Shown here: one piece after another, positions 1 to 64,000 of the stretch
Numbering within the stretch: position 1 is the stretch's first letter
Layout: each line of letters begins with the position of its first letter
Assembly (NCBI RefSeq): GCF_002563655.1
Contig: NZ_PDIY01000001.1
Coordinates: forward strand, 62,001-126,000
DNA from: Bacillus sp. es.034
GTDB lineage: Bacteria > Bacillota > Bacilli > Bacillales > Bacillaceae_B
Reading direction: 5' to 3'
Length of the DNA stretch: 64,000 nucleotides
Program-made: the position numbers and the translations under genes
Notes under the pieces: model-generated
What the model was told of the DNA's origin: nothing
Seen by the model: only the letters and a program-made list of their open reading frames with translations
Databases searched by the model: none

Positions 1-344
1 GCAGGACAAAGAATCGTATAAGGAACGTCCAGCTCTTCCATTACTGCATCACAAATCGGGCCGATATTCCCCTCAGGTGTAGAATCAAATGTTGAGCAAT
101 ATTTTATATAAAACTGTTGTGCCCCTTGCTCTTTTAACCAGGCGATCGCCTCGAGTGAATCGTTGACAGCGTCATTTGGATCTTGAGTACGTGTTTTCAA
201 GGCAATGACACATACCTCTGCCTTTGGAACCTCATCCATTTCAGGTATTCCAGAGTATAAAACGGTACTGAGTCCGCCTTTCACGAAGAAAGAAGCGATG
301 TCACTACCACCGGTAAAGTCATCTGCAATCACACCAAAGCGCAA
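1..344 (-). CDS. otnK: 3-oxo-tetronate kinase family protein (DUF1537), N-terminal part, cut by window edge
   Basis: This family phosphorylates four-carbon acid sugars such as 3-oxo-tetronate before aldolase or decarboxylase cleavage. The visible N-terminal 114 residues contain the family hallmarks GVIADDFTGGSDIA near the start and KYCSTFDSTPEGNIGP around residue 85. I read the frame by translating the reverse strand, and it is open to base 1. The start is ambiguous: TTG at 344 follows a G-rich ribosome binding site at good spacing and matches the family N-terminus, while GTG at 353 and ATG at 359 are in frame. It is the most distal visible gene of the leftward catabolic operon, 17-30 nt after the dehydrogenase. 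Family assignment is firm; the substrate is inferred only. Confidence 0.85.
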   Translation of the reverse strand, partial: MRFGVIADDFTGGSDIASFFVKGGLSTVLYSGIPEMDEVPKAEVCVIALKTRTQDPNDAVNDSLEAIAWLKEQGAQQFYIKYCSTFDSTPEGNIGPICDAVMEELDVPYTILCP

Positions 345-375
345 TAAATTCACCCCCATCCTATGTTTTTATGTA

Positions 376-1305
376 CTACTTTACCAATTCAGCTTCTGTT
401 TCTTGATAGCTCTTATTACGCACCTTTACACCCAACAAATCTTCAAAATAACATATCATGGCATGCTTGTAGAAATCACCTTGTCCGTTTTGTAATGCAA
501 GTTGATACGTTTGCATCGTTCCACTCAACGTTGGCAGCGGAATCTGGTATTTCATTAATACTTCATTCATACTTTCCATGTCTTTATAAGCTCTTTCAAG
601 TGAAAAACTATGTTCAAAATCCCCTTCTAACACCTTAGGAATCAATGTTTTTGAAGCAAAACTTGATCCAGTTGCCGTCATTAATACATCACCGAGTTTC
701 TCTGGATCTAAACCAAGCTTCACTCCAACCGGTAATAATTCACTAAAGCTTGCACAACAAATATTTAATACACAGTTATTAATCATTTTCGTCAGCTGCC
801 CAGCCCCGTTGTCACCCATGTAGAGGATCTGTTTCCCCATCCGGTCAAGCATTGGTTTCAGTGTGTGAAATAGTTCTTCATTCCCGCCGCACATGATCGT
901 AAGTGTTCCTTCGACCGTTGTTCTGGGATGACCCGAAATGGGGCAATCCATATATTCGATACCATTCTCCCTGCAGGTTTCTGCGACTTCTACTGCTCCT
1001 AAATAACTGATGGTGCTAAAGTCGACAATGGTCTGACCCTGCTTCATATATTTCAGTAAACCGTTTTCCCCTACTACAACCTTCTTTACAATCTCTAAGT
1101 CTGGCAGACAAAGAAATAGATAATCACTATCCGCTGTCTCCAAAATATTCGTTGTGGTTTTAATCCCTTGTGCATTGAATTCTTCTAATGCCTGTGGATT
1201 TGCATCACACACAAGATAATCATACTCACCTTCTTTTTCACCTTTTGCCAGATTGAATGCCATACCTGTGCCCATGACGCCTAATCCAATAAAACTTACT
1301 TTCAT
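376..1305 (-). CDS. NAD(P)-dependent beta-hydroxyacid dehydrogenase (3-hydroxyisobutyrate / L-threonate dehydrogenase type)
   Basis: A 309-residue member of the 6-phosphogluconate/3-hydroxyisobutyrate dehydrogenase family. The N-terminal Rossmann motif is FIGLGVMGTGMA (about residues 5-16). The substrate loop reads DCPISGHPRTTVEGTL (about 120-135), where the usual GG after the Ser is GH. The catalytic Lys lies in GAGQLTKMINN near residue 170. Members of this family that neighbour DUF1537 kinases oxidise four-carbon acids such as L-threonate, and that is the role I infer here. It lies between the racemase-family gene and the kinase in the same operon. Tartronate semialdehyde reductase is an alternative from the same family. 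Confidence 0.85.
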   Translation of the reverse strand: MKVSFIGLGVMGTGMAFNLAKGEKEGEYDYLVCDANPQALEEFNAQGIKTTTNILETADSDYLFLCLPDLEIVKKVVVGENGLLKYMKQGQTIVDFSTISYLGAVEVAETCRENGIEYMDCPISGHPRTTVEGTLTIMCGGNEELFHTLKPMLDRMGKQILYMGDNGAGQLTKMINNCVLNICCASFSELLPVGVKLGLDPEKLGDVLMTATGSSFASKTLIPKVLEGDFEHSFSLERAYKDMESMNEVLMKYQIPLPTLSGTMQTYQLALQNGQGDFYKHAMICYFEDLLGVKVRNKSYQETEAELVK

Positions 1306-1361
1306 TGAAATCTCTCCTTTTTGTTTGAAATCATTTCAAGGGCTGAAGAACGGGGAAGTAC

Positions 1362-2030
1362 CTAAGCGTTTACTTTATCCCCTTCCAATGCACCGATGAC
1401 CGCTTTGACCGCTTCTTTTGGACTTGTTAACACCGGAAGTCCTAATGTGCTCGTTTCAACTTCTGCACATGCCTGCGTGATCTGGGCAAGAATGATGGCT
1501 TCGCATCCTCTTTTTTGCAATTCCGCTGCGGCAAGACGATTCAGATGATTATGTTCGTCCTCATGACCAGCCTTCAATTCTGTCATCGCCTGCGTAATAA
1601 TCTCCGTTTCAACTTCCACTTCCCTGCCCCATTCATTGGCAAGCTTCTCCAATTGGGCTTTTGTTGCGGGTCCGGACGGTGCAGTAGTCGCCACAACGCC
1701 GATTTTTGTATAATGAGTAACGGCCTTTTCTAACATTGGGCGATCCACCGCAAAGATCGGGACGGATATAAATGGCTTCACAGCATCCACTACAGGTGTC
1801 AGCACAGTGCATGCTACAATAATCGCGTCTACTCCCGCTTCCTGTGCTTTACTGGCCAAATGGACAAAATCCCGAAATGATTTGTCATCGATTCCATTCA
1901 TTTGGTTGGCATGATACTGGATATTCTCGTCAACAAAATTTAAGACCGTCACTTCTGGTGCCAATTGTTTGAAGGCTGCATTTAAAGGTGGTACAGCATT
2001 GCAGGTTGCATGTATAATACCGATTTTCAT
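1362..2030 (-). CDS. Aspartate/glutamate racemase superfamily protein
   Basis: A 222-residue protein with the two-domain Asp/Glu/hydantoin racemase fold. It starts MKIGIIHATCNAVPP and carries the first catalytic Cys in IVACTVLTP (about residue 74). The equivalent position in the second half reads EAIILAQITQACAE, so the second conserved Cys of true racemases is replaced by Gln. That resembles the one-cysteine members of the superfamily (decarboxylase or isomerase types). It sits 30 nt from the ECF ATPase gene and 57 nt before the dehydrogenase. An isomerase or decarboxylase acting on a sugar-acid intermediate is a plausible role, but the reaction cannot be read from sequence. Confidence 0.8.
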   Translation of the reverse strand: MKIGIIHATCNAVPPLNAAFKQLAPEVTVLNFVDENIQYHANQMNGIDDKSFRDFVHLASKAQEAGVDAIIVACTVLTPVVDAVKPFISVPIFAVDRPMLEKAVTHYTKIGVVATTAPSGPATKAQLEKLANEWGREVEVETEIITQAMTELKAGHEDEHNHLNRLAAAELQKRGCEAIILAQITQACAEVETSTLGLPVLTSPKEAVKAVIGALEGDKVNA

Positions 2031-2058
2031 TTCGATTCTCCCCCTAGTGGTTTCCAGT

Positions 2059-2886
2059 TTATAGAGTGACCTTTACCTTACTTGAAGTTTTTTTTAGCAC
2101 ATCGATCATTTGACTGATATCTAATACTTTTTCATTGATATTTAATGTATTGCATAACCGGCTGATATGAGGCTGTTTCAACATCGCTTCTTCCAGGACA
2201 CCATGGTTCCAGAAAACATCCTGCTTATGAGAATCCTGAACGACTCTCTTATTTGCCATCACGATGACGCGTTCAAAGTTATTCACAACAAATTCCATAT
2301 CATGTGTAATGGTAATGATGGTTTTCCCTTCTTGAACTAATGAATCAATGATGTGCCCTAGTCTTTTAATGGCCAGGGAGTCTTGTCCAGCTGTTGGCTC
2401 GTCTAAGATAATCGTATCTGTATCCATCGCAATGACCGAGGCAATGGTGACAAATTTCTTCATGGAATAAGGCAAGTTATACGGATGTATATCTAAGAAT
2501 GGCACGATTCCTGTCAATTCAGCTGCCTTCATTACATTTTCTTCAATTTTCTCTTGTGAAAATCCAAGGTTTTTAGGTCCGAACCTAATTTCACTTTTTA
2601 CATTTTCGTGAAAAATTTGATCATCAGGGTTTTGAAAGACATACCCCACCTTTTTAGATATCTGAGCTGTTGTGTAATCTTTTGTATTCAATCCATCAAT
2701 GATCACATCACCTTGGGTCGGCTTTGTTAATCCATTCATCATTTTGACTGTTGTTGTTTTCCCGGCACCATTTTGTCCAACAATAGCTACTGATTCGCCC
2801 TTTTCGAAATTCATGCTGACATTTTCAACCGCTTTAAAACCGTTTGGATAACAATAGGTAACGTCCTTTAAAGTTAAATAGCTCAT
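2059..2886 (-). CDS. ECF transporter energy-coupling ATPase, second subunit with degenerate signature motif
   Basis: ABC ATPase of an energy-coupling factor importer. It has Walker A GQNGAGKTTT, a Q-loop in VFQNPDDQI and Walker B TIILDEPTAGQD, and the C-terminal extension typical of EcfA proteins. The ABC signature, normally LSGGQ, reads PYSMKKF, so one composite ATP site of the heterodimer is probably degenerate. I chose ATG 2886 because it is spaced correctly from an AAGGGGTG ribosome binding site and overlaps the upstream stop as ATGA; a longer frame to 2913 would start inside the upstream gene. It is co-transcribed with the partner ATPase, EcfT and the S component. Confidence 0.9.
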   Translation of the reverse strand: MSYLTLKDVTYCYPNGFKAVENVSMNFEKGESVAIVGQNGAGKTTTVKMMNGLTKPTQGDVIIDGLNTKDYTTAQISKKVGYVFQNPDDQIFHENVKSEIRFGPKNLGFSQEKIEENVMKAAELTGIVPFLDIHPYNLPYSMKKFVTIASVIAMDTDTIILDEPTAGQDSLAIKRLGHIIDSLVQEGKTIITITHDMEFVVNNFERVIVMANKRVVQDSHKQDVFWNHGVLEEAMLKQPHISRLCNTLNINEKVLDISQMIDVLKKTSSKVKVTL

Positions 2887-3746
2887 CATTTCACCCCTTG
2901 TAATTCCATCCATTGTTTCATTACTTGAACGGAGTCCCTTTCAGTGATGGGTATTCTTTCTGTATACATATTGTGTTTCCGCATTTGTAAATCCAATAGC
3001 GTATACTGGGTTAATCCTAATCCATAGTCCTGTGTATCTTCTTCAGAAAGCACTTCTTCCGTTCTTCCTTGTTTCTTAATCTGTCCATCCTGAAGGACAA
3101 TCACATAGTCTGCATATTCAGCAATCAATTCGATCTTGTGCTCTACTAAAATAATGGTTTTTCCTTTTTTCTTCATAATATCGATTACCCTGAATATTTC
3201 TTCCGTACCTTGTGGATCCAACTGTGATGTCGGTTCATCAAAAATGAGGATATCCGGTTCCATTACGATAATGGACGCTAAAGCGACCCGTTGTTTTTGA
3301 CCGCCCGACAACTCATTCGGGTTTTTGTGCTGGATATACTCAACCCCCAGCAATGTAATGATGTCTTGTACTTTCTGTTTAATAACACTGATTTCAACTC
3401 CTAGATTCTCCAGTCCGAAAGCGATCTCATCAAAAACAGTTTCCTTCACACCACTGATTTGGGTAAATGGATTTTGGAAGACAAACCCCACCTTCTGAGC
3501 AAGATCACTTGGATCCCATTCACAAACATCCTTCCCATCTATCAGCACTTCCCCACTTCTATCACCATTAAAAAAATGTGGAATAAAACCTCGGCAAACA
3601 TTGCAAAGTGTGGTCTTTCCCCCACCATTCACACCGACCAGAGCGTAAAATTTCCCGCTTTCAATCGTAAGATTCAGATCATCCAATACTTTTTCACTTC
3701 CAGTAGGATACTGGTATGATAGATTTCTAATCTCGATTCCACTCAT
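2886..3746 (-). CDS. ECF transporter energy-coupling ATPase, first subunit
   Basis: A 286-residue ABC ATPase with every consensus element: Walker A GVNGGGKTT, a Q-loop in VFQNPFTQI, the signature LSGGQKQRVALAS and Walker B ILIFDEPTSQLD. It pairs with the downstream degenerate subunit to form the ATPase dimer that drives the EcfT-S complex. It overlaps the ecfT stop by 4 nt (ATGA) and the next ATPase start at its own stop, so the genes are translationally coupled. The dedicated ATPases and T subunit beside a single S gene mark a group I ECF transporter rather than a shared module. Confidence 0.92.
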   Translation of the reverse strand: MSGIEIRNLSYQYPTGSEKVLDDLNLTIESGKFYALVGVNGGGKTTLCNVCRGFIPHFFNGDRSGEVLIDGKDVCEWDPSDLAQKVGFVFQNPFTQISGVKETVFDEIAFGLENLGVEISVIKQKVQDIITLLGVEYIQHKNPNELSGGQKQRVALASIIVMEPDILIFDEPTSQLDPQGTEEIFRVIDIMKKKGKTIILVEHKIELIAEYADYVIVLQDGQIKKQGRTEEVLSEEDTQDYGLGLTQYTLLDLQMRKHNMYTERIPITERDSVQVMKQWMELQGVK

Positions 3747-4492
3747 AAGAAAAACCTCCAGATCAAGATGGAAACAAATACAATCAATAGTACAACTCTT
3801 ACCACATGATCACTCTTAGTCTTTTCCAGTTGATGTAAGCTTGTCTTCTTTGTACGGGCAGTGAAAGCCCGGGATTCCAGTGTGATGGCTTTCTCATCTG
3901 TGCTTGAGAATGATGATAATATCAGTGGGGTTAATGCCGGTACAAATGCTTTCACCCTTATACTTAGATTCCCTTCCGTTTCAACACCACGGGTTCTTTG
4001 TGCATCCATAATCCGTAATAAATGCAGCCTCATTTCCGGAATAATCGTAAGTGCAGATGAAAGGACATAGGTAGCTTTTGGCGAAACTCCTGCTATTTCT
4101 AATGCTCGGGATAAATCATTGATTTTTGTAATCTGAAAAAATAACACAATGGCTGATCCCACCGCCAATATTTTGGAGGTTAATTGTAAACTGAAATGGA
4201 TTCCTTCTTGTTTAATGGAGAAGATGCTCCATGACCATAATATGGTCTCTCCAGGGTAGAAAAATGATTGCAAAAGAAAAATCATGAATACAATCGGTAT
4301 CAATCCTTTTAAGACGAAGTCTGCGTACTGCTTTGTTTTTCCAGCTGCCATTGCAATAAATAAACATAACACGGGGACTAAATAAGAATAGATATAACCT
4401 GGTAACAGTAGCGGGGTCATCATTAAAAAGGCGGCAAACATGAATTTAGTAGTTGGATAGAGATTTAGAATGAAACTTCTCAGTTTTTCCAT
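3743..4492 (-). CDS. ECF transporter transmembrane coupling protein (EcfT)
   Basis: A 249-residue membrane protein of the EcfT/CbiQ family, with several hydrophobic segments in the first 120 residues and one at the C-terminus. The cytoplasmic coupling helices carry the Ala-Arg-Gly type motifs, seen here as MDAQRTRGVE (about residue 162) and LESRAFTARTKK (about 205). These helices dock onto the two ATPases. The gene is followed with 4-nt overlap by the first ATPase and is separated from the S gene by 178 bp that contains a structured element. Membrane location and role follow from the family. Confidence 0.9.
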   Translation of the reverse strand: MEKLRSFILNLYPTTKFMFAAFLMMTPLLLPGYIYSYLVPVLCLFIAMAAGKTKQYADFVLKGLIPIVFMIFLLQSFFYPGETILWSWSIFSIKQEGIHFSLQLTSKILAVGSAIVLFFQITKINDLSRALEIAGVSPKATYVLSSALTIIPEMRLHLLRIMDAQRTRGVETEGNLSIRVKAFVPALTPLILSSFSSTDEKAITLESRAFTARTKKTSLHQLEKTKSDHVVRVVLLIVFVSILIWRFFL

Positions 4493-4611
4493 ATGTGTAT
4501 CTCCCCTTTCATGGTAAGGTTCATTTTTTGCTGATTATAGAAAAATTCCGGTCAATCCTTTCAAGCCCTCTGTTATTCCTGGAATATATTTTCCGAAAGC
4601 AGAAACGCGAT

Positions 4612-4672
4612 ATAACGGGGTGAGTGATGCAGTGACCTCAGATTCCTCAGCATGTTCACCCCGTGTTTTTTT
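4612..4672 (-). other. Structured RNA element between ecfS and ecfT
   Basis: In the operon transcript, a 9-bp perfect stem (ACGGGGTGA with TCACCCCGT) begins 8 nt after the S-component stop codon and encloses a roughly 30-nt loop with a smaller inner pairing (ATGC/GCAT). A run of T follows only on the plus strand, so this is not a terminator for the operon. It could protect or process the S-gene 3' end and so change S:T stoichiometry. I tried to fit TPP and purine riboswitch cores and could not. Confidence 0.4.
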
Positions 4673-5291
4673 AAGCTCCTATTTTAGTACTTCTATTATT
4701 ATTGTTCATCGTAAGATATAAGTGACCATACTTTTGTTTAGACAGGTATTGATCTGACATCTTACGAACAATCATATAGGCAACTAAAATCGAGAGAATT
4801 TTATCAATACTTTCAACAAATATCTTTTGTGTAAAAACGGATGTCCATATTTCTTTGCCTGAAGCTAAAAGTACGGCAGTGATTGTATCTGATCCAGTTC
4901 CTGAAGCTCCACCAAAGACAATAACCGTGGTCGGGGTAGCGATTAAGATGGCAACGATTGCAACAATAAAGCCTGTAAAAGCGACCTTCCAAACATTTTT
5001 TGTCAGCCCCTTTTTGGCCATGAGACCTACTACAATCCCTGAAGCCATGGCAACCGGCATAAACGCCAGCTGAGTAGGGTTGAATATCCCGAATATCAGT
5101 TTTGAGACGCCTCCAGTTACTGCTCCAACCCAAGGACCGGCTACCATCGCAACAATCATCGTGCCGATTTGATTTAAGAAAAGAGGGATCTTTAATAATT
5201 CAACCAATTCTCCAGCAACTACATTGACGGCAACACCAATGGGAATGAGCAATATGGAAATAAGCGTAAAATCCTTTTTTATACTTTTCAT
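4671..5291 (-). CDS. ECF transporter substrate-binding S component
   Basis: A 206-residue hydrophobic protein with about six membrane segments. The Ala/Gly/Thr-rich stretches FLNQIGTMIVAMVAGPWVGA and GGVSKLIFGIFNP resemble S components of ECF importers. These subunits bind the small-molecule substrate in the membrane and topple when engaged by EcfT. The gene follows the amidohydrolase by 27 bp and precedes ecfT, so it is dedicated to this transporter. Substrate cannot be read from sequence; the neighbouring nucleoside hydrolase and amidohydrolase point to a nucleoside or related compound. Confidence 0.82.
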   Translation of the reverse strand: MKSIKKDFTLISILLIPIGVAVNVVAGELVELLKIPLFLNQIGTMIVAMVAGPWVGAVTGGVSKLIFGIFNPTQLAFMPVAMASGIVVGLMAKKGLTKNVWKVAFTGFIVAIVAILIATPTTVIVFGGASGTGSDTITAVLLASGKEIWTSVFTQKIFVESIDKILSILVAYMIVRKMSDQYLSKQKYGHLYLTMNNNNRSTKIGA

Positions 5292-5318
5292 GTATAGTCC
5301 TCCTTTTATATGGGTTTT

Positions 5319-6839
5319 CTAAGATTTCATTTCTTCAAATTTTCCTTGCTCATGAGCAGCATCCAAACGGTTGCTGCCAGCCTCTTTCTCTCCAGGATGA
5401 GGATGAAATTTTTTATACATATCAGTGAAATAGGGTTCAACTTCATTCGCCCATTGAACACTTGCCCGGCTTTTTTGAAGAAGGGATTCCTGTTTTTCTT
5501 TTACTGATTGGAGTACCGCCTCTTCATCGAATGAAACCATTTTACGATTCTTGAGAATCCATTCTCCCTTTACCATCACTGATTCAATCGAACTCCCATT
5601 TTCGTAATACACAAGCTGAGAAATTACATCGGCATTCACTGTTAAAGCAGATGAGCGCTTGTTTAGTAAAACAAGGTCCGCTTCATAATCCTGTTTAATT
5701 TTTCCCCGCTTTTTCTCTTCGCCTAATATGTGTGCTCCCCCAACTGTCGCCATTTTAAGGACATCTATCGGCTGCAGCCATTCATGGAAATTGGGATGTT
5801 CTTGCCGGCTGTGCATAACAGCTATCCTCATGGCTTCAAAAAGGTTATGGGAGATTCCGCAATTGGAGGAATCCGTTCCTAAGGCCACGTTGATTCCATC
5901 TTCAAGATAGGATGATACGTTCGCTCTCCCGCTGCCAAGCATCATATTACTGACTGGATTATGAACAAAGGAAACCCCATGTTCAGCTAACATCTCTGCC
6001 TCATCATCTTCAATCCAAATGGAATGGGCGGCGGACAACTTTCTCGAAAGTAATTGTTGATCCCGCAGTCTGCCGAGTATGCCGCCCGAAAACGCCGAAT
6101 CCCCGACTTTCTTTTGAATTCTTGTTTCGAGAAGATGTGTATGAACACATGCCCCTCTTTGTTCACTCAATTCCTTACATAACGCGAGCATTTCCTCGGA
6201 ACAACGCTGCGGAGCATTTGGACCGACTACTATTTGAATTCGATTATTTTTATCATGCCACTTTTCGAAAAGAGAGTTATAAAACGCTCTCATTTCAACC
6301 ACTGATATCGGTGTTGCTTGGTCCAGTTTTCGCTTTGTATCGATCGGCAACTCAACTGGAAGAAAATGATGATCAGGAATATCATGCATCATGGGAGCGA
6401 ATCCGACTCTAATGGATGATGCTTCGTATGCTTTAAGGGCTGCTTCTGATCTTCTGATATGAGGAAAATGGTCAATGCAACTGGTCACACCGCTTTTAAT
6501 CATGTCTATTACACCTAAAAGTACTGCATTGTAAATATCCTCATCATCAAGTGAATAACCATATGCTGTTGTATAAAGGGACCACATTTCTAATGGAAGA
6601 TTGCTGGTTGTTCCTTTTAACAGATTCGAATAGGAATGATAATGAGCATTCGTCATACCAGGCATGACGATCATTTCAGATCCATCGATTGTTTCATTTA
6701 CGTGAATTGTTGGTTCACTCCCAGGGAGGTGTGGGATGACTTCTTTTATGCGTCCATTTTCCACACATACACTGCCCTGAATGATACCTGACTGGTCATC
6801 CATCGTAATGATGGTGGTGTTTTTAATGAGAGTTGACAT
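5319..6839 (-). CDS. Amidohydrolase of the TRZ/ATZ / nucleoside-deaminase type
   Basis: A 506-residue metal-dependent hydrolase of the amidohydrolase superfamily. The metal ligands are visible in order: GMTNAHYHSYSN (HxH, about residues 60-71), VHTHLLETR (about 235), AAHSIWIEDDE (about 272) and ALGTDSSNCG (Asp, about 320). The family deaminates or dechlorinates heterocycles (guanine, 8-oxoguanine, adenosine-like compounds, atrazine). Its place between a nucleoside hydrolase and an ECF importer suggests deamination of the imported compound or the released base. The protein is about 50 residues longer than typical deaminases because of a charged C-terminal tail from about residue 450. Confidence 0.85.
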   Translation of the reverse strand: MSTLIKNTTIITMDDQSGIIQGSVCVENGRIKEVIPHLPGSEPTIHVNETIDGSEMIVMPGMTNAHYHSYSNLLKGTTSNLPLEMWSLYTTAYGYSLDDEDIYNAVLLGVIDMIKSGVTSCIDHFPHIRRSEAALKAYEASSIRVGFAPMMHDIPDHHFLPVELPIDTKRKLDQATPISVVEMRAFYNSLFEKWHDKNNRIQIVVGPNAPQRCSEEMLALCKELSEQRGACVHTHLLETRIQKKVGDSAFSGGILGRLRDQQLLSRKLSAAHSIWIEDDEAEMLAEHGVSFVHNPVSNMMLGSGRANVSSYLEDGINVALGTDSSNCGISHNLFEAMRIAVMHSRQEHPNFHEWLQPIDVLKMATVGGAHILGEEKKRGKIKQDYEADLVLLNKRSSALTVNADVISQLVYYENGSSIESVMVKGEWILKNRKMVSFDEEAVLQSVKEKQESLLQKSRASVQWANEVEPYFTDMYKKFHPHPGEKEAGSNRLDAAHEQGKFEEMKS

Positions 6840-6900
6840 GGAGTCACCCCTTCAATGAATAATTTTCAAAATATTAAGATAACTAAGCGCGTAAAAAGAT

Positions 6901-7878
6901 TTATTTTTGTGTCTCTGCATAGTTTGTTTCCAGAGTAGAAATTCGTTCTGCAAAACGTCGTGCCACTGTCTCTCCATCTACATCCATCAGAATGGATGTA
7001 TTTGATTCTGAATGACCCCACTGTCCTGTAAACTCAGTGACCGTCTGACCGGCTGTAAGTTCTCCTTTTGTCTCGATTGAAACAAAAGCTGGCTGGACCT
7101 TAAAGAGTTCTGGCCAAAGGGCATAAGCTACGGCTGGGACATCATTAAAGAAAACGCCTGTCTCCGTTTCTGACGATTGCTTGGCGGCAATGTAAGCCTT
7201 GCGCCGAAATTCAGCGGCCTCTAATAGGAAAGTTCCTGGTCGCGTATTCGCATACCTGATACGTTCAAGGTTTTCGTGTGAGATTCTCACTTTTGTACAT
7301 ACATCGAGACCTACCTGTACGATTGGGGCACCAGAATTGTATATCACCCTTGCTGCCTCGGGATCAGTTGCCAGATTGAAGGACGCCACTGGGGAATAGT
7401 TCCCGGCAACACGGACTGCGCCACCCATGACAATGATCCTTTTCACTTTCTGCGCGATACCAGGGTCTATAGATAGAGCCAGAGCCACATTGGTTAATGG
7501 ACCTATCGCTAAAATAGTGATCTCGTTTGGTGCTTCGTTACAGCGCCTCACAATCTCCATGGCTGCAAACTCCCCGGCTTCTGATACGGTAGGGGCTGGG
7601 GCCTCGACTCCACCAAAACCATTATTGCCGTGAATATGCTTGGCAAATTGCGGTTGACGTATGAGGGGCCTGCTTGCTCCCCGGTAAACGGGGATATCCG
7701 TCCTGCCTGCTAATTCAAGTAATGAAAGGGCATTATGAGTCGCAGTCTCCACCTCAATATTTCCATGTACTGTTGTCAAAGCTTCAATATGCATTTCCGG
7801 TGACGCAAGTGCAAGATAGATTGCGGCAAGGTCGTCTACCCCCGGATCCGTGTCAATAATTACTCTTTCCATCATCAT
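6901..7878 (-). CDS. Inosine-uridine-type nucleoside hydrolase
   Basis: A 325-residue N-ribohydrolase. The calcium-binding signature [12 protein letters not shown] occupies about residues 8-19. Further conserved parts include [12 protein letters not shown] and IIVMGGAV (about 125-155) and the late Asp in [12 protein letters not shown] (about 243). The enzyme cleaves the N-glycosidic bond of nucleosides to base and free ribose. Three Met codons open the frame after an AGGAGG site. Its central position in the operon is the strongest hint that the imported substrate is a nucleoside or N-riboside. Confidence 0.9.
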
Positions 7879-7990
7879 GTTAACTCCTCCTATTCTCTTT
7901 TATAAGAATATCAAGACACATATCAGCACTAACTCCTTACTGTAATAAGGTTTCGGTCCCAACGCCTTCGATACTCTTTTTCTATTAAAA

Positions 7991-8815
7991 CTAAACCAAT
8001 TGAGAGTTTCTTTCTCTGTCTACCCCTTCGCAGAAGCGACGTGTTTTGTCCTCGTCAACCGGGTTCGTCATAATATCATCCACTTTCGCCCCATATCCAA
8101 AGACAGCTCCATCCGCATATTTGAGCAGATTGGCGGTTTCGACTTTCATTCCACTGCCGATAATGATTGGAACATCAGGGACTGCATTCCTTACCGCCTC
8201 TAAATTCTCAATGGAAGGAGGTTGAGCTGATTCCTCACCCGCAAGAATGATAGCGTCCGCCATTCCACGATAGGCAGTATCACGAGCCAAGACATCAATA
8301 GGACGAGCCGCTAAAGGAGCAGCATGTTTTGTTTGGATATCTGCGAAAATCTTGACTTTATTCTCTAAACCAAGAAATTTACGATATCTTGCTACCAAGT
8401 GCGCCGTACCGTTAATAAGACCCTGATCGGTTACGTATGCATCTGTCAGGACGTTAAGTCTGATAAAATCAGCCCCTACTGTTCCAGCAACTGCTAAAGC
8501 AGATTTCCACGAGTTTCTCAGGATATTAATCCCCATTGGAAGCTTCACTTCACGGCGAATTTCGTGAGCAATCAATGTCATCGCTGCTACTGTTTCAGGT
8601 TCCTCTGTTTCAGGGTAAAATGGGTAGTCATTAAAGTTTTCTACCATAACTGAGCTGGCTCCGCCTTTTTCAAGACTTTTTGCATCACGGATGGCAGCTT
8701 CTAATACATGGTCGATATTCCCTTCATATAGGGGGGATCCTGGCAGCGGACCTAAGTGAACCATTCCTAATACTGGTTTTTCGACACCGAACATATTTGC
8801 AAATGAGGTTTTCAT
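7991..8815 (-). CDS. BtpA/SgcQ family protein
   Basis: A 274-residue TIM-barrel-type protein. VLGMVHLGPLPGSPLY (about residues 14-29), GVNI-type loops such as GINILRNSWKSAL and the C-terminal IIIGSGMKVETAN are hallmarks of the BtpA family. BtpA was named for photosystem I biogenesis in cyanobacteria, and SgcQ lies in a sugar operon; the enzymatic reaction in heterotrophs is not settled as far as I know. Here it lies between SDR and nucleoside hydrolase genes, consistent with work on a sugar or sugar-base intermediate. Confidence 0.82.
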   Translation of the reverse strand: MKTSFANMFGVEKPVLGMVHLGPLPGSPLYEGNIDHVLEAAIRDAKSLEKGGASSVMVENFNDYPFYPETEEPETVAAMTLIAHEIRREVKLPMGINILRNSWKSALAVAGTVGADFIRLNVLTDAYVTDQGLINGTAHLVARYRKFLGLENKVKIFADIQTKHAAPLAARPIDVLARDTAYRGMADAIILAGEESAQPPSIENLEAVRNAVPDVPIIIGSGMKVETANLLKYADGAVFGYGAKVDDIMTNPVDEDKTRRFCEGVDRERNSQLV

Positions 8816-8929
8816 ACTATTTTTCTCCTCCTTTTAATGTTGATCATGTTCCTACTAGGGGGTAAATTCTTAAACTCTCAATCCATTATTCTATTCCATG
8901 AACGAATGGGCAGTTGGAAGGGAAGGCAT

Positions 8930-9769
8930 TTATTCTTTGACTCCGGTTGAAGCCATCCCTAAGTCGATTTCGTCCATAGAGAGTGCAACATCGGCATCCA
9001 TGCTTGGTGCCCGAAGCTGAGAAGTGAGTCCGCCATCAATGGCTAAGACATGACCCGTGATGTATGAAGCATCAGGTGAAGCTAAGAAACGGACTCCATG
9101 ACCAACATCTTGAGGCATTCCAAGCCTGCCAAGTGGAATGAGAAGGTCAGGAGAGGATTCCTCCCCGACTGCTGTACGGTTTTCAACCTCTATGGCGCCT
9201 GGCATCACAGCATTCACCCGGATTTTCCATGGAGCCAGATCAAGTGCCATTGCTCTTGTAGCGGCCTCAATGGCCCCTTTCGTCGCATCGTAAGCGACAC
9301 GATTCCGATGCGCGCGCGTTGCTCCACCAGAACTCATATTGATGATGACCCCGCCCTCCCCCTGATGGACCATTGCTCTTGCCGCCATTTGGCTACAGTA
9401 GTATAGTCCATTAAGGTGTACATTCATGAGGTTCTCCCACATAGGGAAGTCCGTTTTTAGAAAGTGTCTTTCCGAGAGCGGTCCGTGACCAATACCAGCA
9501 TTGTTAACAAGCACATCTATACCTCCTTGGAAATGACGTGCTTCCTCAAAGAGGTTTTTCACATCTTCACTTGACGCTACATCCGTATAGACGAATAGAC
9601 CTTCTCCTCCAGATTCAATGATCTCCTCCACACAGCGCTCGCCCGCTTCAGGATCAATATCAGCAATGACCACCGATGCACCGGTCTCTGCGAAAGCCAG
9701 GGCAATTCCACGTCCAACCCCCTTAGAGCCGCCAGTCACGATCACACGTTGCTTTTTTTTATCACTCAT
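8930..9769 (-). CDS. SDR family NAD(P)-dependent oxidoreductase (sugar dehydrogenase type)
   Basis: A 279-residue classical short-chain dehydrogenase. The cofactor motif is VTGGSKGVGRGIA (about residues 11-23), followed by the NNAG motif near 90, the catalytic Ser in NMSSGG (about 145) and YDATKGA (Tyr-x3-Lys, about 160-166). Asp in VVIADID after the second beta strand favours NAD. GHVLAIDGGLTSQLRA ends the core and a 25-residue tail follows. A lactone-forming sugar oxidation would pair well with the adjacent metallo-beta-lactamase-fold hydrolase, which could open the lactone; that coupling is inferred. Confidence 0.85.
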   Translation of the reverse strand: MSDKKKQRVIVTGGSKGVGRGIALAFAETGASVVIADIDPEAGERCVEEIIESGGEGLFVYTDVASSEDVKNLFEEARHFQGGIDVLVNNAGIGHGPLSERHFLKTDFPMWENLMNVHLNGLYYCSQMAARAMVHQGEGGVIINMSSGGATRAHRNRVAYDATKGAIEAATRAMALDLAPWKIRVNAVMPGAIEVENRTAVGEESSPDLLIPLGRLGMPQDVGHGVRFLASPDASYITGHVLAIDGGLTSQLRAPSMDADVALSMDEIDLGMASTGVKE

Positions 9770-9954
9770 TGTTTATACACCTCATTCAAATTTAGTTATC
9801 CAATTCCGTTTGGATAAGACTCTTTCGCAAATGACTTCTCTATTACTACAAAAATTTAAAACTGCTAAACTACTGACTTACAAAACACAAAGCATGTAAG
9901 CCTTTTCATTTAATTGCAAACACCACCTGGATAGTTAAAGAAGGTAAGGTAATC

Positions 9955-10725
9955 CTACTTGGACTGTTTCGCTAACGCTGACTCCTCTGCCAATTCAATC
10001 GTTGTATAATCCTCCAATGTATCAGAAAACCAGTATTGTAAGTCTGCTTCTCTTTCATGAACATAAACAGGTTCCCCGTTAACCAGTTTCAAAGGTATAT
10101 CATGTCCGGGTACTAAAATACTGTTCTCCCTTTTTTTCCATAAACTCCATAAGTAATCGATAGAATGCTGGCTATCTGAGAGATTCAGTGTCATATCGAC
10201 GTTTCTTGATAAAAGCTCCGCCCTATTCTTAGCGGCATCCCCGCTAAATATCAGATCATAATCCCCATTGTCTACGGTGTACGCCAAATGACCTGGTGAA
10301 TGTCCTTTCGTTTGATGCGCCACAATTCCTGGAACAATTTCTTCAAGGTCGTTGACCAACCTTATTTGTGAAGAAGAATTTAATTCTTTCACATACAATT
10401 CAGGAACATGCCAACCTCCAGGTGGTTCGTTTATTGCCCAATCCATATCCACCTTCCCCACTACAATGGTCGCGTTGGGGAACATAGTCCAATTAACACA
10501 ATGATCCCAATGCGTATGTGTCAATAAAACCATAGAGATGTCACTTGGAGATATACCTCTGGCTTCGAGTTTATCTAATAGTAAAGGCCTGACACCGAAG
10601 CTGCCGACATCGATAATAATGTGTTGGTCATGGTGGGACAATAACGTGACTGTACTCCATCCCAGCCCCCCATGAGTGGATGACTTTCCGGGAAACCCTT
10701 GAATAAATATGTTGTAGTCGTACAT
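9955..10725 (-). CDS. Metallo-beta-lactamase-fold hydrolase (lactonase-like)
   Basis: A 256-residue MBL-fold protein carrying the zinc motif LLTHTHWDHCVNW (HxHxDH, about residues 68-80), the later His in KGHSPGHLAY (about 140), Asp in IFSGDAAKNR (about 158) and the terminal His in LVPGHDIPL (about 205). It is the first gene of the operon, downstream of a GGAAACGTTTCC operator. MBL-fold lactonases open acyl-homoserine or sugar lactones, and next to the SDR a sugar lactonase is the simplest reading. The substrate is not established. Confidence 0.82.
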   Translation of the reverse strand: MYDYNIFIQGFPGKSSTHGGLGWSTVTLLSHHDQHIIIDVGSFGVRPLLLDKLEARGISPSDISMVLLTHTHWDHCVNWTMFPNATIVVGKVDMDWAINEPPGGWHVPELYVKELNSSSQIRLVNDLEEIVPGIVAHQTKGHSPGHLAYTVDNGDYDLIFSGDAAKNRAELLSRNVDMTLNLSDSQHSIDYLWSLWKKRENSILVPGHDIPLKLVNGEPVYVHEREADLQYWFSDTLEDYTTIELAEESALAKQSK

Positions 10726-11043
10726 TCCAATCCCCTTTCATCGTTGTTATTGAGTTGGATACCTTGAATGAGATTTAATGTTAATCCATTCAATTAGTTT
10801 AGATTTACATGATCTGTAAGAGAATAAATAAATCTTTTAAAAGACTATTCCTGGAAACGTTTCCACAAAACCTCCTAGAAACCTATTTCATTTTTAATTT
10901 ACGAGTTGGATATCATTCAGAAAATGAAAACGTTGTTTATAGGGCTTCTTGCAGCTGCCTGTACATAATAGGGTCATTCTGGAGCTGATAATAGCACAAA
11001 AACTTTGATGTTTAGTTTAGTTGAGTGGATAATACTTATTCAT
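10726..11043 (-). other. Operon leader and promoter region of the catabolic operon
   Basis: This non-coding stretch lies between the lacI terminator and the first operon gene. It holds the LacI-type operator at 10852-10865, and the operon promoter must lie in it. I see no convincing -35/-10 pair. It is AT-rich and contains no open frame with a ribosome binding site. Confidence 0.5.
10852..10865. promoter_or_regulatory. LacI-family operator upstream of the catabolic operon
   Basis: TGGAAACGTTTCCA is a perfect 14-bp palindrome with the central CG typical of LacI/GalR operators. The same core occurs at 11069-11084 and just upstream of the lacI start. It also fits the degenerate catabolite-response (cre) pattern TGNNANCGNTNNCA, so CcpA could bind as well. 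It lies 127 bp upstream of the first structural gene. Confidence 0.75.
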
Positions 11044-11100
11044 CCAAAAAAAATTTGATTTAAATAATGTGGAAACGTTTCCACTTATTTAAATCAAATT
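11044..11100 (-). terminator. lacI terminator whose apex is a LacI operator
   Basis: Two 16-nt arms (11052-11067 and 11085-11100, AATTTGATTTAAATAA and its complement) enclose GTGGAAACGTTTCCAC at 11069-11084, itself a perfect 16-bp palindrome. Only one unpaired base breaks the 49-bp dyad. On the minus strand the dyad is followed by eight T residues (11046-11053), giving an intrinsic terminator 85 nt after the lacI stop. The hairpin apex is therefore also a strong candidate operator. Confidence 0.75.
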
Positions 11101-11184
11101 ATACATACTTAGTAAACCACTTTCAATGATTTTTTTGAAAATTTATAAAATTATATTCATTTATCCTGAATCTCCAAATGTCTT

Positions 11185-12201
11185 TTAATTATTTGCTTCT
11201 CTCTCCATTGTTGACTCCCTTTCAATAAGAGTCGGATAAAAGAGGACAGTTTCTTTGATTATTTGTTTTTCCTTTATTGCTTTCACCATGATTTCGATAG
11301 CCCTTTGACCCATTTCTTTAATTGGCGTTCGTATAGTCGTAAGCATAGGATATAAGATTTCCGCATATTGAGAATCATCAAAACCAACAACTGACAATTG
11401 CTCGGGAATTCTAATATTCAGCTCCCTTGCAGCTTTGTAGACACCAACAGCCACACTGTCGCTAACCGCAAAGATTGCCGATGGCCTATCATTTTTTTGC
11501 AACAATCTCATTGCATTTTTATAACCGCTTTCAATATAAAACTTGTCAAAAATCACATAATCGTCCTTTATAGGAACGCCTCTTTCATTCAAGGCTAACT
11601 TGTACCCTTGGTGCCTTTCGATGGATGCGTAAGTTTCAGGATCCCCGCCGATAAAGGCAATATCCTTATGCCCTAAATCCAGAAGATGTCTCATCGCTTT
11701 ATATGCTCCATCAACATTATCAACTATGATCTCATTTAGAATTAATTTCGGGAATTTCCCCCCTAATATGACCACTGGCAGCTCAGGATAGTTTTCCTTC
11801 AATTCTTCTATATTTCCATCATCAGCCTCTGGAGATGAAAAGATGATTCCATCGACTCCTTTAGCAATCAGTAGGTGTATATACTCTGCTTCTTTCTGCA
11901 AATTGTTATCTGTATTACATAAAAAGATGTTAAATCCATGACTATTTGCTCGATCCTCTATTGTTCTAGTCAGATCTGAATAAAAAATATTCTTTATATC
12001 AGGTATGATTAAACCAAGAGTTAATGTTTGTTTCTTCTTCATTGCAGCAGCTACCAGACTTCCTTGGTAGTTAAGCTTCTTAACTGCATTAAGAACCTTT
12101 TCTTTCGTTTTTTCACTTGTATACCCGCTCTTATTAAGAACTCTTGACACTGTGGAGATTGAAACATTAGCTTCTTTTGCAACTTCCTTTATTGTTACCA
12201 A
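11185..12201 (-). CDS. LacI family transcriptional regulator
   Basis: A LacI/GalR repressor of 338 residues. The N-terminal helix-turn-helix reads TIKEVAKEANVSISTVSRVL, with the hinge near KLNYQGSLVA, followed by a periplasmic-binding-protein-like sensor domain (TLGLIIPDIKN, IAFIGGDPETY, LSVVGFDDSQYAE). I prefer TTG 12201 because AAGGA lies about 10 nt upstream and the protein then begins directly before the HTH; GTG 12210 lies too close to that site. Located upstream of and co-oriented with the catabolic operon, it probably represses it and itself through the three GGAAACGTTTCC sites, with an operon metabolite as inducer. Confidence 0.92.
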   Translation of the reverse strand: MVTIKEVAKEANVSISTVSRVLNKSGYTSEKTKEKVLNAVKKLNYQGSLVAAAMKKKQTLTLGLIIPDIKNIFYSDLTRTIEDRANSHGFNIFLCNTDNNLQKEAEYIHLLIAKGVDGIIFSSPEADDGNIEELKENYPELPVVILGGKFPKLILNEIIVDNVDGAYKAMRHLLDLGHKDIAFIGGDPETYASIERHQGYKLALNERGVPIKDDYVIFDKFYIESGYKNAMRLLQKNDRPSAIFAVSDSVAVGVYKAARELNIRIPEQLSVVGFDDSQYAEILYPMLTTIRTPIKEMGQRAIEIMVKAIKEKQIIKETVLFYPTLIERESTMEREANN

Positions 12202-12217
12202 TACTGACACATCCTTA

Positions 12218-12230
12218 TGGAAACGTTTCC
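12218..12230. promoter_or_regulatory. LacI operator at the lacI start (autoregulation)
   Basis: TGGAAACGTTTCC lies 17 bp upstream of the preferred lacI start. A TATAAT-like -10 (12246-12251, minus strand) sits just upstream of it. A repressor bound here would block early transcription, so autoregulation is likely. No good -35 is visible. Confidence 0.65.
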
Positions 12231-12467
12231 TCTTTTTTTACCAGTATTATAATTCTACTATAATTCTACAAAATTTGTCGATTTCCTTTTATTGATAAGT
12301 GAACAAATGTAAAAATACCCCTATCTTCTAAATGAATTTACATGATAGTTATACATATTGGGGTGTATGTTCATGATCATCCGTTAAGCTGACAGTTACA
12401 TGAACAGTTACCTCTTTACTTAGGTCACTATCCCACCCCATATGAATACATATGAAAGGGAGGAGGA

Positions 12468-12995
12468 ATGACCAATATGATTCTTAAGATGATTGACTTG
12501 AGTTTAATGGCTGAACACCTGCCTGTTCATAAAGCTGAATTGGATAAGTTAGCCTCGTATATATGTACCATTCAAAACCCGGAGATCAAAAAGGCTGCGA
12601 CAGAGCAGTACATGATTATGCAAAACCACGTGAAAGTAATGATTGCGCTTATGGATCCTGTTCAAAATGAAACGATCAGTATTGAGGACCTCCATAAGTG
12701 GGACCCTGTTCCATTTAACTGTCAACAAAAATATACAAGCATGAGCCAGGAGAATATCCTAAAAGAACTGGCCACTACTGCCGAATCCATGGCGAACAAA
12801 AACTTCAACTCTGGGCTAAGAATGAAAGCTGAAAATGTCCGCAACATTCATATTCATATGGCCCTGCAGCAAAGCACGATGCTTAACCGTTACAATGCCC
12901 TAATGGATAAATTCATCAAAGATACAGCCCCTGTAAGTTCGAGAAAAGAGCAGGAAGAAACGATGGAGACATTTAGAAAGATGTTTCACCTTTAA
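12468..12995 (+). CDS. Hypothetical helical protein (possibly spore-coat or ferritin-like)
   Basis: A 175-residue, Met-rich, all-helical-looking protein without signal peptide or membrane segment. I do not recognise a firm family. The pattern of amphipathic helices with scattered His residues (NIHIHMALQQ, about residue 125) resembles four-helix-bundle coat-F or DUF3231-type proteins of sporulating bacilli. GGGAGGAGGA immediately precedes ATG 12468; ATG 12477 has better spacing and may be the true start. It stands alone, ended by a strong bidirectional terminator. Confidence 0.65.
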   Translation: MTNMILKMIDLSLMAEHLPVHKAELDKLASYICTIQNPEIKKAATEQYMIMQNHVKVMIALMDPVQNETISIEDLHKWDPVPFNCQQKYTSMSQENILKELATTAESMANKNFNSGLRMKAENVRNIHIHMALQQSTMLNRYNALMDKFIKDTAPVSSRKEQEETMETFRKMFHL

Positions 12996-12997
12996 AG

Positions 12998-13031
12998 GAA
13001 GCACGGGGACGGTTCCCGTGCTTCTTTCTTT
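12998..13031. terminator. Bidirectional terminator built from a GGGACGGTTC repeat
   Basis: GAAGCACGGG pairs with CCCGTGCTTC over 10 bp around the loop GACGGTT, followed by TTTCTTT on the plus strand. It separates two convergent genes and belongs to the dispersed repeat family described in the findings. Confidence 0.8.
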
Positions 13032-13521
13032 AAAACGTCGCAGTATTATTCGACTGATCTGCCTTCACACAATCAATCGCAATCACAAGAGCCAGAATCA
13101 TCGTCTCCATCTCTTCCTCCAGTATCTGCACCCTGTAACTGTCGCCCCAACTGAACCATTTCTTGCCTACTTCACCAACGACTCTCCCCTGATGTAACAC
13201 CTGAAAGTCCATATCCATCCAGTTTCCTTCCACTTCAATGCCTGCCGCATCAATAGAATACTTGGCCTTCAGAAAGGATAATTCTTTCTTGATCGTCACG
13301 ACCTCTTCACTATTCACCTCAACAAAGAACGTCGGCAGAAAGCTCAACACCTTTTTCGTGATCAGGGCCACTTCTTCCCGGTCCTGATTCATGATGGAGA
13401 ATGTCTTCGGGACCTTCATGAAGCTTCCTTCGACATAATAGACGTCCTGCTCGTCCTGGTCCTTTACGGTGAATTTTTCACTGAGACTGAACACTTTCTG
13501 TTTGATGTAAAGCTGTTTCAT
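13030..13521 (-). CDS. LURP-one-related / YxjI family protein
   Basis: A 163-residue protein of the LURP-one-related (Tubby-like beta-barrel) family. The pattern is successive beta strands: LYIKQKVFSLSEKFTVKD, YYVEGSFMKVPKTFSI, then WFSWGDSYRVQI and the C-terminal hydrophobic helix MILALVIAIDCVK. The function of bacterial members is unknown; binding of lipid or membrane has been suggested from the fold. ATG 13521 has GGGGG seven nt upstream. Converges with the helical protein gene across a shared terminator. Confidence 0.85.
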   Translation of the reverse strand: MKQLYIKQKVFSLSEKFTVKDQDEQDVYYVEGSFMKVPKTFSIMNQDREEVALITKKVLSFLPTFFVEVNSEEVVTIKKELSFLKAKYSIDAAGIEVEGNWMDMDFQVLHQGRVVGEVGKKWFSWGDSYRVQILEEEMETMILALVIAIDCVKADQSNNTATF

Positions 13522-13611
13522 ATCAGTTCCCCCATTTTACGTCTTTCCTTTATATACGATTGAGATGGGGATAAGTTCCAGTCATTCCTCAACATTTTAC
13601 CTACTCCACAT

Positions 13612-13640
13612 AAAAAAGCCATCCCTCACAAAAGGAATGG
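13612..13640 (-). terminator. Intrinsic terminator of the thermonuclease gene
   Basis: On the minus strand, CCATTCC pairs with GGGATGG (one G-T wobble) around an 8-nt loop and is followed by C and six T residues. It lies 15 nt past the stop of the thermonuclease gene. Confidence 0.7.
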
Positions 13641-13654
13641 ACCATACTCTCTCT

Positions 13655-14701
13655 TTATCTCTCACACGCCCAGTCATCTTTATCCCGGTCATGCTTCGAT
13701 GCATAAGCAGGATGATCGGAAGGGACTCCATCCGGATAAACTTTTCTCAGTTCGGTACAGTTTTGATAGTACTCTTGTTGTTGGGCAGCTGCCGGTTCTT
13801 CCGTTGTTGCACTTGAGCTGGATTTAGAAGTTGTAGATGCTGTCGTTGTCTTCTTTTCTTCCTTTGGATCCAGGTCCCCTTTAGTGGTGCCATTTTCACC
13901 GTAAGCCCAGAGGCCCGTTCCATTCTCCCTTGCTTCCCGGGCGAATTTCACGAAGTACTCGCTGTATTTGACATCCGGATTATAGGTCGACGGCTCTGCA
14001 TATCCGTTTAACACCAGGTCGGCATTGAACATCTTGGTCCGGATCTCTTCTTCGTCCATGTCATCCTTAGGAATCTCAAGCCAAATAAGACGCAGGGAAC
14101 GATTGTACCGGTCCGTTTCCGACACATCTTTTTGTAACCAGACCGTCTTGCCTTCTAACTTTTCCGTCGTATAGTTACTTGCTTCTTTTCCGTATTCTTC
14201 TGTTCTCGTTGTGGATTCCGGGGTGTTGACGCCTATGAACCGGACTTTTCTTCCATCCTTCAATTCGACTGTATCGCCATCTACCACTCGGGAAACCAGC
14301 ACTTCTTCCAATCCGAATGTCTCGGAAAGCTCTTGTTGCTCTTTCTCAGCTTTTGCTTTTTCCTTTGCCGCCGTCTCTTCTTCTTCCTTGGCTTTCTTCT
14401 CTTCTTCCGCTTTCTTTTCTTCCTCTGCTTTTGGCTGTTGGTCGGCTTCATTCTCAGCATTCTCAGTAGCTACTTGATCCACTTGATCTGATGGAGATGC
14501 ACAGCCCCCGAGGATAATCCCGAGAATCCCGATTGTTATCAACCCACTTGAAAACATCCTTCTGACTTTTCTCTTTTGAGAAGTTTGGTATAAACCAAAC
14601 ACCACAATCAATAGTCCCACCCATGCTGCAGGCGTCATCATCGCCATGAGCAAGGTGAGAATGACGGCGATGGCAGCCAAGATCATAGGTAATCCTTTCA
14701 T
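13655..14701 (-). CDS. Thermonuclease-family lipoprotein with Excalibur domain
   Basis: A 348-residue secreted or membrane-anchored nuclease. Two hydrophobic segments (about 5-40) are followed by a third ending in the lipobox-like ILGGCAS (Cys about 67). Next comes a charged Glu/Lys/Ala linker (about 85-125) of coiled-coil character. The staphylococcal-nuclease domain has VVDGDTVEL, VRFIGVNTPES and DRYNRSLRLIWLE (about 140-225), including the Asp, Arg and Glu type catalytic positions. The C-terminus carries a calcium-binding Excalibur motif, NCTELRKVYPDGVP to DRDKDDWACER. Resembles B. subtilis YokF/YncB. Role: extracellular nucleic-acid degradation. Confidence 0.9.
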   Translation of the reverse strand: MKGLPMILAAIAVILTLLMAMMTPAAWVGLLIVVFGLYQTSQKRKVRRMFSSGLITIGILGIILGGCASPSDQVDQVATENAENEADQQPKAEEEKKAEEEKKAKEEEETAAKEKAKAEKEQQELSETFGLEEVLVSRVVDGDTVELKDGRKVRFIGVNTPESTTRTEEYGKEASNYTTEKLEGKTVWLQKDVSETDRYNRSLRLIWLEIPKDDMDEEEIRTKMFNADLVLNGYAEPSTYNPDVKYSEYFVKFAREARENGTGLWAYGENGTTKGDLDPKEEKKTTTASTTSKSSSSATTEEPAAAQQQEYYQNCTELRKVYPDGVPSDHPAYASKHDRDKDDWACER

Positions 14702-15098
14702 TTCAGCACCTCATCACATTTTTTCGTTCAAACCGTTCACGATTCCCTTCGACTGACCGCAAAATTTTTAACAGATTAGTATATTAATTGTATTATAAAA
14801 TGGCTTATTTATCAGATAATATCGCAATTTAGTGAAGGTTTTTCTGTACGAGCAGAAAAAAAGAATGCAAAAAGGGATCAGTCCCCCAACTTTCAGGCAG
14901 ATCCCTAAAACGCATCTTTCACCTTCCCAAACGATTCATTTTATTATGTTGTTTTCTTTTCACCCATGTTAAGAAAAACAGGTCTGTCCGCCTACTAAAA
15001 TAGATAGAATCCGCTCAAAATCTTTCTCACTTATTGAAAAATTCAAATAAAAATGGTCTTTTGTCCCGGGGATGAGTCCCCTCCTCTTCCTCCCTCTA
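14702..15098. other. Intergenic stretch before phoD
   Basis: No gene is visible. It contains two weak dyads: AGGGATC/GATCCCT at 14873-14906 and GGGGA/TCCCC near 15069-15080. Neither has a T-run. The upstream side must include the thermonuclease promoter (leftward). Confidence 0.4.
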
Positions 15099-15140
15099 TT
15101 TACATTCATTTACAACACGTTAAAAGTGGGCTCCTATAAT
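15099..15140 (+). promoter_or_regulatory. PhoP-box promoter of phoD-tatC-tatA
   Basis: Direct repeats TTTACA (15099), TTTACA (15109) and TTAAAA (15120) recur every 10-11 bp, which is the spacing of PhoP binding repeats in Bacillus. A perfect -10 TATAAT lies at 15135-15140 with no separate -35. The arrangement is that of Pho-activated promoters, so the operon should be induced by phosphate starvation. Confidence 0.75.
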
Positions 15141-15183
15141 ATGAACTGTTCGATTCAATAGATTCATGAAGGGAGTCATCCAC

Positions 15184-16938
15184 ATGACGAATGAGAGATC
15201 AATGGAAAATTGGATTCAAAAGCTGAATGAAGAGACCTTATATAAAGGGGTCGACCGCCGCAACTTCCTTCAAGGGGCGGGTAAAGTAGCTGGCATTTCC
15301 CTGGGGATGGCGATTGCTCAATCGATGGGCGGTTGGTCTGCCTCGGCAGAAGAAGCCGGATTTCAGGATTTCCCTTTTTCACTTGGGGTAGCTTCCGGTG
15401 ACCCACTCCCGGATGGTGTCGTATTATGGACACGTTTAGCCACTGACCCTCTTAATGGTGGGGGCATGCCTGACCGCAAGATTCCAGTGAAGTGGGAAAT
15501 CGCGAAAGATGAACATTTCCGCCGCATTGTGCAGCGCGGTACGGAAATGGCAAGTCCGTCCCTCGCTCACTCCGTTCATGCCGAGGTAGGGAACCTGGAA
15601 GCAGGAACGGTGTACTATTACCGGTTCAAAGTCGGTAAGGATTTTAGCCCGATCGGAAGGACGAAAACCCTTCCTGCCCTGAATGCAGACGTCTCAAGTC
15701 TGTCCTTTGCCTTTGCTTCCTGCCAGCAATATGAGCACGGCTATTATACGGCCTATAAGCATATGGCCAAAGAAGATCTTGATCTCGTTTTCCATCTTGG
15801 AGACTATATTTATGAATACGGCCCGAATGAGTATGTAGCTAAATCAGGAAATGTACGAGACCATAAAGGTCCTGAAATCCGCACGTTGGAGGACTACCGC
15901 AACCGCCATGCCCAATACCGGACGGATGCGGACCTGCAGGCGGCACATGCGGCTTTTCCATGGGTGGTGACTTGGGATGATCATGAGGTGGAAAACAACT
16001 ATGCCGACATGATTCCTGAAAAAGGCCAGTCTGTGGAAGAGTTCGTGAGAAGGCGTGCCGCAGCCTACCAGGCCTACTACGAGCATATGCCGTTAAGGAG
16101 ATCTTCCATGCCTCATGGAGTCGACATGCAGCTCTACCGTCAGTTCTCATACGGGAACTTGGCCAATTTCATGGTGCTCGATTCCCGTCAGTATCGTTCC
16201 GATCAGGCAAATGGAGATAAAAGCTCTCCCCAGACGGAAGAATCCCTGGATCCTTCCCGCACGTTGTTGGGCCGCGAACAGGAACAATGGGTTCTGGATC
16301 ATCTCGGCAACTCCAATAGCTCCTGGAATGTACTGGCCCAGCAAATCTTTTTTGCTAAAAGAAATTATGGTCCAAGCCCTGATCAACCTCGTTACAGTAT
16401 GGATGGCTGGGATGGCTACACACCTGCAAGGGAACGCATCACGGCATTTGCCCGTCAGAAAAACATGGATAACCTGATTGTCCTGACAGGAGATGTACAT
16501 GCGAACTGGGCATCCAATATCCTGGCAGACTTTGACGACCCTTCTTCCCGCATGCTTGGAGCAGAGTTTGTCGGTACATCGATCACATCAGGCGGGGACG
16601 GCGCAGACAAGCGGGCTGACACGGACCGCATTCTTGCCCAGAATGAACATATTAAATTCTTCAACGATTATCGCGGATATGTCCGCTGCCATGTCACGCC
16701 GACCCAGTGGAAAGCCGATTATCGTGTCGTTCCATTCGTTTCGAGTCCAGGAGCGGATATTTCTACCAGAGCCTCCTTCGTGTACGAAAAAGATGCAGAA
16801 GGACTGAAGGAAGTGTCAACGTCAACCGTTCCAGAAGGGAAACCTCTGTCTTCTGAGGTAGAAGAGGATCGTCATGAAGCGCATGCCCGCGCCCATAAAA
16901 AACAAGCCCAAAAAGGCAAGCATATGCAAATGAACTAG
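15184..16938 (+). CDS. phoD: Alkaline phosphatase/phosphodiesterase PhoD (Tat-exported)
   Basis: A 584-residue PhoD-family enzyme that hydrolyses phosphodiesters, including wall teichoic acid, outside the cell. A twin-arginine signal, DRRNFLQGAGKVAG followed by a hydrophobic stretch and SASA, lies at about residues 20-55. Core motifs include GVASGDPLPDGVVLWTRL, FASCQQYEHGYYTAYKHM, HLGDYIYEYG, TWDDHEVENNY and LTGDVHANW, which provide the metal ligands. I chose ATG 15184 since AAGGGAG lies 8 nt upstream; ATG 15166 has none. It is followed by tatC and tatA, the classical substrate-plus-translocase arrangement of Bacillus. Confidence 0.95.
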   Translation: MTNERSMENWIQKLNEETLYKGVDRRNFLQGAGKVAGISLGMAIAQSMGGWSASAEEAGFQDFPFSLGVASGDPLPDGVVLWTRLATDPLNGGGMPDRKIPVKWEIAKDEHFRRIVQRGTEMASPSLAHSVHAEVGNLEAGTVYYYRFKVGKDFSPIGRTKTLPALNADVSSLSFAFASCQQYEHGYYTAYKHMAKEDLDLVFHLGDYIYEYGPNEYVAKSGNVRDHKGPEIRTLEDYRNRHAQYRTDADLQAAHAAFPWVVTWDDHEVENNYADMIPEKGQSVEEFVRRRAAAYQAYYEHMPLRRSSMPHGVDMQLYRQFSYGNLANFMVLDSRQYRSDQANGDKSSPQTEESLDPSRTLLGREQEQWVLDHLGNSNSSWNVLAQQIFFAKRNYGPSPDQPRYSMDGWDGYTPARERITAFARQKNMDNLIVLTGDVHANWASNILADFDDPSSRMLGAEFVGTSITSGGDGADKRADTDRILAQNEHIKFFNDYRGYVRCHVTPTQWKADYRVVPFVSSPGADISTRASFVYEKDAEGLKEVSTSTVPEGKPLSSEVEEDRHEAHARAHKKQAQKGKHMQMN

Positions 16939-16957
16939 CACCAAGGAGGCTGATGCC

Positions 16958-17707
16958 ATGAAAGATCGCAACCAACAGGTGATCGGACACTTGGAAGAGC
17001 TGAGGAGCCGCGCCATTAAAATCGTACTCGCCTTTATCGGTTTCCTGATAGTGGGGATGGCTTTTATGAAACCGATCTATGGATGGCTGATCAGGGATAT
17101 AGACATGAAGCTCGCGATTCTCGGACCTAGTGACATTTTATGGGTGTACCTGATGATCGCATCTGTGTTCTCAGTCGCAGCCACCATTCCAGTCGCTGCC
17201 TATCAAATTTGGCGGTTTGTCTCGCCGGCTCTGAGTGCAGCAGAAAGAAAAGTCACGTTACGCTTCATACCCGCCTTGTTCTTTCTGTTCATTTTCGGCA
17301 TTGGGTTCGGCTATTTCCTACTTTTTCCGATCGTCCTGAACTTCTTGACCACCCTGTCAGCCGACCAATTTGAAACGATGTTCACAGCGGAGAAATACTT
17401 CCGATTTATGTTACACCTGACCCTGCCTTTTGGATTATTATTCGAAATGCCTTTAGTCATCGTCTTTCTGACCGTACTTGGCATTTTGGATCCTTCCAAA
17501 TTAAAAAAATCAAGAAGGGTCGCCTATTTCTTGCTGATTGTCATTTCCGTGGTGATTACACCGCCGGATTTCCTTTCCGATGTATTGGTCATCCTGCCGC
17601 TCCTCCTTTTATATGAAATCAGCATCACCTGCTCAACCATGGCTTATAAGAAAAAGGCTTCCCCTTCTGCGGAGTCAAATGCAGGTCAAGAGAATGTTGC
17701 TCTATAA
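16958..17707 (+). CDS. tatC: Twin-arginine translocase subunit TatC
   Basis: A 249-residue membrane protein with six transmembrane segments. The N-terminal cytoplasmic motif VIGHLEELRSR (about residues 8-18) is the Tat signal-peptide recognition element, and conserved Pro/Glu positions appear in FGLLFEMPLVIVFL and VITPPD. It lies 19 bp after phoD with an AAGGAGG site and is thus co-expressed with its main substrate. It forms the TatAC translocase with the downstream TatA, as in the B. subtilis TatAd/TatCd pair, although the gene order of tatC and tatA is reversed here. Confidence 0.95.
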   Translation: MKDRNQQVIGHLEELRSRAIKIVLAFIGFLIVGMAFMKPIYGWLIRDIDMKLAILGPSDILWVYLMIASVFSVAATIPVAAYQIWRFVSPALSAAERKVTLRFIPALFFLFIFGIGFGYFLLFPIVLNFLTTLSADQFETMFTAEKYFRFMLHLTLPFGLLFEMPLVIVFLTVLGILDPSKLKKSRRVAYFLLIVISVVITPPDFLSDVLVILPLLLLYEISITCSTMAYKKKASPSAESNAGQENVAL

Positions 17708-17814
17708 AGGAAGAGACTTGAATGAACACACCATGAACAGAAGAGGCTTCTAAGCGGGATCGGCACATCCGTGTTCCCAAGCACATTCCATTAAACCGAC
17801 AGGAGGAGAAACCT

Positions 17815-18048
17815 ATGCTTACAAATATCGGAATCCCTGGATTAATTCTCGTACTGGTAATCGCCCTGATCATCTTTGGCCCGTCAAAACTACCGGAAAT
17901 CGGACGTGCATTCGGAACGACCTTAAAGGAATTTAAAAGTGCTACGAGCGATTTAGTCAATGGAAATGATCAAGAAAAGAGTACCTCAAGAGGCGAAAGT
18001 CAACGACTGACATCTGTGGAAAAAGACAAACAGCATACAGGCAGCTGA
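17815..18048 (+). CDS. tatA: Twin-arginine translocase subunit TatA
   Basis: A 77-residue protein with one N-terminal membrane helix ([20 protein letters not shown]), the hinge [20 protein letters not shown] and a charged amphipathic tail. This is the pore-forming TatA/E family; in Bacillus it also replaces TatB. It has its own AGGAGG site after a 107-bp gap from tatC and is closed by a strong terminator. Confidence 0.95.
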
Positions 18049-18060
18049 CCCGACACATCA

Positions 18061-18095
18061 AAAACCGCCCAGAGCTTCTTAGCCTGGGCGGTTTT
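18061..18095 (+). terminator. Terminator of the phoD-tatC-tatA operon
   Basis: AAAACCGCCCAG pairs perfectly with CTGGGCGGTTTT (12 bp) around an 11-nt loop, 12 nt after the tatA stop. The flanking A and T runs make it usable in both directions. Confidence 0.9.
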
Positions 18096-18116
18096 CGATG
18101 TTGGGTATCCAGTTCT

Positions 18117-18353
18117 CTAACTGTGACCGTTCTCTTCTTTCCCTTTCAAATAGTTTTCATATACTTCCCTTGCCTTATCCGCTCCTGGCATTTCTTTCGT
18201 TATTCTTTTATGTATTTCACTTACCAGATAAAGCCCCCTGAACAAACAACCTGCAATGATACCGAAAGCCAGGATGCCGCTTATCCAGGGTCCGGATATA
18301 AACAAGACCATACCTAGTAAACTTGCTAAAAAAATCGATAATATCAAGTACAA
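18117..18353 (-). CDS. Small hypothetical membrane protein (78 aa)
   Basis: Two closely spaced hydrophobic helices (about residues 2-22 and 25-45) are followed by a basic/acidic cytoplasmic tail, HKRITKEMPGADKAREVYENYLKGKEE. The start is TTG 18353, with AAGGGGG 9-10 nt upstream. I do not recognise the family. Confidence 0.6.
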   Translation of the reverse strand: MYLILSIFLASLLGMVLFISGPWISGILAFGIIAGCLFRGLYLVSEIHKRITKEMPGADKAREVYENYLKGKEENGHS

Positions 18354-18509
18354 ACGAATATATCCCCCTTCTCTCTAAGCATTAGTTCCTCTAGGATCGC
18401 GAGCAAGAAAGACAGATCCCTTGACCTAAAAGGAAAAAGGGTACCGTCCCCACTTTATCGGGAGTAAAAAAACAGTCACCCCATAAAAGAATAACTGTCT
18501 CTTAATCTC

Positions 18510-18779
18510 CTACATGCTACCCCCACGATGCTTCACTCTATAAAGAATAGAAGCAAACAGATTGGCCAAAAAGAATAACGGGTTCCCCTGCATATTCCCA
18601 AGAAGGCTCAGTTCACCGGCATTCATGTCATCATACATCTCTCCCTGTTTCTTTCCTTTCAATCGATTCTTTTCCTCTTCAGCTTTTAAAGCGATCAAGA
18701 AGCAATATTGCATAGGTAAGATCAACAGGGAAATCAATACATATAAACCGATAACAGCTAGAAAGATATACAATTCCAA
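18510..18779 (-). CDS. Small hypothetical membrane protein (89 aa, DUF3949-like)
   Basis: One long N-terminal hydrophobic segment (about residues 3-32) runs into a charged helix KAEEEKNRLKGKKQGEMYDD, followed by a second hydrophobic region FFLANLFASILYR. The layout resembles the DUF3949 proteins of Bacillus, but this is from memory and not firm. It is a monocistronic leftward gene with GAGGCAG upstream of the ATG. Confidence 0.6.
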   Translation of the reverse strand: MELYIFLAVIGLYVLISLLILPMQYCFLIALKAEEEKNRLKGKKQGEMYDDMNAGELSLLGNMQGNPLFFLANLFASILYRVKHRGGSM

Positions 18780-18863
18780 TTTGACTGCCTCCTTAAATCC
18801 ATCACTGTTTTTATTCCTTATATATGTATACGTTTAAATGGATTGGAAAGTTTCGTTAATGGG

Positions 18864-18930
18864 GAGCACAGGGACGGTTCTGCTGCTTCCCAATCATTGA
18901 AAAAAGAAGCAAGGGAGCCCCCTTGCTTCA
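18864..18930 (-). repeat. Dispersed GGGACGGTTC repeat forming the dhaKL terminator
   Basis: The left half, AGCACAGGGACGGTTCTGCT, is followed by CATTGA and A-rich DNA. The right half is a 10-bp perfect hairpin, GAAGCAAGGG with CCCTTGCTTC (18907-18930). On the minus strand the hairpin is followed by six T residues, 5 nt past the dihydroxyacetone kinase stop, so it works as that gene's terminator. Confidence 0.75.
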
Positions 18931-18934
18931 TTCT

Positions 18935-20692
18935 TTACTTCAAACTCTCCGATAACTCGGTGAATATTACCCCTAGCGCATAAGCACCTGCATCGGGATG
19001 ACCGAGGCTTCGTTCCCCAACGGTACCTGCTCGTCCCATCCGCGCAACAATATCCTTGGTTTTCTCGGCTCCTTCTACAGCGGCGGCTGCTCCTTTTTCA
19101 AACGCAGTCTTGAAGTCATCCCCGTTCGCTGAACTTGCCGACCAAGAGTCAGCACATGGAACGAGTGCATCCACGAGGGTTTTGTCGCCGACCTCTGCTC
19201 CTCTGCCGAAGGATCTCTCGCCAGTATCCTGGATTCCCTTCACCGCGGCCTGCAGCATGTCCGCGAATTCTTTCACGGTCAGTTCGGTTCGATCTTGCGC
19301 CGCTTTTCCTGCCGCACGGAACGCAGATCCCCAGATTGGACCGGAAGCACCGCCGCAATATTCCATGATGACCATGGAACTTGCATCCAGGAAGCTGCCG
19401 ATTGTGAGATTTTCTTGACTAAGGATGTCTTTCCACTCCCGCTTCAATTGCTTAAAGCCTTTAGAGACGCTCATCCCGAAATCCCCGTCTCCGGCATGTG
19501 AATCCAATTCACAGAAAGGTACTTCATTCTTGATGATGATGTCGCTCATTTTATCCACGAGGTAGATCACGTTATCAAGTGTTGCCTTATTATTCTTGAT
19601 CACAGCGTTCTCTTCCGATGTCTCCACTTCGAAGGAGACTGGTTTCTTTTCCTCACCTTCCTCCAGGTCGATGTACTCCACACCCGGTACCGGTCCGTCC
19701 ACCCTGAACGCAGGCGCTGTACTTTCACTGGATAGCAATGTTTTCAACTCTTCATCAAGCTTCATCACCGTCAGGGAAGCCCCTGCCATATCGATGCTCG
19801 TCATGTAATTGCCGACAAAGGCTCGGTTAATCTGAATTTTTTTATCCGCCAAAATCCGGGTGACGGAATGATTGAAAAGATAGAGTTCTTGCAGTGGCGT
19901 TCCTCCAAAGCCGTTTACAAGGACCACGATCTCGGAAGCATCTCCCTCTTCCATTTTCAGATCCTTCAGAAGGTCGTTGACCATCCGCTCTGCCAGTTCG
20001 TCTGCAGACGCCATTTTTTCCCGTCTTGTCCCAGGCTCACCGTGAATCCCGACACCATATTCGATTTCGTCGTCAGCCAATTTGAACGTCGGAGCTCCAC
20101 TAGCTGGGACGGTGCAGGATGTCAGTGCGAATCCGATGCTGCGGACATTTTCAGCCGCCTTCTCCGCCACTTCTTTGACTTCCTTCAAGCTTCTACCTTC
20201 TTCAGCCGCCGCTCCCGCAATTTTATGTACCAACACGGTTCCCGCGACACCGCGGCGTCCCACGGTATAAAGACTGTCTTCCACGGCAATATCATCTTCC
20301 ACTTTGACATATTCCACAGGGATGCCGTCCTCTGAAGCCATGTGAGCCGCATTTTTAAAATTCATGATATCCCCGCTGTAATTCTTAATGACCAAGAGGG
20401 CTCCCTTTTTACCGGCCGTCGCTTTAATCGCCTGATACACCTGAATCTGTGAAGGCGACGCAAACACATCCCCGCACACAGCTGCATCGAGCATCCCTTT
20501 CCCAACTAGTCCAGCATGTGCAGGCTCATGTCCACTTCCTCCGCCGCTGATCAACGTGACCTTCTCTTCATTCAAATCCTTTTTCTTCATCACCTTATAC
20601 TTCTTCATAAACTCAAGCTCCGGATGAGCCATGGCCATCCCATTGCACATCTCCACGACCAAATCTTCAGGTTCATTCATGACTTTCTTCAT
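18935..20692 (-). CDS. Fused dihydroxyacetone kinase (DhaK-DhaL), ATP-dependent type
   Basis: A 585-residue single-chain kinase. The DhaK domain (about 1-330) contains ISGGGSGHEPAHAG (about 48-61), GDVFASPS and the covalent substrate His in GVGIHGEPGTRRE (about 218). The DhaL ATP-binding domain (about 370-585) has LDSHAGDGDFGMSVSKGF (Mg-binding Asp residues), GGASGPIWGSAF, GDKTLVDALVP and RAGTVGERSLGHPDAGA. Such fusions use ATP rather than PTS phosphate and phosphorylate dihydroxyacetone or related trioses. It stands alone with an AGGAGG site and its own terminator. Confidence 0.95.
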   Translation of the reverse strand: MKKVMNEPEDLVVEMCNGMAMAHPELEFMKKYKVMKKKDLNEEKVTLISGGGSGHEPAHAGLVGKGMLDAAVCGDVFASPSQIQVYQAIKATAGKKGALLVIKNYSGDIMNFKNAAHMASEDGIPVEYVKVEDDIAVEDSLYTVGRRGVAGTVLVHKIAGAAAEEGRSLKEVKEVAEKAAENVRSIGFALTSCTVPASGAPTFKLADDEIEYGVGIHGEPGTRREKMASADELAERMVNDLLKDLKMEEGDASEIVVLVNGFGGTPLQELYLFNHSVTRILADKKIQINRAFVGNYMTSIDMAGASLTVMKLDEELKTLLSSESTAPAFRVDGPVPGVEYIDLEEGEEKKPVSFEVETSEENAVIKNNKATLDNVIYLVDKMSDIIIKNEVPFCELDSHAGDGDFGMSVSKGFKQLKREWKDILSQENLTIGSFLDASSMVIMEYCGGASGPIWGSAFRAAGKAAQDRTELTVKEFADMLQAAVKGIQDTGERSFGRGAEVGDKTLVDALVPCADSWSASSANGDDFKTAFEKGAAAAVEGAEKTKDIVARMGRAGTVGERSLGHPDAGAYALGVIFTELSESLK

Positions 20693-20759
20693 TCATAACT
20701 CCTCCTTCAGTTTTGTGATTGCTCAAATTATCTCACTCTCCACATTAAAACGAAAGCAA

Positions 20760-20831
20760 GAAGCATGGGGACGGTTCTGTTGCTTCCTCTAGATGAAAAA
20801 AAGAAGTACGAGCATCGTTCCTGCTTGTTCA
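20760..20831. repeat. Dispersed GGGACGGTTC repeat, degenerate copy
   Basis: GAAGCATGGGGACGGTTCTG opens the element, followed by TTGCTTCC, an A-rich spacer and a decayed right half (GAAGTACGAGCATCGTTCCT). It has the same two-part layout as other copies, but the right hairpin is weakened. It lies upstream of the YciI gene and downstream, in the opposite sense, of the dhaKL start. Confidence 0.6.
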
Positions 20832-20913
20832 AACATGGTAAGATGATATTATCAGAATTTTAAAAATCATTTAGATGAGTAACAAAAAATTGAATGACCT
20901 AGGAGAGATGATG

Positions 20914-21288
20914 ATGATATTCCTATGCATGGGCTATTTCAACTCTGAAAAAATGGATGCACGTCCAAGTGCGGAGATTGAAGCGGTGATGGCTGAATGC
21001 CAGCCGCACACGGAGAAATTGTATGAAACGGGGAAGGTGCTCCTTGATGCAGGTCTGGAATCTGAGATCAAAAACTTGCGCCGGGTGGACGGGAAAGTCA
21101 TGGTAACAGATGGGCCGTTTACAGAATCGAAAGAGATGATCGGCAGCGTCTTCATTTTTGAAGCAGAAGACATGGATGAAGCGATCGAGCTTGCTTCTAT
21201 TCATCCGACGACGCAATTGAATATAGGAGAAGAATTTGGGTGGCGCATCGAGATCCGTCCTGTTCATTTTTTTAAGAATGATAAGTGA
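20914..21288 (+). CDS. YciI family protein
   Basis: A YciI/DGPF-domain protein of 124 residues from the preferred start. Family marks are the central VTDGPFTESKEMIGS segment and the C-terminal A-S-IHPTTQ motif; these ferredoxin-like dimers are often adjacent to sigma factors or small enzymes and mostly lack a defined reaction. ATG 20914 is preferred because AGGAGA ends 7 nt upstream; a longer frame to 20875 lacks a site. The neighbouring NTF2-like and DinB genes run in the same direction. Confidence 0.85.
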   Translation: MIFLCMGYFNSEKMDARPSAEIEAVMAECQPHTEKLYETGKVLLDAGLESEIKNLRRVDGKVMVTDGPFTESKEMIGSVFIFEAEDMDEAIELASIHPTTQLNIGEEFGWRIEIRPVHFFKNDK

Positions 21289-21353
21289 GTTACTAAGTAA
21301 ATCGATTCATATTTTTCTAAAAGAATGACCGTTTTGATCAAGGAGTGGATGAT

Positions 21354-21794
21354 ATGACGAATGGAACGAGTTTCGTTCAGGACGTTCTTGAAACGTACAA
21401 ACGCGCCGTCTACGAAAGCGATGTTGAAAAATTCCTATCTATCTATTCGGCAGACGTACATATTTATGACTGCTGGGGAAACTGGGAGTGTAAGGGCCTT
21501 TCTTTATGGAAGAATAGTGTGACAGAGTGGTTTAATGGTTTGAAGGAAGACGGATATTTACTACAAGTGGATATGAATGATTTAGTTATTGAGGAAAATA
21601 CGAATGTTGCATTTGCTCATTGTGCTGTGACTTACTCTGCTTTCAGGGGAAATTCCGAAGAGAAGGATCGTCAAATGACCAACCGTTTCACATTTGGCTT
21701 AAAAAAAGAGAACGAATCTTGGCTTATCACACACGAACATTCTTCATTGCCAATCGATATGCAAACTGGAAAAGGGATCTTCAACGTAAAATAA
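21354..21794 (+). CDS. NTF2-like / SnoaL-like domain protein
   Basis: A 146-residue alpha+beta-barrel protein of the nuclear transport factor 2 superfamily (DUF4440/SgcJ type). The pattern begins with FVQDVLETYKRAVYESDVEKF, then YSADVHIYDCWG, and ends WLITHEHSSLPID. Members are small hydrolases, isomerases or ligand-binding proteins; the reaction here is unknown. ATG 21354 has AAGGAG 8 nt upstream, whereas GTG 21345 overlaps that site. Confidence 0.8.
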   Translation: MTNGTSFVQDVLETYKRAVYESDVEKFLSIYSADVHIYDCWGNWECKGLSLWKNSVTEWFNGLKEDGYLLQVDMNDLVIEENTNVAFAHCAVTYSAFRGNSEEKDRQMTNRFTFGLKKENESWLITHEHSSLPIDMQTGKGIFNVK

Positions 21795-21900
21795 TAGAAT
21801 TGGTAGAGAAAAATAGTGCATTTCTTCAAGAAGGAGAAGTGCCTTTTTTTATGAAATGTATGAAAGAATGTGAGTTCAAAAGGGAAAGGGAGAAATGAAC

Positions 21901-22428
21901 ATGAATGACCTTACATTGATTGACACATACAAAAGCTTCCTACAAACATATTCTCATGAGCAGCTAAGGTATATACCCGAACAAGGGGTCTGGTCTATCG
22001 GCCAAATGTATGACCATCTACTTGTCGTGGCTCATGAGTATCTGGACAGTGTTGAAGCCTGTGCGCTGGCTCGTGGAGAGCAAACGCAGGGGAAAACAGA
22101 GTTTGGTGACTATTTATTTAACATTGGTGGATTCCCGCCTATTAAAATCACATTACCACCCGAACTTAATGCTGCCCCGGACAATACAAAATCGAAAGAG
22201 GATATTAGACGAGAGCTTGATCAACTAATGGAGCGAATGAAAGAGTTGAAAATGAAGGTAGATGAAATCAATCCAAACTACAAGCAGGAGCATGGAGGCT
22301 TTGGATGGCTGAATGCCCAGGAATGGTTTGACCTCGTTGCCATGCATTTCCGTCATCATCTGAGGCAGAAGTATGAGTTAGATGGTGTATGGGTGAAGCA
22401 TGGAGACGGTTCTGATGCTTCCATATAA
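21901..22428 (+). CDS. DinB family protein
   Basis: A 175-residue four-helix-bundle DinB/YfiT-type protein. The metal-binding His positions appear in IGQMYDHLLVVAHEY (about residue 40) and AMHFRHHLRQKYEL (about 155). Such proteins include thiol-dependent transferases (bacillithiol) and many of unknown role. ATG 21901 has GGGAG at 8-10 nt. The last nine codons (HGDGSDASI) and the stop lie inside a dispersed repeat, so the natural C-terminus was probably altered by repeat insertion. Confidence 0.82.
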   Translation: MNDLTLIDTYKSFLQTYSHEQLRYIPEQGVWSIGQMYDHLLVVAHEYLDSVEACALARGEQTQGKTEFGDYLFNIGGFPPIKITLPPELNAAPDNTKSKEDIRRELDQLMERMKELKMKVDEINPNYKQEHGGFGWLNAQEWFDLVAMHFRHHLRQKYELDGVWVKHGDGSDASI

Positions 22429-22463
22429 TAAAAAAAGAAGCAAGGGAACCGTCCCCTTGCTTC
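22395..22463. repeat. Dispersed GGGACGGTTC repeat overlapping the DinB gene end
   Basis: The left half GAAGCATGGAGACGGTTCTG is in coding sequence. The right half pairs GAAGCAAGGG (22437-22446) with CCCTTGCTTC (22454-22463). On the minus strand a run of T follows, terminating the convergent acetyltransferase gene; the plus side has TTCCTTCCTT. Confidence 0.75.
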
Positions 22464-22469
22464 CTTCCT

Positions 22470-23054
22470 TCACTCATAAATCCCTTTCAGGACTTTCGCT
22501 GGTACTCCTGCAGCCACTACATTTTCAGGAACGTCTTTCGTGACAACCGCTCCAGCAGCAATGACAGAATTGTCCCCGATTGTGACACCAGGCAGGATCG
22601 TGGCATTAGATCCGATCCAAACGTTCTTCCCTAACGTCACCGGTGACGCGAATGTGGTGTTCCTCGTCTCCAGAGGCAACCCATGATTCAGTGTCGCAAT
22701 CGTGACATTCATGCCGATCAGTGAACCGTCTCCGATGTGAATGCCGCCCCTGTCCTGGAACGAACACCCTGTGTTGAAGAACACATTTTTTCCGATATTA
22801 ATGTTTTTCCCAAAGTCCGTATAAAATGGCGGGAAGCACATGAACGACGAATCCACTTCGGTTCCGGTCAGTTCGCTGAATATCTCGACGATTTCTTCCT
22901 TGGAATGATAAGAAGTATTCAATTCCATCGTGATCCGTTGGGCTTCGTAGCTGCATTGAGTCAGCAGGCCGTGCAGTTCTTTATCCTCACCGGAAATGGG
23001 GTTGCCTTCCTTGCAAAATGTCAGGAACTCTTCCATATTCATGCTCTTGGTCAC
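22470..23054 (-). CDS. Sugar O-acetyltransferase (maltose/galactoside acetyltransferase type)
   Basis: A 194-residue left-handed beta-helix acetyltransferase. The N-terminal helical Mac domain (about 1-55) is followed by hexapeptide repeats from about 85 ([69 protein letters not shown]). The catalytic His is in ATLNHGLP (about 118). It transfers acetyl from acetyl-CoA to sugars. It lies directly downstream of adhA, 15 bp apart and co-oriented, so it may share the AdhR-controlled transcript. Confidence 0.88.
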
Positions 23055-23069
23055 CTGCTTTCTTTACCT

Positions 23070-24110
23070 TTAAATCGTGCTCGTATCAATCACAAATCGA
23101 TACTTCACATCAGAACCCAATACCCGTTCGTACGCTTCATCGATATAATCGGCCGAAATCACTTCAATCTTAGGGACGATTCCGTGTTCCCCACAGAAAT
23201 CGAGCATTTCCTGTGTTTCGCGGATGCCTCCGATCATGGATCCTGCAAATGAACGGCGGTGGCCGATCAAGGAGAATACATTGACTTCCAGTGGTTCTGC
23301 AGGTGCTCCCACATTGACCATCGCGCCATCTAGTGTCAAGAGGGAAAGATACGCACTGATATCAATCTTGGCGCTGACCGTATTAATGATCAGATCAAAT
23401 GTCCCGGCAAGTTTTTCGAACGTATCCGGCTCGGTGGTAGCATAATACGCTTCCGCCCCGAATTCCAGTCCATCCTCTTTTTTGTTCAACGTACGGGAAA
23501 GGACCGACACTTCGGCACCCATGGCATGTGCGATCTTGACCGCCATATGACCGAGTCCACCCATGCCGACAACCGCTACTTTTTTCCCTGGACCTGCATT
23601 CCAATGATTCAGCGGGGAATACGTCGTAATCCCTGCACATAACAGAGGTGCAGCAGCGTCAAGTTCGATGTTATCAGGGATGCGAAGGACAAAATCTTCC
23701 GTTACGACGATATGAGTGGAATAGCCTCCTTGAGTCGGCTCACCATATTTGTCCACGCCTGCATACGTCGGTACGTTTCCTTTCAGGCAGTACTGCTCTT
23801 CCCCTTCACGGCAGTTCTTACATTCGCCGCAGGAATCCACCATACATCCGACCCCTACACGGTCGCCGGCTTTGTACTTCGTTACCTTGGAACCGACCTC
23901 CGTGACGATTCCCGCAATCTCATGTCCGGGAACGAGCGGATACTTCACTTCTCCCCATTCACCGTGTGCCGTATGGATATCAGAGTGACAGATCCCTGCA
24001 TACTTGATTTCAATCAGAACATCATGCACATCCAGATCGCGCCGCTCGATTTCAGCCTTTCTGAACGATTGGTCAGGACCGTCAACTGCTCGTGCTTTAG
24101 CTATTACCAT
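23070..24110 (-). CDS. adhA: NAD(P)-dependent zinc alcohol dehydrogenase AdhA
   Basis: A 346-residue medium-chain dehydrogenase. The catalytic zinc ligands are in [17 protein letters not shown] (Cys, about 37) and [10 protein letters not shown] (His). The structural zinc site is [20 protein letters not shown] (about 88-107). The cofactor motif is [15 protein letters not shown] (about 175-189). It fits the YjgB/cinnamyl-alcohol-dehydrogenase group, and with a divergent MerR gene it matches the B. subtilis adhA-adhR pair, used in aldehyde (formaldehyde, methylglyoxal) detoxification. Confidence 0.88.
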
Positions 24111-24166
24111 AAGTAAAAACCTCCTGTATTAGATGTTTGTAAGAGAAACCAACTCTTATAGAACCA

Positions 24167-24197
24167 ATGGTAATCCCTATAGTTAACTCTAGGTCAA
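24167..24197 (-). promoter_or_regulatory. MerR-type promoter/operator of adhA
   Basis: On the minus strand -35 TTGACC (24192-24197) and -10 TACCAT (24167-24172) are separated by 19 bp, the overlong spacing of MerR-activated promoters. The spacer carries the dyad CCTATAGTTAACTCTAGG (24176-24193), palindromic except for one position in each half. Confidence 0.75.
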
Positions 24198-24222
24198 GCG
24201 ATAACTCTTTACGAATCTGTTT

Positions 24223-24275
24223 TTGACTGCAGCTGATAACCATGCTATGATCTTCCACAAACATAGAGTTAACTC
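24223..24275 (+). promoter_or_regulatory. adhR promoter with a second AdhR-like site
   Basis: TTGACT (24223-24228) and TATGAT (24246-24251) are spaced 17 bp, a sigma-A promoter for adhR. GAGTTAACTC (24266-24275), the same core as the adhA operator, lies just downstream near the expected transcription start, which suggests autoregulation. Confidence 0.65.
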
Positions 24276-24306
24276 GACGTCTAGATGAATGAAAAGGAGC
24301 GAGAAT

Positions 24307-24720
24307 ATGAAGACCTATTCAATTGGAGAAGTGGCAAAAAAGTTGAATCTCTCAATCTATACCCTGAGATACTATGACAAAGAAGGCCTCATGCCTTTCG
24401 TAGAACGAACAGAAAATGGCACCAGACGATTTAAAGAATCCGATATCTCCGCATTACATATCATCGAATGCCTGAAATCCACCGGGATGCCAATCAAGGA
24501 AATCAAACACTTCATCGACTGGTGTGCAGAAGGTGACGCCACCCTGCAGCACCGTTATGACATGTTCCTCGAAAGAAAAGCCACCGTAGAAGCAAAGATT
24601 AAAGAACTCCAGCAAACCATGGAAGTCATCGACCATAAATGCAGCTATTATAAGACCGCATTGGATGCAGGTACGGAAGATGTGCATAGAAATAAGAAGA
24701 TAGAGATTATTCATCCGTAA
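24307..24720 (+). CDS. adhR: MerR family regulator AdhR
   Basis: A 137-residue MerR regulator: winged HTH YSIGEVAKKLNLSIYTLRYYDKEGLMPF (about residues 3-30, here named by its ends), then a dimerisation helix QHRYDMFLERKATVEAKIKEL. A single Cys in WCAEGD (about 78) and one in DHKCSYYK could sense electrophiles, as in aldehyde-responsive AdhR. ATG 24307 has AAAGGAG at 9 nt. Transcribed divergently from adhA with shared TTAACTC dyads between them. Confidence 0.85.
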   Translation: MKTYSIGEVAKKLNLSIYTLRYYDKEGLMPFVERTENGTRRFKESDISALHIIECLKSTGMPIKEIKHFIDWCAEGDATLQHRYDMFLERKATVEAKIKELQQTMEVIDHKCSYYKTALDAGTEDVHRNKKIEIIHP

Positions 24721-24868
24721 CGCTTCTTCTATGCAGTAAGTAGGTGTGCATACTCCTAGACAAATAGATTGATTTATCTAGTTCTTTTATAAATAATAGA
24801 ACAATTCAAGACGCAACTATACTTAGCGGAACATCCACATACGGGACTGCTTCAAATGAATAAAAAGA

Positions 24869-24896
24869 CCCAAAGTATAAGCTTTGGGCCTTTTTT
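24869..24896 (+). terminator. Intrinsic terminator downstream of adhR
   Basis: CCCAAAG pairs with CTTTGGG around TATAAG, followed by CC and six T. It is 148 nt past the adhR stop, leaving a long 3' untranslated region with no visible gene. The preceding A-run lets it also end the convergent gene at 24920. Confidence 0.75.
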
Positions 24897-24919
24897 GTAT
24901 TTCTTCATATAGATATCAT

Positions 24920-25438
24920 TCAGTTATTTTCCTTCACCGGCAACACTATGGACGAATATACAGAACCATTTACCTCGATGTCCACTCTCCATTGACCACT
25001 TTCAGGAAACCACAGCTCAATGGATTGTTCTTTTTTTGGTCTAGCTAATGCCAAGGGTTCTCTCTTCGCCTTTCCTTTATGAGAAAAAATTAACCGAACC
25101 TTTTCAGCATCGACTGCCTCATAGGGCAATGTGAGGGTCGTATTATAGTTCTCTTTTTCATAAATAAACGAGTTATACTTGATACTCCCACTCTCATCGC
25201 CTAAGAATAGGTCACCTTCTGAAACAAAATCAGGACTTGTATGCCATTTTGCTTGATTTTCTCCCGAGAAGTGAAGGAACACAAAAAGCAGAACCAATGC
25301 CAAACAAGCAATTTGAACTTTCCAAAACCCGTTTACTGTTTTAAATGAATTCATCATCTCGGAATAAGGAGCCACCATTTTTAAAATTATAAATCCAACA
25401 TTTAATAAGAGTAATGCAAAAGCTATATATAAAAACAT
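24920..25438 (-). CDS. Hypothetical membrane protein with extracytoplasmic domain
   Basis: A 172-residue protein with two N-terminal transmembrane helices (about 2-22 and 40-60). A beta-rich extracytoplasmic domain follows, ending WFPESGQWRVDIEVNGSVY and a strand. The C-terminal half resembles the FixH/YtkA-like beta-sandwich fold, but I cannot assign a family. It is followed on its strand by the adhR-side terminator. Confidence 0.6.
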   Translation of the reverse strand: MFLYIAFALLLLNVGFIILKMVAPYSEMMNSFKTVNGFWKVQIACLALVLLFVFLHFSGENQAKWHTSPDFVSEGDLFLGDESGSIKYNSFIYEKENYNTTLTLPYEAVDAEKVRLIFSHKGKAKREPLALARPKKEQSIELWFPESGQWRVDIEVNGSVYSSIVLPVKENN

Positions 25439-25628
25439 CCAATCCCCCTAAAACATAGAATGCGAAATGAACTCCACTCTATAACCATTCTCTAAAATCC
25501 GACTAACTCCTTTCGTTTTTTCAAAATCCCCCGGGCTACCAACCAGATATATTATCAGAACAGCACAACCAACACTTCCCAGTAAGCGGTTTTCCCTTGA
25601 CCAGACTAGAAAAGAATTAATGCTAATG

Positions 25629-26057
25629 TTATTCCATTTTTGGATCCAGAGGAACTTCTTCTTTCAGTAGATCCCCCTCTTCATCCTTCCACTCAATCGC
25701 TAACGTAATATTTTCCGAAAAGCTTTCAATACTAGTGTTCAAAGCCTCTCTAGTCCCCCCTCCTTCTGGGATCATGATCTCTTTCCCCCTTGCCGTTCCA
25801 CTTCCTTCACCATTTGGATACGTCAAGTAGTATTTGACGGTAGATGACGTATAGTCTTTCTTGAATGATAGATTTCCTCCAATGTGGTACTTTTCCTGAT
25901 TTCCTGAGTTGGAAAACGTGACTTGGATAGTGGAGTTCCAAGAGGAGGACTCACCACTCAAATAATAATGTTCATCCCTTTCACTTTGACATCCAGATGT
26001 GATCAATGCCAATATCACAAGGATGAAGGACGCTACGTATTTCATAGAATTATTCAT
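25629..26057 (-). CDS. Hypothetical lipoprotein
   Basis: From the preferred start the 142-residue product begins MNNSMKYVASFILVILAL and reaches the lipobox ITSGCQ, so it is a secreted lipoprotein. The mature part is beta-rich (HYYLSGESSSWNSTIQVTF, KYYLTYPNGEG) and ends EEVPLDPKME. No known family is recognised. A longer open frame to 26195 only reads through a dispersed repeat and is not credible. GGAAGGGG precedes ATG 26057 closely; ATG 26045 is an alternative. Confidence 0.65.
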   Translation of the reverse strand: MNNSMKYVASFILVILALITSGCQSERDEHYYLSGESSSWNSTIQVTFSNSGNQEKYHIGGNLSFKKDYTSSTVKYYLTYPNGEGSGTARGKEIMIPEGGGTREALNTSIESFSENITLAIEWKDEEGDLLKEEVPLDPKME

Positions 26058-26101
26058 TCCCCTTCCGTTCCTGGACAATTTGTGTGTCATCGCTGTTTCC
26101 G

Positions 26102-26174
26102 GAAGCACAGGGACGGTTCTGCTGCTTCCCCTCAACGCAAAAAAGAAGCACGAGAACCGTCCCCGCGATTCTTC
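26102..26174. repeat. Dispersed GGGACGGTTC repeat between lipoprotein and nucleotidyltransferase genes
   Basis: GAAGCACAGGGACGGTTCTG and its completing TGCTTCC form the left half; AAAAAAGAAGCACGAGAACC and GTCCCCGCG form the right half. The right end abuts the TGA stop of the nucleotidyltransferase gene, so the repeat serves as its 3' untranslated region. Confidence 0.7.
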
Positions 26175-26940
26175 AACCCTCCAACACTTTCCCAATCATC
26201 AACCTCATAAACGAAACGACTTCTCCCTCACCAAGCTCTTCCCGAATCCAATCAAACTCACTTTCTAACAGACTCGCAATCTTCCGCACCGCTTCCCCAT
26301 GGTGTGATGGTGTCATCGCCTCATAAATCTCCACCACCCGGTCTTGTCGTTCTTGTGGCAAATCCCTGTGAATCGTCTTCAACCCAAGTATCGCCCGCTC
26401 TTTCGCGTACCGTGACAGCAGGATGATCGTCACGTTTCTCATAGAGTGCCGCAGCATTTCCACGGCCCACGTATCATTCCCTCTCGCCGCTGCTTTCTGA
26501 TATTGAAACAGAAACCAGGCAGCGTCGAGGACCTGATCCCTGAACTCCTCTTTTGAAACGGTGAGGTTTTGGCTAGATTCATATTTTTCCATCAGATTGT
26601 CGGGATCGTATAACACCGTAAAGAAATCCTTCTCCTGTATGGTCTTCTCCGTCACCGTGAACAGATCGATGTGCAGCCAGTCTTCATAAATGGCGATGAT
26701 CTGCGGCGCAATGATGAAGATGTCATCGTGAAAGATGAGGTCCTTGTATGCTTTCAAGTGTTCGAGGCGGCGGGACAGGAATTCCTTCTCCTCCCCTTCC
26801 TCCACTAAACAGTACAGGTCGATATCGGAATGTTCATCGTGTTCTTTCCGTCCCATAGATCCCTTGAGGAAGACGCTCCGGACGCTTGGATCTTTTTTTA
26901 GGCTTTCGAGTACTTTTTCTACCGCTGCTTCTTGACGCAT
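26173..26940 (-). CDS. Nucleotidyltransferase domain protein
   Basis: A 255-residue protein with a minimal pol-beta nucleotidyltransferase fold. The active-site motif LKGSMGRKEHDEHSDIDLYC (about residues 24-43) supplies Gly-Ser and the two metal-binding Asp; a third acidic residue is likely in WLHIDLF (about 91). A helical C-terminal domain follows, as in aminoglycoside or streptomycin adenylyltransferase-like proteins. Substrate unknown. It lies 18 bp downstream of a second nucleotidyltransferase gene and is probably in one transcript with it. Confidence 0.8.
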   Translation of the reverse strand: MRQEAAVEKVLESLKKDPSVRSVFLKGSMGRKEHDEHSDIDLYCLVEEGEEKEFLSRRLEHLKAYKDLIFHDDIFIIAPQIIAIYEDWLHIDLFTVTEKTIQEKDFFTVLYDPDNLMEKYESSQNLTVSKEEFRDQVLDAAWFLFQYQKAAARGNDTWAVEMLRHSMRNVTIILLSRYAKERAILGLKTIHRDLPQERQDRVVEIYEAMTPSHHGEAVRKIASLLESEFDWIREELGEGEVVSFMRLMIGKVLEG

Positions 26941-26958
26941 ATGTACGTCCCCTTTCTT

Positions 26959-27801
26959 TTAAAACTTTAAATTCCTTGCCTTCCTGGGGTTATGGATCTC
27001 CAGCCACCTCTCAGATTTCTGAATCATCCACTCACCCATCCGATCTAAGAAATCCAAGATTTCATTTGGATCGTCAACCGGGTTGATCGCGTATTCCACT
27101 GCTTGCTTCATTTCGGATTCTTTCTCGGGGTAGTGCTTGGAAAATAGCTTATAGGCCGGATATAAATCTCTGGTATACGTTTTTTCTTCATCTATGACCA
27201 GAGCTAACCCAGCCCGTACGATGATCTTCATGATCCACCCGCAGCAGTCCGCTATATCCTCCCTGTCGTCATTTCCATTAAGATCTTCTTTTGCCAGTTC
27301 GATCTGCTTCGCTACATTCACAAGATGTTCATTCCCAAGACTTATGTCTGCTTTATAATCATGTAAATGCCCCTTTACATCTTCCCCATACACACAGACA
27401 CTGTGCGTTTTAATCATGAAAGGGATGATGGAAAACGCTTCAGTGTTTAAAATATCTTCCTTATCGTAAAAACTGAATTCCACTCCATTTATACACGGAA
27501 ACCTTTTGTTCACCTCTTGCTCCGCCTTCTCTACCCAGTTCAGGTCTAAATCCTTGATCCTCCTATTTGTAATGGCGATGGTATCCAAATCGGACACCCC
27601 CTCAATCCCCAATCCACGAGGGACGGACCCTCTAATGTAGATACTGTGCAAGTCCTCTTTCAAATGAGTTTGATACCATTCGATTACCTCTTCCACCACC
27701 TTTAGAAAAACAGGTCCAATCTTCTCTACTCTTGAATCATTGATGAGATAACCATTCGCATCCGTGGGACAAAAACGTCCAATTTCCTTTATTTCAGTCA
27801 A
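26959..27801 (-). CDS. Nucleotidyltransferase-like protein
   Basis: A 280-residue protein with IYIRGSVPRGLGIEGVSDLD (about residues 57-76 from the chosen start), a nucleotidyltransferase active-site signature, and VEFSFYDKED as the third strand. The C-terminal half (about 140-280) is helical, with DCCGWIMKIIVRAGL. I chose TTG 27801 because AAAGGAG lies 8 nt upstream; the frame up to 27867 runs through a repeat hairpin. Substrate unknown; the pair with the downstream nucleotidyltransferase suggests related roles. Confidence 0.75.
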   Translation of the reverse strand: MTEIKEIGRFCPTDANGYLINDSRVEKIGPVFLKVVEEVIEWYQTHLKEDLHSIYIRGSVPRGLGIEGVSDLDTIAITNRRIKDLDLNWVEKAEQEVNKRFPCINGVEFSFYDKEDILNTEAFSIIPFMIKTHSVCVYGEDVKGHLHDYKADISLGNEHLVNVAKQIELAKEDLNGNDDREDIADCCGWIMKIIVRAGLALVIDEEKTYTRDLYPAYKLFSKHYPEKESEMKQAVEYAINPVDDPNEILDFLDRMGEWMIQKSERWLEIHNPRKARNLKF

Positions 27802-27818
27802 TGTATCACTCCTTTTAA

Positions 27819-27843
27819 AGCCAGAGGGACGGACCCCCTGGCT
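27819..27843. repeat. GGGACGGACC hairpin upstream of the nucleotidyltransferase pair
   Basis: AGCCAGAGGGACGGACCCCC then TGGCT forms a hairpin with AGCCAG/CTGGCT arms. It lies directly upstream of the ribosome binding site at 27805-27815, so in the transcript it could modulate translation; it is also a copy of the second class of dispersed repeats. Confidence 0.55.
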
Positions 27844-28013
27844 GGTTAAAAATGTAGATTTCGCCATTATACCAATTTTTTCATATGAAACATATATTCA
27901 AACGGGAATTTAAAATAGAACCTCCCCCTTACCAAAAATTTATGAAGGTAACTATTTACAATAAATTACAAGTAAGTGTTTTACATTTCAATCTTATAAG
28001 GAGGAATATTTTT

Positions 28014-28610
28014 ATGAAAAAGATGAGTTTTCTAATTGCTGGTGCCCTGGTCATGATGCTTGCAGGTTGTGGTGGGGATGCGGCTGTCGAGGAACTTGAC
28101 AAGAATGATACGCAAAAAGCCGAGGCCAAGACGACGGGTACGTCCGAAGAAAAAACAGATAAAAAAGCCCAGGAAAAAGATATTTGGACGTATTACAATG
28201 ACGCCAAATGGTCCGATGATTACAACGGCTTGAAGATGGAAATCCAAAAGGTGGTCGTGAGCGATAAAGCCCCTACAATGGAAGATGAGAACGCCAAATC
28301 GTCGGCCGTCGGAGTGAAGTTCAAAATGGAGAATACAACGGAAGGTAAGTTCACCTTCTACCCGGACCAGGCCGTCCTTGTCACGAGCACCGGTGAACAA
28401 ATCGACATGCCGGACATGTGGGTCTCAGACAACATCGGCGGCGAGATCGACAAAGGCGTCATCAAGGAAGGCAATATCATCTGGTACTTGGAACGTGGCC
28501 ACGCCGAAGACATCGAGTGGATCAAAATGGAATTTAACGGGCATCAAGGATCCGAGGATGACTTTGAGAGCGAGATGAAGGAGTACGAGGTTGAGTTACC
28601 ATTGAAGTAG
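28014..28610 (+). CDS. DUF4352-like lipoprotein
   Basis: A 198-residue lipoprotein: signal MKKMSFLIAGALVMMLAGCG with lipobox MLAGC, a Lys/Glu/Thr-rich linker (about 25-60), then an Ig-like beta domain in which GVKFKMENTTEGKFTFYPDQ and the acidic C-terminal strands fit DUF4352/telomeric-repeat-binding-factor-2-type lipoproteins. ATG 28014 is preferred since AAGGAGG lies 9 nt upstream. It is monocistronic, and a dispersed repeat follows the stop by a few bases. Confidence 0.78.
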   Translation: MKKMSFLIAGALVMMLAGCGGDAAVEELDKNDTQKAEAKTTGTSEEKTDKKAQEKDIWTYYNDAKWSDDYNGLKMEIQKVVVSDKAPTMEDENAKSSAVGVKFKMENTTEGKFTFYPDQAVLVTSTGEQIDMPDMWVSDNIGGEIDKGVIKEGNIIWYLERGHAEDIEWIKMEFNGHQGSEDDFESEMKEYEVELPLK

Positions 28611-28613
28611 AGT

Positions 28614-28682
28614 GTGCAAGGGGACGGTTCTGCTGCTTCCATTTGATATGAAAAAGAAGCAAGAGAACCATCCCCTCGCTTC
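28614..28682. repeat. Dispersed GGGACGGTTC repeat between convergent genes
   Basis: GCAAGGGGACGGTTCTGCTG and TTCC form the left half, and AAAAAGAAGCAAGAGAACCA with TCCCCTCGCTTC forms the right half. It overlaps the last base of the DinB stop region, so it functions as 3' region for both converging genes. Confidence 0.7.
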
Positions 28683-29206
28683 TACCCCAATACCCCCAAA
28701 TACTCCTCCCAAGGCCCCACGTCTTCTGCATATCGTTTCGAGAAGACCCTCACGATTTGCGAAAGATGCGTCAGATCATGAACCACCCAAGTCGAGATGA
28801 GTTCACGAGCGGTGACTTTGCCGAAAGCAGGATGCAAACCCGTTCGATCAAGGGAGTTTTCGTGATGAATTAACAACTCGTTTAACTTATTTATGTTTTG
28901 GGATCGCAGGGAGGCAAATTCCTTTAGCTTCTCCGCAAGATTTCCTGAAGTATTACCATTCAAATGTGAAGCTCGATCAAATACTGGAAACACCGCACTT
29001 TCTCCTTCTTGCAGAATCATCTTTAGTCTTGGGATCCAATTATGTTTTTCCCCTTCAATGAGATGATCTACTACTTGAATTGCATTCCACGTCCCATCGC
29101 CTTCGTTACTCTCAAGCCATCCTTTTGACAAACCCGTCAGGAAACTTTCAAGAGTGACCGGAGTGCGCTCCAGAATCTCGATTCCTTCATTTAATGTAAA
29201 ATTCAT
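28682..29206 (-). CDS. DinB family protein
   Basis: A 174-residue DinB/YfiT-type four-helix protein. [13 protein letters not shown] (about 48-60) and [20 protein letters not shown] (about 140-159) give the three His metal positions. Such proteins often act with bacillithiol; the substrate is unknown. ATG 29206 follows GGGGG at 8 nt, whereas the frame from 29233 lacks a site. It converges with the DUF4352-like lipoprotein gene. Confidence 0.85.
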
Positions 29207-29388
29207 CCTCTTTCCCCCTTGCCTGTTTATCACTCTTCCTTTTCATCATACTTCAATCACAGCCTGGATTGATATCCCTTTTCATACCGTTTTTTCTCCT
29301 TTGAGCCAGCGCTTCACAGAAGCTTCATTTCATCTTCCCATGATACAATGAAAAGGAACGTTTCATTTAAAAATCAGGAGGGGATACC

Positions 29389-29886
29389 ATGTTCACATCC
29401 AAAAATGATTTCCTACAAGAATGGAAGCAAGAAGCCGCAGTAACCCAAAAGGTAATGGACGCGCTGACAGACGAGTCACTGAAACAAGAGGTGGCACCAG
29501 ACCTGTACAGCATCGGAAGCGTTGCCTGGCACATCACGGGAGCTACATACTACTTCCCGGCTCAGGTTGGCATCAATTTCGAAGTGCCGGATCTTCGCAA
29601 AAAAGCACCGACGTCCGCTGCAGAAATCAGCGAAACGTATAAGCTCATCAGTGACCGCCTCGTAGAAGCCGTTTCTGAACAAGTGTCAGATGAGAAGATG
29701 AACGAAATGGTCAATCTCTTTGGAATGGAAATGCCTGTTCAAGCCGTATTCCGCTTGTTGATTCAGCACCAGGCTCATCACCGTGGTCAATTGACGGTTC
29801 TCATGCGTCAAGCTGATTTGAAAGTGCCTGGCGTGTATGGCCCGAGTAAGGAAGAAATGGAAGCAATGAATGCGCAGAAGAGTTAA
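29389..29886 (+). CDS. DinB family protein
   Basis: A 165-residue DinB-domain protein of the DUF664/DinB type. SIGSVAWHITGATYYF (about 41-56) and LLIQHQAHHRGQLTVLMRQA (about 122-141) contain the metal-binding His. An AGGAGG site precedes ATG 29389. This is the third DinB gene within 8 kb. Function unknown. Confidence 0.87.
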   Translation: MFTSKNDFLQEWKQEAAVTQKVMDALTDESLKQEVAPDLYSIGSVAWHITGATYYFPAQVGINFEVPDLRKKAPTSAAEISETYKLISDRLVEAVSEQVSDEKMNEMVNLFGMEMPVQAVFRLLIQHQAHHRGQLTVLMRQADLKVPGVYGPSKEEMEAMNAQKS

Positions 29887-29902
29887 TGAGTGAGGGACAA
29901 GT

Positions 29903-30664
29903 CTATTTTATGATTACTCCCTGAAAATCCTCGTCGACTGCAGCTCTGTTCTGCACTTTTGCACGGAGATCCTGAATAAATGGCTCCGCATCCTCCATAT
30001 AAATCAACGCCTTCTTCACCAACTTCCTCTGCCCGAAATAGCCTCTCGCCTCTACCGGTTCCTTGAAGATGATTTCATATCTCAACTCATCGATCATCCC
30101 GAAGACACGGGTGAACACCCTTGGCAGCATGGCGACATGAAACACATTTTTCTCATGGATGATGCCCCCGCTTTTTGCATATTGGGTCCTGGCCGGCTGA
30201 ATGGCCGAAACATCCTCTATGTTAAAACGAAGGGATCTCCTCACGCCGATTTTCATGGTGACCTGTTTTCCTTTGAACGCAATCGGTGAGTTCCGGACAA
30301 GATTATAGTCCCCGAGCATATAAAGAATGCTGTAGACATGCAGTACGACAAGGATATCCGCCCGGAGTGGATCCACGTCCTTTAAATAGTAATGAAACGC
30401 GAACGCTTCGATCACCTGTTCATGAAGAAGCGCGATGAACAGCCAGAAATAGTTGGAGCCTTTATGATAAGCATACGTTCCTTCACTCGGCTTCACCTTC
30501 CATCTGAACAGGGCATAGTAGAAGACGATCGCTTCTTTCTTTAAAATCGTGACGAAGGGATTTTCCTCCATGTCGCCTTTTCTATATTTTATAAAAAGAA
30601 TGATAGCACCGATGTCCACCAGTACAATCAGGATAACAAGTGAGATGATCAGTTGAGTGTCCAC
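29903..30664 (-). CDS. Hypothetical integral membrane protein
   Basis: A 253-residue protein with an N-terminal membrane helix (about 5-25), two further hydrophobic segments (about 75-95 and 103-120) and a long soluble C-terminal half with PH-domain-like beta strands (IAFKGKQVTMKIGVRRSLRF). I do not recognise a characterised family. Convergent with the DinB gene, 16 bp apart. Confidence 0.65.
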   Translation of the reverse strand: MDTQLIISLVILIVLVDIGAIILFIKYRKGDMEENPFVTILKKEAIVFYYALFRWKVKPSEGTYAYHKGSNYFWLFIALLHEQVIEAFAFHYYLKDVDPLRADILVVLHVYSILYMLGDYNLVRNSPIAFKGKQVTMKIGVRRSLRFNIEDVSAIQPARTQYAKSGGIIHEKNVFHVAMLPRVFTRVFGMIDELRYEIIFKEPVEARGYFGQRKLVKKALIYMEDAEPFIQDLRAKVQNRAAVDEDFQGVIIK

Positions 30665-31032
30665 GGTCTTCCTCCTTTATCCAGCTAAAATCCATATATA
30701 CCCTTTTATGGAATTATCATCTTAAATGTAAGGTATCCTTTGTAGGATGTATACGGTTATTTACCGTTTTTTCTTAATAGACAAGGGATTGTGACGGAAT
30801 GGTTAATGAGTGGAAATCATGGTTGACTGGGGATGAGTTTTTTGAAGGAGAGGACGTGGCTTGTTATAGACGCTCAAAAGCCAGGTGGACAGCATAGACG
30901 GTTCACCTGGCTTTGGTTAGGATATATCCTTTTTTTCTATTAAATATGGATGATGAATCTATGGACCAGCCAAAATCGGACTGAGCGAGGTCTTAATAGA
31001 GGGTCACAACTACGTCTATAAGCTAACCTCCC
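30665..31032. other. Intergenic stretch between membrane-protein gene and paiB
   Basis: No gene is visible. The hairpin at 30877-30914 is described separately. AGGATATATCCT (about 30919-30930), a 12-bp palindrome, is followed by seven T and looks like a weak plus-strand terminator. Confidence 0.4.
30877..30914. terminator. Hairpin downstream of paiB
   Basis: AAAGCCAGGTG pairs with CACCTGGCTTT (11 bp, extended by GAC/GTT) around a 10-nt loop. It lies 118 nt past the paiB stop and has A/T-rich ends on both strands. The loop side contains GACGGTTC, as in the dispersed repeats. Confidence 0.6.
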
Positions 31033-31641
31033 CTACTTCAAATTCCCCTTCATCCAAGAAGCGATCTGCTGCTCATCGGTGGTTGGTTTCTGCTCAAGTT
31101 GATGAATGACCCGCTCTTGCCTTTCAGTGGAATGGTTTTGACTCAGTTTCGCTTTGCCTTCAATCTGGTTGATCTTGATTTTGAACCCTTGAACGCCCCT
31201 GCTCATGCCGGTGAGCAAAGCAGGATCCAAATCCCCCAGGCTGTAAGAACTGTCGGGGGCTTCGAACGTTGATACCAATTCGGCCAGAGAATCGACGAGT
31301 TCATTTTCGTCCTTTATCAGCTCGACTTCCCCGTACACATGGACCGATACATAGTTCCAGGTCGGAACCGTTTGATCCGACTCGTACCATGAGGGGGAGA
31401 TATAACAATGAGGACCGTGGAAAACGGCCAGCACCGTTTGTTGTTCGATCTCTTTCCATTGAGGATTGGGACGTGCAAAGTGTCCGTATAAATACGTATT
31501 TTCTTTGTTTAACAACAGCGGTAAGTGCGTGGCAACCGGCTTTCCAGCGTATTGAGAAAATAGAGTCGCAAAGCTGTGATCTTTGATGACCCCGTACGCA
31601 ACCGATTCATCGGTGATGGTAAAGTCTTTAGGAATATACAT
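31033..31641 (-). CDS. paiB: FMN-binding regulatory protein PaiB
   Basis: A 202-residue PaiB-family protein with a split-barrel FMN-binding fold: [12 protein letters not shown] at the start, then [23 protein letters not shown] and the signature [12 protein letters not shown] (about 95-106) and [13 protein letters not shown]. In B. subtilis paiA-paiB affects sporulation and degradative enzyme genes. It lies 13 bp after paiA in the marR-paiA-paiB operon. Confidence 0.92.
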
Positions 31642-31654
31642 TGTGATCCACCTT

Positions 31655-32188
<534 letters not shown>

Positions 32189-32641
32189 TCAATACTGCCT
32201 CTTGTTTCCCTTTTTCACATATTCCCAGTCTTTTTCAATATTTTTTCTGGCCCTTTCAAGGAGATCAACCAGAATTTCGGCTTCTCTTTCGGAAAATCCC
32301 TCCAGTGCCACAGAATTCGAATGATCATTTTCCCTTTTGATAAAAGGATAGACCGTCCTCCCTTTCTCCGTTGGGAACAGCTTTTTAATTTTCTTATTCT
32401 CTTTGTCTTCTTTCTTTTCAATAAAACCATTGATCTCGAGTTTCTTAATCGCACGGGCCGCGGTCGTCCGGTCCACCTTGATCATCTCGGCTACCTTTTC
32501 CTGAATGATGCCCGGGTTTTCACATATGCGCACAAGGTACAAATACTGCCCCTTCGTCAGGTCATATTCCTTAAATTCAATATTACTGATCGAATCCAGC
32601 GCCCGCGCAATCATGCCAATTTCACGAAGAATCCCTGTCAT
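32189..32641 (-). CDS. MarR family transcriptional regulator
   Basis: A 150-residue winged-helix regulator: LTKGQYLYLVRICENPGIIQ and AEMIKVDRTTAARAIKKLEI (about 45-85) form the HTH, and ENKKIKKLFPTEKGRTVYPF is the wing. First gene of the marR-paiA-paiB operon, 15 bp from paiA. It probably represses its own promoter through the TTGTTGCA dyad at 32713-32730. Confidence 0.9.
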   Translation of the reverse strand: MTGILREIGMIARALDSISNIEFKEYDLTKGQYLYLVRICENPGIIQEKVAEMIKVDRTTAARAIKKLEINGFIEKKEDKENKKIKKLFPTEKGRTVYPFIKRENDHSNSVALEGFSEREAEILVDLLERARKNIEKDWEYVKKGNKRQY

Positions 32642-32698
32642 ACATACCCTCCCCAGTTACGTCCTTTCATGTAAATGTCATCATCTAAGTATAGATTC

Positions 32699-32730
32699 AA
32701 TATACTAGCTTTTTGTTGCATTTGCAACAA
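32699..32730 (-). promoter_or_regulatory. Promoter and operator of marR-paiA-paiB
   Basis: On the minus strand -35 TTGCAA (32722-32727) and -10 TATATT (32699-32704) are spaced 17 bp. TTGTTGCA-TT-TGCAACAA (32713-32730) is a perfect 18-bp dyad covering the -35, so binding would block RNA polymerase. The dyad has the look of a MarR box. Confidence 0.75.
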
Positions 32731-32745
32731 AATAAAAAGTAATAG

Positions 32746-32776
32746 AGGTCCGTCCCTCAAGAAGAGGGACGGACCT
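32746..32776 (-). terminator. lysE terminator from a GGGACGGACC repeat
   Basis: AGGTCCGTCCCTC pairs perfectly with GAGGGACGGACCT (13 bp, 5-nt loop). On the minus strand it is 3 nt past the lysE stop and followed by T-rich sequence. It is a class-two copy of the dispersed repeat. Confidence 0.8.
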
Positions 32777-32778
32777 GT

Positions 32779-33393
32779 TTATGGTTGTTTTTCAAACGCC
32801 AGCTTCAGTCCGAATCCGATCAATACGGTGCCTGTGGCTTTTTCCATCCAGCCCTGGACTTTCGGGGTTGTGAGCCATGTGCGCAGGTAGTGGATAAAGA
32901 AGACATAGATGAAGAACCAGAGAATGGATAGGAGTGTATAGACCAAGCCCATCAGGATGAGCTGATCTGCTGCCCCGGATTCAGCGTGGACGAACTGAGG
33001 CAGGAACGTCAGGAAGAAGATGGCGACTTTGGGGTTGAGCACATTCGAGAACAGCCCCTGCTGAAACGCTGACTTCTTGACCGCTCTCTGGTCCGGTACC
33101 TCCTCCCCCTTCTCTTTTTTCGAAAAGAAAGAGGAAACGCCAAGATAGATCAGGTAAATCGCTCCTACATATTTGATGATTTCGAAGGCAGCAGCCGACT
33201 GCATGAGGATGGCGGAGAGTCCGAACGCCGCCGCAAAGGTATGGACGAGTGAACCAGATGTAATCCCGAGTGCCATCTTGAACCCCTCGGTCTTTCCATC
33301 TGAGATCGTTCTCTTTGTCAGTAATGCCGTATCGATTCCGGGACTCATGACTACAAACAGAGAAAGCAGAATAAACGTGACGAATTCATTCAT
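32779..33393 (-). CDS. LysE/RhtB family amino acid exporter
   Basis: A 204-residue LysE-type translocator with about six membrane segments. The N-terminal VVMSPGIDTALLTKRTISDG (about 12-31) carries the family's P-G motif and G-x12-G loop; FSNVLNPKVAIFFLTFLPQF (about 120-139) is the second conserved block. ATG 33393 has AGGAGG at 9 nt; earlier Met codons are too close. The divergent XRE-cupin gene probably controls it. Exports amino acids or derivatives. Confidence 0.88.
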   Translation of the reverse strand: MNEFVTFILLSLFVVMSPGIDTALLTKRTISDGKTEGFKMALGITSGSLVHTFAAAFGLSAILMQSAAAFEIIKYVGAIYLIYLGVSSFFSKKEKGEEVPDQRAVKKSAFQQGLFSNVLNPKVAIFFLTFLPQFVHAESGAADQLILMGLVYTLLSILWFFIYVFFIHYLRTWLTTPKVQGWMEKATGTVLIGFGLKLAFEKQP

Positions 33394-33431
33394 ATCATTC
33401 ATTCCTCCTGACAAATATGTTAAAATCTGAT

Positions 33432-33445
33432 TTAACTAAAGTTAA
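33432..33445. promoter_or_regulatory. Candidate operator between lysE and its regulator
   Basis: TTAACTAAAGTTAA is a dyad (TTAACT/AGTTAA, 2-bp centre) in the very AT-rich divergent promoter region. Repeated TTAAATTAA-type words follow up to 33505. It is a plausible site for the XRE-cupin regulator. Confidence 0.45.
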
Positions 33446-33520
33446 TTTATTTTAACATACTCTTTTCGTCTGCGTTCAATTAAATTAATTAAAAGTAAAT
33501 TAAATTAAACGGAGTGACCT

Positions 33521-34066
33521 ATGGAAAATATCAATATCGGTAAAAAGGTTGAAACATATAGAAAGTCTCAGGGTCTCAGCATCAGGGAACTGGCCAACAG
33601 GGCCGACATCACCCCCTCGATGTTAAGTCAGATTGAACGGGGTCTTGCCAATCCGTCCATTCAAACCCTTAAAATCCTGGCCAAAACCCTCCAGGTTCCC
33701 ACATTCAGTTTTTTGCTTGAAGAAGTGAGGACGGAGGAATTGGTGGTCAGGTCTCAACACCGCAAGAAAATGATCATGAATGATGTATCATATGAGCTGG
33801 TGTCCCCGGATATCTCAGGAAAAATGGCAACGGCCATCATGCATTTCCCACCGGATAGTTCGTCCTCCGAAAAGCTCCTCGACCACCAGGGGGAAGAAGT
33901 TGCTTTCGTCATAGAAGGCAAAATCCGGATCAGCTTGGAAGGCGAAGAATACATTCTGGAAACAGGGGACAGTGTGAAAATCCCATCCTATATGAAGCAT
34001 AGATGGATCAACGACTTTAGTGAGAAAGCAGCGATTTTATTTTCCGTGACGCCTCCTTCGTTTTAA
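33521..34066 (+). CDS. XRE family regulator with cupin sensor domain
   Basis: A 181-residue two-domain regulator: a Cro/CI-type HTH at about 10-62 (LSIRELANRADITPSMLSQI, then ERGLANPSIQTLKILAKTL) and a C-terminal cupin at about 105-175 (GEEVAFVIEGKIRISLEGEE, TGDSVKIPSYMKHRW). The cupin probably binds the inducing amino acid or polyamine. It is divergent from lysE, a pairing frequent for exporter control. Confidence 0.9.
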   Translation: MENINIGKKVETYRKSQGLSIRELANRADITPSMLSQIERGLANPSIQTLKILAKTLQVPTFSFLLEEVRTEELVVRSQHRKKMIMNDVSYELVSPDISGKMATAIMHFPPDSSSSEKLLDHQGEEVAFVIEGKIRISLEGEEYILETGDSVKIPSYMKHRWINDFSEKAAILFSVTPPSF

Positions 34067-34173
34067 GCCATGGGTCCCTTGGCTCCAAGTCTTAAAAAAC
34101 AACCAACGGACCTGTCCCCGCGGTCCCTCATGTGCTATAGTATCCTAGTATCAATTGAGAACGGAGTGAGCAT

Positions 34174-35007
34174 ATGAATTCAACAACGAAAGAAATCACA
34201 CTGATCATTATCGGCTCCTTATTCTTCGCCCTCGGGGTCAATTTGTTTGCGATTCCTAATGAGCTTGGGGAAGGCGGCGTGACAGGAATTTCGATGATTC
34301 TTTACTATGTATTCGATTGGTCGCCGGGTATTACGAACTTCGCCATGAATGGGGTTCTGCTAGCGATCGGATATAAGGTTTTAAATAAACGGGTAACATG
34401 GTACACGATGCTTGCCATTTTCTTTACCTCCCTCTTCATTCAACTGACGGAAGGGATGGGCGATTCAGTCGACATCATGCTTGGCACCGTATTCGCCGGT
34501 GTATTCATCGGGATCGGACTTGGCCTTGTCCTGCGTTCAGGCGGGACGACGGGTGGATCCACGATTGTGGCCCGCATGCTGAACCAGCGATTCGGTTGGG
34601 GTGTCAGCACGAGTATGTTCGTGTTTGATATTATTGTCGTCCTCAGTTCCATGTTCGTCATCGGAATCGAAAACACGATGTACACCGGGATTTCCATCTA
34701 TATCAGCACGAAAATCCTCGATTACCTGATCGATGGGTTCGATACAAGGAAGGCGGTCACGATCATCTCCCAGGATACTGATGCCATCGCTGAGAAAGTC
34801 AGCGCCAAAATGGACCGTGGTGTCACCATCATCAACGCTCGGGGACATTATTCAAAGTCATCCAAAGATATTCTCTATGTCGTGATCAACAAACAGGAGC
34901 TCTTCCTCCTGAAAAAAATGATCCAGCAAATCGATGAAAAAGCATTCGTCGTCGTGCACGATGTAAGAGATGTATTCGGGGAAGGATTTACATTTCCAAA
35001 GACGTAA
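34174..35007 (+). CDS. YitT family membrane protein (DUF161/DUF2179)
   Basis: A 277-residue protein with five or six N-terminal membrane segments (about 8-175), including the repeated PNELGEGGVTGISMILYYVF and LRSGGTTGGSTIVARMLNQR motifs. A soluble DUF2179 domain (about 200-277) follows (DRGVTIINARGHYSKSSKDI, then ILYVVINKQE). Bacilli carry several paralogues (YitT, YpjC, YvjA, YqfU); transport function is not established. The stop is immediately followed by a dispersed repeat. Confidence 0.9.
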   Translation: MNSTTKEITLIIIGSLFFALGVNLFAIPNELGEGGVTGISMILYYVFDWSPGITNFAMNGVLLAIGYKVLNKRVTWYTMLAIFFTSLFIQLTEGMGDSVDIMLGTVFAGVFIGIGLGLVLRSGGTTGGSTIVARMLNQRFGWGVSTSMFVFDIIVVLSSMFVIGIENTMYTGISIYISTKILDYLIDGFDTRKAVTIISQDTDAIAEKVSAKMDRGVTIINARGHYSKSSKDILYVVINKQELFLLKKMIQQIDEKAFVVVHDVRDVFGEGFTFPKT

Positions 35008-35092
35008 GCATGGGGACGGTTCTCGTGCTTCCTTTTTTACCAGAGGGACAGGTCCCTTGGCTCACTTGGACCAGGGAACCTGTCCCTATTTT
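35008..35092 (+). repeat. Composite dispersed repeat and terminator after yitT
   Basis: GCATGGGGACGGTTCTCGTG plus CTTCC (class one left half) directly follows the stop. A class-two hairpin comes next: AGGGACAGGT (35044-35053) with ACCTGTCCCT (35078-35087), followed by ATTTTAATC. The two repeat classes are therefore joined here, and the second probably terminates yitT. Confidence 0.7.
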
Positions 35093-35129
35093 AATCTCTG
35101 TAAACATTCGTTTAGATGATACCCCAACC

Positions 35130-36158
35130 TTAGTTCCTCCCCATCATCTCCTCATACGTCCTCCCCGCAACCTCTACCTCATACCCCGCTTCAAACTGCC
35201 CCATCAGCAACCGCAATCCATTCTTCCGGTCTTCAAGATTCCCTTCTTCATCGATTAACTGCATGCCATATGAAGCGATATCCGCCACAACCCGCTCATT
35301 CCGGTAATAAGCAAGCAGGACCGGATCGACTTCTACTTCTCCATAACCCTTATAGAAAAGATCAATATGCTCGGTGCGCTCATCCTTGAAGCACAACCCC
35401 AACCCCACTCCCGGGAACATCAAATCCCTTTCAACAGGGGCCATGACCGGATCGTCCCAATCGACGATGAATAGTTTTGAATCCCCATCGATCATCACAT
35501 TGCCGGGATGGATATCCCCGTGGCATAGAACAAATCCACTTTTATCACGATCCTGCAGCCTCTGTCCAAGTTCCTCCGTCCGCTCTACAATGTTCAGGAT
35601 GTCCTCGCGCTTTCTTTTCCAAAAATCAATCAGTTTCTCTGCCACTTTGTCACGGGGAAGATCTGCATCCATCTCCCGGTCGAGTTCCCTGACTTTCTCA
35701 CACCAGGGACCGGAGAAATCTTCTTGGCGCAGCTGCACCTGAAGGTCATGAGGGATCCCTGCAGAATGGATGGACTTCAGGATCTGTCCAAACCGAATCG
35801 ACTGTTGCTCGCTTAACGGCGATTCGAAACCCGTTCGCCCGTCTACGAATGGCGAAAGGATCCAGTGGTATGCTTCCTGATGGACCGCCAGCTCTTGACT
35901 CGTTGTCGGGATGGGCGGTATGACCGCGTCGATTCCTTGAGTTGAGAGGAAATGAATGATTCTGATCCCCGTGTCATCAAAGGGACCTTGGATCATTTTT
36001 AGAAAAAACACCTCACCTCTCAATCCTATTACACGATAGACTGCCGCTTTCGGATCATGTCCGATGGGCAGGAACGTCACTTCTTTCGCTTCCACGTTAA
36101 AATGGTCTTTTAATCCACCGATGATTTTTTCCTGGTTGAACTCAGGTTGTTTTAACAT
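35130..36158 (-). CDS. Aminoglycoside-phosphotransferase-type kinase (APH family)
   Basis: A 342-residue kinase-like protein. The catalytic loop FVLCHGDIHPGNVMIDGDSK (His-Gly-Asp and Asn, about 205-224) and the metal site FIVDWDDPVMAP (about 226-237) are clear; the N-lobe has KAAVYRVIGLRGEVFFLKM. Such proteins phosphorylate small molecules (aminoglycosides, homoserine, thiamine, fructosamine); substrate unknown. ATG 36158 follows GAAGGGGG at 10 nt; the open frame to 36242 only reads through a repeat hairpin. Confidence 0.85.
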   Translation of the reverse strand: MLKQPEFNQEKIIGGLKDHFNVEAKEVTFLPIGHDPKAAVYRVIGLRGEVFFLKMIQGPFDDTGIRIIHFLSTQGIDAVIPPIPTTSQELAVHQEAYHWILSPFVDGRTGFESPLSEQQSIRFGQILKSIHSAGIPHDLQVQLRQEDFSGPWCEKVRELDREMDADLPRDKVAEKLIDFWKRKREDILNIVERTEELGQRLQDRDKSGFVLCHGDIHPGNVMIDGDSKLFIVDWDDPVMAPVERDLMFPGVGLGLCFKDERTEHIDLFYKGYGEVEVDPVLLAYYRNERVVADIASYGMQLIDEEGNLEDRKNGLRLLMGQFEAGYEVEVAGRTYEEMMGRN

Positions 36159-36184
36159 ACATCCATTTCCCCCTTCACATGCGT

Positions 36185-36235
36185 CAGAGGGACAGGTACC
36201 GAGTCTCAAAACGAGCCCCGATACCTGTCCCTCTG
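36185..36235. repeat. GGGACAGGTA inverted repeat
   Basis: CAGAGGGACAGGTA (36185-36198) and TACCTGTCCCTCTG (36222-36235) form a 14-bp perfect stem with a 23-nt loop. It lies between the RidA pseudogene end and the kinase start. No T-run follows, so its terminator strength is uncertain. Confidence 0.65.
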
Positions 36236-36238
36236 GTT

Positions 36239-36646
36239 TCATACGTTCCTGATCGCCGCAACCGCTTCGATTTCCACCAGTTGATCAGTGTATCCGAGCA
36301 CCGTCACTCCTGATTAGGTACTCGGAACATCATGATCCCCGAACTCTTTTCTTATCGCCTCCCAAGCCGTCACTAAATCGGACTGATGATGAGAGGCTAC
36401 AAGGACCCGGGTGTAGACGACGTCCTTCAAGTAGGCACCACTCTCTTTCAGTACTTCCTTCATATTCTCCACACACAGCTTGGCTTGGAGTCCATAGTCC
36501 TGTGCATGAGGAACTTCCCCTTCTTTATTCAGAGGACAGGCACCGGCTAAGAAAAGGATGTCCATGTCTGAAGGTATTTTTGAAGCGTAAGCATAATCAA
36601 CATGGGCTAATTGTGCTGATCGAATAAAGGATATTTTATTGGTCAT
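36239..36646 (-). pseudogene. RidA (YjgF/YER057c) family gene interrupted by an in-frame stop
   Basis: The first 110 codons encode a RidA-like protein (DILFLAGACPLNKEGEVPHA, DVVYTRVLVASHHQSDLVTA). TAA at 36314-36316 stops it after DHDVPST. The same frame continues for 24 codons as SGVTVLGYTDQLVEIEAVAA plus IRNV and then TGA, exactly the family's conserved C-terminus with the catalytic-site Glu. A single nonsense change is therefore the likely cause. RidA proteins deaminate reactive enamines; the truncated form lacks the last strand and active-site residues. Confidence 0.8.
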
Positions 36647-36708
36647 GGTGTTCCCTCCTCTCTGAGAAAAATTTCACCTATGGTTTCTTTTAATCTATCA
36701 ACATACCC

Positions 36709-37416
36709 CTAACACCTCACATACTTCCGCTTAAATCCGATCCGTCCCTTCTCCACCTGCTTCTGGATATCTTCGGCAGACTTCAGGACACTATTTTTCT
36801 TCCCTTCCCTGACCATCTCGACAGGACCGATTTCCTTTGCGGTCTCGAGGGCCTCCTCATGAAGGGGCACATACGACACTCCCATGGTCCCAACAAAGTT
36901 ATTCATCGCGGATTTCGTCCGTTCAGGTGCATCGTGGATCGTGTCTTTCACTTTCCGGAGCATTCCCCTAAGCTTCTCTTTGGAAAACTCTTCGTCCTTC
37001 CGGTTCCCGAGGAGCCAGCAGTAGCAGCTCCAGCCCGCGGACATTTTCAATTCGTCCCCGCTCTCAATCCATTTATCGGCGACCTCCTGTGCGATATCCG
37101 CTTCTGCCAATGTGACCGATACCACGTTATCGGACAGCATATAGAAGTAAGCCCCTTCGATCCAGCGGTCAAAGTCTGCTTCGGTCATCGCTTTCGGGTC
37201 TGCGATGACGCCGGCAAAGTACATGGCATCGTAATTTCCCGTAGCGTATAGTTCCTCTGCCAGGGCCTGGTTCTTTTTGATTTCCTTCGCCATCGGCTTC
37301 ATGGCACCCGTCGCGACGCCGAACACAGGCTCCCGGGCACCGTTCGATAGGTACATTTTCTTCGTTCGTTCCTTGCCGAGGACTTCCAGTTCCTGCATCA
37401 CGGTTTCCAGATCCAT
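36709..37416 (-). CDS. DNA alkylation repair enzyme, AlkD-like (HEAT-repeat)
   Basis: A 235-residue all-helical protein of the AlkD/DNA-alkylation-repair family: YLSNGAREPVFGVATGAMKP near the N-terminus, ALAEELYATGNYDAMYFAGV, then the HEAT-like helices DRWIEGAYFYMLSDNVVSVT and WSCYCWLLGNRKDEEF. It may be a glycosylase or a DNA-binding scaffold; several AlkD paralogues lack glycosylase activity. I chose ATG 37416 because AAGGAAGTGG lies upstream at workable spacing; ATG 37443 has no site. Confidence 0.82.
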   Translation of the reverse strand: MDLETVMQELEVLGKERTKKMYLSNGAREPVFGVATGAMKPMAKEIKKNQALAEELYATGNYDAMYFAGVIADPKAMTEADFDRWIEGAYFYMLSDNVVSVTLAEADIAQEVADKWIESGDELKMSAGWSCYCWLLGNRKDEEFSKEKLRGMLRKVKDTIHDAPERTKSAMNNFVGTMGVSYVPLHEEALETAKEIGPVEMVREGKKNSVLKSAEDIQKQVEKGRIGFKRKYVRC

Positions 37417-37459
37417 TCCATCCACTTCCTTAATTTCATTCATCTTATATGTATTCTTC

Positions 37460-38569
37460 TTACATCGCCCTGTCCCTTTTATTTTTTCTATTTTTCACGA
37501 AAGCAATCAGAAGGAGAAGGATCGGAATGCCGACAAGCAGAGGCATATGCAGGACATACATGGCTACCTTCAGCCCTTCATGGATATGTTCCTGGAAATT
37601 GCTCGCAATCGACATGGACATGAATAGGACGATCAGGCCGAGTGGATAGGCGAGTCGCGATGGCGATTGAATCTTAAATACGCTCGCCGTCCCGATGACA
37701 GACGCATAAAAGAAGATGCTGATCTTCAAGAAAATCCCGATCACCAAACCAAGCATAAAGAAGACATCCAGACGTTCCAGAAAGTCGGCCACCTGTATCG
37801 ACTGGACCGTACTAAGTAGGGGAAATTGCGAACGGGCCGTCAGATCCACCCCCAGCACACTGATATTGATGAGCATGGTGAGGATCAGATTGATACCGCT
37901 CAGTCCCGTTGCGCAAAGCATCGTCAGCTTCGCTTTCTTCGGATTATTCAAATATGGGAGAATCATCGTAAAGACAAAGACTTCCGTAAACGGAAAATAC
38001 AAAGTTTGGGTAAAAGTCACTTTCAAAACCGGCATTAGCCCTTCTTCCAGTACAGGTTGGAGATTGGTAAAATCGATCAAGCCGGAAACGACGATCAGGA
38101 TAAATCCAACGACTGAAAGGATAAACATTAACATAAACAGAAGTTCTCCCGACCGCCCGATGACTTCGATCCCTTTTCGCACCGTATAAATGATGACCAG
38201 CATCAAAAGGGCATTGGCAATGAATAATGGGGTTTCCGGATACGCAAAGGTCAACAGCATTTCACCAAAGTCCCGGAGAACCCTTGACGCATCATACATA
38301 AAATAAAATAGATAAAGAAAAGCAAGGACCGTCCCTGCCACCTTCCCGAGAATCTTCTGCATGTATTCCGTCGGCAGGAGGTCTGGATAATACGTGTACA
38401 GTTTATGATAGACGAGCAGCAGGACGAAGCTTGCGATCATCCCGAACATGATCGCAAGCCACGCATCCTGTTTCGCATCGATGGCAAGAGGGACAAGTAA
38501 AGAGCTTCCCATTTCAAATAACACAATTAAGACAAAGAGCTGAATGCTGCTGATTTTCGCCTTTTCCAC
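37460..38569 (-). CDS. Spore germinant receptor B subunit (GerAB/GerKB-type permease)
   Basis: A 369-residue membrane protein of the endospore germination permease family (amino acid-polyamine-organocation fold) with about ten transmembrane segments; KISSIQLFVLIVLFEMGSSL opens the first. It binds the germinant within the receptor complex in the inner spore membrane. The start is GTG 38569 with AAGGAGG 10 nt upstream. It is last in an A-C-B operon, the order of B. subtilis gerK. Confidence 0.92.
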   Translation of the reverse strand: MEKAKISSIQLFVLIVLFEMGSSLLVPLAIDAKQDAWLAIMFGMIASFVLLLVYHKLYTYYPDLLPTEYMQKILGKVAGTVLAFLYLFYFMYDASRVLRDFGEMLLTFAYPETPLFIANALLMLVIIYTVRKGIEVIGRSGELLFMLMFILSVVGFILIVVSGLIDFTNLQPVLEEGLMPVLKVTFTQTLYFPFTEVFVFTMILPYLNNPKKAKLTMLCATGLSGINLILTMLINISVLGVDLTARSQFPLLSTVQSIQVADFLERLDVFFMLGLVIGIFLKISIFFYASVIGTASVFKIQSPSRLAYPLGLIVLFMSMSIASNFQEHIHEGLKVAMYVLHMPLLVGIPILLLLIAFVKNRKNKRDRAM

Positions 38570-38590
38570 TGAACGGGTCCCTCCTTTTCC

Positions 38591-39808
38591 TTACTCTTCT
38601 TCTAAACTTGAAAGAAACGATTTATTACGCAGTCCGGCTCGGCGGATGTAGGCTTCCACCGTAATATCCACCTTCAACTCCGGAAAATAAACCTCATTCC
38701 ACATCGCTTTAAGCTTATTCCAATCATCCGGTCGTGAACGCCGGACCGCTTCCCCAAAACCGAATATATCGACTTTATTGGTTTGGGCCTGTTCAATCGC
38801 TTTTTTTATTTCTCCTTCAATCTCTTTCTCAACCTTTTTTTCCATCTGTGAAATCACCTTCCTATCGGTGATATCGATGGGCTCACTCATCTCCCCTATG
38901 CTTCCTTCGACCCGCGTGTGAATCGATATATGAGGCCTGCCGTTCTTCATATCACCCGACACGGTGGTCTTCTGCCGGTTCGTTTGATAGGCGACGGCTT
39001 CTTTCTTTCCATTCCAATTGATATTGATGTCCGTTCCCTGGATCTCGTCCCTGATCCACACGGTTCCCCTTGCCGATTTGCCGTATTGCCAATCGACTAA
39101 TTTCTCGTCTTTGATCATCGCTATCCCACTGGCTTCGATGGTGGATTCAGGCTCACTTTCCTGGATATTTTCAGGCAGGCCTGCATGCTTCGGATCTCCT
39201 AGGAGACGAAACCCTGAGACAACGGTCCCCCCTTTGGATGAATGCAGCCCTTTCATCACGTCCTGAATCGACGTCTTCACATTATGTCCCCATGTCTTCT
39301 CGGAGAATTCCAATGTTTTCAGCACCTTATTCGCCGGGATTTTATCAACGGGGGTTAAGGTCCGGAGCAGATCTTCTGCCGAAGAATGGTTCGCGATCAC
39401 CATCGTCGTCGTGATCCGGAATTCATGATCCCGGTCGATGGCATCGATGATTGTCGCTACTCCTTCTTCTCTTGCAAGATCCTCGCCGATCACGACCAGA
39501 TTGGCATGGGCATAATACAATCGTCGGGAAATCTTACTGGATGCGTGCCTGCTTGCTTCTACTAAATTATCCCCCGTAGCCGAATAAATCGTCACGGGTG
39601 GACTTTGAGAACCGCCGCCGCGCATGCCTCCAGCGACGTTCCCGGGATTGATGATCTGAAGGGTCATGATATACTTCCCGTCATCCGCTTTATCCACGCC
39701 CATCGCAGCCACAATGGCCAGATCTGTCAACTCTTTCTTACTCCAACAGCCGGACAAAAAGAAGGAGATGGCGATTAGAATAAAGAGTATCTTCATTTTA
39801 CGAGCCAT
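38591..39808 (-). CDS. Spore germinant receptor C subunit (Ger(x)C lipoprotein)
   Basis: A 405-residue lipoprotein: signal MKILFILIAISFFLSGCW with lipobox FLSGC, followed by KELTDLAIVAAMGVDKADDG, the conserved N-terminal block of GerC proteins. The C-terminal domain (about 240-400) has EIKKAIEQAQTNKVDIFGFG and the D-W region of the family. I chose ATG 39808 because GGAAGGAAGG lies 8 nt upstream; it overlaps the A-subunit end by 11 bp. Middle gene of the A-C-B receptor operon. Confidence 0.92.
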   Translation of the reverse strand: MARKMKILFILIAISFFLSGCWSKKELTDLAIVAAMGVDKADDGKYIMTLQIINPGNVAGGMRGGGSQSPPVTIYSATGDNLVEASRHASSKISRRLYYAHANLVVIGEDLAREEGVATIIDAIDRDHEFRITTTMVIANHSSAEDLLRTLTPVDKIPANKVLKTLEFSEKTWGHNVKTSIQDVMKGLHSSKGGTVVSGFRLLGDPKHAGLPENIQESEPESTIEASGIAMIKDEKLVDWQYGKSARGTVWIRDEIQGTDININWNGKKEAVAYQTNRQKTTVSGDMKNGRPHISIHTRVEGSIGEMSEPIDITDRKVISQMEKKVEKEIEGEIKKAIEQAQTNKVDIFGFGEAVRRSRPDDWNKLKAMWNEVYFPELKVDITVEAYIRRAGLRNKSFLSSLEEE

Positions 39809-41414
39809 TGTTATCGCCTTCCTTCCCGTCTCCATTGACCATCGTACGAGAGGCCGGCGTTTCCGGACCTTGATTGGTCCCTTCCCTTACAGCATTGGCG
39901 CTGATCAGGCGCGGTCTCTGCCGGAGGGTCCACCAAGGAAGCCGCACAAAGGTATCCTTGTTATTCACCGGGATGAATGGAGCAAACGGGGCCATATAAG
40001 GTACTCCAAAGGAACGGAGGCTGCATAAATGGACGACCATCAAAAGAAAGATCAGTATGATACCGTAGAACCCAAAGGTCGCGGCACCGATCATGAATAA
40101 GAAGCGGATGATACGGGCCGAAATCGCCATATCAAAGGATGGCGTGGCAAAACTCGCGATCGCCGTGATCGATACGATAATGACCATCGCCGGTGACACA
40201 ATGCTCGCTTGCACCGCTGCCTGTCCAATGACAAGGGCACCGACGATCGAAACGGCAGAACCGATCGCTTTCGGCAATCGAATCCCTGCTTCCCGCAGGA
40301 TTTCAAACGTGATTTCCATCAACAGGGCTTCCACGAATGCCGGAAACGGAACCGACTCCCTCTGGGCGGCAATCGCGACAATGAGCGTCGTCGGCACCAT
40401 CTCCTGGTGAAAGGTTGTGACCGCCACAAAGGTCGCAGGGGCAATCAGCGAAATGGCAAACATCAAGATGCGCAGCAGCCGGATCGATGTCGCAATATCG
40501 AATCGGGCATAATAATCCTCTGCCGACTGGAAAAATTGAATGAACAGGGCAGGGGCAATCAGGACAAAAGGAGTTCCATCCACAAAGATGGCGATCCGCC
40601 CTTCAAATAGATTCCCTGCCACTACATCCGGCCGTTCCGTGTTAAAGATCGTCGGAAACGGCGTCATCGTTTGATCTTCTATCAGCTGTTCGATATACCC
40701 CGATTCCAAAATACTGTCGATGTCGATCTTCTTTAAACGCTTGCGGATTTCCTCAATCACTTCTTCATTGGCAATGCCATGTATGTACATCAGTGTCACA
40801 TCGGTCTTCGTCACGCGGCCGATCTTCATGGACTCGAGCCATAAATCAGGGGTCTTGATGATGCGCCGTACCATGGCCGTATTGGTCCCGATCGACTCCG
40901 TAAACGCCCCCTTTGGCCCGCGCACTACCATTTGAGTGGTGGATTCCGATATGGAGCGCGTTTCGCCCCCTTTCGTGCAGGCACTCAACGCCTTCGCAGT
41001 CCCGTCCACCAGGACAATCGTGTCACCTGCCATCAACGAGGAGAACAGCTCCACCCACTTATCGGTCGATGACATATTCCCCACCGTCATCATGTCATCC
41101 GAAATCAGACTAATGGCATCGTCTTCATTCAACTCCTCCTTATGATCATCCTTCATCATGGACTGCAGCAGGAACTCCTGAATCGATTGATTGTCTACGA
41201 TTCCTTCCACATACACAATCGCCGTTTCAATGGACGCATCCTTCCCCATTTTCAACCGGCGGATGATGACATCTGAACTGTTCCCCGTTTTCTGCCGGAT
41301 CATATCAAGGTTGACGGACAATGAACGCTGTATATATTCTTCCGAGGTATCAGAAGCTTGGTTTTCTGGTTGTTGGTTCTTCTTTGGTTTACGACCTTTA
41401 AAGAACGAAGACAT
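39798..41414 (-). CDS. Spore germinant receptor A subunit (GerA/GerKA-type)
   Basis: A 538-residue GerA-family protein. The N-terminal soluble domain (about 1-280) has NLDMIRQKTGNSSDVIIRRL; conserved GAFTESIGTNTAMVRRIIKT and PDVVAGNLFEGRIAIFVDGT precede about five membrane segments (about 290-450). The C-terminal tail is cytoplasmic. ATG 41414 with AAGGGTG at about 9 nt is the credible start; the frame to 41501 has none. Expressed in the forespore in related species. Leftward promoter not identified. Confidence 0.92.
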   Translation of the reverse strand: MSSFFKGRKPKKNQQPENQASDTSEEYIQRSLSVNLDMIRQKTGNSSDVIIRRLKMGKDASIETAIVYVEGIVDNQSIQEFLLQSMMKDDHKEELNEDDAISLISDDMMTVGNMSSTDKWVELFSSLMAGDTIVLVDGTAKALSACTKGGETRSISESTTQMVVRGPKGAFTESIGTNTAMVRRIIKTPDLWLESMKIGRVTKTDVTLMYIHGIANEEVIEEIRKRLKKIDIDSILESGYIEQLIEDQTMTPFPTIFNTERPDVVAGNLFEGRIAIFVDGTPFVLIAPALFIQFFQSAEDYYARFDIATSIRLLRILMFAISLIAPATFVAVTTFHQEMVPTTLIVAIAAQRESVPFPAFVEALLMEITFEILREAGIRLPKAIGSAVSIVGALVIGQAAVQASIVSPAMVIIVSITAIASFATPSFDMAISARIIRFLFMIGAATFGFYGIILIFLLMVVHLCSLRSFGVPYMAPFAPFIPVNNKDTFVRLPWWTLRQRPRLISANAVREGTNQGPETPASRTMVNGDGKEGDNNGS

Positions 41415-41537
41415 AGATTCCGGCACCCTTCTCTCATTTTTTATTACTGTAACCAAATGAGGGGTATTTATGTAATTTTTTACAAAGGAATGAACCTCCA
41501 TCCGTAGGCAGAACCTAAGAAAAGGAGCGTGATCAGT

Positions 41538-41762
41538 ATGAAAATCTTTGGTATTACACTTTTAATGATGGGATGTTTAATGGGGTTTTCGTTAGGCCTC
41601 GATATTCTTCAGGGTTTCGACGTGTCAGATGCCTTGCACAACGCCGTCAGTCCTTTTCGCGTCATGGAAGTGGCCGAGATGGTTGTCCTCTTCTTCCTCC
41701 TCTTTCTCTTTTTTGGGGAAACGGCCTATGAGGTGATCAAGAAAAGAAAGGCAAACAAATAA
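41538..41762 (+). CDS. Small hypothetical membrane protein (74 aa)
   Basis: Two hydrophobic helices (about 3-22 and 45-63) flank an amphipathic loop DILQGFDVSDALHNAVSPFR, ending in the basic tail KKRKANK. ATG 41538 has AAAGGAG 10 nt upstream; GTG 41529 is nearer. It is divergent from the germination operon, a position in which other bacilli carry small forespore proteins, but I do not recognise the family. Confidence 0.65.
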   Translation: MKIFGITLLMMGCLMGFSLGLDILQGFDVSDALHNAVSPFRVMEVAEMVVLFFLLFLFFGETAYEVIKKRKANK

Positions 41763-41802
41763 AAGAAGATGAGCTTCTCACCACTCATCTCCCTTTGCAC
41801 AA

Positions 41803-42246
41803 TCATCCATCCGTTGAAATCGGAATCTCCAACACATTCGTTTTCGAACCATCTTTTGCTGAGTAAAAAAATAATTCCAGCCTCATGTCATCTGTCGTGA
41901 GGATCTCTTTTTTAAAGGATAGGGTAAACTCACCCCAGGCAGGTGCACCCTCTGTTTGATAGTTGTTTTCATCCACCACTTCATCCTCATCATAAAGCGC
42001 GTATTGAAAGACCCCTTCAAATACCTGTGCCTTCCCCGTTACCAAAACCTCATCTTCCGTTTGAGTGACGACCACCTCTTTAAAGGATTCGTTTTGATAA
42101 ACGGTTGGGGAGTTGTCTTCACTGGTTGGAGCAGGCTCCTGCTCTGTCACCATTGGTTTTTCCTTTTCTTCCTGTTGTGGCTGAGTACAAGCAGCCAGTC
42201 CGAACGCCGTGATCACCGTTAAAAACAAAACCACTCTCTTCATCAT
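41803..42246 (-). CDS. Lipoprotein with Gmad2-type domain
   Basis: A 147-residue lipoprotein: signal MKRVVLFLTVITAFGLAAC (lipobox GLAAC), a Pro/Glu-rich linker and a Gmad2 immunoglobulin-like domain. Its pattern is visible in VLVTGKAQVFEGVFQYALYD, PAWGEFTLSFKKEI and AKDGSKTNVLEIPIS. Gmad2 domains occur in spore-germination and sporulation proteins such as GerM, so a spore-envelope role is likely. It converges on the small membrane protein gene with 40 bp between. Confidence 0.82.
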   Translation of the reverse strand: MMKRVVLFLTVITAFGLAACTQPQQEEKEKPMVTEQEPAPTSEDNSPTVYQNESFKEVVVTQTEDEVLVTGKAQVFEGVFQYALYDEDEVVDENNYQTEGAPAWGEFTLSFKKEILTTDDMRLELFFYSAKDGSKTNVLEIPISTDG

Positions 42247-42354
42247 CTCACCCCTGGTTTTTATTCACTACTATTCTTCTTTGACAGAAATTATTCTTTT
42301 CCCCCTACTACCCCCTTTGCTTGTAAAAATTCACCATCCAGAGAAGCTTCAAGC

Positions 42355-42406
42355 TTTCAATAACCATTCTAATCTTTTATAATGATAATTAAGAATTATT
42401 ATAATT
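42355..42406 (+). promoter_or_regulatory. katG promoter with PerR/Fur-type boxes
   Basis: -35 TTTCAA (42355-42360) and -10 TATAAT (42378-42383) are spaced 17 bp. TTATAATGATAATTA (42377-42391) covers the -10 and fits the 7-1-7 PerR box pattern with a few mismatches; AATTAT-T-ATAATT (42394-42406) is a second, perfect dyad. PerR repression relieved by peroxide is the likely control; Fur has a similar box. Confidence 0.7.
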
Positions 42407-42461
42407 ATCACACTATTTAAGTGGTAGTTGCTTTTCCCTATTTTTTAGAACAGGAAGGTGA

Positions 42462-44684
<2,223 letters not shown>

Positions 44685-44694
44685 TGAGTAGTGG

Positions 44695-44724
44695 GCCTCT
44701 TCCTTGATGGAAGGGGCTTTTTTT
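44695..44724 (+). terminator. katG terminator
   Basis: GCCTCTTCC pairs with GGAAGGGGC (one wobble) around TTGAT, followed by seven T residues, 10 nt after the katG stop. Confidence 0.85.
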
Positions 44725-44782
44725 GCACAGACAACCTTCATCTCTCCCACAATTTCATTGACAAATCCCCACCTCTCCATTA

Positions 44783-44798
44783 TTATCAATATCGATAA
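44783..44798. promoter_or_regulatory. Candidate operator of the HTH-psd operon
   Basis: TTATCAATATCGATAA is a near-perfect 16-bp dyad (only the two positions next to the arms differ), 24 bp before the HTH regulator's start. It overlaps the expected promoter zone and is a plausible autoregulatory site. Confidence 0.55.
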
Positions 44799-44821
44799 CA
44801 ATCACAAAAGGATGTAATCGA

Positions 44822-45364
44822 ATGACCCAAATAGATACCGACCTATTCCTCCATCCGGTCCGGATGCGGATCATACAGCATCTCTCCAAAGGAGCGGCGA
44901 CGGTACATGAGCTGAAGGAATGGATGACAGATGTCCCCCAGGCCACCCTTTACCGGCATTTGAATCGGCTGACGAAGAATAACATCATTCATATCGTCGA
45001 TGAACGGAAAATCCGTGGTGCCGTCGAGAAAACCTATGCCATGCAAGAAGACAATCCCTATATGACAGTTGAAGAATTGGAGCAGCTGCCAGGCGAAGAA
45101 CATCTTAAATTGTTCATGACCTTCCTATCCTCCGTGACAGGACAGGCAAGAAACTATCTTCTGGACGACCCGGATCCTGCCCGTGATTTCTTCGGATATA
45201 ACCAGCTGGACCTTTACGTGACACCCGACGAGCTCAAAGAGTTGACGGCAGGCATGAATGAACTTCTGAGCAAATTCAAATCGAACAGACCGACGGAGGA
45301 AAACGAAAAGATTTCCCTTATCCAAATGCTTATCCCAGAACCCAAAGGACGTGACCATACATGA
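44822..45364 (+). CDS. Helix-turn-helix (ArsR-like) regulator
   Basis: A 180-residue regulator with an N-terminal winged helix: FLHPVRMRIIQHLSKGAATV, then DVPQATLYRHLNRLTKNNII (about 8-55). A helical C-terminal region (about 75-175) with YLLDDPDPARDFFGY follows and may bind a ligand. The start codon of psd overlaps its stop by 4 nt (ATGA), so the pair is one translation-coupled operon. It may sense lipid or membrane state; that is inference. Confidence 0.82.
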   Translation: MTQIDTDLFLHPVRMRIIQHLSKGAATVHELKEWMTDVPQATLYRHLNRLTKNNIIHIVDERKIRGAVEKTYAMQEDNPYMTVEELEQLPGEEHLKLFMTFLSSVTGQARNYLLDDPDPARDFFGYNQLDLYVTPDELKELTAGMNELLSKFKSNRPTEENEKISLIQMLIPEPKGRDHT

Positions 45365-46137
45365 TCAGAACGAAATTTTACCGAAAAGTATTCGAACTGA
45401 ACGGCCATCCCATCATCGCCAAAGGATTACGCTCGTTCGCTCAATCGAAGATGAGCAGACCGTTTATCGCTTCTTTTGCCAAAGTCTATAAGCTGAACAT
45501 GGAGGAAGCCACGCGTGGACTCCGTGACTACGGCACCCTTCATGATATTTTCACACGGGAACTAAAGCCGGATGCGCGACCGGTCGCCGATTCTCCGGAT
45601 GCATTCGTCAGCCCGTGCGACGCTTATTTATCCGTCGTCGACGACTTGACCCCTGAGAGCACATTCATGGTCAAAGGTCAGGATTATACGGTGGAAGAAC
45701 TGCTGGGTTCTGCTGAGAAAGCTGCCCCGTATGCCGGCGGAAAGGTTCTCATCTTTTACCTGAGCCCGACCGATTATCACCGGGTCCACGTGCCGATCGA
45801 TGCGAGTGTTGAGGAAGTCTACACACTTGGGAGACACGCCGATCCTGTGAACGAGCTCGGACTCACGCACGGTGTCCGTCCCCTTACCCGGAATTACCGC
45901 CTCGTCTCCCGCTTTGATGTGGCAGGATCTCCTCTTGCCCACGTCATGGTCGGGGCGCTGAATGTGAACTCGATCGTCCGGACGAATAAGAGTGACGTCG
46001 TTCACCGGGGAGATCCGTACGGGTACTTTTCATTTGGATCGACGGTCGTGGTTTGTGTACCACAAGGAAAGTTCAGCTTCACCCGGGAAAAAGGACCGGT
46101 GAAGATGGGTGAGGAGATTGGGAAGTGGCATTCATAA
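45361..46137 (+). CDS. psd: Phosphatidylserine decarboxylase
   Basis: A 258-residue proenzyme of the Psd family that makes phosphatidylethanolamine. Features are LHDIFTRELKPDARPV, the His motif FYLSPTDYHRVHVPI (about 130-145), a later block HVMVGALNVNSI, and the pyruvoyl self-cleavage site FGST within YFSFGSTVVVCVPQG (about 218-232). The cleavage site lies near the C-terminus, as expected for a short alpha chain. Coupled to an HTH regulator upstream. Confidence 0.92.
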   Translation: MIRTKFYRKVFELNGHPIIAKGLRSFAQSKMSRPFIASFAKVYKLNMEEATRGLRDYGTLHDIFTRELKPDARPVADSPDAFVSPCDAYLSVVDDLTPESTFMVKGQDYTVEELLGSAEKAAPYAGGKVLIFYLSPTDYHRVHVPIDASVEEVYTLGRHADPVNELGLTHGVRPLTRNYRLVSRFDVAGSPLAHVMVGALNVNSIVRTNKSDVVHRGDPYGYFSFGSTVVVCVPQGKFSFTREKGPVKMGEEIGKWHS

Positions 46138-46190
46138 AAAAGAATGGTGGGGAGATCAGATCGGGTTCAACACCGGGGCTGAAAAATAAA

Positions 46191-46372
46191 CGGAAAATCT
46201 CCGCTTACTTTAGTGATGAATCGTTAATAAGGCAGAAATAGACGGAAAGATTCCGCCAATTTGTTCAAAAAGTACAATTTGGGGTGACTTTTCTGTTCGT
46301 AATCGGAAAATCTCCGCTTATTTAAACCCACAACAACGTCCATTCTGAATGTAACCGGAAAAACTCCGCTTA
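46191..46372. repeat. Four copies of CGGAAAATCTCCGCTTA
   Basis: Copies start at 46191, 46243, 46304 and 46356, that is 52, 61 and 52 bp apart. The first and third are identical over 17 bp; the second (CGGAAAGATTCCGCCA) and fourth (CGGAAAAACTCCGCTTA) differ at two to four positions. Each contains CGGA/TCCG as an inverted core. It fills most of the 328-bp gap between psd and the next gene; no coding sequence is visible there. Confidence 0.75.
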
Positions 46373-46411
46373 TTTCACCTTAAATGCTTCTACTACTAAA
46401 GCCGTCATTAA

Positions 46412-46449
46412 AAAGCGCCTGTCCCTCAAAAAAAGGGACAGGCGTTTTT
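46412..46449. terminator. Bidirectional terminator from a GGGACAGG repeat
   Basis: CGCCTGTCCCT pairs with AGGGACAGGCG (11 bp), flanked by A-run and TTTTT. It separates psd from the convergent DMT gene and is a class-two dispersed repeat. Confidence 0.85.
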
Positions 46450-46465
46450 CCTATTTGACCGGGCA

Positions 46466-46942
46466 TCACGCCCCGATGCTCTCCCGTACTTCTTCCTCTT
46501 TCTCTTCCGTCCGCTTCTCCAACTTATAAACAAGCACTCCACCGATCAACAACCCGATCCCAAGCAGCTTCTCCCAGGACAATGAAGACGGTTCAAACCC
46601 GAACCAGCCTCCCGTGTTGACGATGAATGCGATGGTGATTTGCGAGATAAGCGCGATGGAGATTGCATACGCCGGGCCGATCAGCGTGACTCCCCTCATC
46701 AGGAAGAATACGATGCCGACGCCGAACACTCCGCTAAAAAGAAACACGGGATTGACGCCGCTAAAGTCAAAAAGGCTTTTGTCTTCCATTGTATAAAAGA
46801 CCGGCAGTGAACAGACGAGACCGAGGCCGAGAACGAGGCTCGTCGTGGCCCATGGACCGGTTTTTTCACTGACCCGTGCGTTGAATACGTTTTGCAGGCT
46901 GATTAAAATACCTGCGATGATGGCTAATCCGATTCCGAACAT
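46466..46942 (-). CDS. DMT family transporter, YdcZ type (DUF606)
   Basis: A 158-residue protein with about five membrane segments. GIGLAIIAGILISLQNVFNA, ARVSEKTGPWATTSL and IGPAYAISIALISQITIAFI are the family pattern. Small DUF606 proteins act in pairs; the second pair member lies at 47666. Last of a three-gene leftward operon. Confidence 0.88.
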   Translation of the reverse strand: MFGIGLAIIAGILISLQNVFNARVSEKTGPWATTSLVLGLGLVCSLPVFYTMEDKSLFDFSGVNPVFLFSGVFGVGIVFFLMRGVTLIGPAYAISIALISQITIAFIVNTGGWFGFEPSSLSWEKLLGIGLLIGGVLVYKLEKRTEEKEEEVRESIGA

Positions 46943-46954
46943 GTGAGACCCTCC

Positions 46955-47653
46955 TTATTCATAGATGTTTCCCTTTGCCAGGGTGCTGAGTTTATCCAGA
47001 TCCTTGATGGTGATGGAACCGTTGACCCTCTCGATGAGGTCATCCGTCGCCATTTTCTTCAGTACCCGATTTAAATGGCGGTAGCTCGTACCGATCCATT
47101 CGGCGAGTTCCATTAGGTTTGACGTATGCATTTCCTGATGGAACATGGTCCCTTCCCCCGCTTCAGATATGGACAGTAAGTAGCTTGCCAGGCGCACTTC
47201 GACGGGATACAGCATGTGCATACTCGTGATGTGGGATTCCGTGTAAAACTTATGGGCCACCGTATAAAACAGAAAGCGCATGATGGCGGGATTCTCCTTC
47301 TCAAGCCTTGCCAAATCCTCGAAATACACCGACAGGAACAACCCGTCTGTGACGGCTTCCACCGAATTGAGGACTGCCGTTCCCTTCGAATACTCCACAT
47401 CCCCGATCAGGGCCAAGGGCCGCTTGAACCGGTTGATCAACAGCTTCCCTTCCGGTGTATGGGTGAAAATCTTGATTTTTCCTTCCATGAGGAAATGCAG
47501 TTCGTCGAGTTCTTCCCCTGTGGAAAAAAGGACATCTCCTTTTTCAAAGAAATAGATTTTGATATGTTTTCTGAAATCAGCCGGAAATATATCGTCCAGC
47601 TCAAATTGAGTGATAAATCGGTCTGGATTTGCACCTTGAATTTCTTTCATCAT
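46955..47653 (-). CDS. Crp/Fnr family transcriptional regulator (YeiL-like)
   Basis: A 232-residue protein with a cyclic-nucleotide-binding-type sensor fold (about 25-145: FFEKGDVLFSTGEELDELHF) and a C-terminal HTH_Crp (about 170-215: ELAEWIGTSYRHLNRVLKKM). It resembles YeiL. It is placed between two DUF606 genes, 12 bp from each, so it probably regulates that transporter pair. Confidence 0.87.
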   Translation of the reverse strand: MMKEIQGANPDRFITQFELDDIFPADFRKHIKIYFFEKGDVLFSTGEELDELHFLMEGKIKIFTHTPEGKLLINRFKRPLALIGDVEYSKGTAVLNSVEAVTDGLFLSVYFEDLARLEKENPAIMRFLFYTVAHKFYTESHITSMHMLYPVEVRLASYLLSISEAGEGTMFHQEMHTSNLMELAEWIGTSYRHLNRVLKKMATDDLIERVNGSITIKDLDKLSTLAKGNIYE

Positions 47654-47665
47654 CCGACTCCTTTT

Positions 47666-48091
47666 CTACAATTGAAACAGGATGACTCCCGCCAGCATCA
47701 TCGTAAGTCCGACCACCTGCCGCGTTGTAACCGGGATCTTCTTTTCCCCGAACCATCCTTTAGACTCGATGAGAAAGGCCGTCCCGATCTGTGCGACAAG
47801 CAGGATCGCAATCGCCGCTGCGGGACCGATCGTGTGGATCGCCGTCAGTTCCGAGAACACCACGATCACGCCGAACGTGCCTCCGATCAAGTACAGGAAC
47901 GGCACCTCTTTGAAGCTCTTCCCTTTTCCATCCCTGACGTTCATATATATGGTCATCGAAATCGCAAACGCTACGAGGTGGACCATCGAGGTCGTATGCC
48001 ACCCGCCGATCGCGTCACTCATCCGTGCATTGAAAATTCCCTGCATCGTAATGCAAAGTCCTCCAAACAGAGCAAAAATAGCACCTTTCAT
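47666..48091 (-). CDS. DMT family transporter, YdcZ type (DUF606)
   Basis: A 141-residue membrane protein with five hydrophobic segments: GAIFALFGGLCITMQGIFNA, ARMSDAIGGWHTTSM and IGPAAAIAILLVAQIGTAFL. First gene of the operon. It pairs with the product at 46466 as a probable heterodimer. Substrate unknown. Confidence 0.88.
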   Translation of the reverse strand: MKGAIFALFGGLCITMQGIFNARMSDAIGGWHTTSMVHLVAFAISMTIYMNVRDGKGKSFKEVPFLYLIGGTFGVIVVFSELTAIHTIGPAAAIAILLVAQIGTAFLIESKGWFGEKKIPVTTRQVVGLTMMLAGVILFQL

Positions 48092-48144
48092 CGTTCATCC
48101 TCCTATTCTTTGTTCTATTAAATAGGTGGTTGTGGTTTTGTGAA

Positions 48145-48158
48145 AGGACATATGTCCT
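48145..48158. promoter_or_regulatory. Palindrome upstream of the DMT-Crp-DMT operon
   Basis: AGGACATATGTCCT is a perfect 14-bp palindrome 53 bp upstream of the first start. Location and symmetry fit an activator or repressor site for the operon's own Crp/Fnr protein, though it does not match the TGTGA-N6-TCACA consensus. Confidence 0.5.
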
Positions 48159-48245
48159 AAGGTTGTGCCGATGGGGGATTGGGTATGCGTTTTCATGTGA
48201 GATTCCTGGCGTCGGGATGATTTGTCAGCAAAATCTTCATTATAC

Positions 48246-48305
48246 TGTAAGCGTAAAAAAGATCCACGCCTTCAAATGAAGATGCGGATCTTTTTTACGC
48301 TTACA
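48246..48305. terminator. 60-bp inverted repeat with 20-bp stem
   Basis: TGTAAGCGTAAAAAAGATCC (48246-48265) pairs perfectly with its complement at 48286-48305; the 20-nt loop itself contains CTTC/GAAG. Internal T-run GATCTTTTTT on both strands makes it a bidirectional terminator for the DUF3231 gene on the left-going strand. It lies in a 306-bp gap that holds no gene. Confidence 0.7.
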
Positions 48306-48397
48306 CGATATCCCGTTACAACAGCGAAACTCCATTTATCAGCGATTCCCAAACTTCACATGCAACCTATAATGTCACACCAAAGGAGCACACCTGC

Positions 48398-48940
48398 CTA
48401 AGGTGAACCCGGAGGATTATACTTCGGCGGAACCCTTAGCCATCCCCTCGAGATCATCAAGTTCTTCAACGGAGCAGCAAATTTCATCAGGTTAATTTGA
48501 ATGAAAAAAAACATCAGTCCCACATCGGTCCGGACGGTCTTTGACATCGCCTGAGCACAAAAGGTGATGGACATTGCCACTTTGGCTGAGATGAGGTTGG
48601 CGATCTCGTCATCCGTCAGCTTGACCCCTTCAGGAACGGCGCTTTGCTCGGACAGTGGTTTTTTTGGATTGACCAAGGGCAGAGGCACCCCTTCCCTTAA
48701 AAGGAACTTCTCTATATTCTTCGTATCGTGCATGCTTCCTTGCAATGCATTCTCAAGCACATGCTTTAAATCCTTGTCCGTCGTGGTGTTGAGTCCCACT
48801 TGATAAAGAGCGTGGGCTTCGTGAAATGCCGTGAATGCCGTCCAAAGATCCATCACTTCGCCGACATGGAGAGGCGGTTTCGGCGCTTCATCTGTAAAAT
48901 TTTTTATGATAGCGGAAATCGCTTCGAATGCGTTGGTCAT
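48398..48940 (-). CDS. DUF3231 family protein
   Basis: A 180-residue helical protein. PPLHVGEVMDLWTAFTAFHE (about 22-41) and DTKNIEKFLLREGVPLPLV match the DUF3231 pattern of ferritin-like helical bundles common in sporulating bacilli. The Glu/His residues in the first helix pair could bind metal. Function unknown. AGGAGG precedes ATG 48940. Confidence 0.82.
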   Translation of the reverse strand: MTNAFEAISAIIKNFTDEAPKPPLHVGEVMDLWTAFTAFHEAHALYQVGLNTTTDKDLKHVLENALQGSMHDTKNIEKFLLREGVPLPLVNPKKPLSEQSAVPEGVKLTDDEIANLISAKVAMSITFCAQAMSKTVRTDVGLMFFFIQINLMKFAAPLKNLMISRGWLRVPPKYNPPGSP

Positions 48941-49121
48941 TATGTAACCTCCTGATGCTTGTTGCCATTATTATTCGCTAAACATTCGGATTGAATACAT
49001 GTTTGAAGGGCATAAAAAAATAGGCCAAAGACTGGCCCAGGTAAAGCATATTTTATAGGGGATATGGGGTCTACGTTATCAATGATATCACTGGGATCCC
49101 GCTTTTCACACGCAACCTTCT

Positions 49122-49742
49122 TTACTCTGCAACACCCAATCCCCACTTCACATATCCCATCAACCACTCTGTCTGCTCCTTCAACTGGATCGTCTCAGAG
49201 TCCAGGATCGCATGGTCCATCGCCATCCCATCGATATGGGAAATGATGCCCTTGGCGATGACTTCAGGTTCAAACCGGGGAGAGAATTCCCCTGCCGTGA
49301 CGCCTCCTTCGATGATGTTGACGGTCATTTGATACGCCTGAAGGAATCGCTTCCTCGCGTGTTCCTTCCTGCTTTCATCATGGCGGCCCGTGATGAAGTA
49401 TTCAAGCTTCGAAGGGGCCAGGGCGTCCATATCATTGGTTGCCTCCTTGCTTTCTCCGAGGAAGCTCATGAGGAGGACATCCCAGTACGATCCCTGTTGT
49501 TTTAGCATCGCCTGGATGCTTCCTTCGATGACCTCCAACTGCTCCTCCGCAATCAAGGCTTCAAAGAGATCCTCTTTATTTTCAAAGTATTGATACAATC
49601 CTCCCCTGCTTACGCCGGCCCGTTCCATGACGTGTTTCATGGTGGTGTTTTCATAGCCGTGCTCGCAGAAGACTTCCCGTGCGGCTTTCAATAAATTAGA
49701 GCGGCGTTGCTCCTTGTGCTCCTGACTGACTTTCGGTGACAT
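49122..49742 (-). CDS. TetR/AcrR family regulator
   Basis: A 206-residue regulator. The N-terminal HTH is HGYENTTMKHVMERAGVSRG followed by GLYQYFENKEDLFEALI (about 28-65); the rest is a helical ligand domain. It overlaps the MFS exporter gene by 47 bp in the same operon and probably represses it through two TGACA dyads upstream of the exporter. Confidence 0.9.
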   Translation of the reverse strand: MSPKVSQEHKEQRRSNLLKAAREVFCEHGYENTTMKHVMERAGVSRGGLYQYFENKEDLFEALIAEEQLEVIEGSIQAMLKQQGSYWDVLLMSFLGESKEATNDMDALAPSKLEYFITGRHDESRKEHARKRFLQAYQMTVNIIEGGVTAGEFSPRFEPEVIAKGIISHIDGMAMDHAILDSETIQLKEQTEWLMGYVKWGLGVAE

Positions 49743-50961
49743 CCGTCTCCTCCTCTACTTTATGTCTTACTGCAATGGATACGAAGAATAATACGATCAA
49801 TAATGAACCGGTGATGATGAAAGCCGGGATGATCCCGATCACGGTGGCAAGGGCTCCCCCTGCGAGCGGTCCGATGATCGTCGCCGTCGTCGTGGTACTG
49901 TTGACGACCCCGAATACCCTTCCCGTCATATGAACCGGCGTTTTCTCCTGGGTCGCTGCCTGGAACGGGATGAAGACGAGACCGGCAGATGCTCCTGCCA
50001 TCAATCCAAGAGCGGGAACCCACAGCATCGACAGACTCAGATCATAATGCGTCAAGACCCCCATCAAACCGAATCCCAGCCCGATTCCGAACACCCCGAC
50101 ACACATATAGACGAATGCGTTATAATCGGTCTTTTTCGACAGATAGATCCCTGTGATCAGCATTCCGACACCTGCACTTGCCACGAGATATCCCAGGAGA
50201 TTCGGTGAAACATCCGTCAACTGGCGCAGCAGGACAATGAATTGAGAGTCAGATAGTTGGAGAATCAATAAGCTGATCCCCAGCAAGAACAATCCATATA
50301 ATAAGAAACGGCTTTTCTTAATGAACGAGAATCCGACTTTGATCTCTTCCTTGAAGGAAGGTCCGTCCCTCTTCTCCACTTCGACTTTCACTTCTTTCAC
50401 GGCTTTTGGTAAAAGGAAGATGAAGATCGCCGAGAGGAAGAAGGTGGCGGAGTCCAGATAGAAGACGTTGTACGTTCCGATCAGGGACACCAAGATCCCG
50501 CTCACGAGGGGCCCGATGACCTTTGTGCCCGAATCGATGGTGGATGAAAGAGACATGGCACCCTTGATGTTCTCATCTGCCACAAGCTCCTTCAACTTCC
50601 CATTCTTCGCCGGAATGAATACAGAAGAGAAGATCCCCGTCAGGAACAAACAGCCGTACACCATCCACACATTCGTCGCCAGGGTGAGGAGCAGAATCAG
50701 CACACCCCTCACCACATCGGAAAACACCATCAGCGTCTTCCTCTCCATCCGGTCCGCAATCGTTCCCGTGATCGGTCCGAATAAAGCCATCGGCAATGCC
50801 AGACTCAGAATGATCAACGACATCTGCATCGGTGTTGCTTCCCATTTTAACCCAACCAGTGTAATGATCGCCACAATACTCAACCAGTCCCCAAGCCCCG
50901 AAATCGCCTGCGCCGTCATCAACGTAATGAACCCCTTATTTTTCCGTAAAGAAGATCCCAT
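49696..50961 (-). CDS. MFS transporter (drug-efflux type)
   Basis: A 421-residue major-facilitator protein with about 12 membrane segments. FITLMTAQAISGLGDWLSIV opens the first segment; the loop 2-3 motif appears as GPITGTIADRMERKTLMVFS (about 68-87). MFS-3-like efflux pumps with TetR control are typical. ATG 50961 is preferred: the longer frame starts at 50979, but the preferred Met precedes the first helix and has GAAGGGG-type sequence upstream. Confidence 0.88.
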   Translation of the reverse strand: MGSSLRKNKGFITLMTAQAISGLGDWLSIVAIITLVGLKWEATPMQMSLIILSLALPMALFGPITGTIADRMERKTLMVFSDVVRGVLILLLTLATNVWMVYGCLFLTGIFSSVFIPAKNGKLKELVADENIKGAMSLSSTIDSGTKVIGPLVSGILVSLIGTYNVFYLDSATFFLSAIFIFLLPKAVKEVKVEVEKRDGPSFKEEIKVGFSFIKKSRFLLYGLFLLGISLLILQLSDSQFIVLLRQLTDVSPNLLGYLVASAGVGMLITGIYLSKKTDYNAFVYMCVGVFGIGLGFGLMGVLTHYDLSLSMLWVPALGLMAGASAGLVFIPFQAATQEKTPVHMTGRVFGVVNSTTTTATIIGPLAGGALATVIGIIPAFIITGSLLIVLFFVSIAVRHKVEEETDVTESQSGAQGATPL

Positions 50962-50981
50962 TTCCCATCGCCCCTTCATTT

Positions 50982-51041
50982 AAAATGACATTAGTGTCAT
51001 TTTCTTACTCTTAGTATATCGACACGAGTGTCATTTTGCAA
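50982..51041 (-). promoter_or_regulatory. MFS-tetR promoter with two TetR operators
   Basis: On the minus strand -35 TTGCAA (51036-51041) and -10 TATACT (51013-51018) are spaced 17 bp. One dyad, GACACGAGTGTC (51021-51032), fills the spacer; a stronger one, AAAATGACA-TTAG-TGTCATTTT (50982-51003), lies downstream near the ribosome binding site. Both share GACA/TGTC arms, so they are likely operators for the TetR protein. Confidence 0.78.
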
Positions 51042-51103
51042 CCAGCTTTTTAAATTTTTTTAAAAATAGGTAAACTTACCTTATAAGAAAAGGGGGTCTA
51101 CAT

Positions 51104-51568
51104 ATGCCTAAACCAGTAAATCTTGATATGTTGATTGGAGAAATGGAATCGCAGTTTGAGGGGTATCACTATTTTCTCCATAAAGAGACAATGGAAGTGA
51201 TCATGGTGTCTACTGAGATTTTAAGCCATGCGGAAGATGAAGAACCGATAGAAGAGCTTGAGGATTGGGAACAGATTGAATATGCCCAGGTTGTAGATAT
51301 TCTTGAGCACCCTTCCCACTATCTGGACCTGCCTGACAGTGAGGAAATCAATGAGTATCGCATGATGGAACATTTCTGTTATTCCCTGGATGACGGCCAC
51401 GCCAAAGAACGGCTGATCTCAGCCATTCAAGGACGGGGAGCGTTTAGGAGATTCAAGGATGCGGTGGATCAGTTAGGAAAGAGGGATGAATGGTTTGCGT
51501 TCAGGAGGGAGTGTTTCAAGGAGGAAGCTAAGGATTGGTGTGAGTTTCATGGGTTGGAGTATGAATGA
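51104..51568 (+). CDS. UPF0158 family protein
   Basis: A 154-residue acidic cytosolic protein. The UPF0158 pattern is visible in LIGEMESQFEGYHYFLHKET, YLDLPDSEEINEYRMMEHFC and GRGAFRRFKDAVDQLGKRDE plus WFAFR. Function unknown. ATG 51104 follows AAAGGGGG. It converges with, and overlaps by 41 bp, the gene at 51528. Confidence 0.87.
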   Translation: MPKPVNLDMLIGEMESQFEGYHYFLHKETMEVIMVSTEILSHAEDEEPIEELEDWEQIEYAQVVDILEHPSHYLDLPDSEEINEYRMMEHFCYSLDDGHAKERLISAIQGRGAFRRFKDAVDQLGKRDEWFAFRRECFKEEAKDWCEFHGLEYE

Positions 51569-52127
51569 GGGTGGGGAATGATTCCGCTTTCCCTACGGAT
51601 CCATTCCACCATTTGTTCTCCGATTGTTTCATCACGAGCAATAGGCATCTCCCTTTGACCGTTTCCTTAGGCGTCATTAGCCTAAAGTAATTAACCTCGG
51701 CATGCCGAATGGCATAATGCGCATCAATAGAACTCGTAATTCCATAATACAAGGACACCCCCAACAAACAGGCAATGATAAACCCCGATACACCAGGAGA
51801 TTGATTTAGTTTTTTATAAAACACAAAGGTCGTAATACAAACAACGATAAAATATCCTACCGATACCATCAGGATTAAACGACGACTTTTCGCTTCGTTT
51901 ATAGCTTCACGATAACTCTCCAGATATTCTTCATTCTCCCTGTTTTTCTGAAAGGTCTTCTTCTGTTTCTCATGGCGGATTTCCCATAGTAACGTACGAT
52001 CTTCCTTTACAACTTTATAATGAAACCCACCTGCACTGCCTTCTTTAATCACCTCGGATGTCTCTGCATTGACCAGTATCGGAAAAAACATGAGCAAGAA
52101 CACCAATATCATAGCTTTTTTCAACAT
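51528..52127 (-). CDS. Hypothetical membrane protein
   Basis: A 199-residue protein with a signal or first helix [20 protein letters not shown], a charged middle segment ([20 protein letters not shown]) and two further hydrophobic helices (about 98-120 and 126-148). No family recognised. ATG 52127 is preferred because AAAAGGGGG lies directly upstream; the frame to 52178 crosses the ahpC promoter. Its last 13 codons overlap the UPF0158 gene tail to tail. Confidence 0.6.
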
Positions 52128-52161
52128 AAAATCCCCCTTTTCTAAAACAGAAGCTTTTCCC

Positions 52162-52215
52162 TTGACAAAAAAACGCATTTATATAATAATGAATATCGAA
52201 TTAGAATTATTACAA
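52162..52215 (+). promoter_or_regulatory. ahpC promoter with PerR box
   Basis: TTGACA (52162-52167) and AATAAT (52185-52190) are spaced 17 bp; TATAAT also occurs 3 bp earlier. TTAGAATTATTACAA (52201-52215) differs from the PerR consensus TTATAATNATTATAA at two positions and lies just downstream of the promoter. Peroxide-inducible derepression is expected. Confidence 0.78.
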
Positions 52216-52263
52216 TCTGTTAATGATTCTCAATCACAACCATTACTAGGAGGAATTTACACT

Positions 52264-52827
52264 ATGTCATTAATCGGTTCACAAGTCGTACCATTTAAAG
52301 CAGAAGCATTCAAAGACGGTGAGTTCATCACTGTTACAGACGAAAGCCTGAAAGGTCAATGGAGCATTTTCTGCTTCTACCCTGCGGACTTCACATTTGT
52401 ATGCCCGACAGAGCTTGAAGACCTTCAGAATAACTATGAAACTCTTAAAGAGCTTGGCGTAGAAGTGTACTCAGTTTCTACGGACACTCACTTTACACAT
52501 AAAGGCTGGCACGACAGCTCAGAAAAAATCGGTAAAATCAAATACGCAATGATCGGTGATCCGTCACAACGCATCACTCGCGGTTTCGATGTATTAAATG
52601 AAGAAGATGGTCTTGCTGACCGCGGAACATTCATCATCGACCCGGATGGCGTTATCCAGGCAGTTGAAATCAACGCTGGCGGAATCGGCCGTGATGCAGA
52701 TATTCTAGTAAGCAAAATCAAAGCGGCACAATATGTGCGCAACAACCCAGGCGAAGTTTGCCCGGCTAAATGGCAGGAAGGTTCTGAAACACTTAAGCCA
52801 AGCCTTGACTTAGTTGGTAAATTATAA
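52264..52827 (+). CDS. ahpC: Alkyl hydroperoxide reductase subunit C (peroxiredoxin)
   Basis: A 187-residue typical two-Cys peroxiredoxin. The peroxidatic Cys is in [17 protein letters not shown] (about residue 47), with the resolving Cys in [12 protein letters not shown] (about 166). ATG 52264 has AGGAGG 9 nt upstream; the longer open frame runs into the promoter. It reduces organic and hydrogen peroxides using the downstream AhpF. Confidence 0.97.
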
Positions 52828-52839
52828 GGAGTGCTGAAC

Positions 52840-54366
52840 ATGCTCGAAGCAGATATTAAAGCACAATTAGAACAATACCTGCAAATGATGGAAGGCGACA
52901 TCGTCCTGAAAGTCAGTGCAGGCGACGATGACACGTCGAAGGAGATGCTCGCTCTTGTAGATGAGCTCTCTTCCATGTCATCCCGCATCTCAGTGGAAAA
53001 AGCAGAACAGACAAGAACACCAAGCTTCAGCGTAAATCGTCCTGGTGAGGAGACCGGCATCACTTTTGCCGGGATTCCCCTTGGACATGAATTCACTTCC
53101 CTGGTCCTTGCCCTCCTGCAAGTGAGCGGCAGAGCGCCGAAAGTGGATCAAAGCGTCATTGACCAGATCAAGAGTGTCAAAGGTGAACACCACTTCGAGA
53201 CGTATGTCAGCCTAAGCTGTCATAACTGTCCGGACGTGGTGCAGGCATTGAACATCATGAGTGTCCTGAACCCGAATATCACACATACGATGATCGACGG
53301 AGCTGCCTTCAAGGAAGAAGTGGAGCGCAAGAACGTCATGGCCGTTCCTGCTGTCTACCTGAATGCTGAATTCTTCAACGGCGGCCGTACGACTCTGGAA
53401 GAAATTCTTTCAAAAATCGTCGAAGGTCCCGGTGCGGATGAGCTATCGGATAAAGATCCGTATGACGTCCTTGTTGTCGGTGGCGGACCAGCGGGAGCAA
53501 GTGCGGCGATTTACGCGGCACGTAAAGGGATCCGTACAGGAATCGTCGCGGAACGCTTCGGAGGTCAGGTCCTTGACACGATGAGCATCGAGAACTTCAT
53601 CAGCGTGAAGCAGACGGAAGGTCCGAAACTTGTGGCGAGTCTTGAAGAGCATGTGAAGGATTACGGCATCGATGTCATGAACCTACAGCGTGCCAAGCGC
53701 CTCGAGAAGAAAGATCTTGTGGAGCTTGAGCTTGAAAACGGTGCAGTACTGAAGAGTAAGAGCCTGATCATCTCAACAGGTGCTCGCTGGCGCAATATCA
53801 ACGTTCCTGGTGAAGAGAAATTCAAAAACAAAGGTGTGGCGTACTGCCCTCACTGTGACGGACCACTCTTTGAAGGCAAAGATGTCGCTGTCATCGGCGG
53901 AGGAAACTCCGGTATCGAAGCAGCCATCGACCTTGCAGGAATCGTCAAGCATGTCACGGTCCTTGAGTTCAACTCTGAACTGAAAGCCGACGACGTGCTG
54001 CAGAAACGTCTTTACAGCCTGCCGAACGTGACCGTGATCACGAACGCACAAACGCAGGAAATCACCGGTACGGATAAGGTGAACGGCATTACCTACACCG
54101 ACCGTGATACTCACGAAGAGAAACACGTCGAACTGCAAGGCGTATTCGTCCAAATCGGTCTCGTTCCAAACACAGACTGGCTCGGCGACCTTGTAGAACG
54201 TACAAAATTCGGTGAAATCATCGTAGACAAACACGGTGCCACCAACGTCCCTGGCGTATTCGCCGCAGGAGACTGCACAGACAACGCCTACAACCAAATC
54301 ATCATCTCCATGGGATCAGGAGCCACCGCCTCACTCGGCGCGTTTGACTATCTGATTCGTAACTAA
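52840..54366 (+). CDS. ahpF: Alkyl hydroperoxide reductase subunit F
   Basis: A 508-residue flavoprotein: an N-terminal tandem thioredoxin-fold domain with [14 protein letters not shown] (CxxC, about 127), an FAD motif [19 protein letters not shown] (about 210), a redox pair CPHCDGPLF (about 340), an NADPH motif [18 protein letters not shown] and the C-terminal FAD-binding [19 protein letters not shown] 52840 is preferred since AAGGAG lies 8 nt upstream. It follows ahpC by 12 bp and transfers electrons from NADH to it. Confidence 0.96.
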
Positions 54367-54374
54367 AGAGATTA

Positions 54375-54411
54375 AGAGGTTCGTCCCTTTTTGAGGGACG
54401 GACCTCTTTTT
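54375..54411 (+). terminator. ahpCF terminator from a GGGACGGACC repeat
   Basis: AGAGGTTCGTCCCT pairs with AGGGACGGACCTCT (14 bp, one wobble) around TTTTG, then TTTT, 8 nt after the ahpF stop. Another copy half (GGAGGTCCGTCCCTC) follows at 54442-54457. Confidence 0.85.
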
Positions 54412-54459
54412 GTCTTGAGGGAAGATTCTTGTGAACGGGTTTGGAGGTCCGTCCCTCTC

Positions 54460-55317
54460 TTAAGACCCTCCCCAAAAATCCATGACGATACCGGCTTTGT
54501 CGTCGCTTTTTTTGAATCTTGGGTAGGTAATGCATTCGGGGTCTGATTCTTCGAGGTCGATCAGGTCGGCTGCATATTTCTCAATTCCTTTTTCAAGGAT
54601 GCTGTACGTTGTGTATTCCCAATAGGACTCTCCTTCTGGGATCGATTCCGTCGGGAGGAATAATCCGTCTGTCAAGAGGATCAGATGGGTCAGCCCGACC
54701 TTGTTGATCTTCCCATATTCAAAATACTTGACCGCTTCCGGCTCCCCGTTCAGGACTCCATATCCCCCTGCCGCATTACTCAGCTGCCTGTTCGCAATAA
54801 GCTGCTCCTTCACATGGGGCATGATTTCATCCTTCGTCCTGAACCCTCTCCGGATGCACTCCCTCCACATTTCAATCGCGGTTTCTTCGAGATGCTCTAC
54901 CTGCAGCCTCGTCAAGGGACGGACCTCGCCACTTTCATAGACGGCGAGGATCATACAATCCCCGGTTTGGATGAACTCGATCCCGCTATCCTGCACGCGG
55001 ACAGCTGCAAGGGCCGTCCCCCATAGCTGTTCCTTCTGATTACCGTTGATTTGATATTTTGTCATTTTCATATGTAAACGTTCATTGATCCTTGTTAATG
55101 CTTCTTATAGGGATTGATCCCCCGACTCAATGGATTCCAATGCATCCTTTACCGTATGGGAAGCGATGTAGCCACCTGTCAGATTATCTTTTGAGACGAA
55201 CGGAACGAGGGACGATACTCCGTCTGCGACACCGAATAGAGACTGGTGCTCATTGAAGATCAATGCATCTTCGTTTAAGGGTCCGTCCCCCTTGATGGTG
55301 ATGTGGTGCAGTTTCAT
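54460..55317 (-). pseudogene. Protein phosphatase 2C-type gene interrupted by an in-frame stop
   Basis: Two adjacent open frames on the minus strand belong to one reading frame: 55317-55108 and 55104-54460. The only break is TAA at 55105-55107. Across it the product would read SIESGDQSL-stop-EALTRINERLH, an uninterrupted helix of the PP2C fold. Motifs: NEDALIFNEHQSLFGVADGV (metal-binding Asp-Gly) in the first part; TGDCMILAVY and LLTDGLFLP in the second. The second part could be translated alone from ATG 55071 but lacks the N-terminal metal Asp, so catalysis is unlikely. Confidence 0.8.
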
Positions 55318-55373
55318 GTGTACACTTCCTTACTAGAAATATATTTTCGTGAAAAGGGCTCTCAGGAGTCACT

Positions 55374-55461
55374 TATCAGCGTTATTTTCAAGATATCAGC
55401 GGAAAATTGATTTTATCAGCGAAATTCCGATTATATCAGCGAATCTAGGAATATATCAGCG
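55374..55461. repeat. Five TATCAGCG units at exact 20-bp spacing
   Basis: TATCAGC occurs at 55374, 55394, 55414, 55434 and 55454, each followed by G. The 12 bases between copies vary in sequence but are A/T-rich. It lies between the PP2C pseudogene start and the Dph6-like gene end. A single related copy (TTATCAGCGATTCC) lies near 48337. Confidence 0.8.
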
Positions 55462-55476
55462 ATTCCTAAATCCGAC

Positions 55477-56157
55477 TCACTTCGGAACCACATCCCGAAA
55501 CAAAAAGCGATCCCGCCCCGTGACCACGTCCGGAGTCACTCTCTCCTCCCCAAGCTCGTACCGGATCGGAAACTCAAAGTTCGGACCGTCAAACACAAAC
55601 GTATGGAACTCCCCATTCTCCCCGCAGATATCACAGTTCTCAGGATAATCGCTTAGAAAATCCGCATCGTATACCCTACCTGCAAACGACCGATCCAGCT
55701 GTTCCATATCGATACAAGTGAGCACCGTCTTGAATCCACGCTCGATAAATTCACGACCCAGTTCTCCTACGTCCCTACCCCATAATGGGAAAATCGTCGT
55801 AATGCCTGTCCCTTCAAGCATCTCCTCCCGATATGCCCGTACATCCGCAAGATGAATATCTCCGAATACCATATGGGTGACCCCGTCTTCCAGCATCCTG
55901 GAAACGGCTTTCCCCATCCTCTCCTGATATACTTCATTCGGACAGTCCTGGGGGAGCCATACCTCACGCAGTGGAATGCCTAGAGACTTCGACTGCCGCT
56001 TCAACATCTCATACCGAACCCCGTGGATCGAGACCCGGTCGAACCCTTCCGTCAGCGTCACGAGGAGTGAATCCACCTCGTATTCAGGATTTTGTTGTAT
56101 GTTATATAATGCCAGAGTGGAATCCTTTCCACCGCTATATGCAATGACTGTTTTCAT
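55477..56157 (-). CDS. Dph6-type ATP pyrophosphatase (diphthine-ammonia-ligase-like)
   Basis: A 226-residue N-type ATP pyrophosphatase of the DUF71/MJ0570 family. The PP-loop is VIAYSGGKDSTLALY (about 4-18), followed by the conserved IHGVRYEMLKRQSKSLGIPL and the family motif FGDIHLADVRAYREE, then WGRDVGELGREFIERGF. Bacterial members probably amidate a small molecule rather than diphthine. ATG 56157 has GGGAGG close upstream; the ORF start at 56178 lacks one. Confidence 0.85.
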   Translation of the reverse strand: MKTVIAYSGGKDSTLALYNIQQNPEYEVDSLLVTLTEGFDRVSIHGVRYEMLKRQSKSLGIPLREVWLPQDCPNEVYQERMGKAVSRMLEDGVTHMVFGDIHLADVRAYREEMLEGTGITTIFPLWGRDVGELGREFIERGFKTVLTCIDMEQLDRSFAGRVYDADFLSDYPENCDICGENGEFHTFVFDGPNFEFPIRYELGEERVTPDVVTGRDRFLFRDVVPK

Positions 56158-56237
56158 GTTAGCCTCCCTAGTTTCCAATGAGTTTTCTCACTATTCATTA
56201 TTCCAAACCTTGACGGGGAACTCAAACTTCTTGGTAT

Positions 56238-56265
56238 AAAAAAAAGAGGCTGTGAAGCCCCTTTT
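56238..56265 (-). terminator. Terminator downstream of the NTF2-like gene
   Basis: On the minus strand, AAAAGGGGCT pairs with AGCCTCTTTT (one mismatch) around a TCAC loop, followed by T residues. It lies between the NTF2-like gene and the Dph6-like gene. Confidence 0.7.
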
Positions 56266-56320
56266 AGCCTTTTCCTCCGGCAAAATGCCGACTTCAGCAA
56301 AATATCCTCTCCCCACCCTT

Positions 56321-56385
56321 GAGGGACGGACCTCCAATTCCCAAACACCCCAACTCTTAGAGATCGATGTTGAGGTCCGTCCCTC
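56321..56385. repeat. GGGACGGACC inverted repeat
   Basis: GAGGGACGGACCTC (56321-56334) and GAGGTCCGTCCCTC (56372-56385) form a 14-bp perfect stem with a 37-nt loop. It is a class-two dispersed repeat in the 3' region of the NTF2-like gene. Confidence 0.75.
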
Positions 56386-56408
56386 TACCACCTTAAAAAT
56401 TCTCAGTA

Positions 56409-56798
56409 TTATACAGAAACCCTGGTCTCAATATAACTCCTCACCAGCTCCCAACCTTCTTCTCGTTTCTTAAAGGTGTCGAAGAACATATTCCCGGTTT
56501 CCATCGGTTTTCCGTTCTGTACGATGGTGGCGTAGAGGATCGCCATCGTTTCATCTTCTTTCAATGGAATGATCGACATTTCGCGGATGTCCCATTCTGC
56601 CTGTTGCCCTTTGACGTAGGCAAACCCCTGCTTCCAGCCTTCAACCGACTCCTCATATCCGAATGCCTCGATGTCTCCATCCCTGACTTCCCTCCCTTGA
56701 TAATCGGCGGAAATGAATGTCTCCAATTCTATGAGCGATGAATTCTTCCATGCCTGTATAAACGCGTCAAGAGCTGCTCTAAAGGATTGACTGTCCAT
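56409..56798 (-). CDS. NTF2-like / DUF4440-type protein
   Basis: A 129-residue alpha+beta barrel protein: FRAALDAFIQAWKNSSLIEL, FISADYQGREVRDGDIEAFG, and final strands MFFDTFKKREEGWELVRSYI. It resembles nuclear transport factor 2 family proteins of bacilli. No catalytic residues can be named. Monocistronic. Confidence 0.78.
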   Translation of the reverse strand: MDSQSFRAALDAFIQAWKNSSLIELETFISADYQGREVRDGDIEAFGYEESVEGWKQGFAYVKGQQAEWDIREMSIIPLKEDETMAILYATIVQNGKPMETGNMFFDTFKKREEGWELVRSYIETRVSV

Positions 56799-56911
56799 TG
56801 TAACCTCCTACACTTTGTTTCTACCAATTATTTCAAATCTCAGTCATAAACTCAACAAAGAAGCCCGACTCATACAGTCGAACTACTCCTAAACATTATG
56901 GTACAAACCAA

Positions 56912-57289
56912 CTACACGAGCGCCTTATTCCCCTTCACCATCCACATCAAAATTAATCCGTGAATCAAAGATACGAGCAACAGCGTCACGTATGGAGACA
57001 CTCCATCCCAGGCATCCACCACATACGGTTTGTCGGAGACTGCGATCACCACGATACCGGTCATAAGGATGAAGATTACCTGGTAGAATGCCGAAGGGTA
57101 CAGTCCACTTTTGTAGAAGGTTCCCCGGTGCAACCAAACCCCGACAAGAAATCCATTTAAAATCAGGGATGAGACCGCTGCAAGTAAGACCGTATTCCAA
57201 GATAGTGTGCTGCTTAGAATGTCCGTGAATCCGAATAGACTTAAACACATAAGCAGTGCACTCACCAATGAAAATAAAATCTTCTTCAA
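56912..57289 (-). CDS. Hypothetical membrane protein (four helices)
   Basis: A 125-residue protein starting MKKILFSLVSALLMC with about four membrane helices (8-25, 30-50, 68-88, 98-118) and almost no loops. The start is TTG 57289 with AGGGGGAG about 5 nt upstream; an alternative begins further upstream at 57310. Not recognised. Confidence 0.65.
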   Translation of the reverse strand: MKKILFSLVSALLMCLSLFGFTDILSSTLSWNTVLLAAVSSLILNGFLVGVWLHRGTFYKSGLYPSAFYQVIFILMTGIVVIAVSDKPYVVDAWDGVSPYVTLLLVSLIHGLILMWMVKGNKALV

Positions 57290-57451
57290 TTCGACTCCCC
57301 CTTTCCACATTCAGCTTTAGTGTAATTTTACACTTAAAGAGGGTTATTTTCCATATTTTTCTTAAAAGAGAAACCGAATGTGCTGTCCCCCGTTTAGTAT
57401 GATTCTTATAGGGAAACACACAACTACAACCAACTAAAGGAGGAATTCATT

Positions 57452-57754
57452 ATCGCACACGATCCAAAACAAGCAGCGGCAAAAATGAATGAAGACAAAA
57501 AGGAAGAGATTATGCAGCATTTCGATTCGTTCAAGGACTACTTGGGTAATCAGGTTCAGAAGGGTGAAAAGCTGGGTCTAGGAGAGGAAGCTCTATCGAA
57601 AGGGGCTAAGCGCGTGGCCGATTATTTAGCGGAGCATGAGGAACCGCGTAACCGGGAGCAGAAGGTGCTGAATGAGATGTGGCATGTAGCCAACAAGGAA
57701 GAGCGTGAGCATATGGCTCATGTGTTAGTAAAACTTGCTGATCAAACCAATTAA
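57452..57754 (+). CDS. DUF3243 family protein with apparent ATC start codon
   Basis: A 100-residue helical protein. HFDSFKDYLGNQVQKGEKLG (about 22-41) and NEMWHVANKEEREHMAHVLV fit DUF3243 of bacilli. The first in-frame ATG (57485) lacks a ribosome binding site, whereas AAAGGAGG (57436-57443) is 8 nt before ATC 57452, from which the protein would begin (M)AHDPKQAAAKM, an N-terminus like that of relatives. I therefore propose initiation at ATC, or a mutated ATG. The ATG 57485 product of 89 residues is the alternative. Confidence 0.75.
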   Translation: MAHDPKQAAAKMNEDKKEEIMQHFDSFKDYLGNQVQKGEKLGLGEEALSKGAKRVADYLAEHEEPRNREQKVLNEMWHVANKEEREHMAHVLVKLADQTN

Positions 57755-57766
57755 AGAACACAGTTC

Positions 57767-57798
57767 TGAGCCCCCACTGAGTGATCTTTGGGGGCTTT
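57767..57798 (+). terminator. Terminator between DUF3243 and PAS-STAS genes
   Basis: AGCCCCCA pairs with TGGGGGCT (8 bp) around a 12-nt loop, followed by TTTCCT on the plus strand. It lies between two convergent genes. Confidence 0.75.
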
Positions 57799-57806
57799 TC
57801 CTATGA

Positions 57807-58574
57807 TTAATGTTGTTCTTGTAAGACCATGCCGATTTGCGCCAGGGCTTCTTTCACGGTAGCCACCGTTGGGATCGTGGATAAATCGACACCCACCTCG
57901 ATCGCTTCAACGGCTAATTCCGGTCTTATTCCTGATATGATGGAGTGCACACCTAGAAGGGATAATACGTTCGTGACCTTGAAGAGATAATCGATGACCA
58001 TGCGATCAAGCGTATAAACACCGGAGAAATCGATGATTAAGCGATTAACGTTTTGATCCTTCACTTTGCACGGAATTAAATCGAGGAGGGTCATGGCTTT
58101 CTCTTGATCTATTTTTCCTCTTAGGGGAAGAACGGCCACATCATCGATCAATGGTACGAGGGTCGCAGATAATTCATTGATTTCCTCATTCATGTCCTGC
58201 TGATTCTTTTCTGTTTCTTTCCGCTTGGTGATGTCCCAGACGTAGGTTTGAATGGCCATTGTATCCCCTACTTTGACAGGGTGACAATATAACTCGACCT
58301 CTACCTTTGTCCCATCCATCCGATACACTGTTTCTTCAATGATATCTGCAGGCTTTCCATACGCAGATTGAATTCTCCGACTGATGGCTGCCTTTGAGCT
58401 TTCCTGGAAAATATCGAGGGGACTCGCACCGATCATGCTTTCTTTGTTGCTTCTGAAGAACTCTTCCGCTGCATGATTTATATACAGGACCTTATAGTCC
58501 GTGTGAATAATGAGTGGATCCCGTGAATATTCCATCACTTCTTTATAATCTATTTCTGCAACTGAAACATTCAC
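57807..58574 (-). CDS. PAS-STAS domain protein (RsbR-like)
   Basis: A 255-residue cytosolic protein: a PAS sensor (about 8-115: MEYSRDPLIIHTDYKVLYIN and VWDITKRKETEKNQQ), a linker helix, then a STAS domain (about 140-250: VLPLRGKIDQEKAMTLLDLI, LIIDFSGVYTLDRMVIDYLF). In RsbR proteins the first half is a non-haem globin, so this is a PAS variant of stressosome-type proteins. The Ser/Thr in DFSG-x-YTLD could be a phosphorylation site. Possible input to sigma-B. Confidence 0.85.
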   Translation of the reverse strand: MNVSVAEIDYKEVMEYSRDPLIIHTDYKVLYINHAAEEFFRSNKESMIGASPLDIFQESSKAAISRRIQSAYGKPADIIEETVYRMDGTKVEVELYCHPVKVGDTMAIQTYVWDITKRKETEKNQQDMNEEINELSATLVPLIDDVAVLPLRGKIDQEKAMTLLDLIPCKVKDQNVNRLIIDFSGVYTLDRMVIDYLFKVTNVLSLLGVHSIISGIRPELAVEAIEVGVDLSTIPTVATVKEALAQIGMVLQEQH

Positions 58575-58682
58575 ATTATCACTCCTTTTCCTTCTACGAT
58601 ACAGGTTGTTTTACTAGATAGCAAGGAGATGGTATCTGTTACCATTCTGCCAGCTCACCTACCGGCCAACGTTTTTTTGATC

Positions 58683-58952
58683 TCACAGTCCAGGGTATCC
58701 CCATAATCCGAGGTCGAACCCGAGCCCGTCCAGATTTGCCGCAACGATGATCCATACCAGTCCGAGAAATAGAAGTTTAGGCTTATTCGTTTCGTTTCTC
58801 GTTAAACGGATAAATAACACCCAGGTCAAGATAAAGAGAATGAGAATAAACCACCAGCGTGGAGACAGGAAACAATGATCCAGCCAATAGTTGATATTTT
58901 CCCGTGTCACTTCCAGAGACTTTTCCCTTAATTGATCATAACGTTCATCCAT
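58683..58952 (-). CDS. Small membrane protein, probable truncated CBO0543-like
   Basis: An 89-residue protein: amphipathic N-terminus MDERYDQLREKSLEVTRENI, then two hydrophobic helices (about 32-52 and 60-75) and an end LDGLGFDLGLWGYPGL. The GLWGYP end matches an internal motif of the CBO0543 family, whose members are about twice as long, so the gene may be truncated here. Ribosome binding site AAAGGAG is present. A terminator hairpin ends immediately upstream of that site. Confidence 0.6.
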   Translation of the reverse strand: MDERYDQLREKSLEVTRENINYWLDHCFLSPRWWFILILFILTWVLFIRLTRNETNKPKLLFLGLVWIIVAANLDGLGFDLGLWGYPGL

Positions 58953-58966
58953 ACACTATCTCCTTT

Positions 58967-58999
58967 AAAAAAAGCCCTCAAAGATGATCTAAGAGGGCT
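58967..58999 (-). terminator. Terminator-like hairpin abutting a ribosome binding site
   Basis: On the minus strand AGCCCTC pairs with GAGGGCT around a 13-nt loop and is followed by seven T, then AAAGGAG of the CBO0543-like gene. The only gene downstream is that one, so this could be an attenuator in its leader. A -10-like TATAAT lies at 59018-59030 on the same strand. Confidence 0.6.
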
Positions 59000-59200
59000 C
59001 TGAATGCAGGATATTTCCTTCGATTATAGTGTGTGCCAATGAAGAGTATTTATTCTCCGTCATGATACAAATTCCCTAATCTCAACTATTTTCTAAATCT
59101 TTCGTTTAATCTGCGGAAATTAGAGGTAGGGTATGTATGGGAAGGCTTACGTCCTTTTTTTCAGGGACGGACCTTGCGAAATGATGAAAGGGGGATTTCC

Positions 59201-60190
59201 ATGAAGCGTCTTTGTTTCGGTATCTTGCTCACCGTATTGTTCCTCACCGGCTGCAGTTCCTTAAAGGTACTCGACCCGAAAGGTACGGTTGCAGAACTTC
59301 AATTGAACTTATTCCAAATTTCCATTGCAATCATGTTGTTCGTCTTTTTTGTCGTGTTTTCCATGTTCGTGTACTTCACATGGAAGTACCGGGAAACACC
59401 GGAGCGCCGCCACGTCAATCCTTCTTATGTGAAAGGGAATAGGAAGCTTGAAGTCATGTGGACTGTCATTCCGATTCTATTATTGGTGATCCTCGCCGTC
59501 CCTACGGTAAAAGGTACCTTTTCCCTCGCCGAATCGGATGAGACCAGTGAAAACCCACTGACAATCGAGGTGACGGGACATCAATATTGGTGGGAGGTCC
59601 ACTATCCCGATCAGGGCATTACCCTGACAAATGAAGCATACATACCAGTGGACCAGCCTGTCGTGTTCCAATTAAAATCCGCCGATGTCATCCATTCCTT
59701 CTGGATGCCGAGGCTTGGTGGAAAAAAAGATCTCATACCAGGAAAGACGAATACTCTGACGCTGAATGCCTCAGAGGAAGGCGTCTACAAAGGACAATGT
59801 GCAGAGCTCTGCGGGGCTTCCCATTCCTATATGAGATTCCAGGTTCACGCAGTCGGGAAACAGGAGTTCAGTCAGTGGGTCGATCAACTGTCTCAGGTAA
59901 AGGCATCTGAAAATCTTGATCCGACAGCTGAAAAAGGAAAGAAACTATTTATCTCCAAGTGTTTGACCTGTCATGCGGTTTCGCCTTCAGAAAGAAGCGA
60001 GGGTCCGAATCTTGCCGGATTTGCAGATAATGAGCGGATAGGCAATGTCCTTTCGAACACGGACGAAAATGTAGAGAAATGGATCAAAGATTCGTCCTCT
60101 TTCAAACCGGACGTCAACATGCCTCCATTTCCTGACCTGACAGAAGAAGACCTTAACGCATTAAGCACGTATCTTTCCCAATTAGAATAG
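59201..60190 (+). CDS. coxB: Cytochrome c oxidase subunit II with fused cytochrome c domain
   Basis: A 329-residue lipoprotein-type subunit II: signal LLTVLFLTGCSS (lipobox LTGC), two membrane helices (about 35-60 and 85-105), a CuA domain with TGHQYWWEVHYPD and the copper ligands in GQCAELCGASHSYMRF (about 205-220), and a C-terminal cytochrome c with haem site CLTCH (about 259-263) and Met ligand region VNMPPFP. It accepts electrons from cytochrome c or menaquinol chains (caa3 type). ATG 59201 follows AAAGGGGG. First of four oxidase genes. Confidence 0.95.
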   Translation: MKRLCFGILLTVLFLTGCSSLKVLDPKGTVAELQLNLFQISIAIMLFVFFVVFSMFVYFTWKYRETPERRHVNPSYVKGNRKLEVMWTVIPILLLVILAVPTVKGTFSLAESDETSENPLTIEVTGHQYWWEVHYPDQGITLTNEAYIPVDQPVVFQLKSADVIHSFWMPRLGGKKDLIPGKTNTLTLNASEEGVYKGQCAELCGASHSYMRFQVHAVGKQEFSQWVDQLSQVKASENLDPTAEKGKKLFISKCLTCHAVSPSERSEGPNLAGFADNERIGNVLSNTDENVEKWIKDSSSFKPDVNMPPFPDLTEEDLNALSTYLSQLE

Positions 60191-60202
60191 GAGGTGGAGT
60201 AT

Positions 60203-62158
60203 ATGGATATCAAGTACACCCTTTTCGGACGGGAATTCGTATTCCCCTCTGATATCATCGCGGCAGACATCTCGATCATCCTGATGGCATTGACTGCCCT
60301 GTTTTTATTAACACGTTATAAAAAGTGGAAGTGGGCCTGGGACTGGGCAACTTCCACTCACCATCATAAAGTAGGGATTTTATATCTTGCGGCAGGAGGG
60401 GCCTTCTTTCTTCGCGGTGGTCTTGATGCCCTAATCATACGGCTTCAGCTCGCACTTCCGGAGAATCAGTTCTGGGTCTTCCAGGGTGAAAAGTATAACC
60501 AAATGATGACCACTCACGGTACGACGATGATCTTCTTCGTCGCCATGCCATTATTGATCGGGCTGATGAATGTGGCCGTCCCCCTTCAAATCGGGGCGAG
60601 GGACTTGGCGTTCCCCCACCTCAACTTGTTGAGCTTTTGGCTGTTTCTCGTCGGCGGGGCATTGGTCAATATCAGCTTCGTGCTCGGTGGATCGCCTTCT
60701 GCGGGCTGGACGGGCTTTGCTCCCTTAAGCCTGGATGTATATACCCCGGGTCCCGGTCTCGATTATTATGCCATCGGGATCCAGATCGCCGGAGCAGGGA
60801 CGATCATGTCCGCCATTAACTTCCTGGTGACAATCATTCGCAAACGGGCTCCAGGGCTTACTTTTATGAGGATGCCGTTATTTACGTGGTCCTCCTTTGT
60901 TACATCGATCCTGATTTTATTCGCCTTTCCCGCCCTGACCGTCGCCCTGTTACTACTGACGATGGACCGGGTGTATGGAACGGCTTTTCTGACGGGGACA
61001 GAGGGAAACCCGATCATATGGCAGCACTTATTCTGGATCTTCGGTCATCCGGAAGTATATATTTTGATTTTGCCGGCGTTCGGCATCTTTTCCGATGTGA
61101 TCACTACTTTCTCCAGACGCAATCTGTTTGCCTATCCGGCCATGGTGTTTGCCCTCGTCCTGATTGGGTTCCTCGGATTCATGGTGTGGATCCATCATAT
61201 GTTCACCGTGGGGCTCGGGCCGATCTCAAACGCCATCTTTGCCCTGTCGACCATGTCGATTGCGGTCCCGACGGGAATCAAGGTGTTCAACTGGCTCTTC
61301 ACGCTGCGGGGAGGGGTCATCCGCTTTAAGACCGCCATGTTGTTTTCACTGGCGTTCATCCCTACCTTCCTCATCGGCGGAGCCACGGGTGTCATGCTTT
61401 CATCGGCCCCTGCAGATTATCAGTACCATGACAGTTATTTTGTCGTCGGTCACTTTCACTATGTGATCGTCGGTGGGACTGTCCTCGGAATCTTTGCAGG
61501 AGTGTATTACTGGTGGCCGAAAATGTTCGGCTTCCTGCTTAATGAAGTTTTGGGAAAATGGCATTTCTGGCTGTTCACCATCGGCTTTCATGTCACCTTC
61601 TTCCCGATGCATCTGATGGGATTGAACGGGATGCCCCGCCGTGTGTTTACGTATTTAAAAAGTGATGGATTAGGAACATTGAATCTCATCAGTACAATCG
61701 GAGCCTTCCTCATGGCGCTGGCCGTGATGATCTTTCTCTGGAACATTTTCTGGAGTTACCGGAATGAAAAGCGGGACCTCACCGGTGACCCGTGGGAGGG
61801 ACGGACCCTTGAATGGTCGATTCCGTCGCCGCCTCCTCTGGGCAATTTCATCAATCGTCCCCTCGTCACCACGGTCGATCAGCTGTGGTATGAGAAGCAG
61901 GAAGGGGATGGAACCATTCGAATGGCAGAGGAAGAAGACGTCATTTACGTATCGAATCCTACGGCACAGCCACTGATGCTCGCAGGAGCCCTGTTCGTCT
62001 CTTCCTTTGGCTTCATCTTTGGATTTCCACCCCTGCAATGGTTCGGTTTTGCCAGTGTAATCGGAATGTTGGCGCTTCGCTCTTTCACTGCCGGTCGCAC
62101 ATGGACGCCTTATACGCCTGATGAACTCCGGGCAGAAAGGAGGAAAGGGTCCCAATGA
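60203..62158 (+). CDS. ctaD: Cytochrome oxidase subunit I (QoxB-like sequence)
   Basis: A 651-residue haem-copper oxidase core with about 14 membrane helices. Visible haem/CuB ligands: the TTHGTTMIFF His, GHPEVYILILPAFGIF (CuB His and covalently linked Tyr region), WIHHMF and the VGHFHYVIVGG pair. The sequence, including WEGRTLEW after the 12th helix and extra C-terminal helices, is closer to the aa3-600 quinol oxidase QoxB than to typical CtaD. It overlaps subunit III by 4 nt. ATG 60203 has GGAGG upstream. Confidence 0.93.
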   Translation: MDIKYTLFGREFVFPSDIIAADISIILMALTALFLLTRYKKWKWAWDWATSTHHHKVGILYLAAGGAFFLRGGLDALIIRLQLALPENQFWVFQGEKYNQMMTTHGTTMIFFVAMPLLIGLMNVAVPLQIGARDLAFPHLNLLSFWLFLVGGALVNISFVLGGSPSAGWTGFAPLSLDVYTPGPGLDYYAIGIQIAGAGTIMSAINFLVTIIRKRAPGLTFMRMPLFTWSSFVTSILILFAFPALTVALLLLTMDRVYGTAFLTGTEGNPIIWQHLFWIFGHPEVYILILPAFGIFSDVITTFSRRNLFAYPAMVFALVLIGFLGFMVWIHHMFTVGLGPISNAIFALSTMSIAVPTGIKVFNWLFTLRGGVIRFKTAMLFSLAFIPTFLIGGATGVMLSSAPADYQYHDSYFVVGHFHYVIVGGTVLGIFAGVYYWWPKMFGFLLNEVLGKWHFWLFTIGFHVTFFPMHLMGLNGMPRRVFTYLKSDGLGTLNLISTIGAFLMALAVMIFLWNIFWSYRNEKRDLTGDPWEGRTLEWSIPSPPPLGNFINRPLVTTVDQLWYEKQEGDGTIRMAEEEDVIYVSNPTAQPLMLAGALFVSSFGFIFGFPPLQWFGFASVIGMLALRSFTAGRTWTPYTPDELRAERRKGSQ

Positions 62159-62739
62159 ATCAACACGCATTCGAAATCGATCAACAGCAGGACAAGAAGC
62201 TCGCCATGTGGTTCTTTATTGCCGCGGAGGTTGTCATCTTCGCCTCCCTTTTCGGGGTGTATCTAACCCTCAAATCCCATCTATCAGACGGTCCATCCAG
62301 TGAAGAAATGCTGGAGTTGAAGAGTGTCGTGATCTCGACGGTCCTTCTTCTATCAAGCAGCTTCACCATCTATGCCTGTGTCAGCTCGAGTGAAAAGGGA
62401 AAAACGAAGCAGACGCTCCTTCTATTACTACTGACCCTTCTCCTAGGAGGCATCTTTTTGATAATGGAAGCAAGGGAGTTCTTCCATTATCATGAAAAAG
62501 GTTTTGAACTGGACACCAGTCCATTCCTATCCTCCTTTTATCTACTGGTCGGGACCCACGGAATGCATGTCCTGGCAGGAGTCATCTGGATGGGGATCTT
62601 ACTCATCCACTTTGGGGTAAAAGGGGTTTGCCGGGAAACATCCTCAAGACTTTCGGTGTTCTCCCTTTATTGGCACTTCGTGGATCTCGTATGGGTCTTG
62701 ATCTTCACCCTCGTCTATCTGTTTGGAAAGGTGGGATAA
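62155..62739 (+). CDS. Cytochrome oxidase subunit III
   Basis: A 194-residue membrane protein with five helices. LAMWFFIAAEVVIFASLFGV (about 18-37), TSPFLSSFYLLVGTHGMHVL and SLYWHFVDLVWVLIFTLVYL are the family pattern. Starts in the ATGA overlap with subunit I. It stabilises the core enzyme. Confidence 0.92.
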   Translation: MNQHAFEIDQQQDKKLAMWFFIAAEVVIFASLFGVYLTLKSHLSDGPSSEEMLELKSVVISTVLLLSSSFTIYACVSSSEKGKTKQTLLLLLLTLLLGGIFLIMEAREFFHYHEKGFELDTSPFLSSFYLLVGTHGMHVLAGVIWMGILLIHFGVKGVCRETSSRLSVFSLYWHFVDLVWVLIFTLVYLFGKVG

Positions 62740-62741
62740 GT

Positions 62742-63008
62742 GTGAAAAAAACGGCGTTCATCTTCCTGTATATCATTGTAATCGGTTCCGCCATCGGGGG
62801 ATATGTTCTCGTTGAATACAGCAAGGGACAACTTGAACGTTCAACGCTTCTCCTCCTGCTCTTAACCCTTGCCTTTTTATCCATCAGCTTGCAGCTGACG
62901 GTATTGATGAAAACGAAAGCACCCCTGACAAAGTGGAAGTGGCTTTCTTTATCGAGCGGCCTGCTTATCGGCGGGCTGACTTTTCTTTATTTATTCCTTC
63001 TTAAGTAA
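62742..63008 (+). CDS. Cytochrome oxidase subunit IV-like membrane protein
   Basis: An 88-residue protein with three membrane helices (about 4-22, 34-52, 66-85). It starts at GTG 62742, overlapping nothing but 2 bp after the subunit III stop. Size, position and hydrophobicity fit the bacterial subunit IV, though sequence resemblance is low. Confidence 0.72.
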   Translation: MKKTAFIFLYIIVIGSAIGGYVLVEYSKGQLERSTLLLLLLTLAFLSISLQLTVLMKTKAPLTKWKWLSLSSGLLIGGLTFLYLFLLK

Positions 63009-63038
63009 ATGGAAAAGGGCACGCTCCCTTTTCCATTT
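63007..63038 (+). terminator. Terminator of the oxidase operon
   Basis: AAATGGAAAAGGG pairs perfectly with CCCTTTTCCATTT (13 bp) around CACGCT. The stem begins within the stop codon of the subunit IV gene. Confidence 0.82.
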
Positions 63039-63175
63039 CATCCTCACTACATTCCCGCTGGTTTAAACATATATATAAAACATGACTTTTCTCCCTTCCC
63101 TCCCTCTTTCAATCATGTTAAAATAATCCAAAATCAGACAAATAGTCACCCCTTTATTGAAAGGAGATGTAGATA

Positions 63176-63412
63176 ATGTCAGAAAATAATGAGCTGTACA
63201 CCATTTTAAGGACACTTGAGACCTATTCCCAAAGTGACATCACACATTCATTTTCTGAACATGATACTGACCTCTTGAGGGTTTCTTATTCCCATGAATC
63301 CAAAGTCTTTGTCGTCAGACAACATGACTCAGTGGAAACCTATCCGGACAAACCGTCCGCTTTAGCCAGGTTAGAATCATTATTACACGATTTAAAAAAC
63401 CCTGCCCGGTAA
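63176..63412 (+). CDS. Small hypothetical protein (78 aa, YkuJ/DUF1797-like)
   Basis: A 78-residue soluble protein: ILRTLETYSQSDITHSFSEH, then strands LLRVSYSHESKVFVVRQH and a C-terminal helix SALARLESLLHDL. The arrangement recalls the small DUF1797 (YkuJ) family, but this is weak. ATG 63176 follows AAAGGAG at 8 nt. Ends 24 nt before a bidirectional terminator. Confidence 0.7.
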   Translation: MSENNELYTILRTLETYSQSDITHSFSEHDTDLLRVSYSHESKVFVVRQHDSVETYPDKPSALARLESLLHDLKNPAR

Positions 63413-63436
63413 AAAAGCATGCCATACCACAAAAAA

Positions 63437-63470
63437 AAGACCCGTCGCCGCTATCGGATCGACAGGTCTT
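63437..63470. terminator. Bidirectional terminator before the GsiB-like gene
   Basis: AAGACC-CGTCG pairs with CGAC-AGGTCTT around CCGCTATCGGAT, with A-run upstream and CTTTCTTTTCC downstream. It separates convergent genes. Confidence 0.7.
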
Positions 63471-63496
63471 CTTTCTTTTCCGGAAATCATCAGGTA

Positions 63497-63853
63497 CTAT
63501 TTATTGTTATTTGAATTGTTTGAGCGGCTGGAGTTGCTTGAGCTACCCGAGTTGCTTGAATTACTTGAGTTGCTGGACTGGCTTCCGCCCTTTGCTCCGA
63601 TTTCCTGATAAAATTTCTTATCGTGATTCTCTGACGTGGCTTCTCCGCCTTTTTCACCAATCTCCTGGTAGAATTCCTTGTCATGATTCTTCGCTGTTTG
63701 TTCTCCGCCTTTACGGCCGGCTTCTTCGTAGCTCATTTTGTTGTTGTTATTGTTGTTGCTGCTGTTGCTGTTGCTGCTGTTATTATTGTTTCTGCTGTTA
63801 TTGTTATTGTTATTGTTACCACTATTGTTATTGTTATTGTTGTTGTTTGCCAT
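63497..63853 (-). CDS. GsiB-like general stress protein with Asn/Ser-rich ends
   Basis: A 118-residue hydrophilic protein. The centre has three KGG repeats (AGRKGGEQTAKNHDKEFYQE, then EKGGEATSENHDKKFYQE and AKGGSQSS), the 20-residue unit of GsiB, a desiccation and general stress protein. Both flanks are low-complexity: about 38 residues of Asn with some Ser at the N-terminus and (Ser/Asn)-rich repeats of NSSNSS at the C-terminus. Codons are mostly AAC/AAT, as in a triplet tract. Ribosome binding site AGGAGG is present. Sigma-B motif not found. Confidence 0.88.
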   Translation of the reverse strand: MANNNNNNNNSGNNNNNNNSRNNNNSSNSNSSNNNNNNKMSYEEAGRKGGEQTAKNHDKEFYQEIGEKGGEATSENHDKKFYQEIGAKGGSQSSNSSNSSNSGSSSNSSRSNNSNNNK

Positions 63854-63916
63854 AATTAAAATCCTCCTTAAAGTTAGTAAAGTTGGTTCTAAACAAATTC
63901 ATCAAGGACGGTGGAT

Positions 63917-64000
63917 TTAGTTATTGTTGCTGTTTGAATTATTGCTGTTTAAGCTGTTTGAGCTGTTTGAGCTGTTTGAGCTGTTTGAGCTGTTTGAGCT
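63917..64000 (-). CDS. Partial Ser/Asn-rich protein, C-terminal end only
   Basis: Read on the minus strand, the last 27 codons before TAA (63917-63919) encode SSN repeats ending SNNSNSNNN. The rest lies beyond the window. The C-terminal composition equals that of the GsiB-like protein 64 bp downstream, so it is probably a tandem paralogue. Confidence 0.6.
   Translation of the reverse strand, partial: SSNSSNSSNSSNSSNSLNSNNSNSNNN
63952..64000. repeat. Tandem 9-bp repeat GCTGTTTGA
   Basis: At least five near-perfect units of GCTGTTTGA run into the window edge, encoding Ser-Ser-Asn units on the minus strand. Slippage could change its length. Confidence 0.85.

What the first reader, a model, noticed from the sequence alone, without database searches (positions are those of the whole stretch)
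1..12201. Candidate new catabolic pathway for a nucleoside-like compound
One LacI-controlled leftward operon joins a dedicated ECF importer, amidohydrolase, nucleoside hydrolase, BtpA/SgcQ protein, SDR, MBL-fold hydrolase, Asp/Glu-racemase-family protein, HIBADH-type dehydrogenase and OtnK-type kinase. Families seen directly; the inferred flow is import, deamination, base release, sugar oxidation to lactone, lactone opening and conversion to a phosphorylated four-carbon acid. I know of no described pathway with this exact set. An aldolase or PdxA-type gene may lie beyond base 1.
Basis: partly seen in the sequence, partly recalled or inferred. Interest (0 to 1): 0.8.

Follow-up and report, generated by a model that had tools for sequence, protein, structure and literature searches.

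The report
Mobile nucleoside-eating operon, oxidative route
A block of fourteen bacterial genes, kept in the same order in several genera of bacilli, looks like a complete kit for importing a nucleoside and burning its sugar by an oxidative route instead of the usual ribose-kinase route; one of its enzymes belongs to a large family for which no reaction was found in this work.

Summary
The operon is real. The same 14 genes in the same order occur in 6 of 10 named loci found with BtpA (Rossellomorea, Fredinandcohnia, Fictibacillus, Oceanobacillus); 2 more are cut by contig ends. The block moves between families. Its LacI operator core occurs three times in the 4.5 Mb genome, all in this control region. 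Comparison splits the operon in two. Relatives of the ECF importer sit beside nucleoside hydrolase or phosphorylase genes in 7 of 19 loci read, three with a ribokinase-type kinase. The racemase-fold, HIBADH, kinase and decarboxylase genes stand without the upper genes beside a carboxylate importer in one locus, the first two in another. Best reading: nucleoside import, base release, sugar oxidised to lactone and acid, then a threonate-like end. Open points: the kinase fits a C4-acid model while a nucleoside yields C5; all 9 genomes tested also have ribokinase; BtpA's step is unknown. No activity is shown. New variant of a known kind.

The parts
12219..12230 (.). LacI operator O1 (GGAAACGTTTCC) just upstream of the lacI start
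   Evidence: Present at this place in 8 of 8 loci compared, window included; one of only 3 copies in the 4.5 Mb genome
11185..12201 (-). LacI-family regulator
   Evidence: PF00356 and PF13377 above cut-off; TTG start at 12201 aligns with ATG of relatives
11098..11126 (-). Promoter TTGAAA-17-TATAAT of the catabolic genes
   Evidence: Best promoter-like site of the stretch, 11 of 12 matches (the scan as a whole finds no more sites than shuffles); lies in a block conserved in relatives
11071..11082 (.). LacI operator O2, directly downstream of the -10 box
   Evidence: 8 of 8 loci, window included
10853..10864 (.). LacI operator O3, 218 bp further on
   Evidence: 7 of 8 loci, one of them (L031) with one changed core base; not recognisable in Oceanobacillus L030
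9955..10725 (-). MBL-fold hydrolase, probable sugar lactonase
   Evidence: PF00753; weak similarity to lactonase models and chains; the three plasmid relatives opened sit in carboxylate clusters
8930..9769 (-). SDR, probable sugar 1-dehydrogenase
   Evidence: PF13561; over the cut-off of the 'glucose 1-dehydrogenase' subfamily model PRK07231 (228 of 215 bits)
7991..8815 (-). BtpA/SgcQ family protein, step unknown
   Evidence: PF03437 and TIGR00259 above cut-off; best conserved protein of the operon (mean 95.5 percent over 5 loci); weak match to phosphate-binding TIM barrels
6901..7878 (-). Nucleoside hydrolase (IUNH fold) with Asn in place of the His of the C-terminal HD motif
   Evidence: PF01156
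5319..6839 (-). Amidohydrolase, probable deaminase of an adenosine-like compound; accessory
   Evidence: PF01979; nearest solved chain is named MTA/SAH deaminase; not in its place in Neobacillus L035
4671..5291 (-). ECF transporter S component, CD3073-like
   Evidence: NF045596 at 136 bits, below its cut-off of 180
3743..4492 (-). ECF transporter T component
   Evidence: PF02361
2886..3746 (-). ECF ATPase A1
   Evidence: PF00005
2059..2913 (-). ECF ATPase A2
   Evidence: PF00005
1362..2030 (-). Asp/Glu-racemase-fold protein with one of the two catalytic Cys; candidate 2-oxo/3-oxo acid isomerase
   Evidence: PF01177; Cys pattern; the usual isomerase OtnI is over cut-off in 0 of 7 genomes
376..1305 (-). 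HIBADH-type dehydrogenase of a sugar acid
   Evidence: PF03446 and PF14833; two plasmid relatives in aldonate clusters
1..359 (-). 5' part of the 3-oxo-tetronate kinase (OtnK) gene; the gene runs to genome C1:61109 and is followed by the OtnC-like aldolase gene C1:60502-61101, both left of the window
   Evidence: NF043035 at 436 bits, cut-off 350; L002 13109-14359 and 12502-13101

Best explanation
A horizontally mobile, LacI-repressed operon for using a nucleoside as carbon source. The ECF transporter imports the nucleoside (inferred from the neighbours of its relatives). The amidohydrolase, where present, deaminates adenosine-like bases. The nucleoside hydrolase frees the pentose. The SDR oxidises the pentose at C1 to a lactone and the MBL protein opens it to the aldonate (inferred). 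The HIBADH-type enzyme oxidises the aldonate, the single-Cys racemase-fold protein moves the keto group from C2 to C3 in place of OtnI, OtnK phosphorylates the far end and OtnC removes the carboxylate. With a pentose the product would be a tetrulose 4-phosphate, by analogy with the threonate route that gives DHAP. BtpA acts on the sugar or sugar-phosphate side; its exact step is not known. Shown: gene content, conservation, operators, modular structure, motif changes. Inferred: every reaction.
For: Conserved 14-gene order in 6 of 10 named BtpA loci. HIBADH relatives at E up to 1e-90 in 9 of 397 genomes of the order and MBL relatives at E up to 1e-45 in 7 of 397, the 7 being among the 9; 8 of the 9 loci were read: six belong to the operon and two to the acid module with a TTT importer. 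ECF-S relatives next to IUNH plus a ribokinase-type kinase in three loci, and next to IUNH or nucleoside phosphorylase in 7 of 19 loci read. Acid module beside carboxylate importer genes and a GntR-type regulator in L087 and, in part, L088. OtnK over the 3-oxo-tetronate kinase cut-off. OtnI over cut-off in 0 of 7 genomes, no hit at all in 3 of 7. HIBADH relatives at 38 and 40 percent in aldonate clusters, one of them with a sugar dehydrogenase and a lactonase. Operator core: three copies genome-wide, all here.
Against: Ribokinase over its cut-off in 9 of 9 genomes tested, so plain ribose has another fate. OtnK's model is for four-carbon acids. OtnC is below its cut-off (176 of 250), HIBADH far below the L-threonate dehydrogenase cut-off (152 of 350) and the S component below the CD3073 cut-off (136 of 180). 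The nucleoside hydrolase lacks the usual His of the HD motif. 12 of 19 ECF-S relatives showed no nucleoside gene within 4 kb; one of these, L111, has a weaker IUNH at 4.06 kb; several of these stretches are short or cut. An OtnI-free bypass is reported for L-threonate (quoted in PMC12540250), so a missing OtnI does not prove that the racemase-fold protein replaces it. L088 has no OtnK or OtnC beside it, its genome holding only 26-29 percent kinase relatives. No activity, growth or expression data.
Confidence: 0.55

Rival explanations
1. C4 reading: the acid module makes DHAP from a tetronate as in the L-threonate or D-erythronate route, and BtpA or another upper gene shortens the sugar, or the imported compound carries a four-carbon glycone.
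For: Kinase passes the 3-oxo-tetronate kinase model; nearest solved chains 1yzy, 5dmh, 3dqq, which I recall as OtnK-type proteins; a 70-78 percent identical module occurs in L087 without upper genes or BtpA, so it should end in a central metabolite.
Against: No operon gene is of a family known to me to remove one carbon from a pentose; natural four-carbon nucleosides are not known to me; a kinase model cannot tell C4 from C5 acids.
Confidence: 0.2
2. Two functions under one regulator: ordinary nucleoside salvage (import, hydrolysis, the freed ribose going to the housekeeping ribokinase) joined with a separate sugar-lactone and sugar-acid route whose substrate is not the nucleoside sugar.
For: Ribokinase in 9 of 9 genomes; the acid module exists on its own; MBL relatives lie in carboxylate clusters.
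Against: No carboxylate importer in the operon; the set and order are kept across genera and one LacI with private operators controls it.
Confidence: 0.15
3. A refinement of the best explanation rather than its opposite: the substrate is a nucleoside whose sugar ribokinase cannot use (for example an arabinoside or a sugar-modified nucleoside); the oxidative route exists for that reason.
For: Explains why ribokinase-bearing genomes keep the operon and why a ribokinase-type gene is replaced by SDR and MBL relative to L093-L095; hydrolase with altered motif.
Against: Substrate identity cannot be read from sequence; L094 and L095 hydrolases share the Asn yet stand with a ribokinase-type kinase.
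Confidence: 0.3
4. BtpA is an end-of-pathway phosphosugar isomerase, for instance tetrulose 4-phosphate to erythrose 4-phosphate, not an upper enzyme.
For: Profile similarity to phosphate-binding barrels; in 12 of 15 other BtpA loci looked at it stands near a sugar kinase or PTS genes (annotated; nine loci by eye, the PfkB pair of L017 confirmed).
Against: Three of the 15 show no such gene: Halostagnicola L042 and the short L032 and L034. The window subfamily has FGYG where the others have VGT-like residues at the putative phosphate site; the L087 acid module has no BtpA beside it, and none at E up to 1e-30 was found in that genome.
Confidence: 0.2

Closest known systems
L-threonate / D-erythronate catabolism (LtnD, OtnI, OtnK, OtnC; Zhang et al. 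2016, recalled; summarised in PMC12540250, passages read)
   Same: Same order of reaction types: acid dehydrogenase, 3-oxo acid kinase of the same family, class II aldolase-fold decarboxylase
   Different: Preceded by nucleoside import, hydrolysis and lactone steps; no OtnI over cut-off, a racemase-fold protein instead; HIBADH is not LtnD by the curated cut-off
Oxidative deoxyribose and deoxyribonate catabolism (PMC6365646, passages read)
   Same: Sugar oxidised to lactone, lactonase, sugar acid, oxidation to a 3-keto acid
   Different: [quoted passage not shown] neither is in this operon, which has a kinase and decarboxylase
   Same: Same ECF type, IUNH, LacI in two of three
   Different: A ribokinase-type kinase takes the place of SDR, MBL and the acid module
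SgcQ/BtpA operons (E. coli sgc, recalled; L017-L025)
   Same: BtpA-family protein in a sugar-catabolic operon
   Different: Those carry PfkB or FGGY kinases or PTS genes (by eye); here OtnK is the only kinase and the subfamily differs at the phosphate motif

Membership tests
L-threonate pathway (LtnD-OtnI-OtnK-OtnC) | 3-oxo-tetronate kinase over curated cut-off | tested here: met
   NF043035 436 bits, cut-off 350
L-threonate pathway (LtnD-OtnI-OtnK-OtnC) | L-threonate dehydrogenase LtnD over curated cut-off | tested here: not met
   NF043037 152 bits, cut-off 350
L-threonate pathway (LtnD-OtnI-OtnK-OtnC) | OtnI isomerase in the genome | tested here: not met
   NF043033 over cut-off (325) in 0 of 7 genomes; weaker matches in 4 of 7, best 71 bits in G000
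L-threonate pathway (LtnD-OtnI-OtnK-OtnC) | OtnC decarboxylase | tested here: inconclusive
   Best model NF043034, 176 bits, cut-off 250
CD3073-type ECF transporter | S component over the NF045596 cut-off | tested here: not met
   136 bits, cut-off 180
CD3073-type ECF transporter | Dedicated S, T, A1, A2 genes together | tested here: met
   Window 2059-5291
IU nucleoside hydrolase (RihC, RihA type) | Pfam family match | tested here: met
   PF01156 304 bits, cut-off 34.2; the RihC, RihA and UriH equivalog models are not reached
IU nucleoside hydrolase (RihC, RihA type) | His of the C-terminal HD motif (its catalytic role recalled) | tested here: not met
   Asn in the window and 7 of 7 operon relatives; also in L094 and L095; HD in the four printed solved relatives
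Asp/Glu racemase (two-Cys) family | Two catalytic cysteines (recalled) | tested here: not met
   First Cys kept in 12 of 12 aligned proteins; at the second place Ile in the 7 of the window subgroup and Tyr, Phe or Met in the 5 others (place fixed by the 1jfl alignment)
BtpA/SgcQ family | TIGR00259 over cut-off | tested here: met
   268 bits, cut-off 153.4
Oxidative deoxyribonate pathway | Beta-keto acid cleavage enzyme in the cluster | tested here: not met
   None among the 14 genes

The most novel reading that the evidence does not exclude
A previously undescribed oxidative nucleoside pathway: ECF import, hydrolysis, non-phosphorylative oxidation of the pentose to its aldonate, then a 3-oxo acid kinase and decarboxylase giving a tetrulose phosphate, with a new isomerase from the Asp/Glu racemase fold and the first definable catabolic role for a BtpA-family enzyme.
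Probability: 0.4. Interest if true: 0.75.

Novelty: new variant of a known kind. Interest (0 to 1): 0.56.

Why it matters
BtpA/SgcQ proteins occur in bacteria and archaea without an assigned reaction that I could find; this compact operon, with one regulator and private operators, gives them a testable context. It would add a second way to use nucleoside sugars beside ribokinase and phosphorylase routes, name a likely substrate class for CD3073-like ECF transporters, and offer a non-homologous replacement for OtnI.

Tried and rejected
Chance assembly was rejected by order conservation across genera and by the co-occurrence of MBL and HIBADH. 'Ordinary threonate operon' was rejected as a full label because LtnD and OtnI fail their cut-offs. 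'Asp/Glu racemase' was rejected as a function because the second Cys is missing. An OtnI-type isomerase elsewhere in the genome was looked for and not found over cut-off. Distant BtpA relatives gave little: the Chloroflexi L032 locus has a GntR gene and a sugar ABC transporter (named by eye) but none of the other operon genes, the Thermoproteota L034 locus a different neighbour. The closest OtnC relative on plasmids, Ilyobacter, sits in an unrelated carboxylate cluster. Of 12 plasmid HIBADH rows listed I opened three; S. fredii L171 carries no annotation and was not read further. Two distant racemase-fold hits in the class (35 and 36 percent) were not opened. The solved-structure search for the SDR used too strict a limit and returned nothing. 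A quinol oxidase gene of the window was a poor yardstick because of paralogues; two other oxidase copies were used instead. Rfam (gathering scores) and tRNA scans of the window were empty. Papers: no paper held the terms asked for; the listings (20 of 216 shown; 5 of 2,819 shown; 30 of 210 shown) named none, by title and start of abstract, that describes this gene set or a reaction of a BtpA/SgcQ enzyme; the name BtpA is mostly used there for other things.
Full report
Observation. The window is G000:C1:62001-126000 of a single 4,514,426-base contig. Left of base 1 (L002) the kinase gene is complete (416 aa) and followed 7 bases later by a 199-aa class II aldolase gene (PF00596), then by a sigma-54 regulator gene and a different cluster. 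The operon therefore has 14 genes: lacI, MBL, SDR, btpA, IUNH, amidohydrolase, ECF S, T, A1, A2, racemase fold, HIBADH, otnK, otnC.

Conservation. BtpA of the window was used to search named genomes; 10 loci came back. Six of the 10 hold all 14 genes in the same order (L026 and L033 Rossellomorea aquimaris, L027 and L028 Fredinandcohnia onubensis, L029 Fictibacillus phosphorivorans, L030 Oceanobacillus senegalensis). Two are cut by contig ends (L031; L035 Neobacillus drentensis, which begins inside btpA and has no amidohydrolase gene between IUNH and ECF S). Two hold only a distant BtpA (L032, L034). In the order, HIBADH relatives at E up to 1e-90 occur in 9 of 397 genomes and MBL relatives at E up to 1e-45 in 7 of 397; the seven are among the nine. 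I read six of the seven as operon-bearing (G000, G183, G114, G318, G335; G673, where lacI lay outside the stretch fetched); G669 was not read. The remaining two of the nine, G175 and G279, carry the acid module only.

Mobility. Two respiratory oxidase genes of the host are 94 and 91 percent identical to the same-genus G183, but 70 and 71 percent to Fictibacillus G114 and 80 and 63 percent to Fredinandcohnia G335. The operon proteins are about as close to G114 (75-96 percent) and Fredinandcohnia (80-97 percent) as to G183 (79-96 percent). The block has therefore moved between families. Only these two genes, chosen because they were at hand, served as yardstick.

Regulation. A palindrome with core GGAAACGTTTCC lies upstream of lacI (12219-12230), right after the -10 box of a TTGAAA-17-TATAAT promoter (11071-11082; promoter 11126-11098) and 218 bp further on (10853-10864). 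The first two are kept in 8 of 8 loci compared, window included, the third in 7 of 8, one of these with one changed core base. In the whole genome the 12-mer occurs three times, all here; the reversed control pattern occurs twice. LacI thus looks like a private, self-repressing regulator.

Two modules. (a) The ECF S protein resembles NCBIfam CD3073 (below cut-off). Relatives were found in 27 of 299 genomes of the phylum, own genome included. I fetched stretches around 19 of the 28 matches other than the own one. Of 19, seven have an IUNH or a nucleoside phosphorylase within 3.7 kb (L093-L096, L100, L101, L108); an eighth, L111, has a weaker IUNH at 4.06 kb; eleven show neither. That count used small profiles of my own, built partly from proteins of these same loci, and a simple gene finder, and several stretches are short; curated models confirm L093, L094, L095, L096 and L100, while L101 and L108 rest on my profiles alone. 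In L093, L094 and L095 an IUNH and a ribokinase-type PfkB kinase accompany the transporter; only the L093 kinase was tested against the ribokinase model, and passed. The window operon keeps importer and hydrolase but has SDR, MBL and the acid module instead of the kinase. (b) Racemase fold, HIBADH, kinase and decarboxylase occur without the upper genes in L087 (78, 72, 70, 70 percent), next to TctC, TctB, TctA and an FCD/GntR regulator, and the first two in L088 (65, 69 percent) next to TctC and TctA and, by eye, a TctB and a GntR-type regulator. So this module takes a carboxylic acid. Of 12 plasmid rows listed for HIBADH (2,252 records matched) I opened three: one stands beside IlvD/Edd dehydratase and TTT genes (40 percent), one beside a dihydroxyacid dehydratase, a Gfo/Idh dehydrogenase and an SMP-30 gluconolactonase (38 percent), one has no annotation. 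The two readable ones are aldonate routes, one of them with sugar oxidation and lactone opening. The meeting point of the two modules is therefore most simply an aldonate made by SDR and MBL. This is inference.

Enzyme details. OtnK passes the curated 3-oxo-tetronate kinase cut-off (436 of 350); the D-threonate kinase and 3-oxo-isoapionate kinase models fit far less (127 and 109 bits). [quoted passage not shown] OtnI is over cut-off in 0 of 7 genomes; G183, G318 and G175 have no match at all, G000, G114, G279 and G335 only weaker ones (best 71 bits of 325, in G000). The racemase-fold protein keeps the first catalytic Cys (VACTVLTP) in 12 of 12 aligned proteins of two subgroups; at the place of the second, fixed by the alignment with aspartate racemase 1jfl, stands Ile in the 7 proteins of the window subgroup and Tyr, Phe or Met in the other 5. 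A one-base isomerase moving a keto group suits this, but a reported OtnI-free bypass (PMC12540250, passages read) is an alternative. The IUNH protein has the DTDPGVDD motif, but Asn for the His of the HD motif in the window and in 7 of 7 operon relatives; L094 and L095 share this, L093 and the four solved relatives whose alignments were printed have HD. The amidohydrolase is nearest to a chain named MTA/SAH deaminase among solved ones, is the fastest changing protein (mean 78.9 percent over 5 loci) and is not in its place in Neobacillus, so it is probably accessory.

BtpA. It is the best conserved protein (mean 95.5 percent over 5 loci). No convincing solved relative was found by single sequence (best E 0.032); a 14-sequence profile gave weak matches to tryptophan synthase alpha type chains, CutC and geranylgeranylglyceryl phosphate synthase (best E 9.5e-6). 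Of 15 other BtpA loci looked at, 12 have a PfkB or FGGY kinase, another sugar kinase or PTS genes nearby (annotated; nine loci by eye); three do not: Halostagnicola L042 and the short L032 and L034. The window subfamily, L032 included, has FGYG where the other 11 sequences of the alignment have VGT-like residues. Whether it still binds a phosphate, and its step, remain open.

Problems kept open. First, carbon count: an ordinary nucleoside gives a C5 acid, the kinase model is for C4. If the kinase takes C5, the product is a tetrulose 4-phosphate that needs a further isomerase. Second, ribokinase over its cut-off is present in 9 of 9 genomes tested, seven of them with the operon, so ordinary ribose does not need this route; a sugar that ribokinase cannot use would explain this. 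Third, no reaction has been shown.

Novelty. I found no description of this gene set in the open-access library (listings only); subscription papers are mostly missing there. The parts are known kinds; the combination, the OtnI replacement and the BtpA role would be new. New variant of a known kind, interest 0.56.

Noticed in passing
window 6901-7878; L094, L095: IUNH proteins with Asn in place of the His of the HD motif form a recurring subtype linked to this ECF transporter type.
   Followed up: partly
window 2059-2913: The ECF A2 ATPase has PYSMKK where ABC proteins carry the LSGGQ signature; L093 is similar (PYSKRK). Read by eye.
   Followed up: no
L027 9110-10822; L028 9644-11197: btpA is duplicated in tandem in one Fredinandcohnia locus; in the other the second copy is in fragments.
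   Followed up: no
L040, L089, L091, L092: A second racemase-fold subgroup, also single-Cys, sits with aldehyde and iron alcohol dehydrogenase genes, or with other OtnK and OtnC relatives.
   Followed up: partly
window 18935-20692: Fused DhaK-DhaL dihydroxyacetone kinase (PF02733, PF02734) 6.7 kb from lacI; such kinases can act on erythrulose (recalled), so a link to a tetrulose product is conceivable.
   Followed up: partly
L020, L022: BtpA next to genes that look by eye like a gluconate-type permease, a SelA-like ammonia lyase, an aldolase and a sugar kinase: another BtpA context worth a look.
   Followed up: no
L041 (Ponticoccus) and L017 (Bacillales): A recurring set of LacI, Rbs-type ABC transporter, phosphotriesterase-like, amidotransferase-like, ribokinase-type, BtpA and M20 genes in two phyla (L017 mostly by eye).
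   Followed up: no
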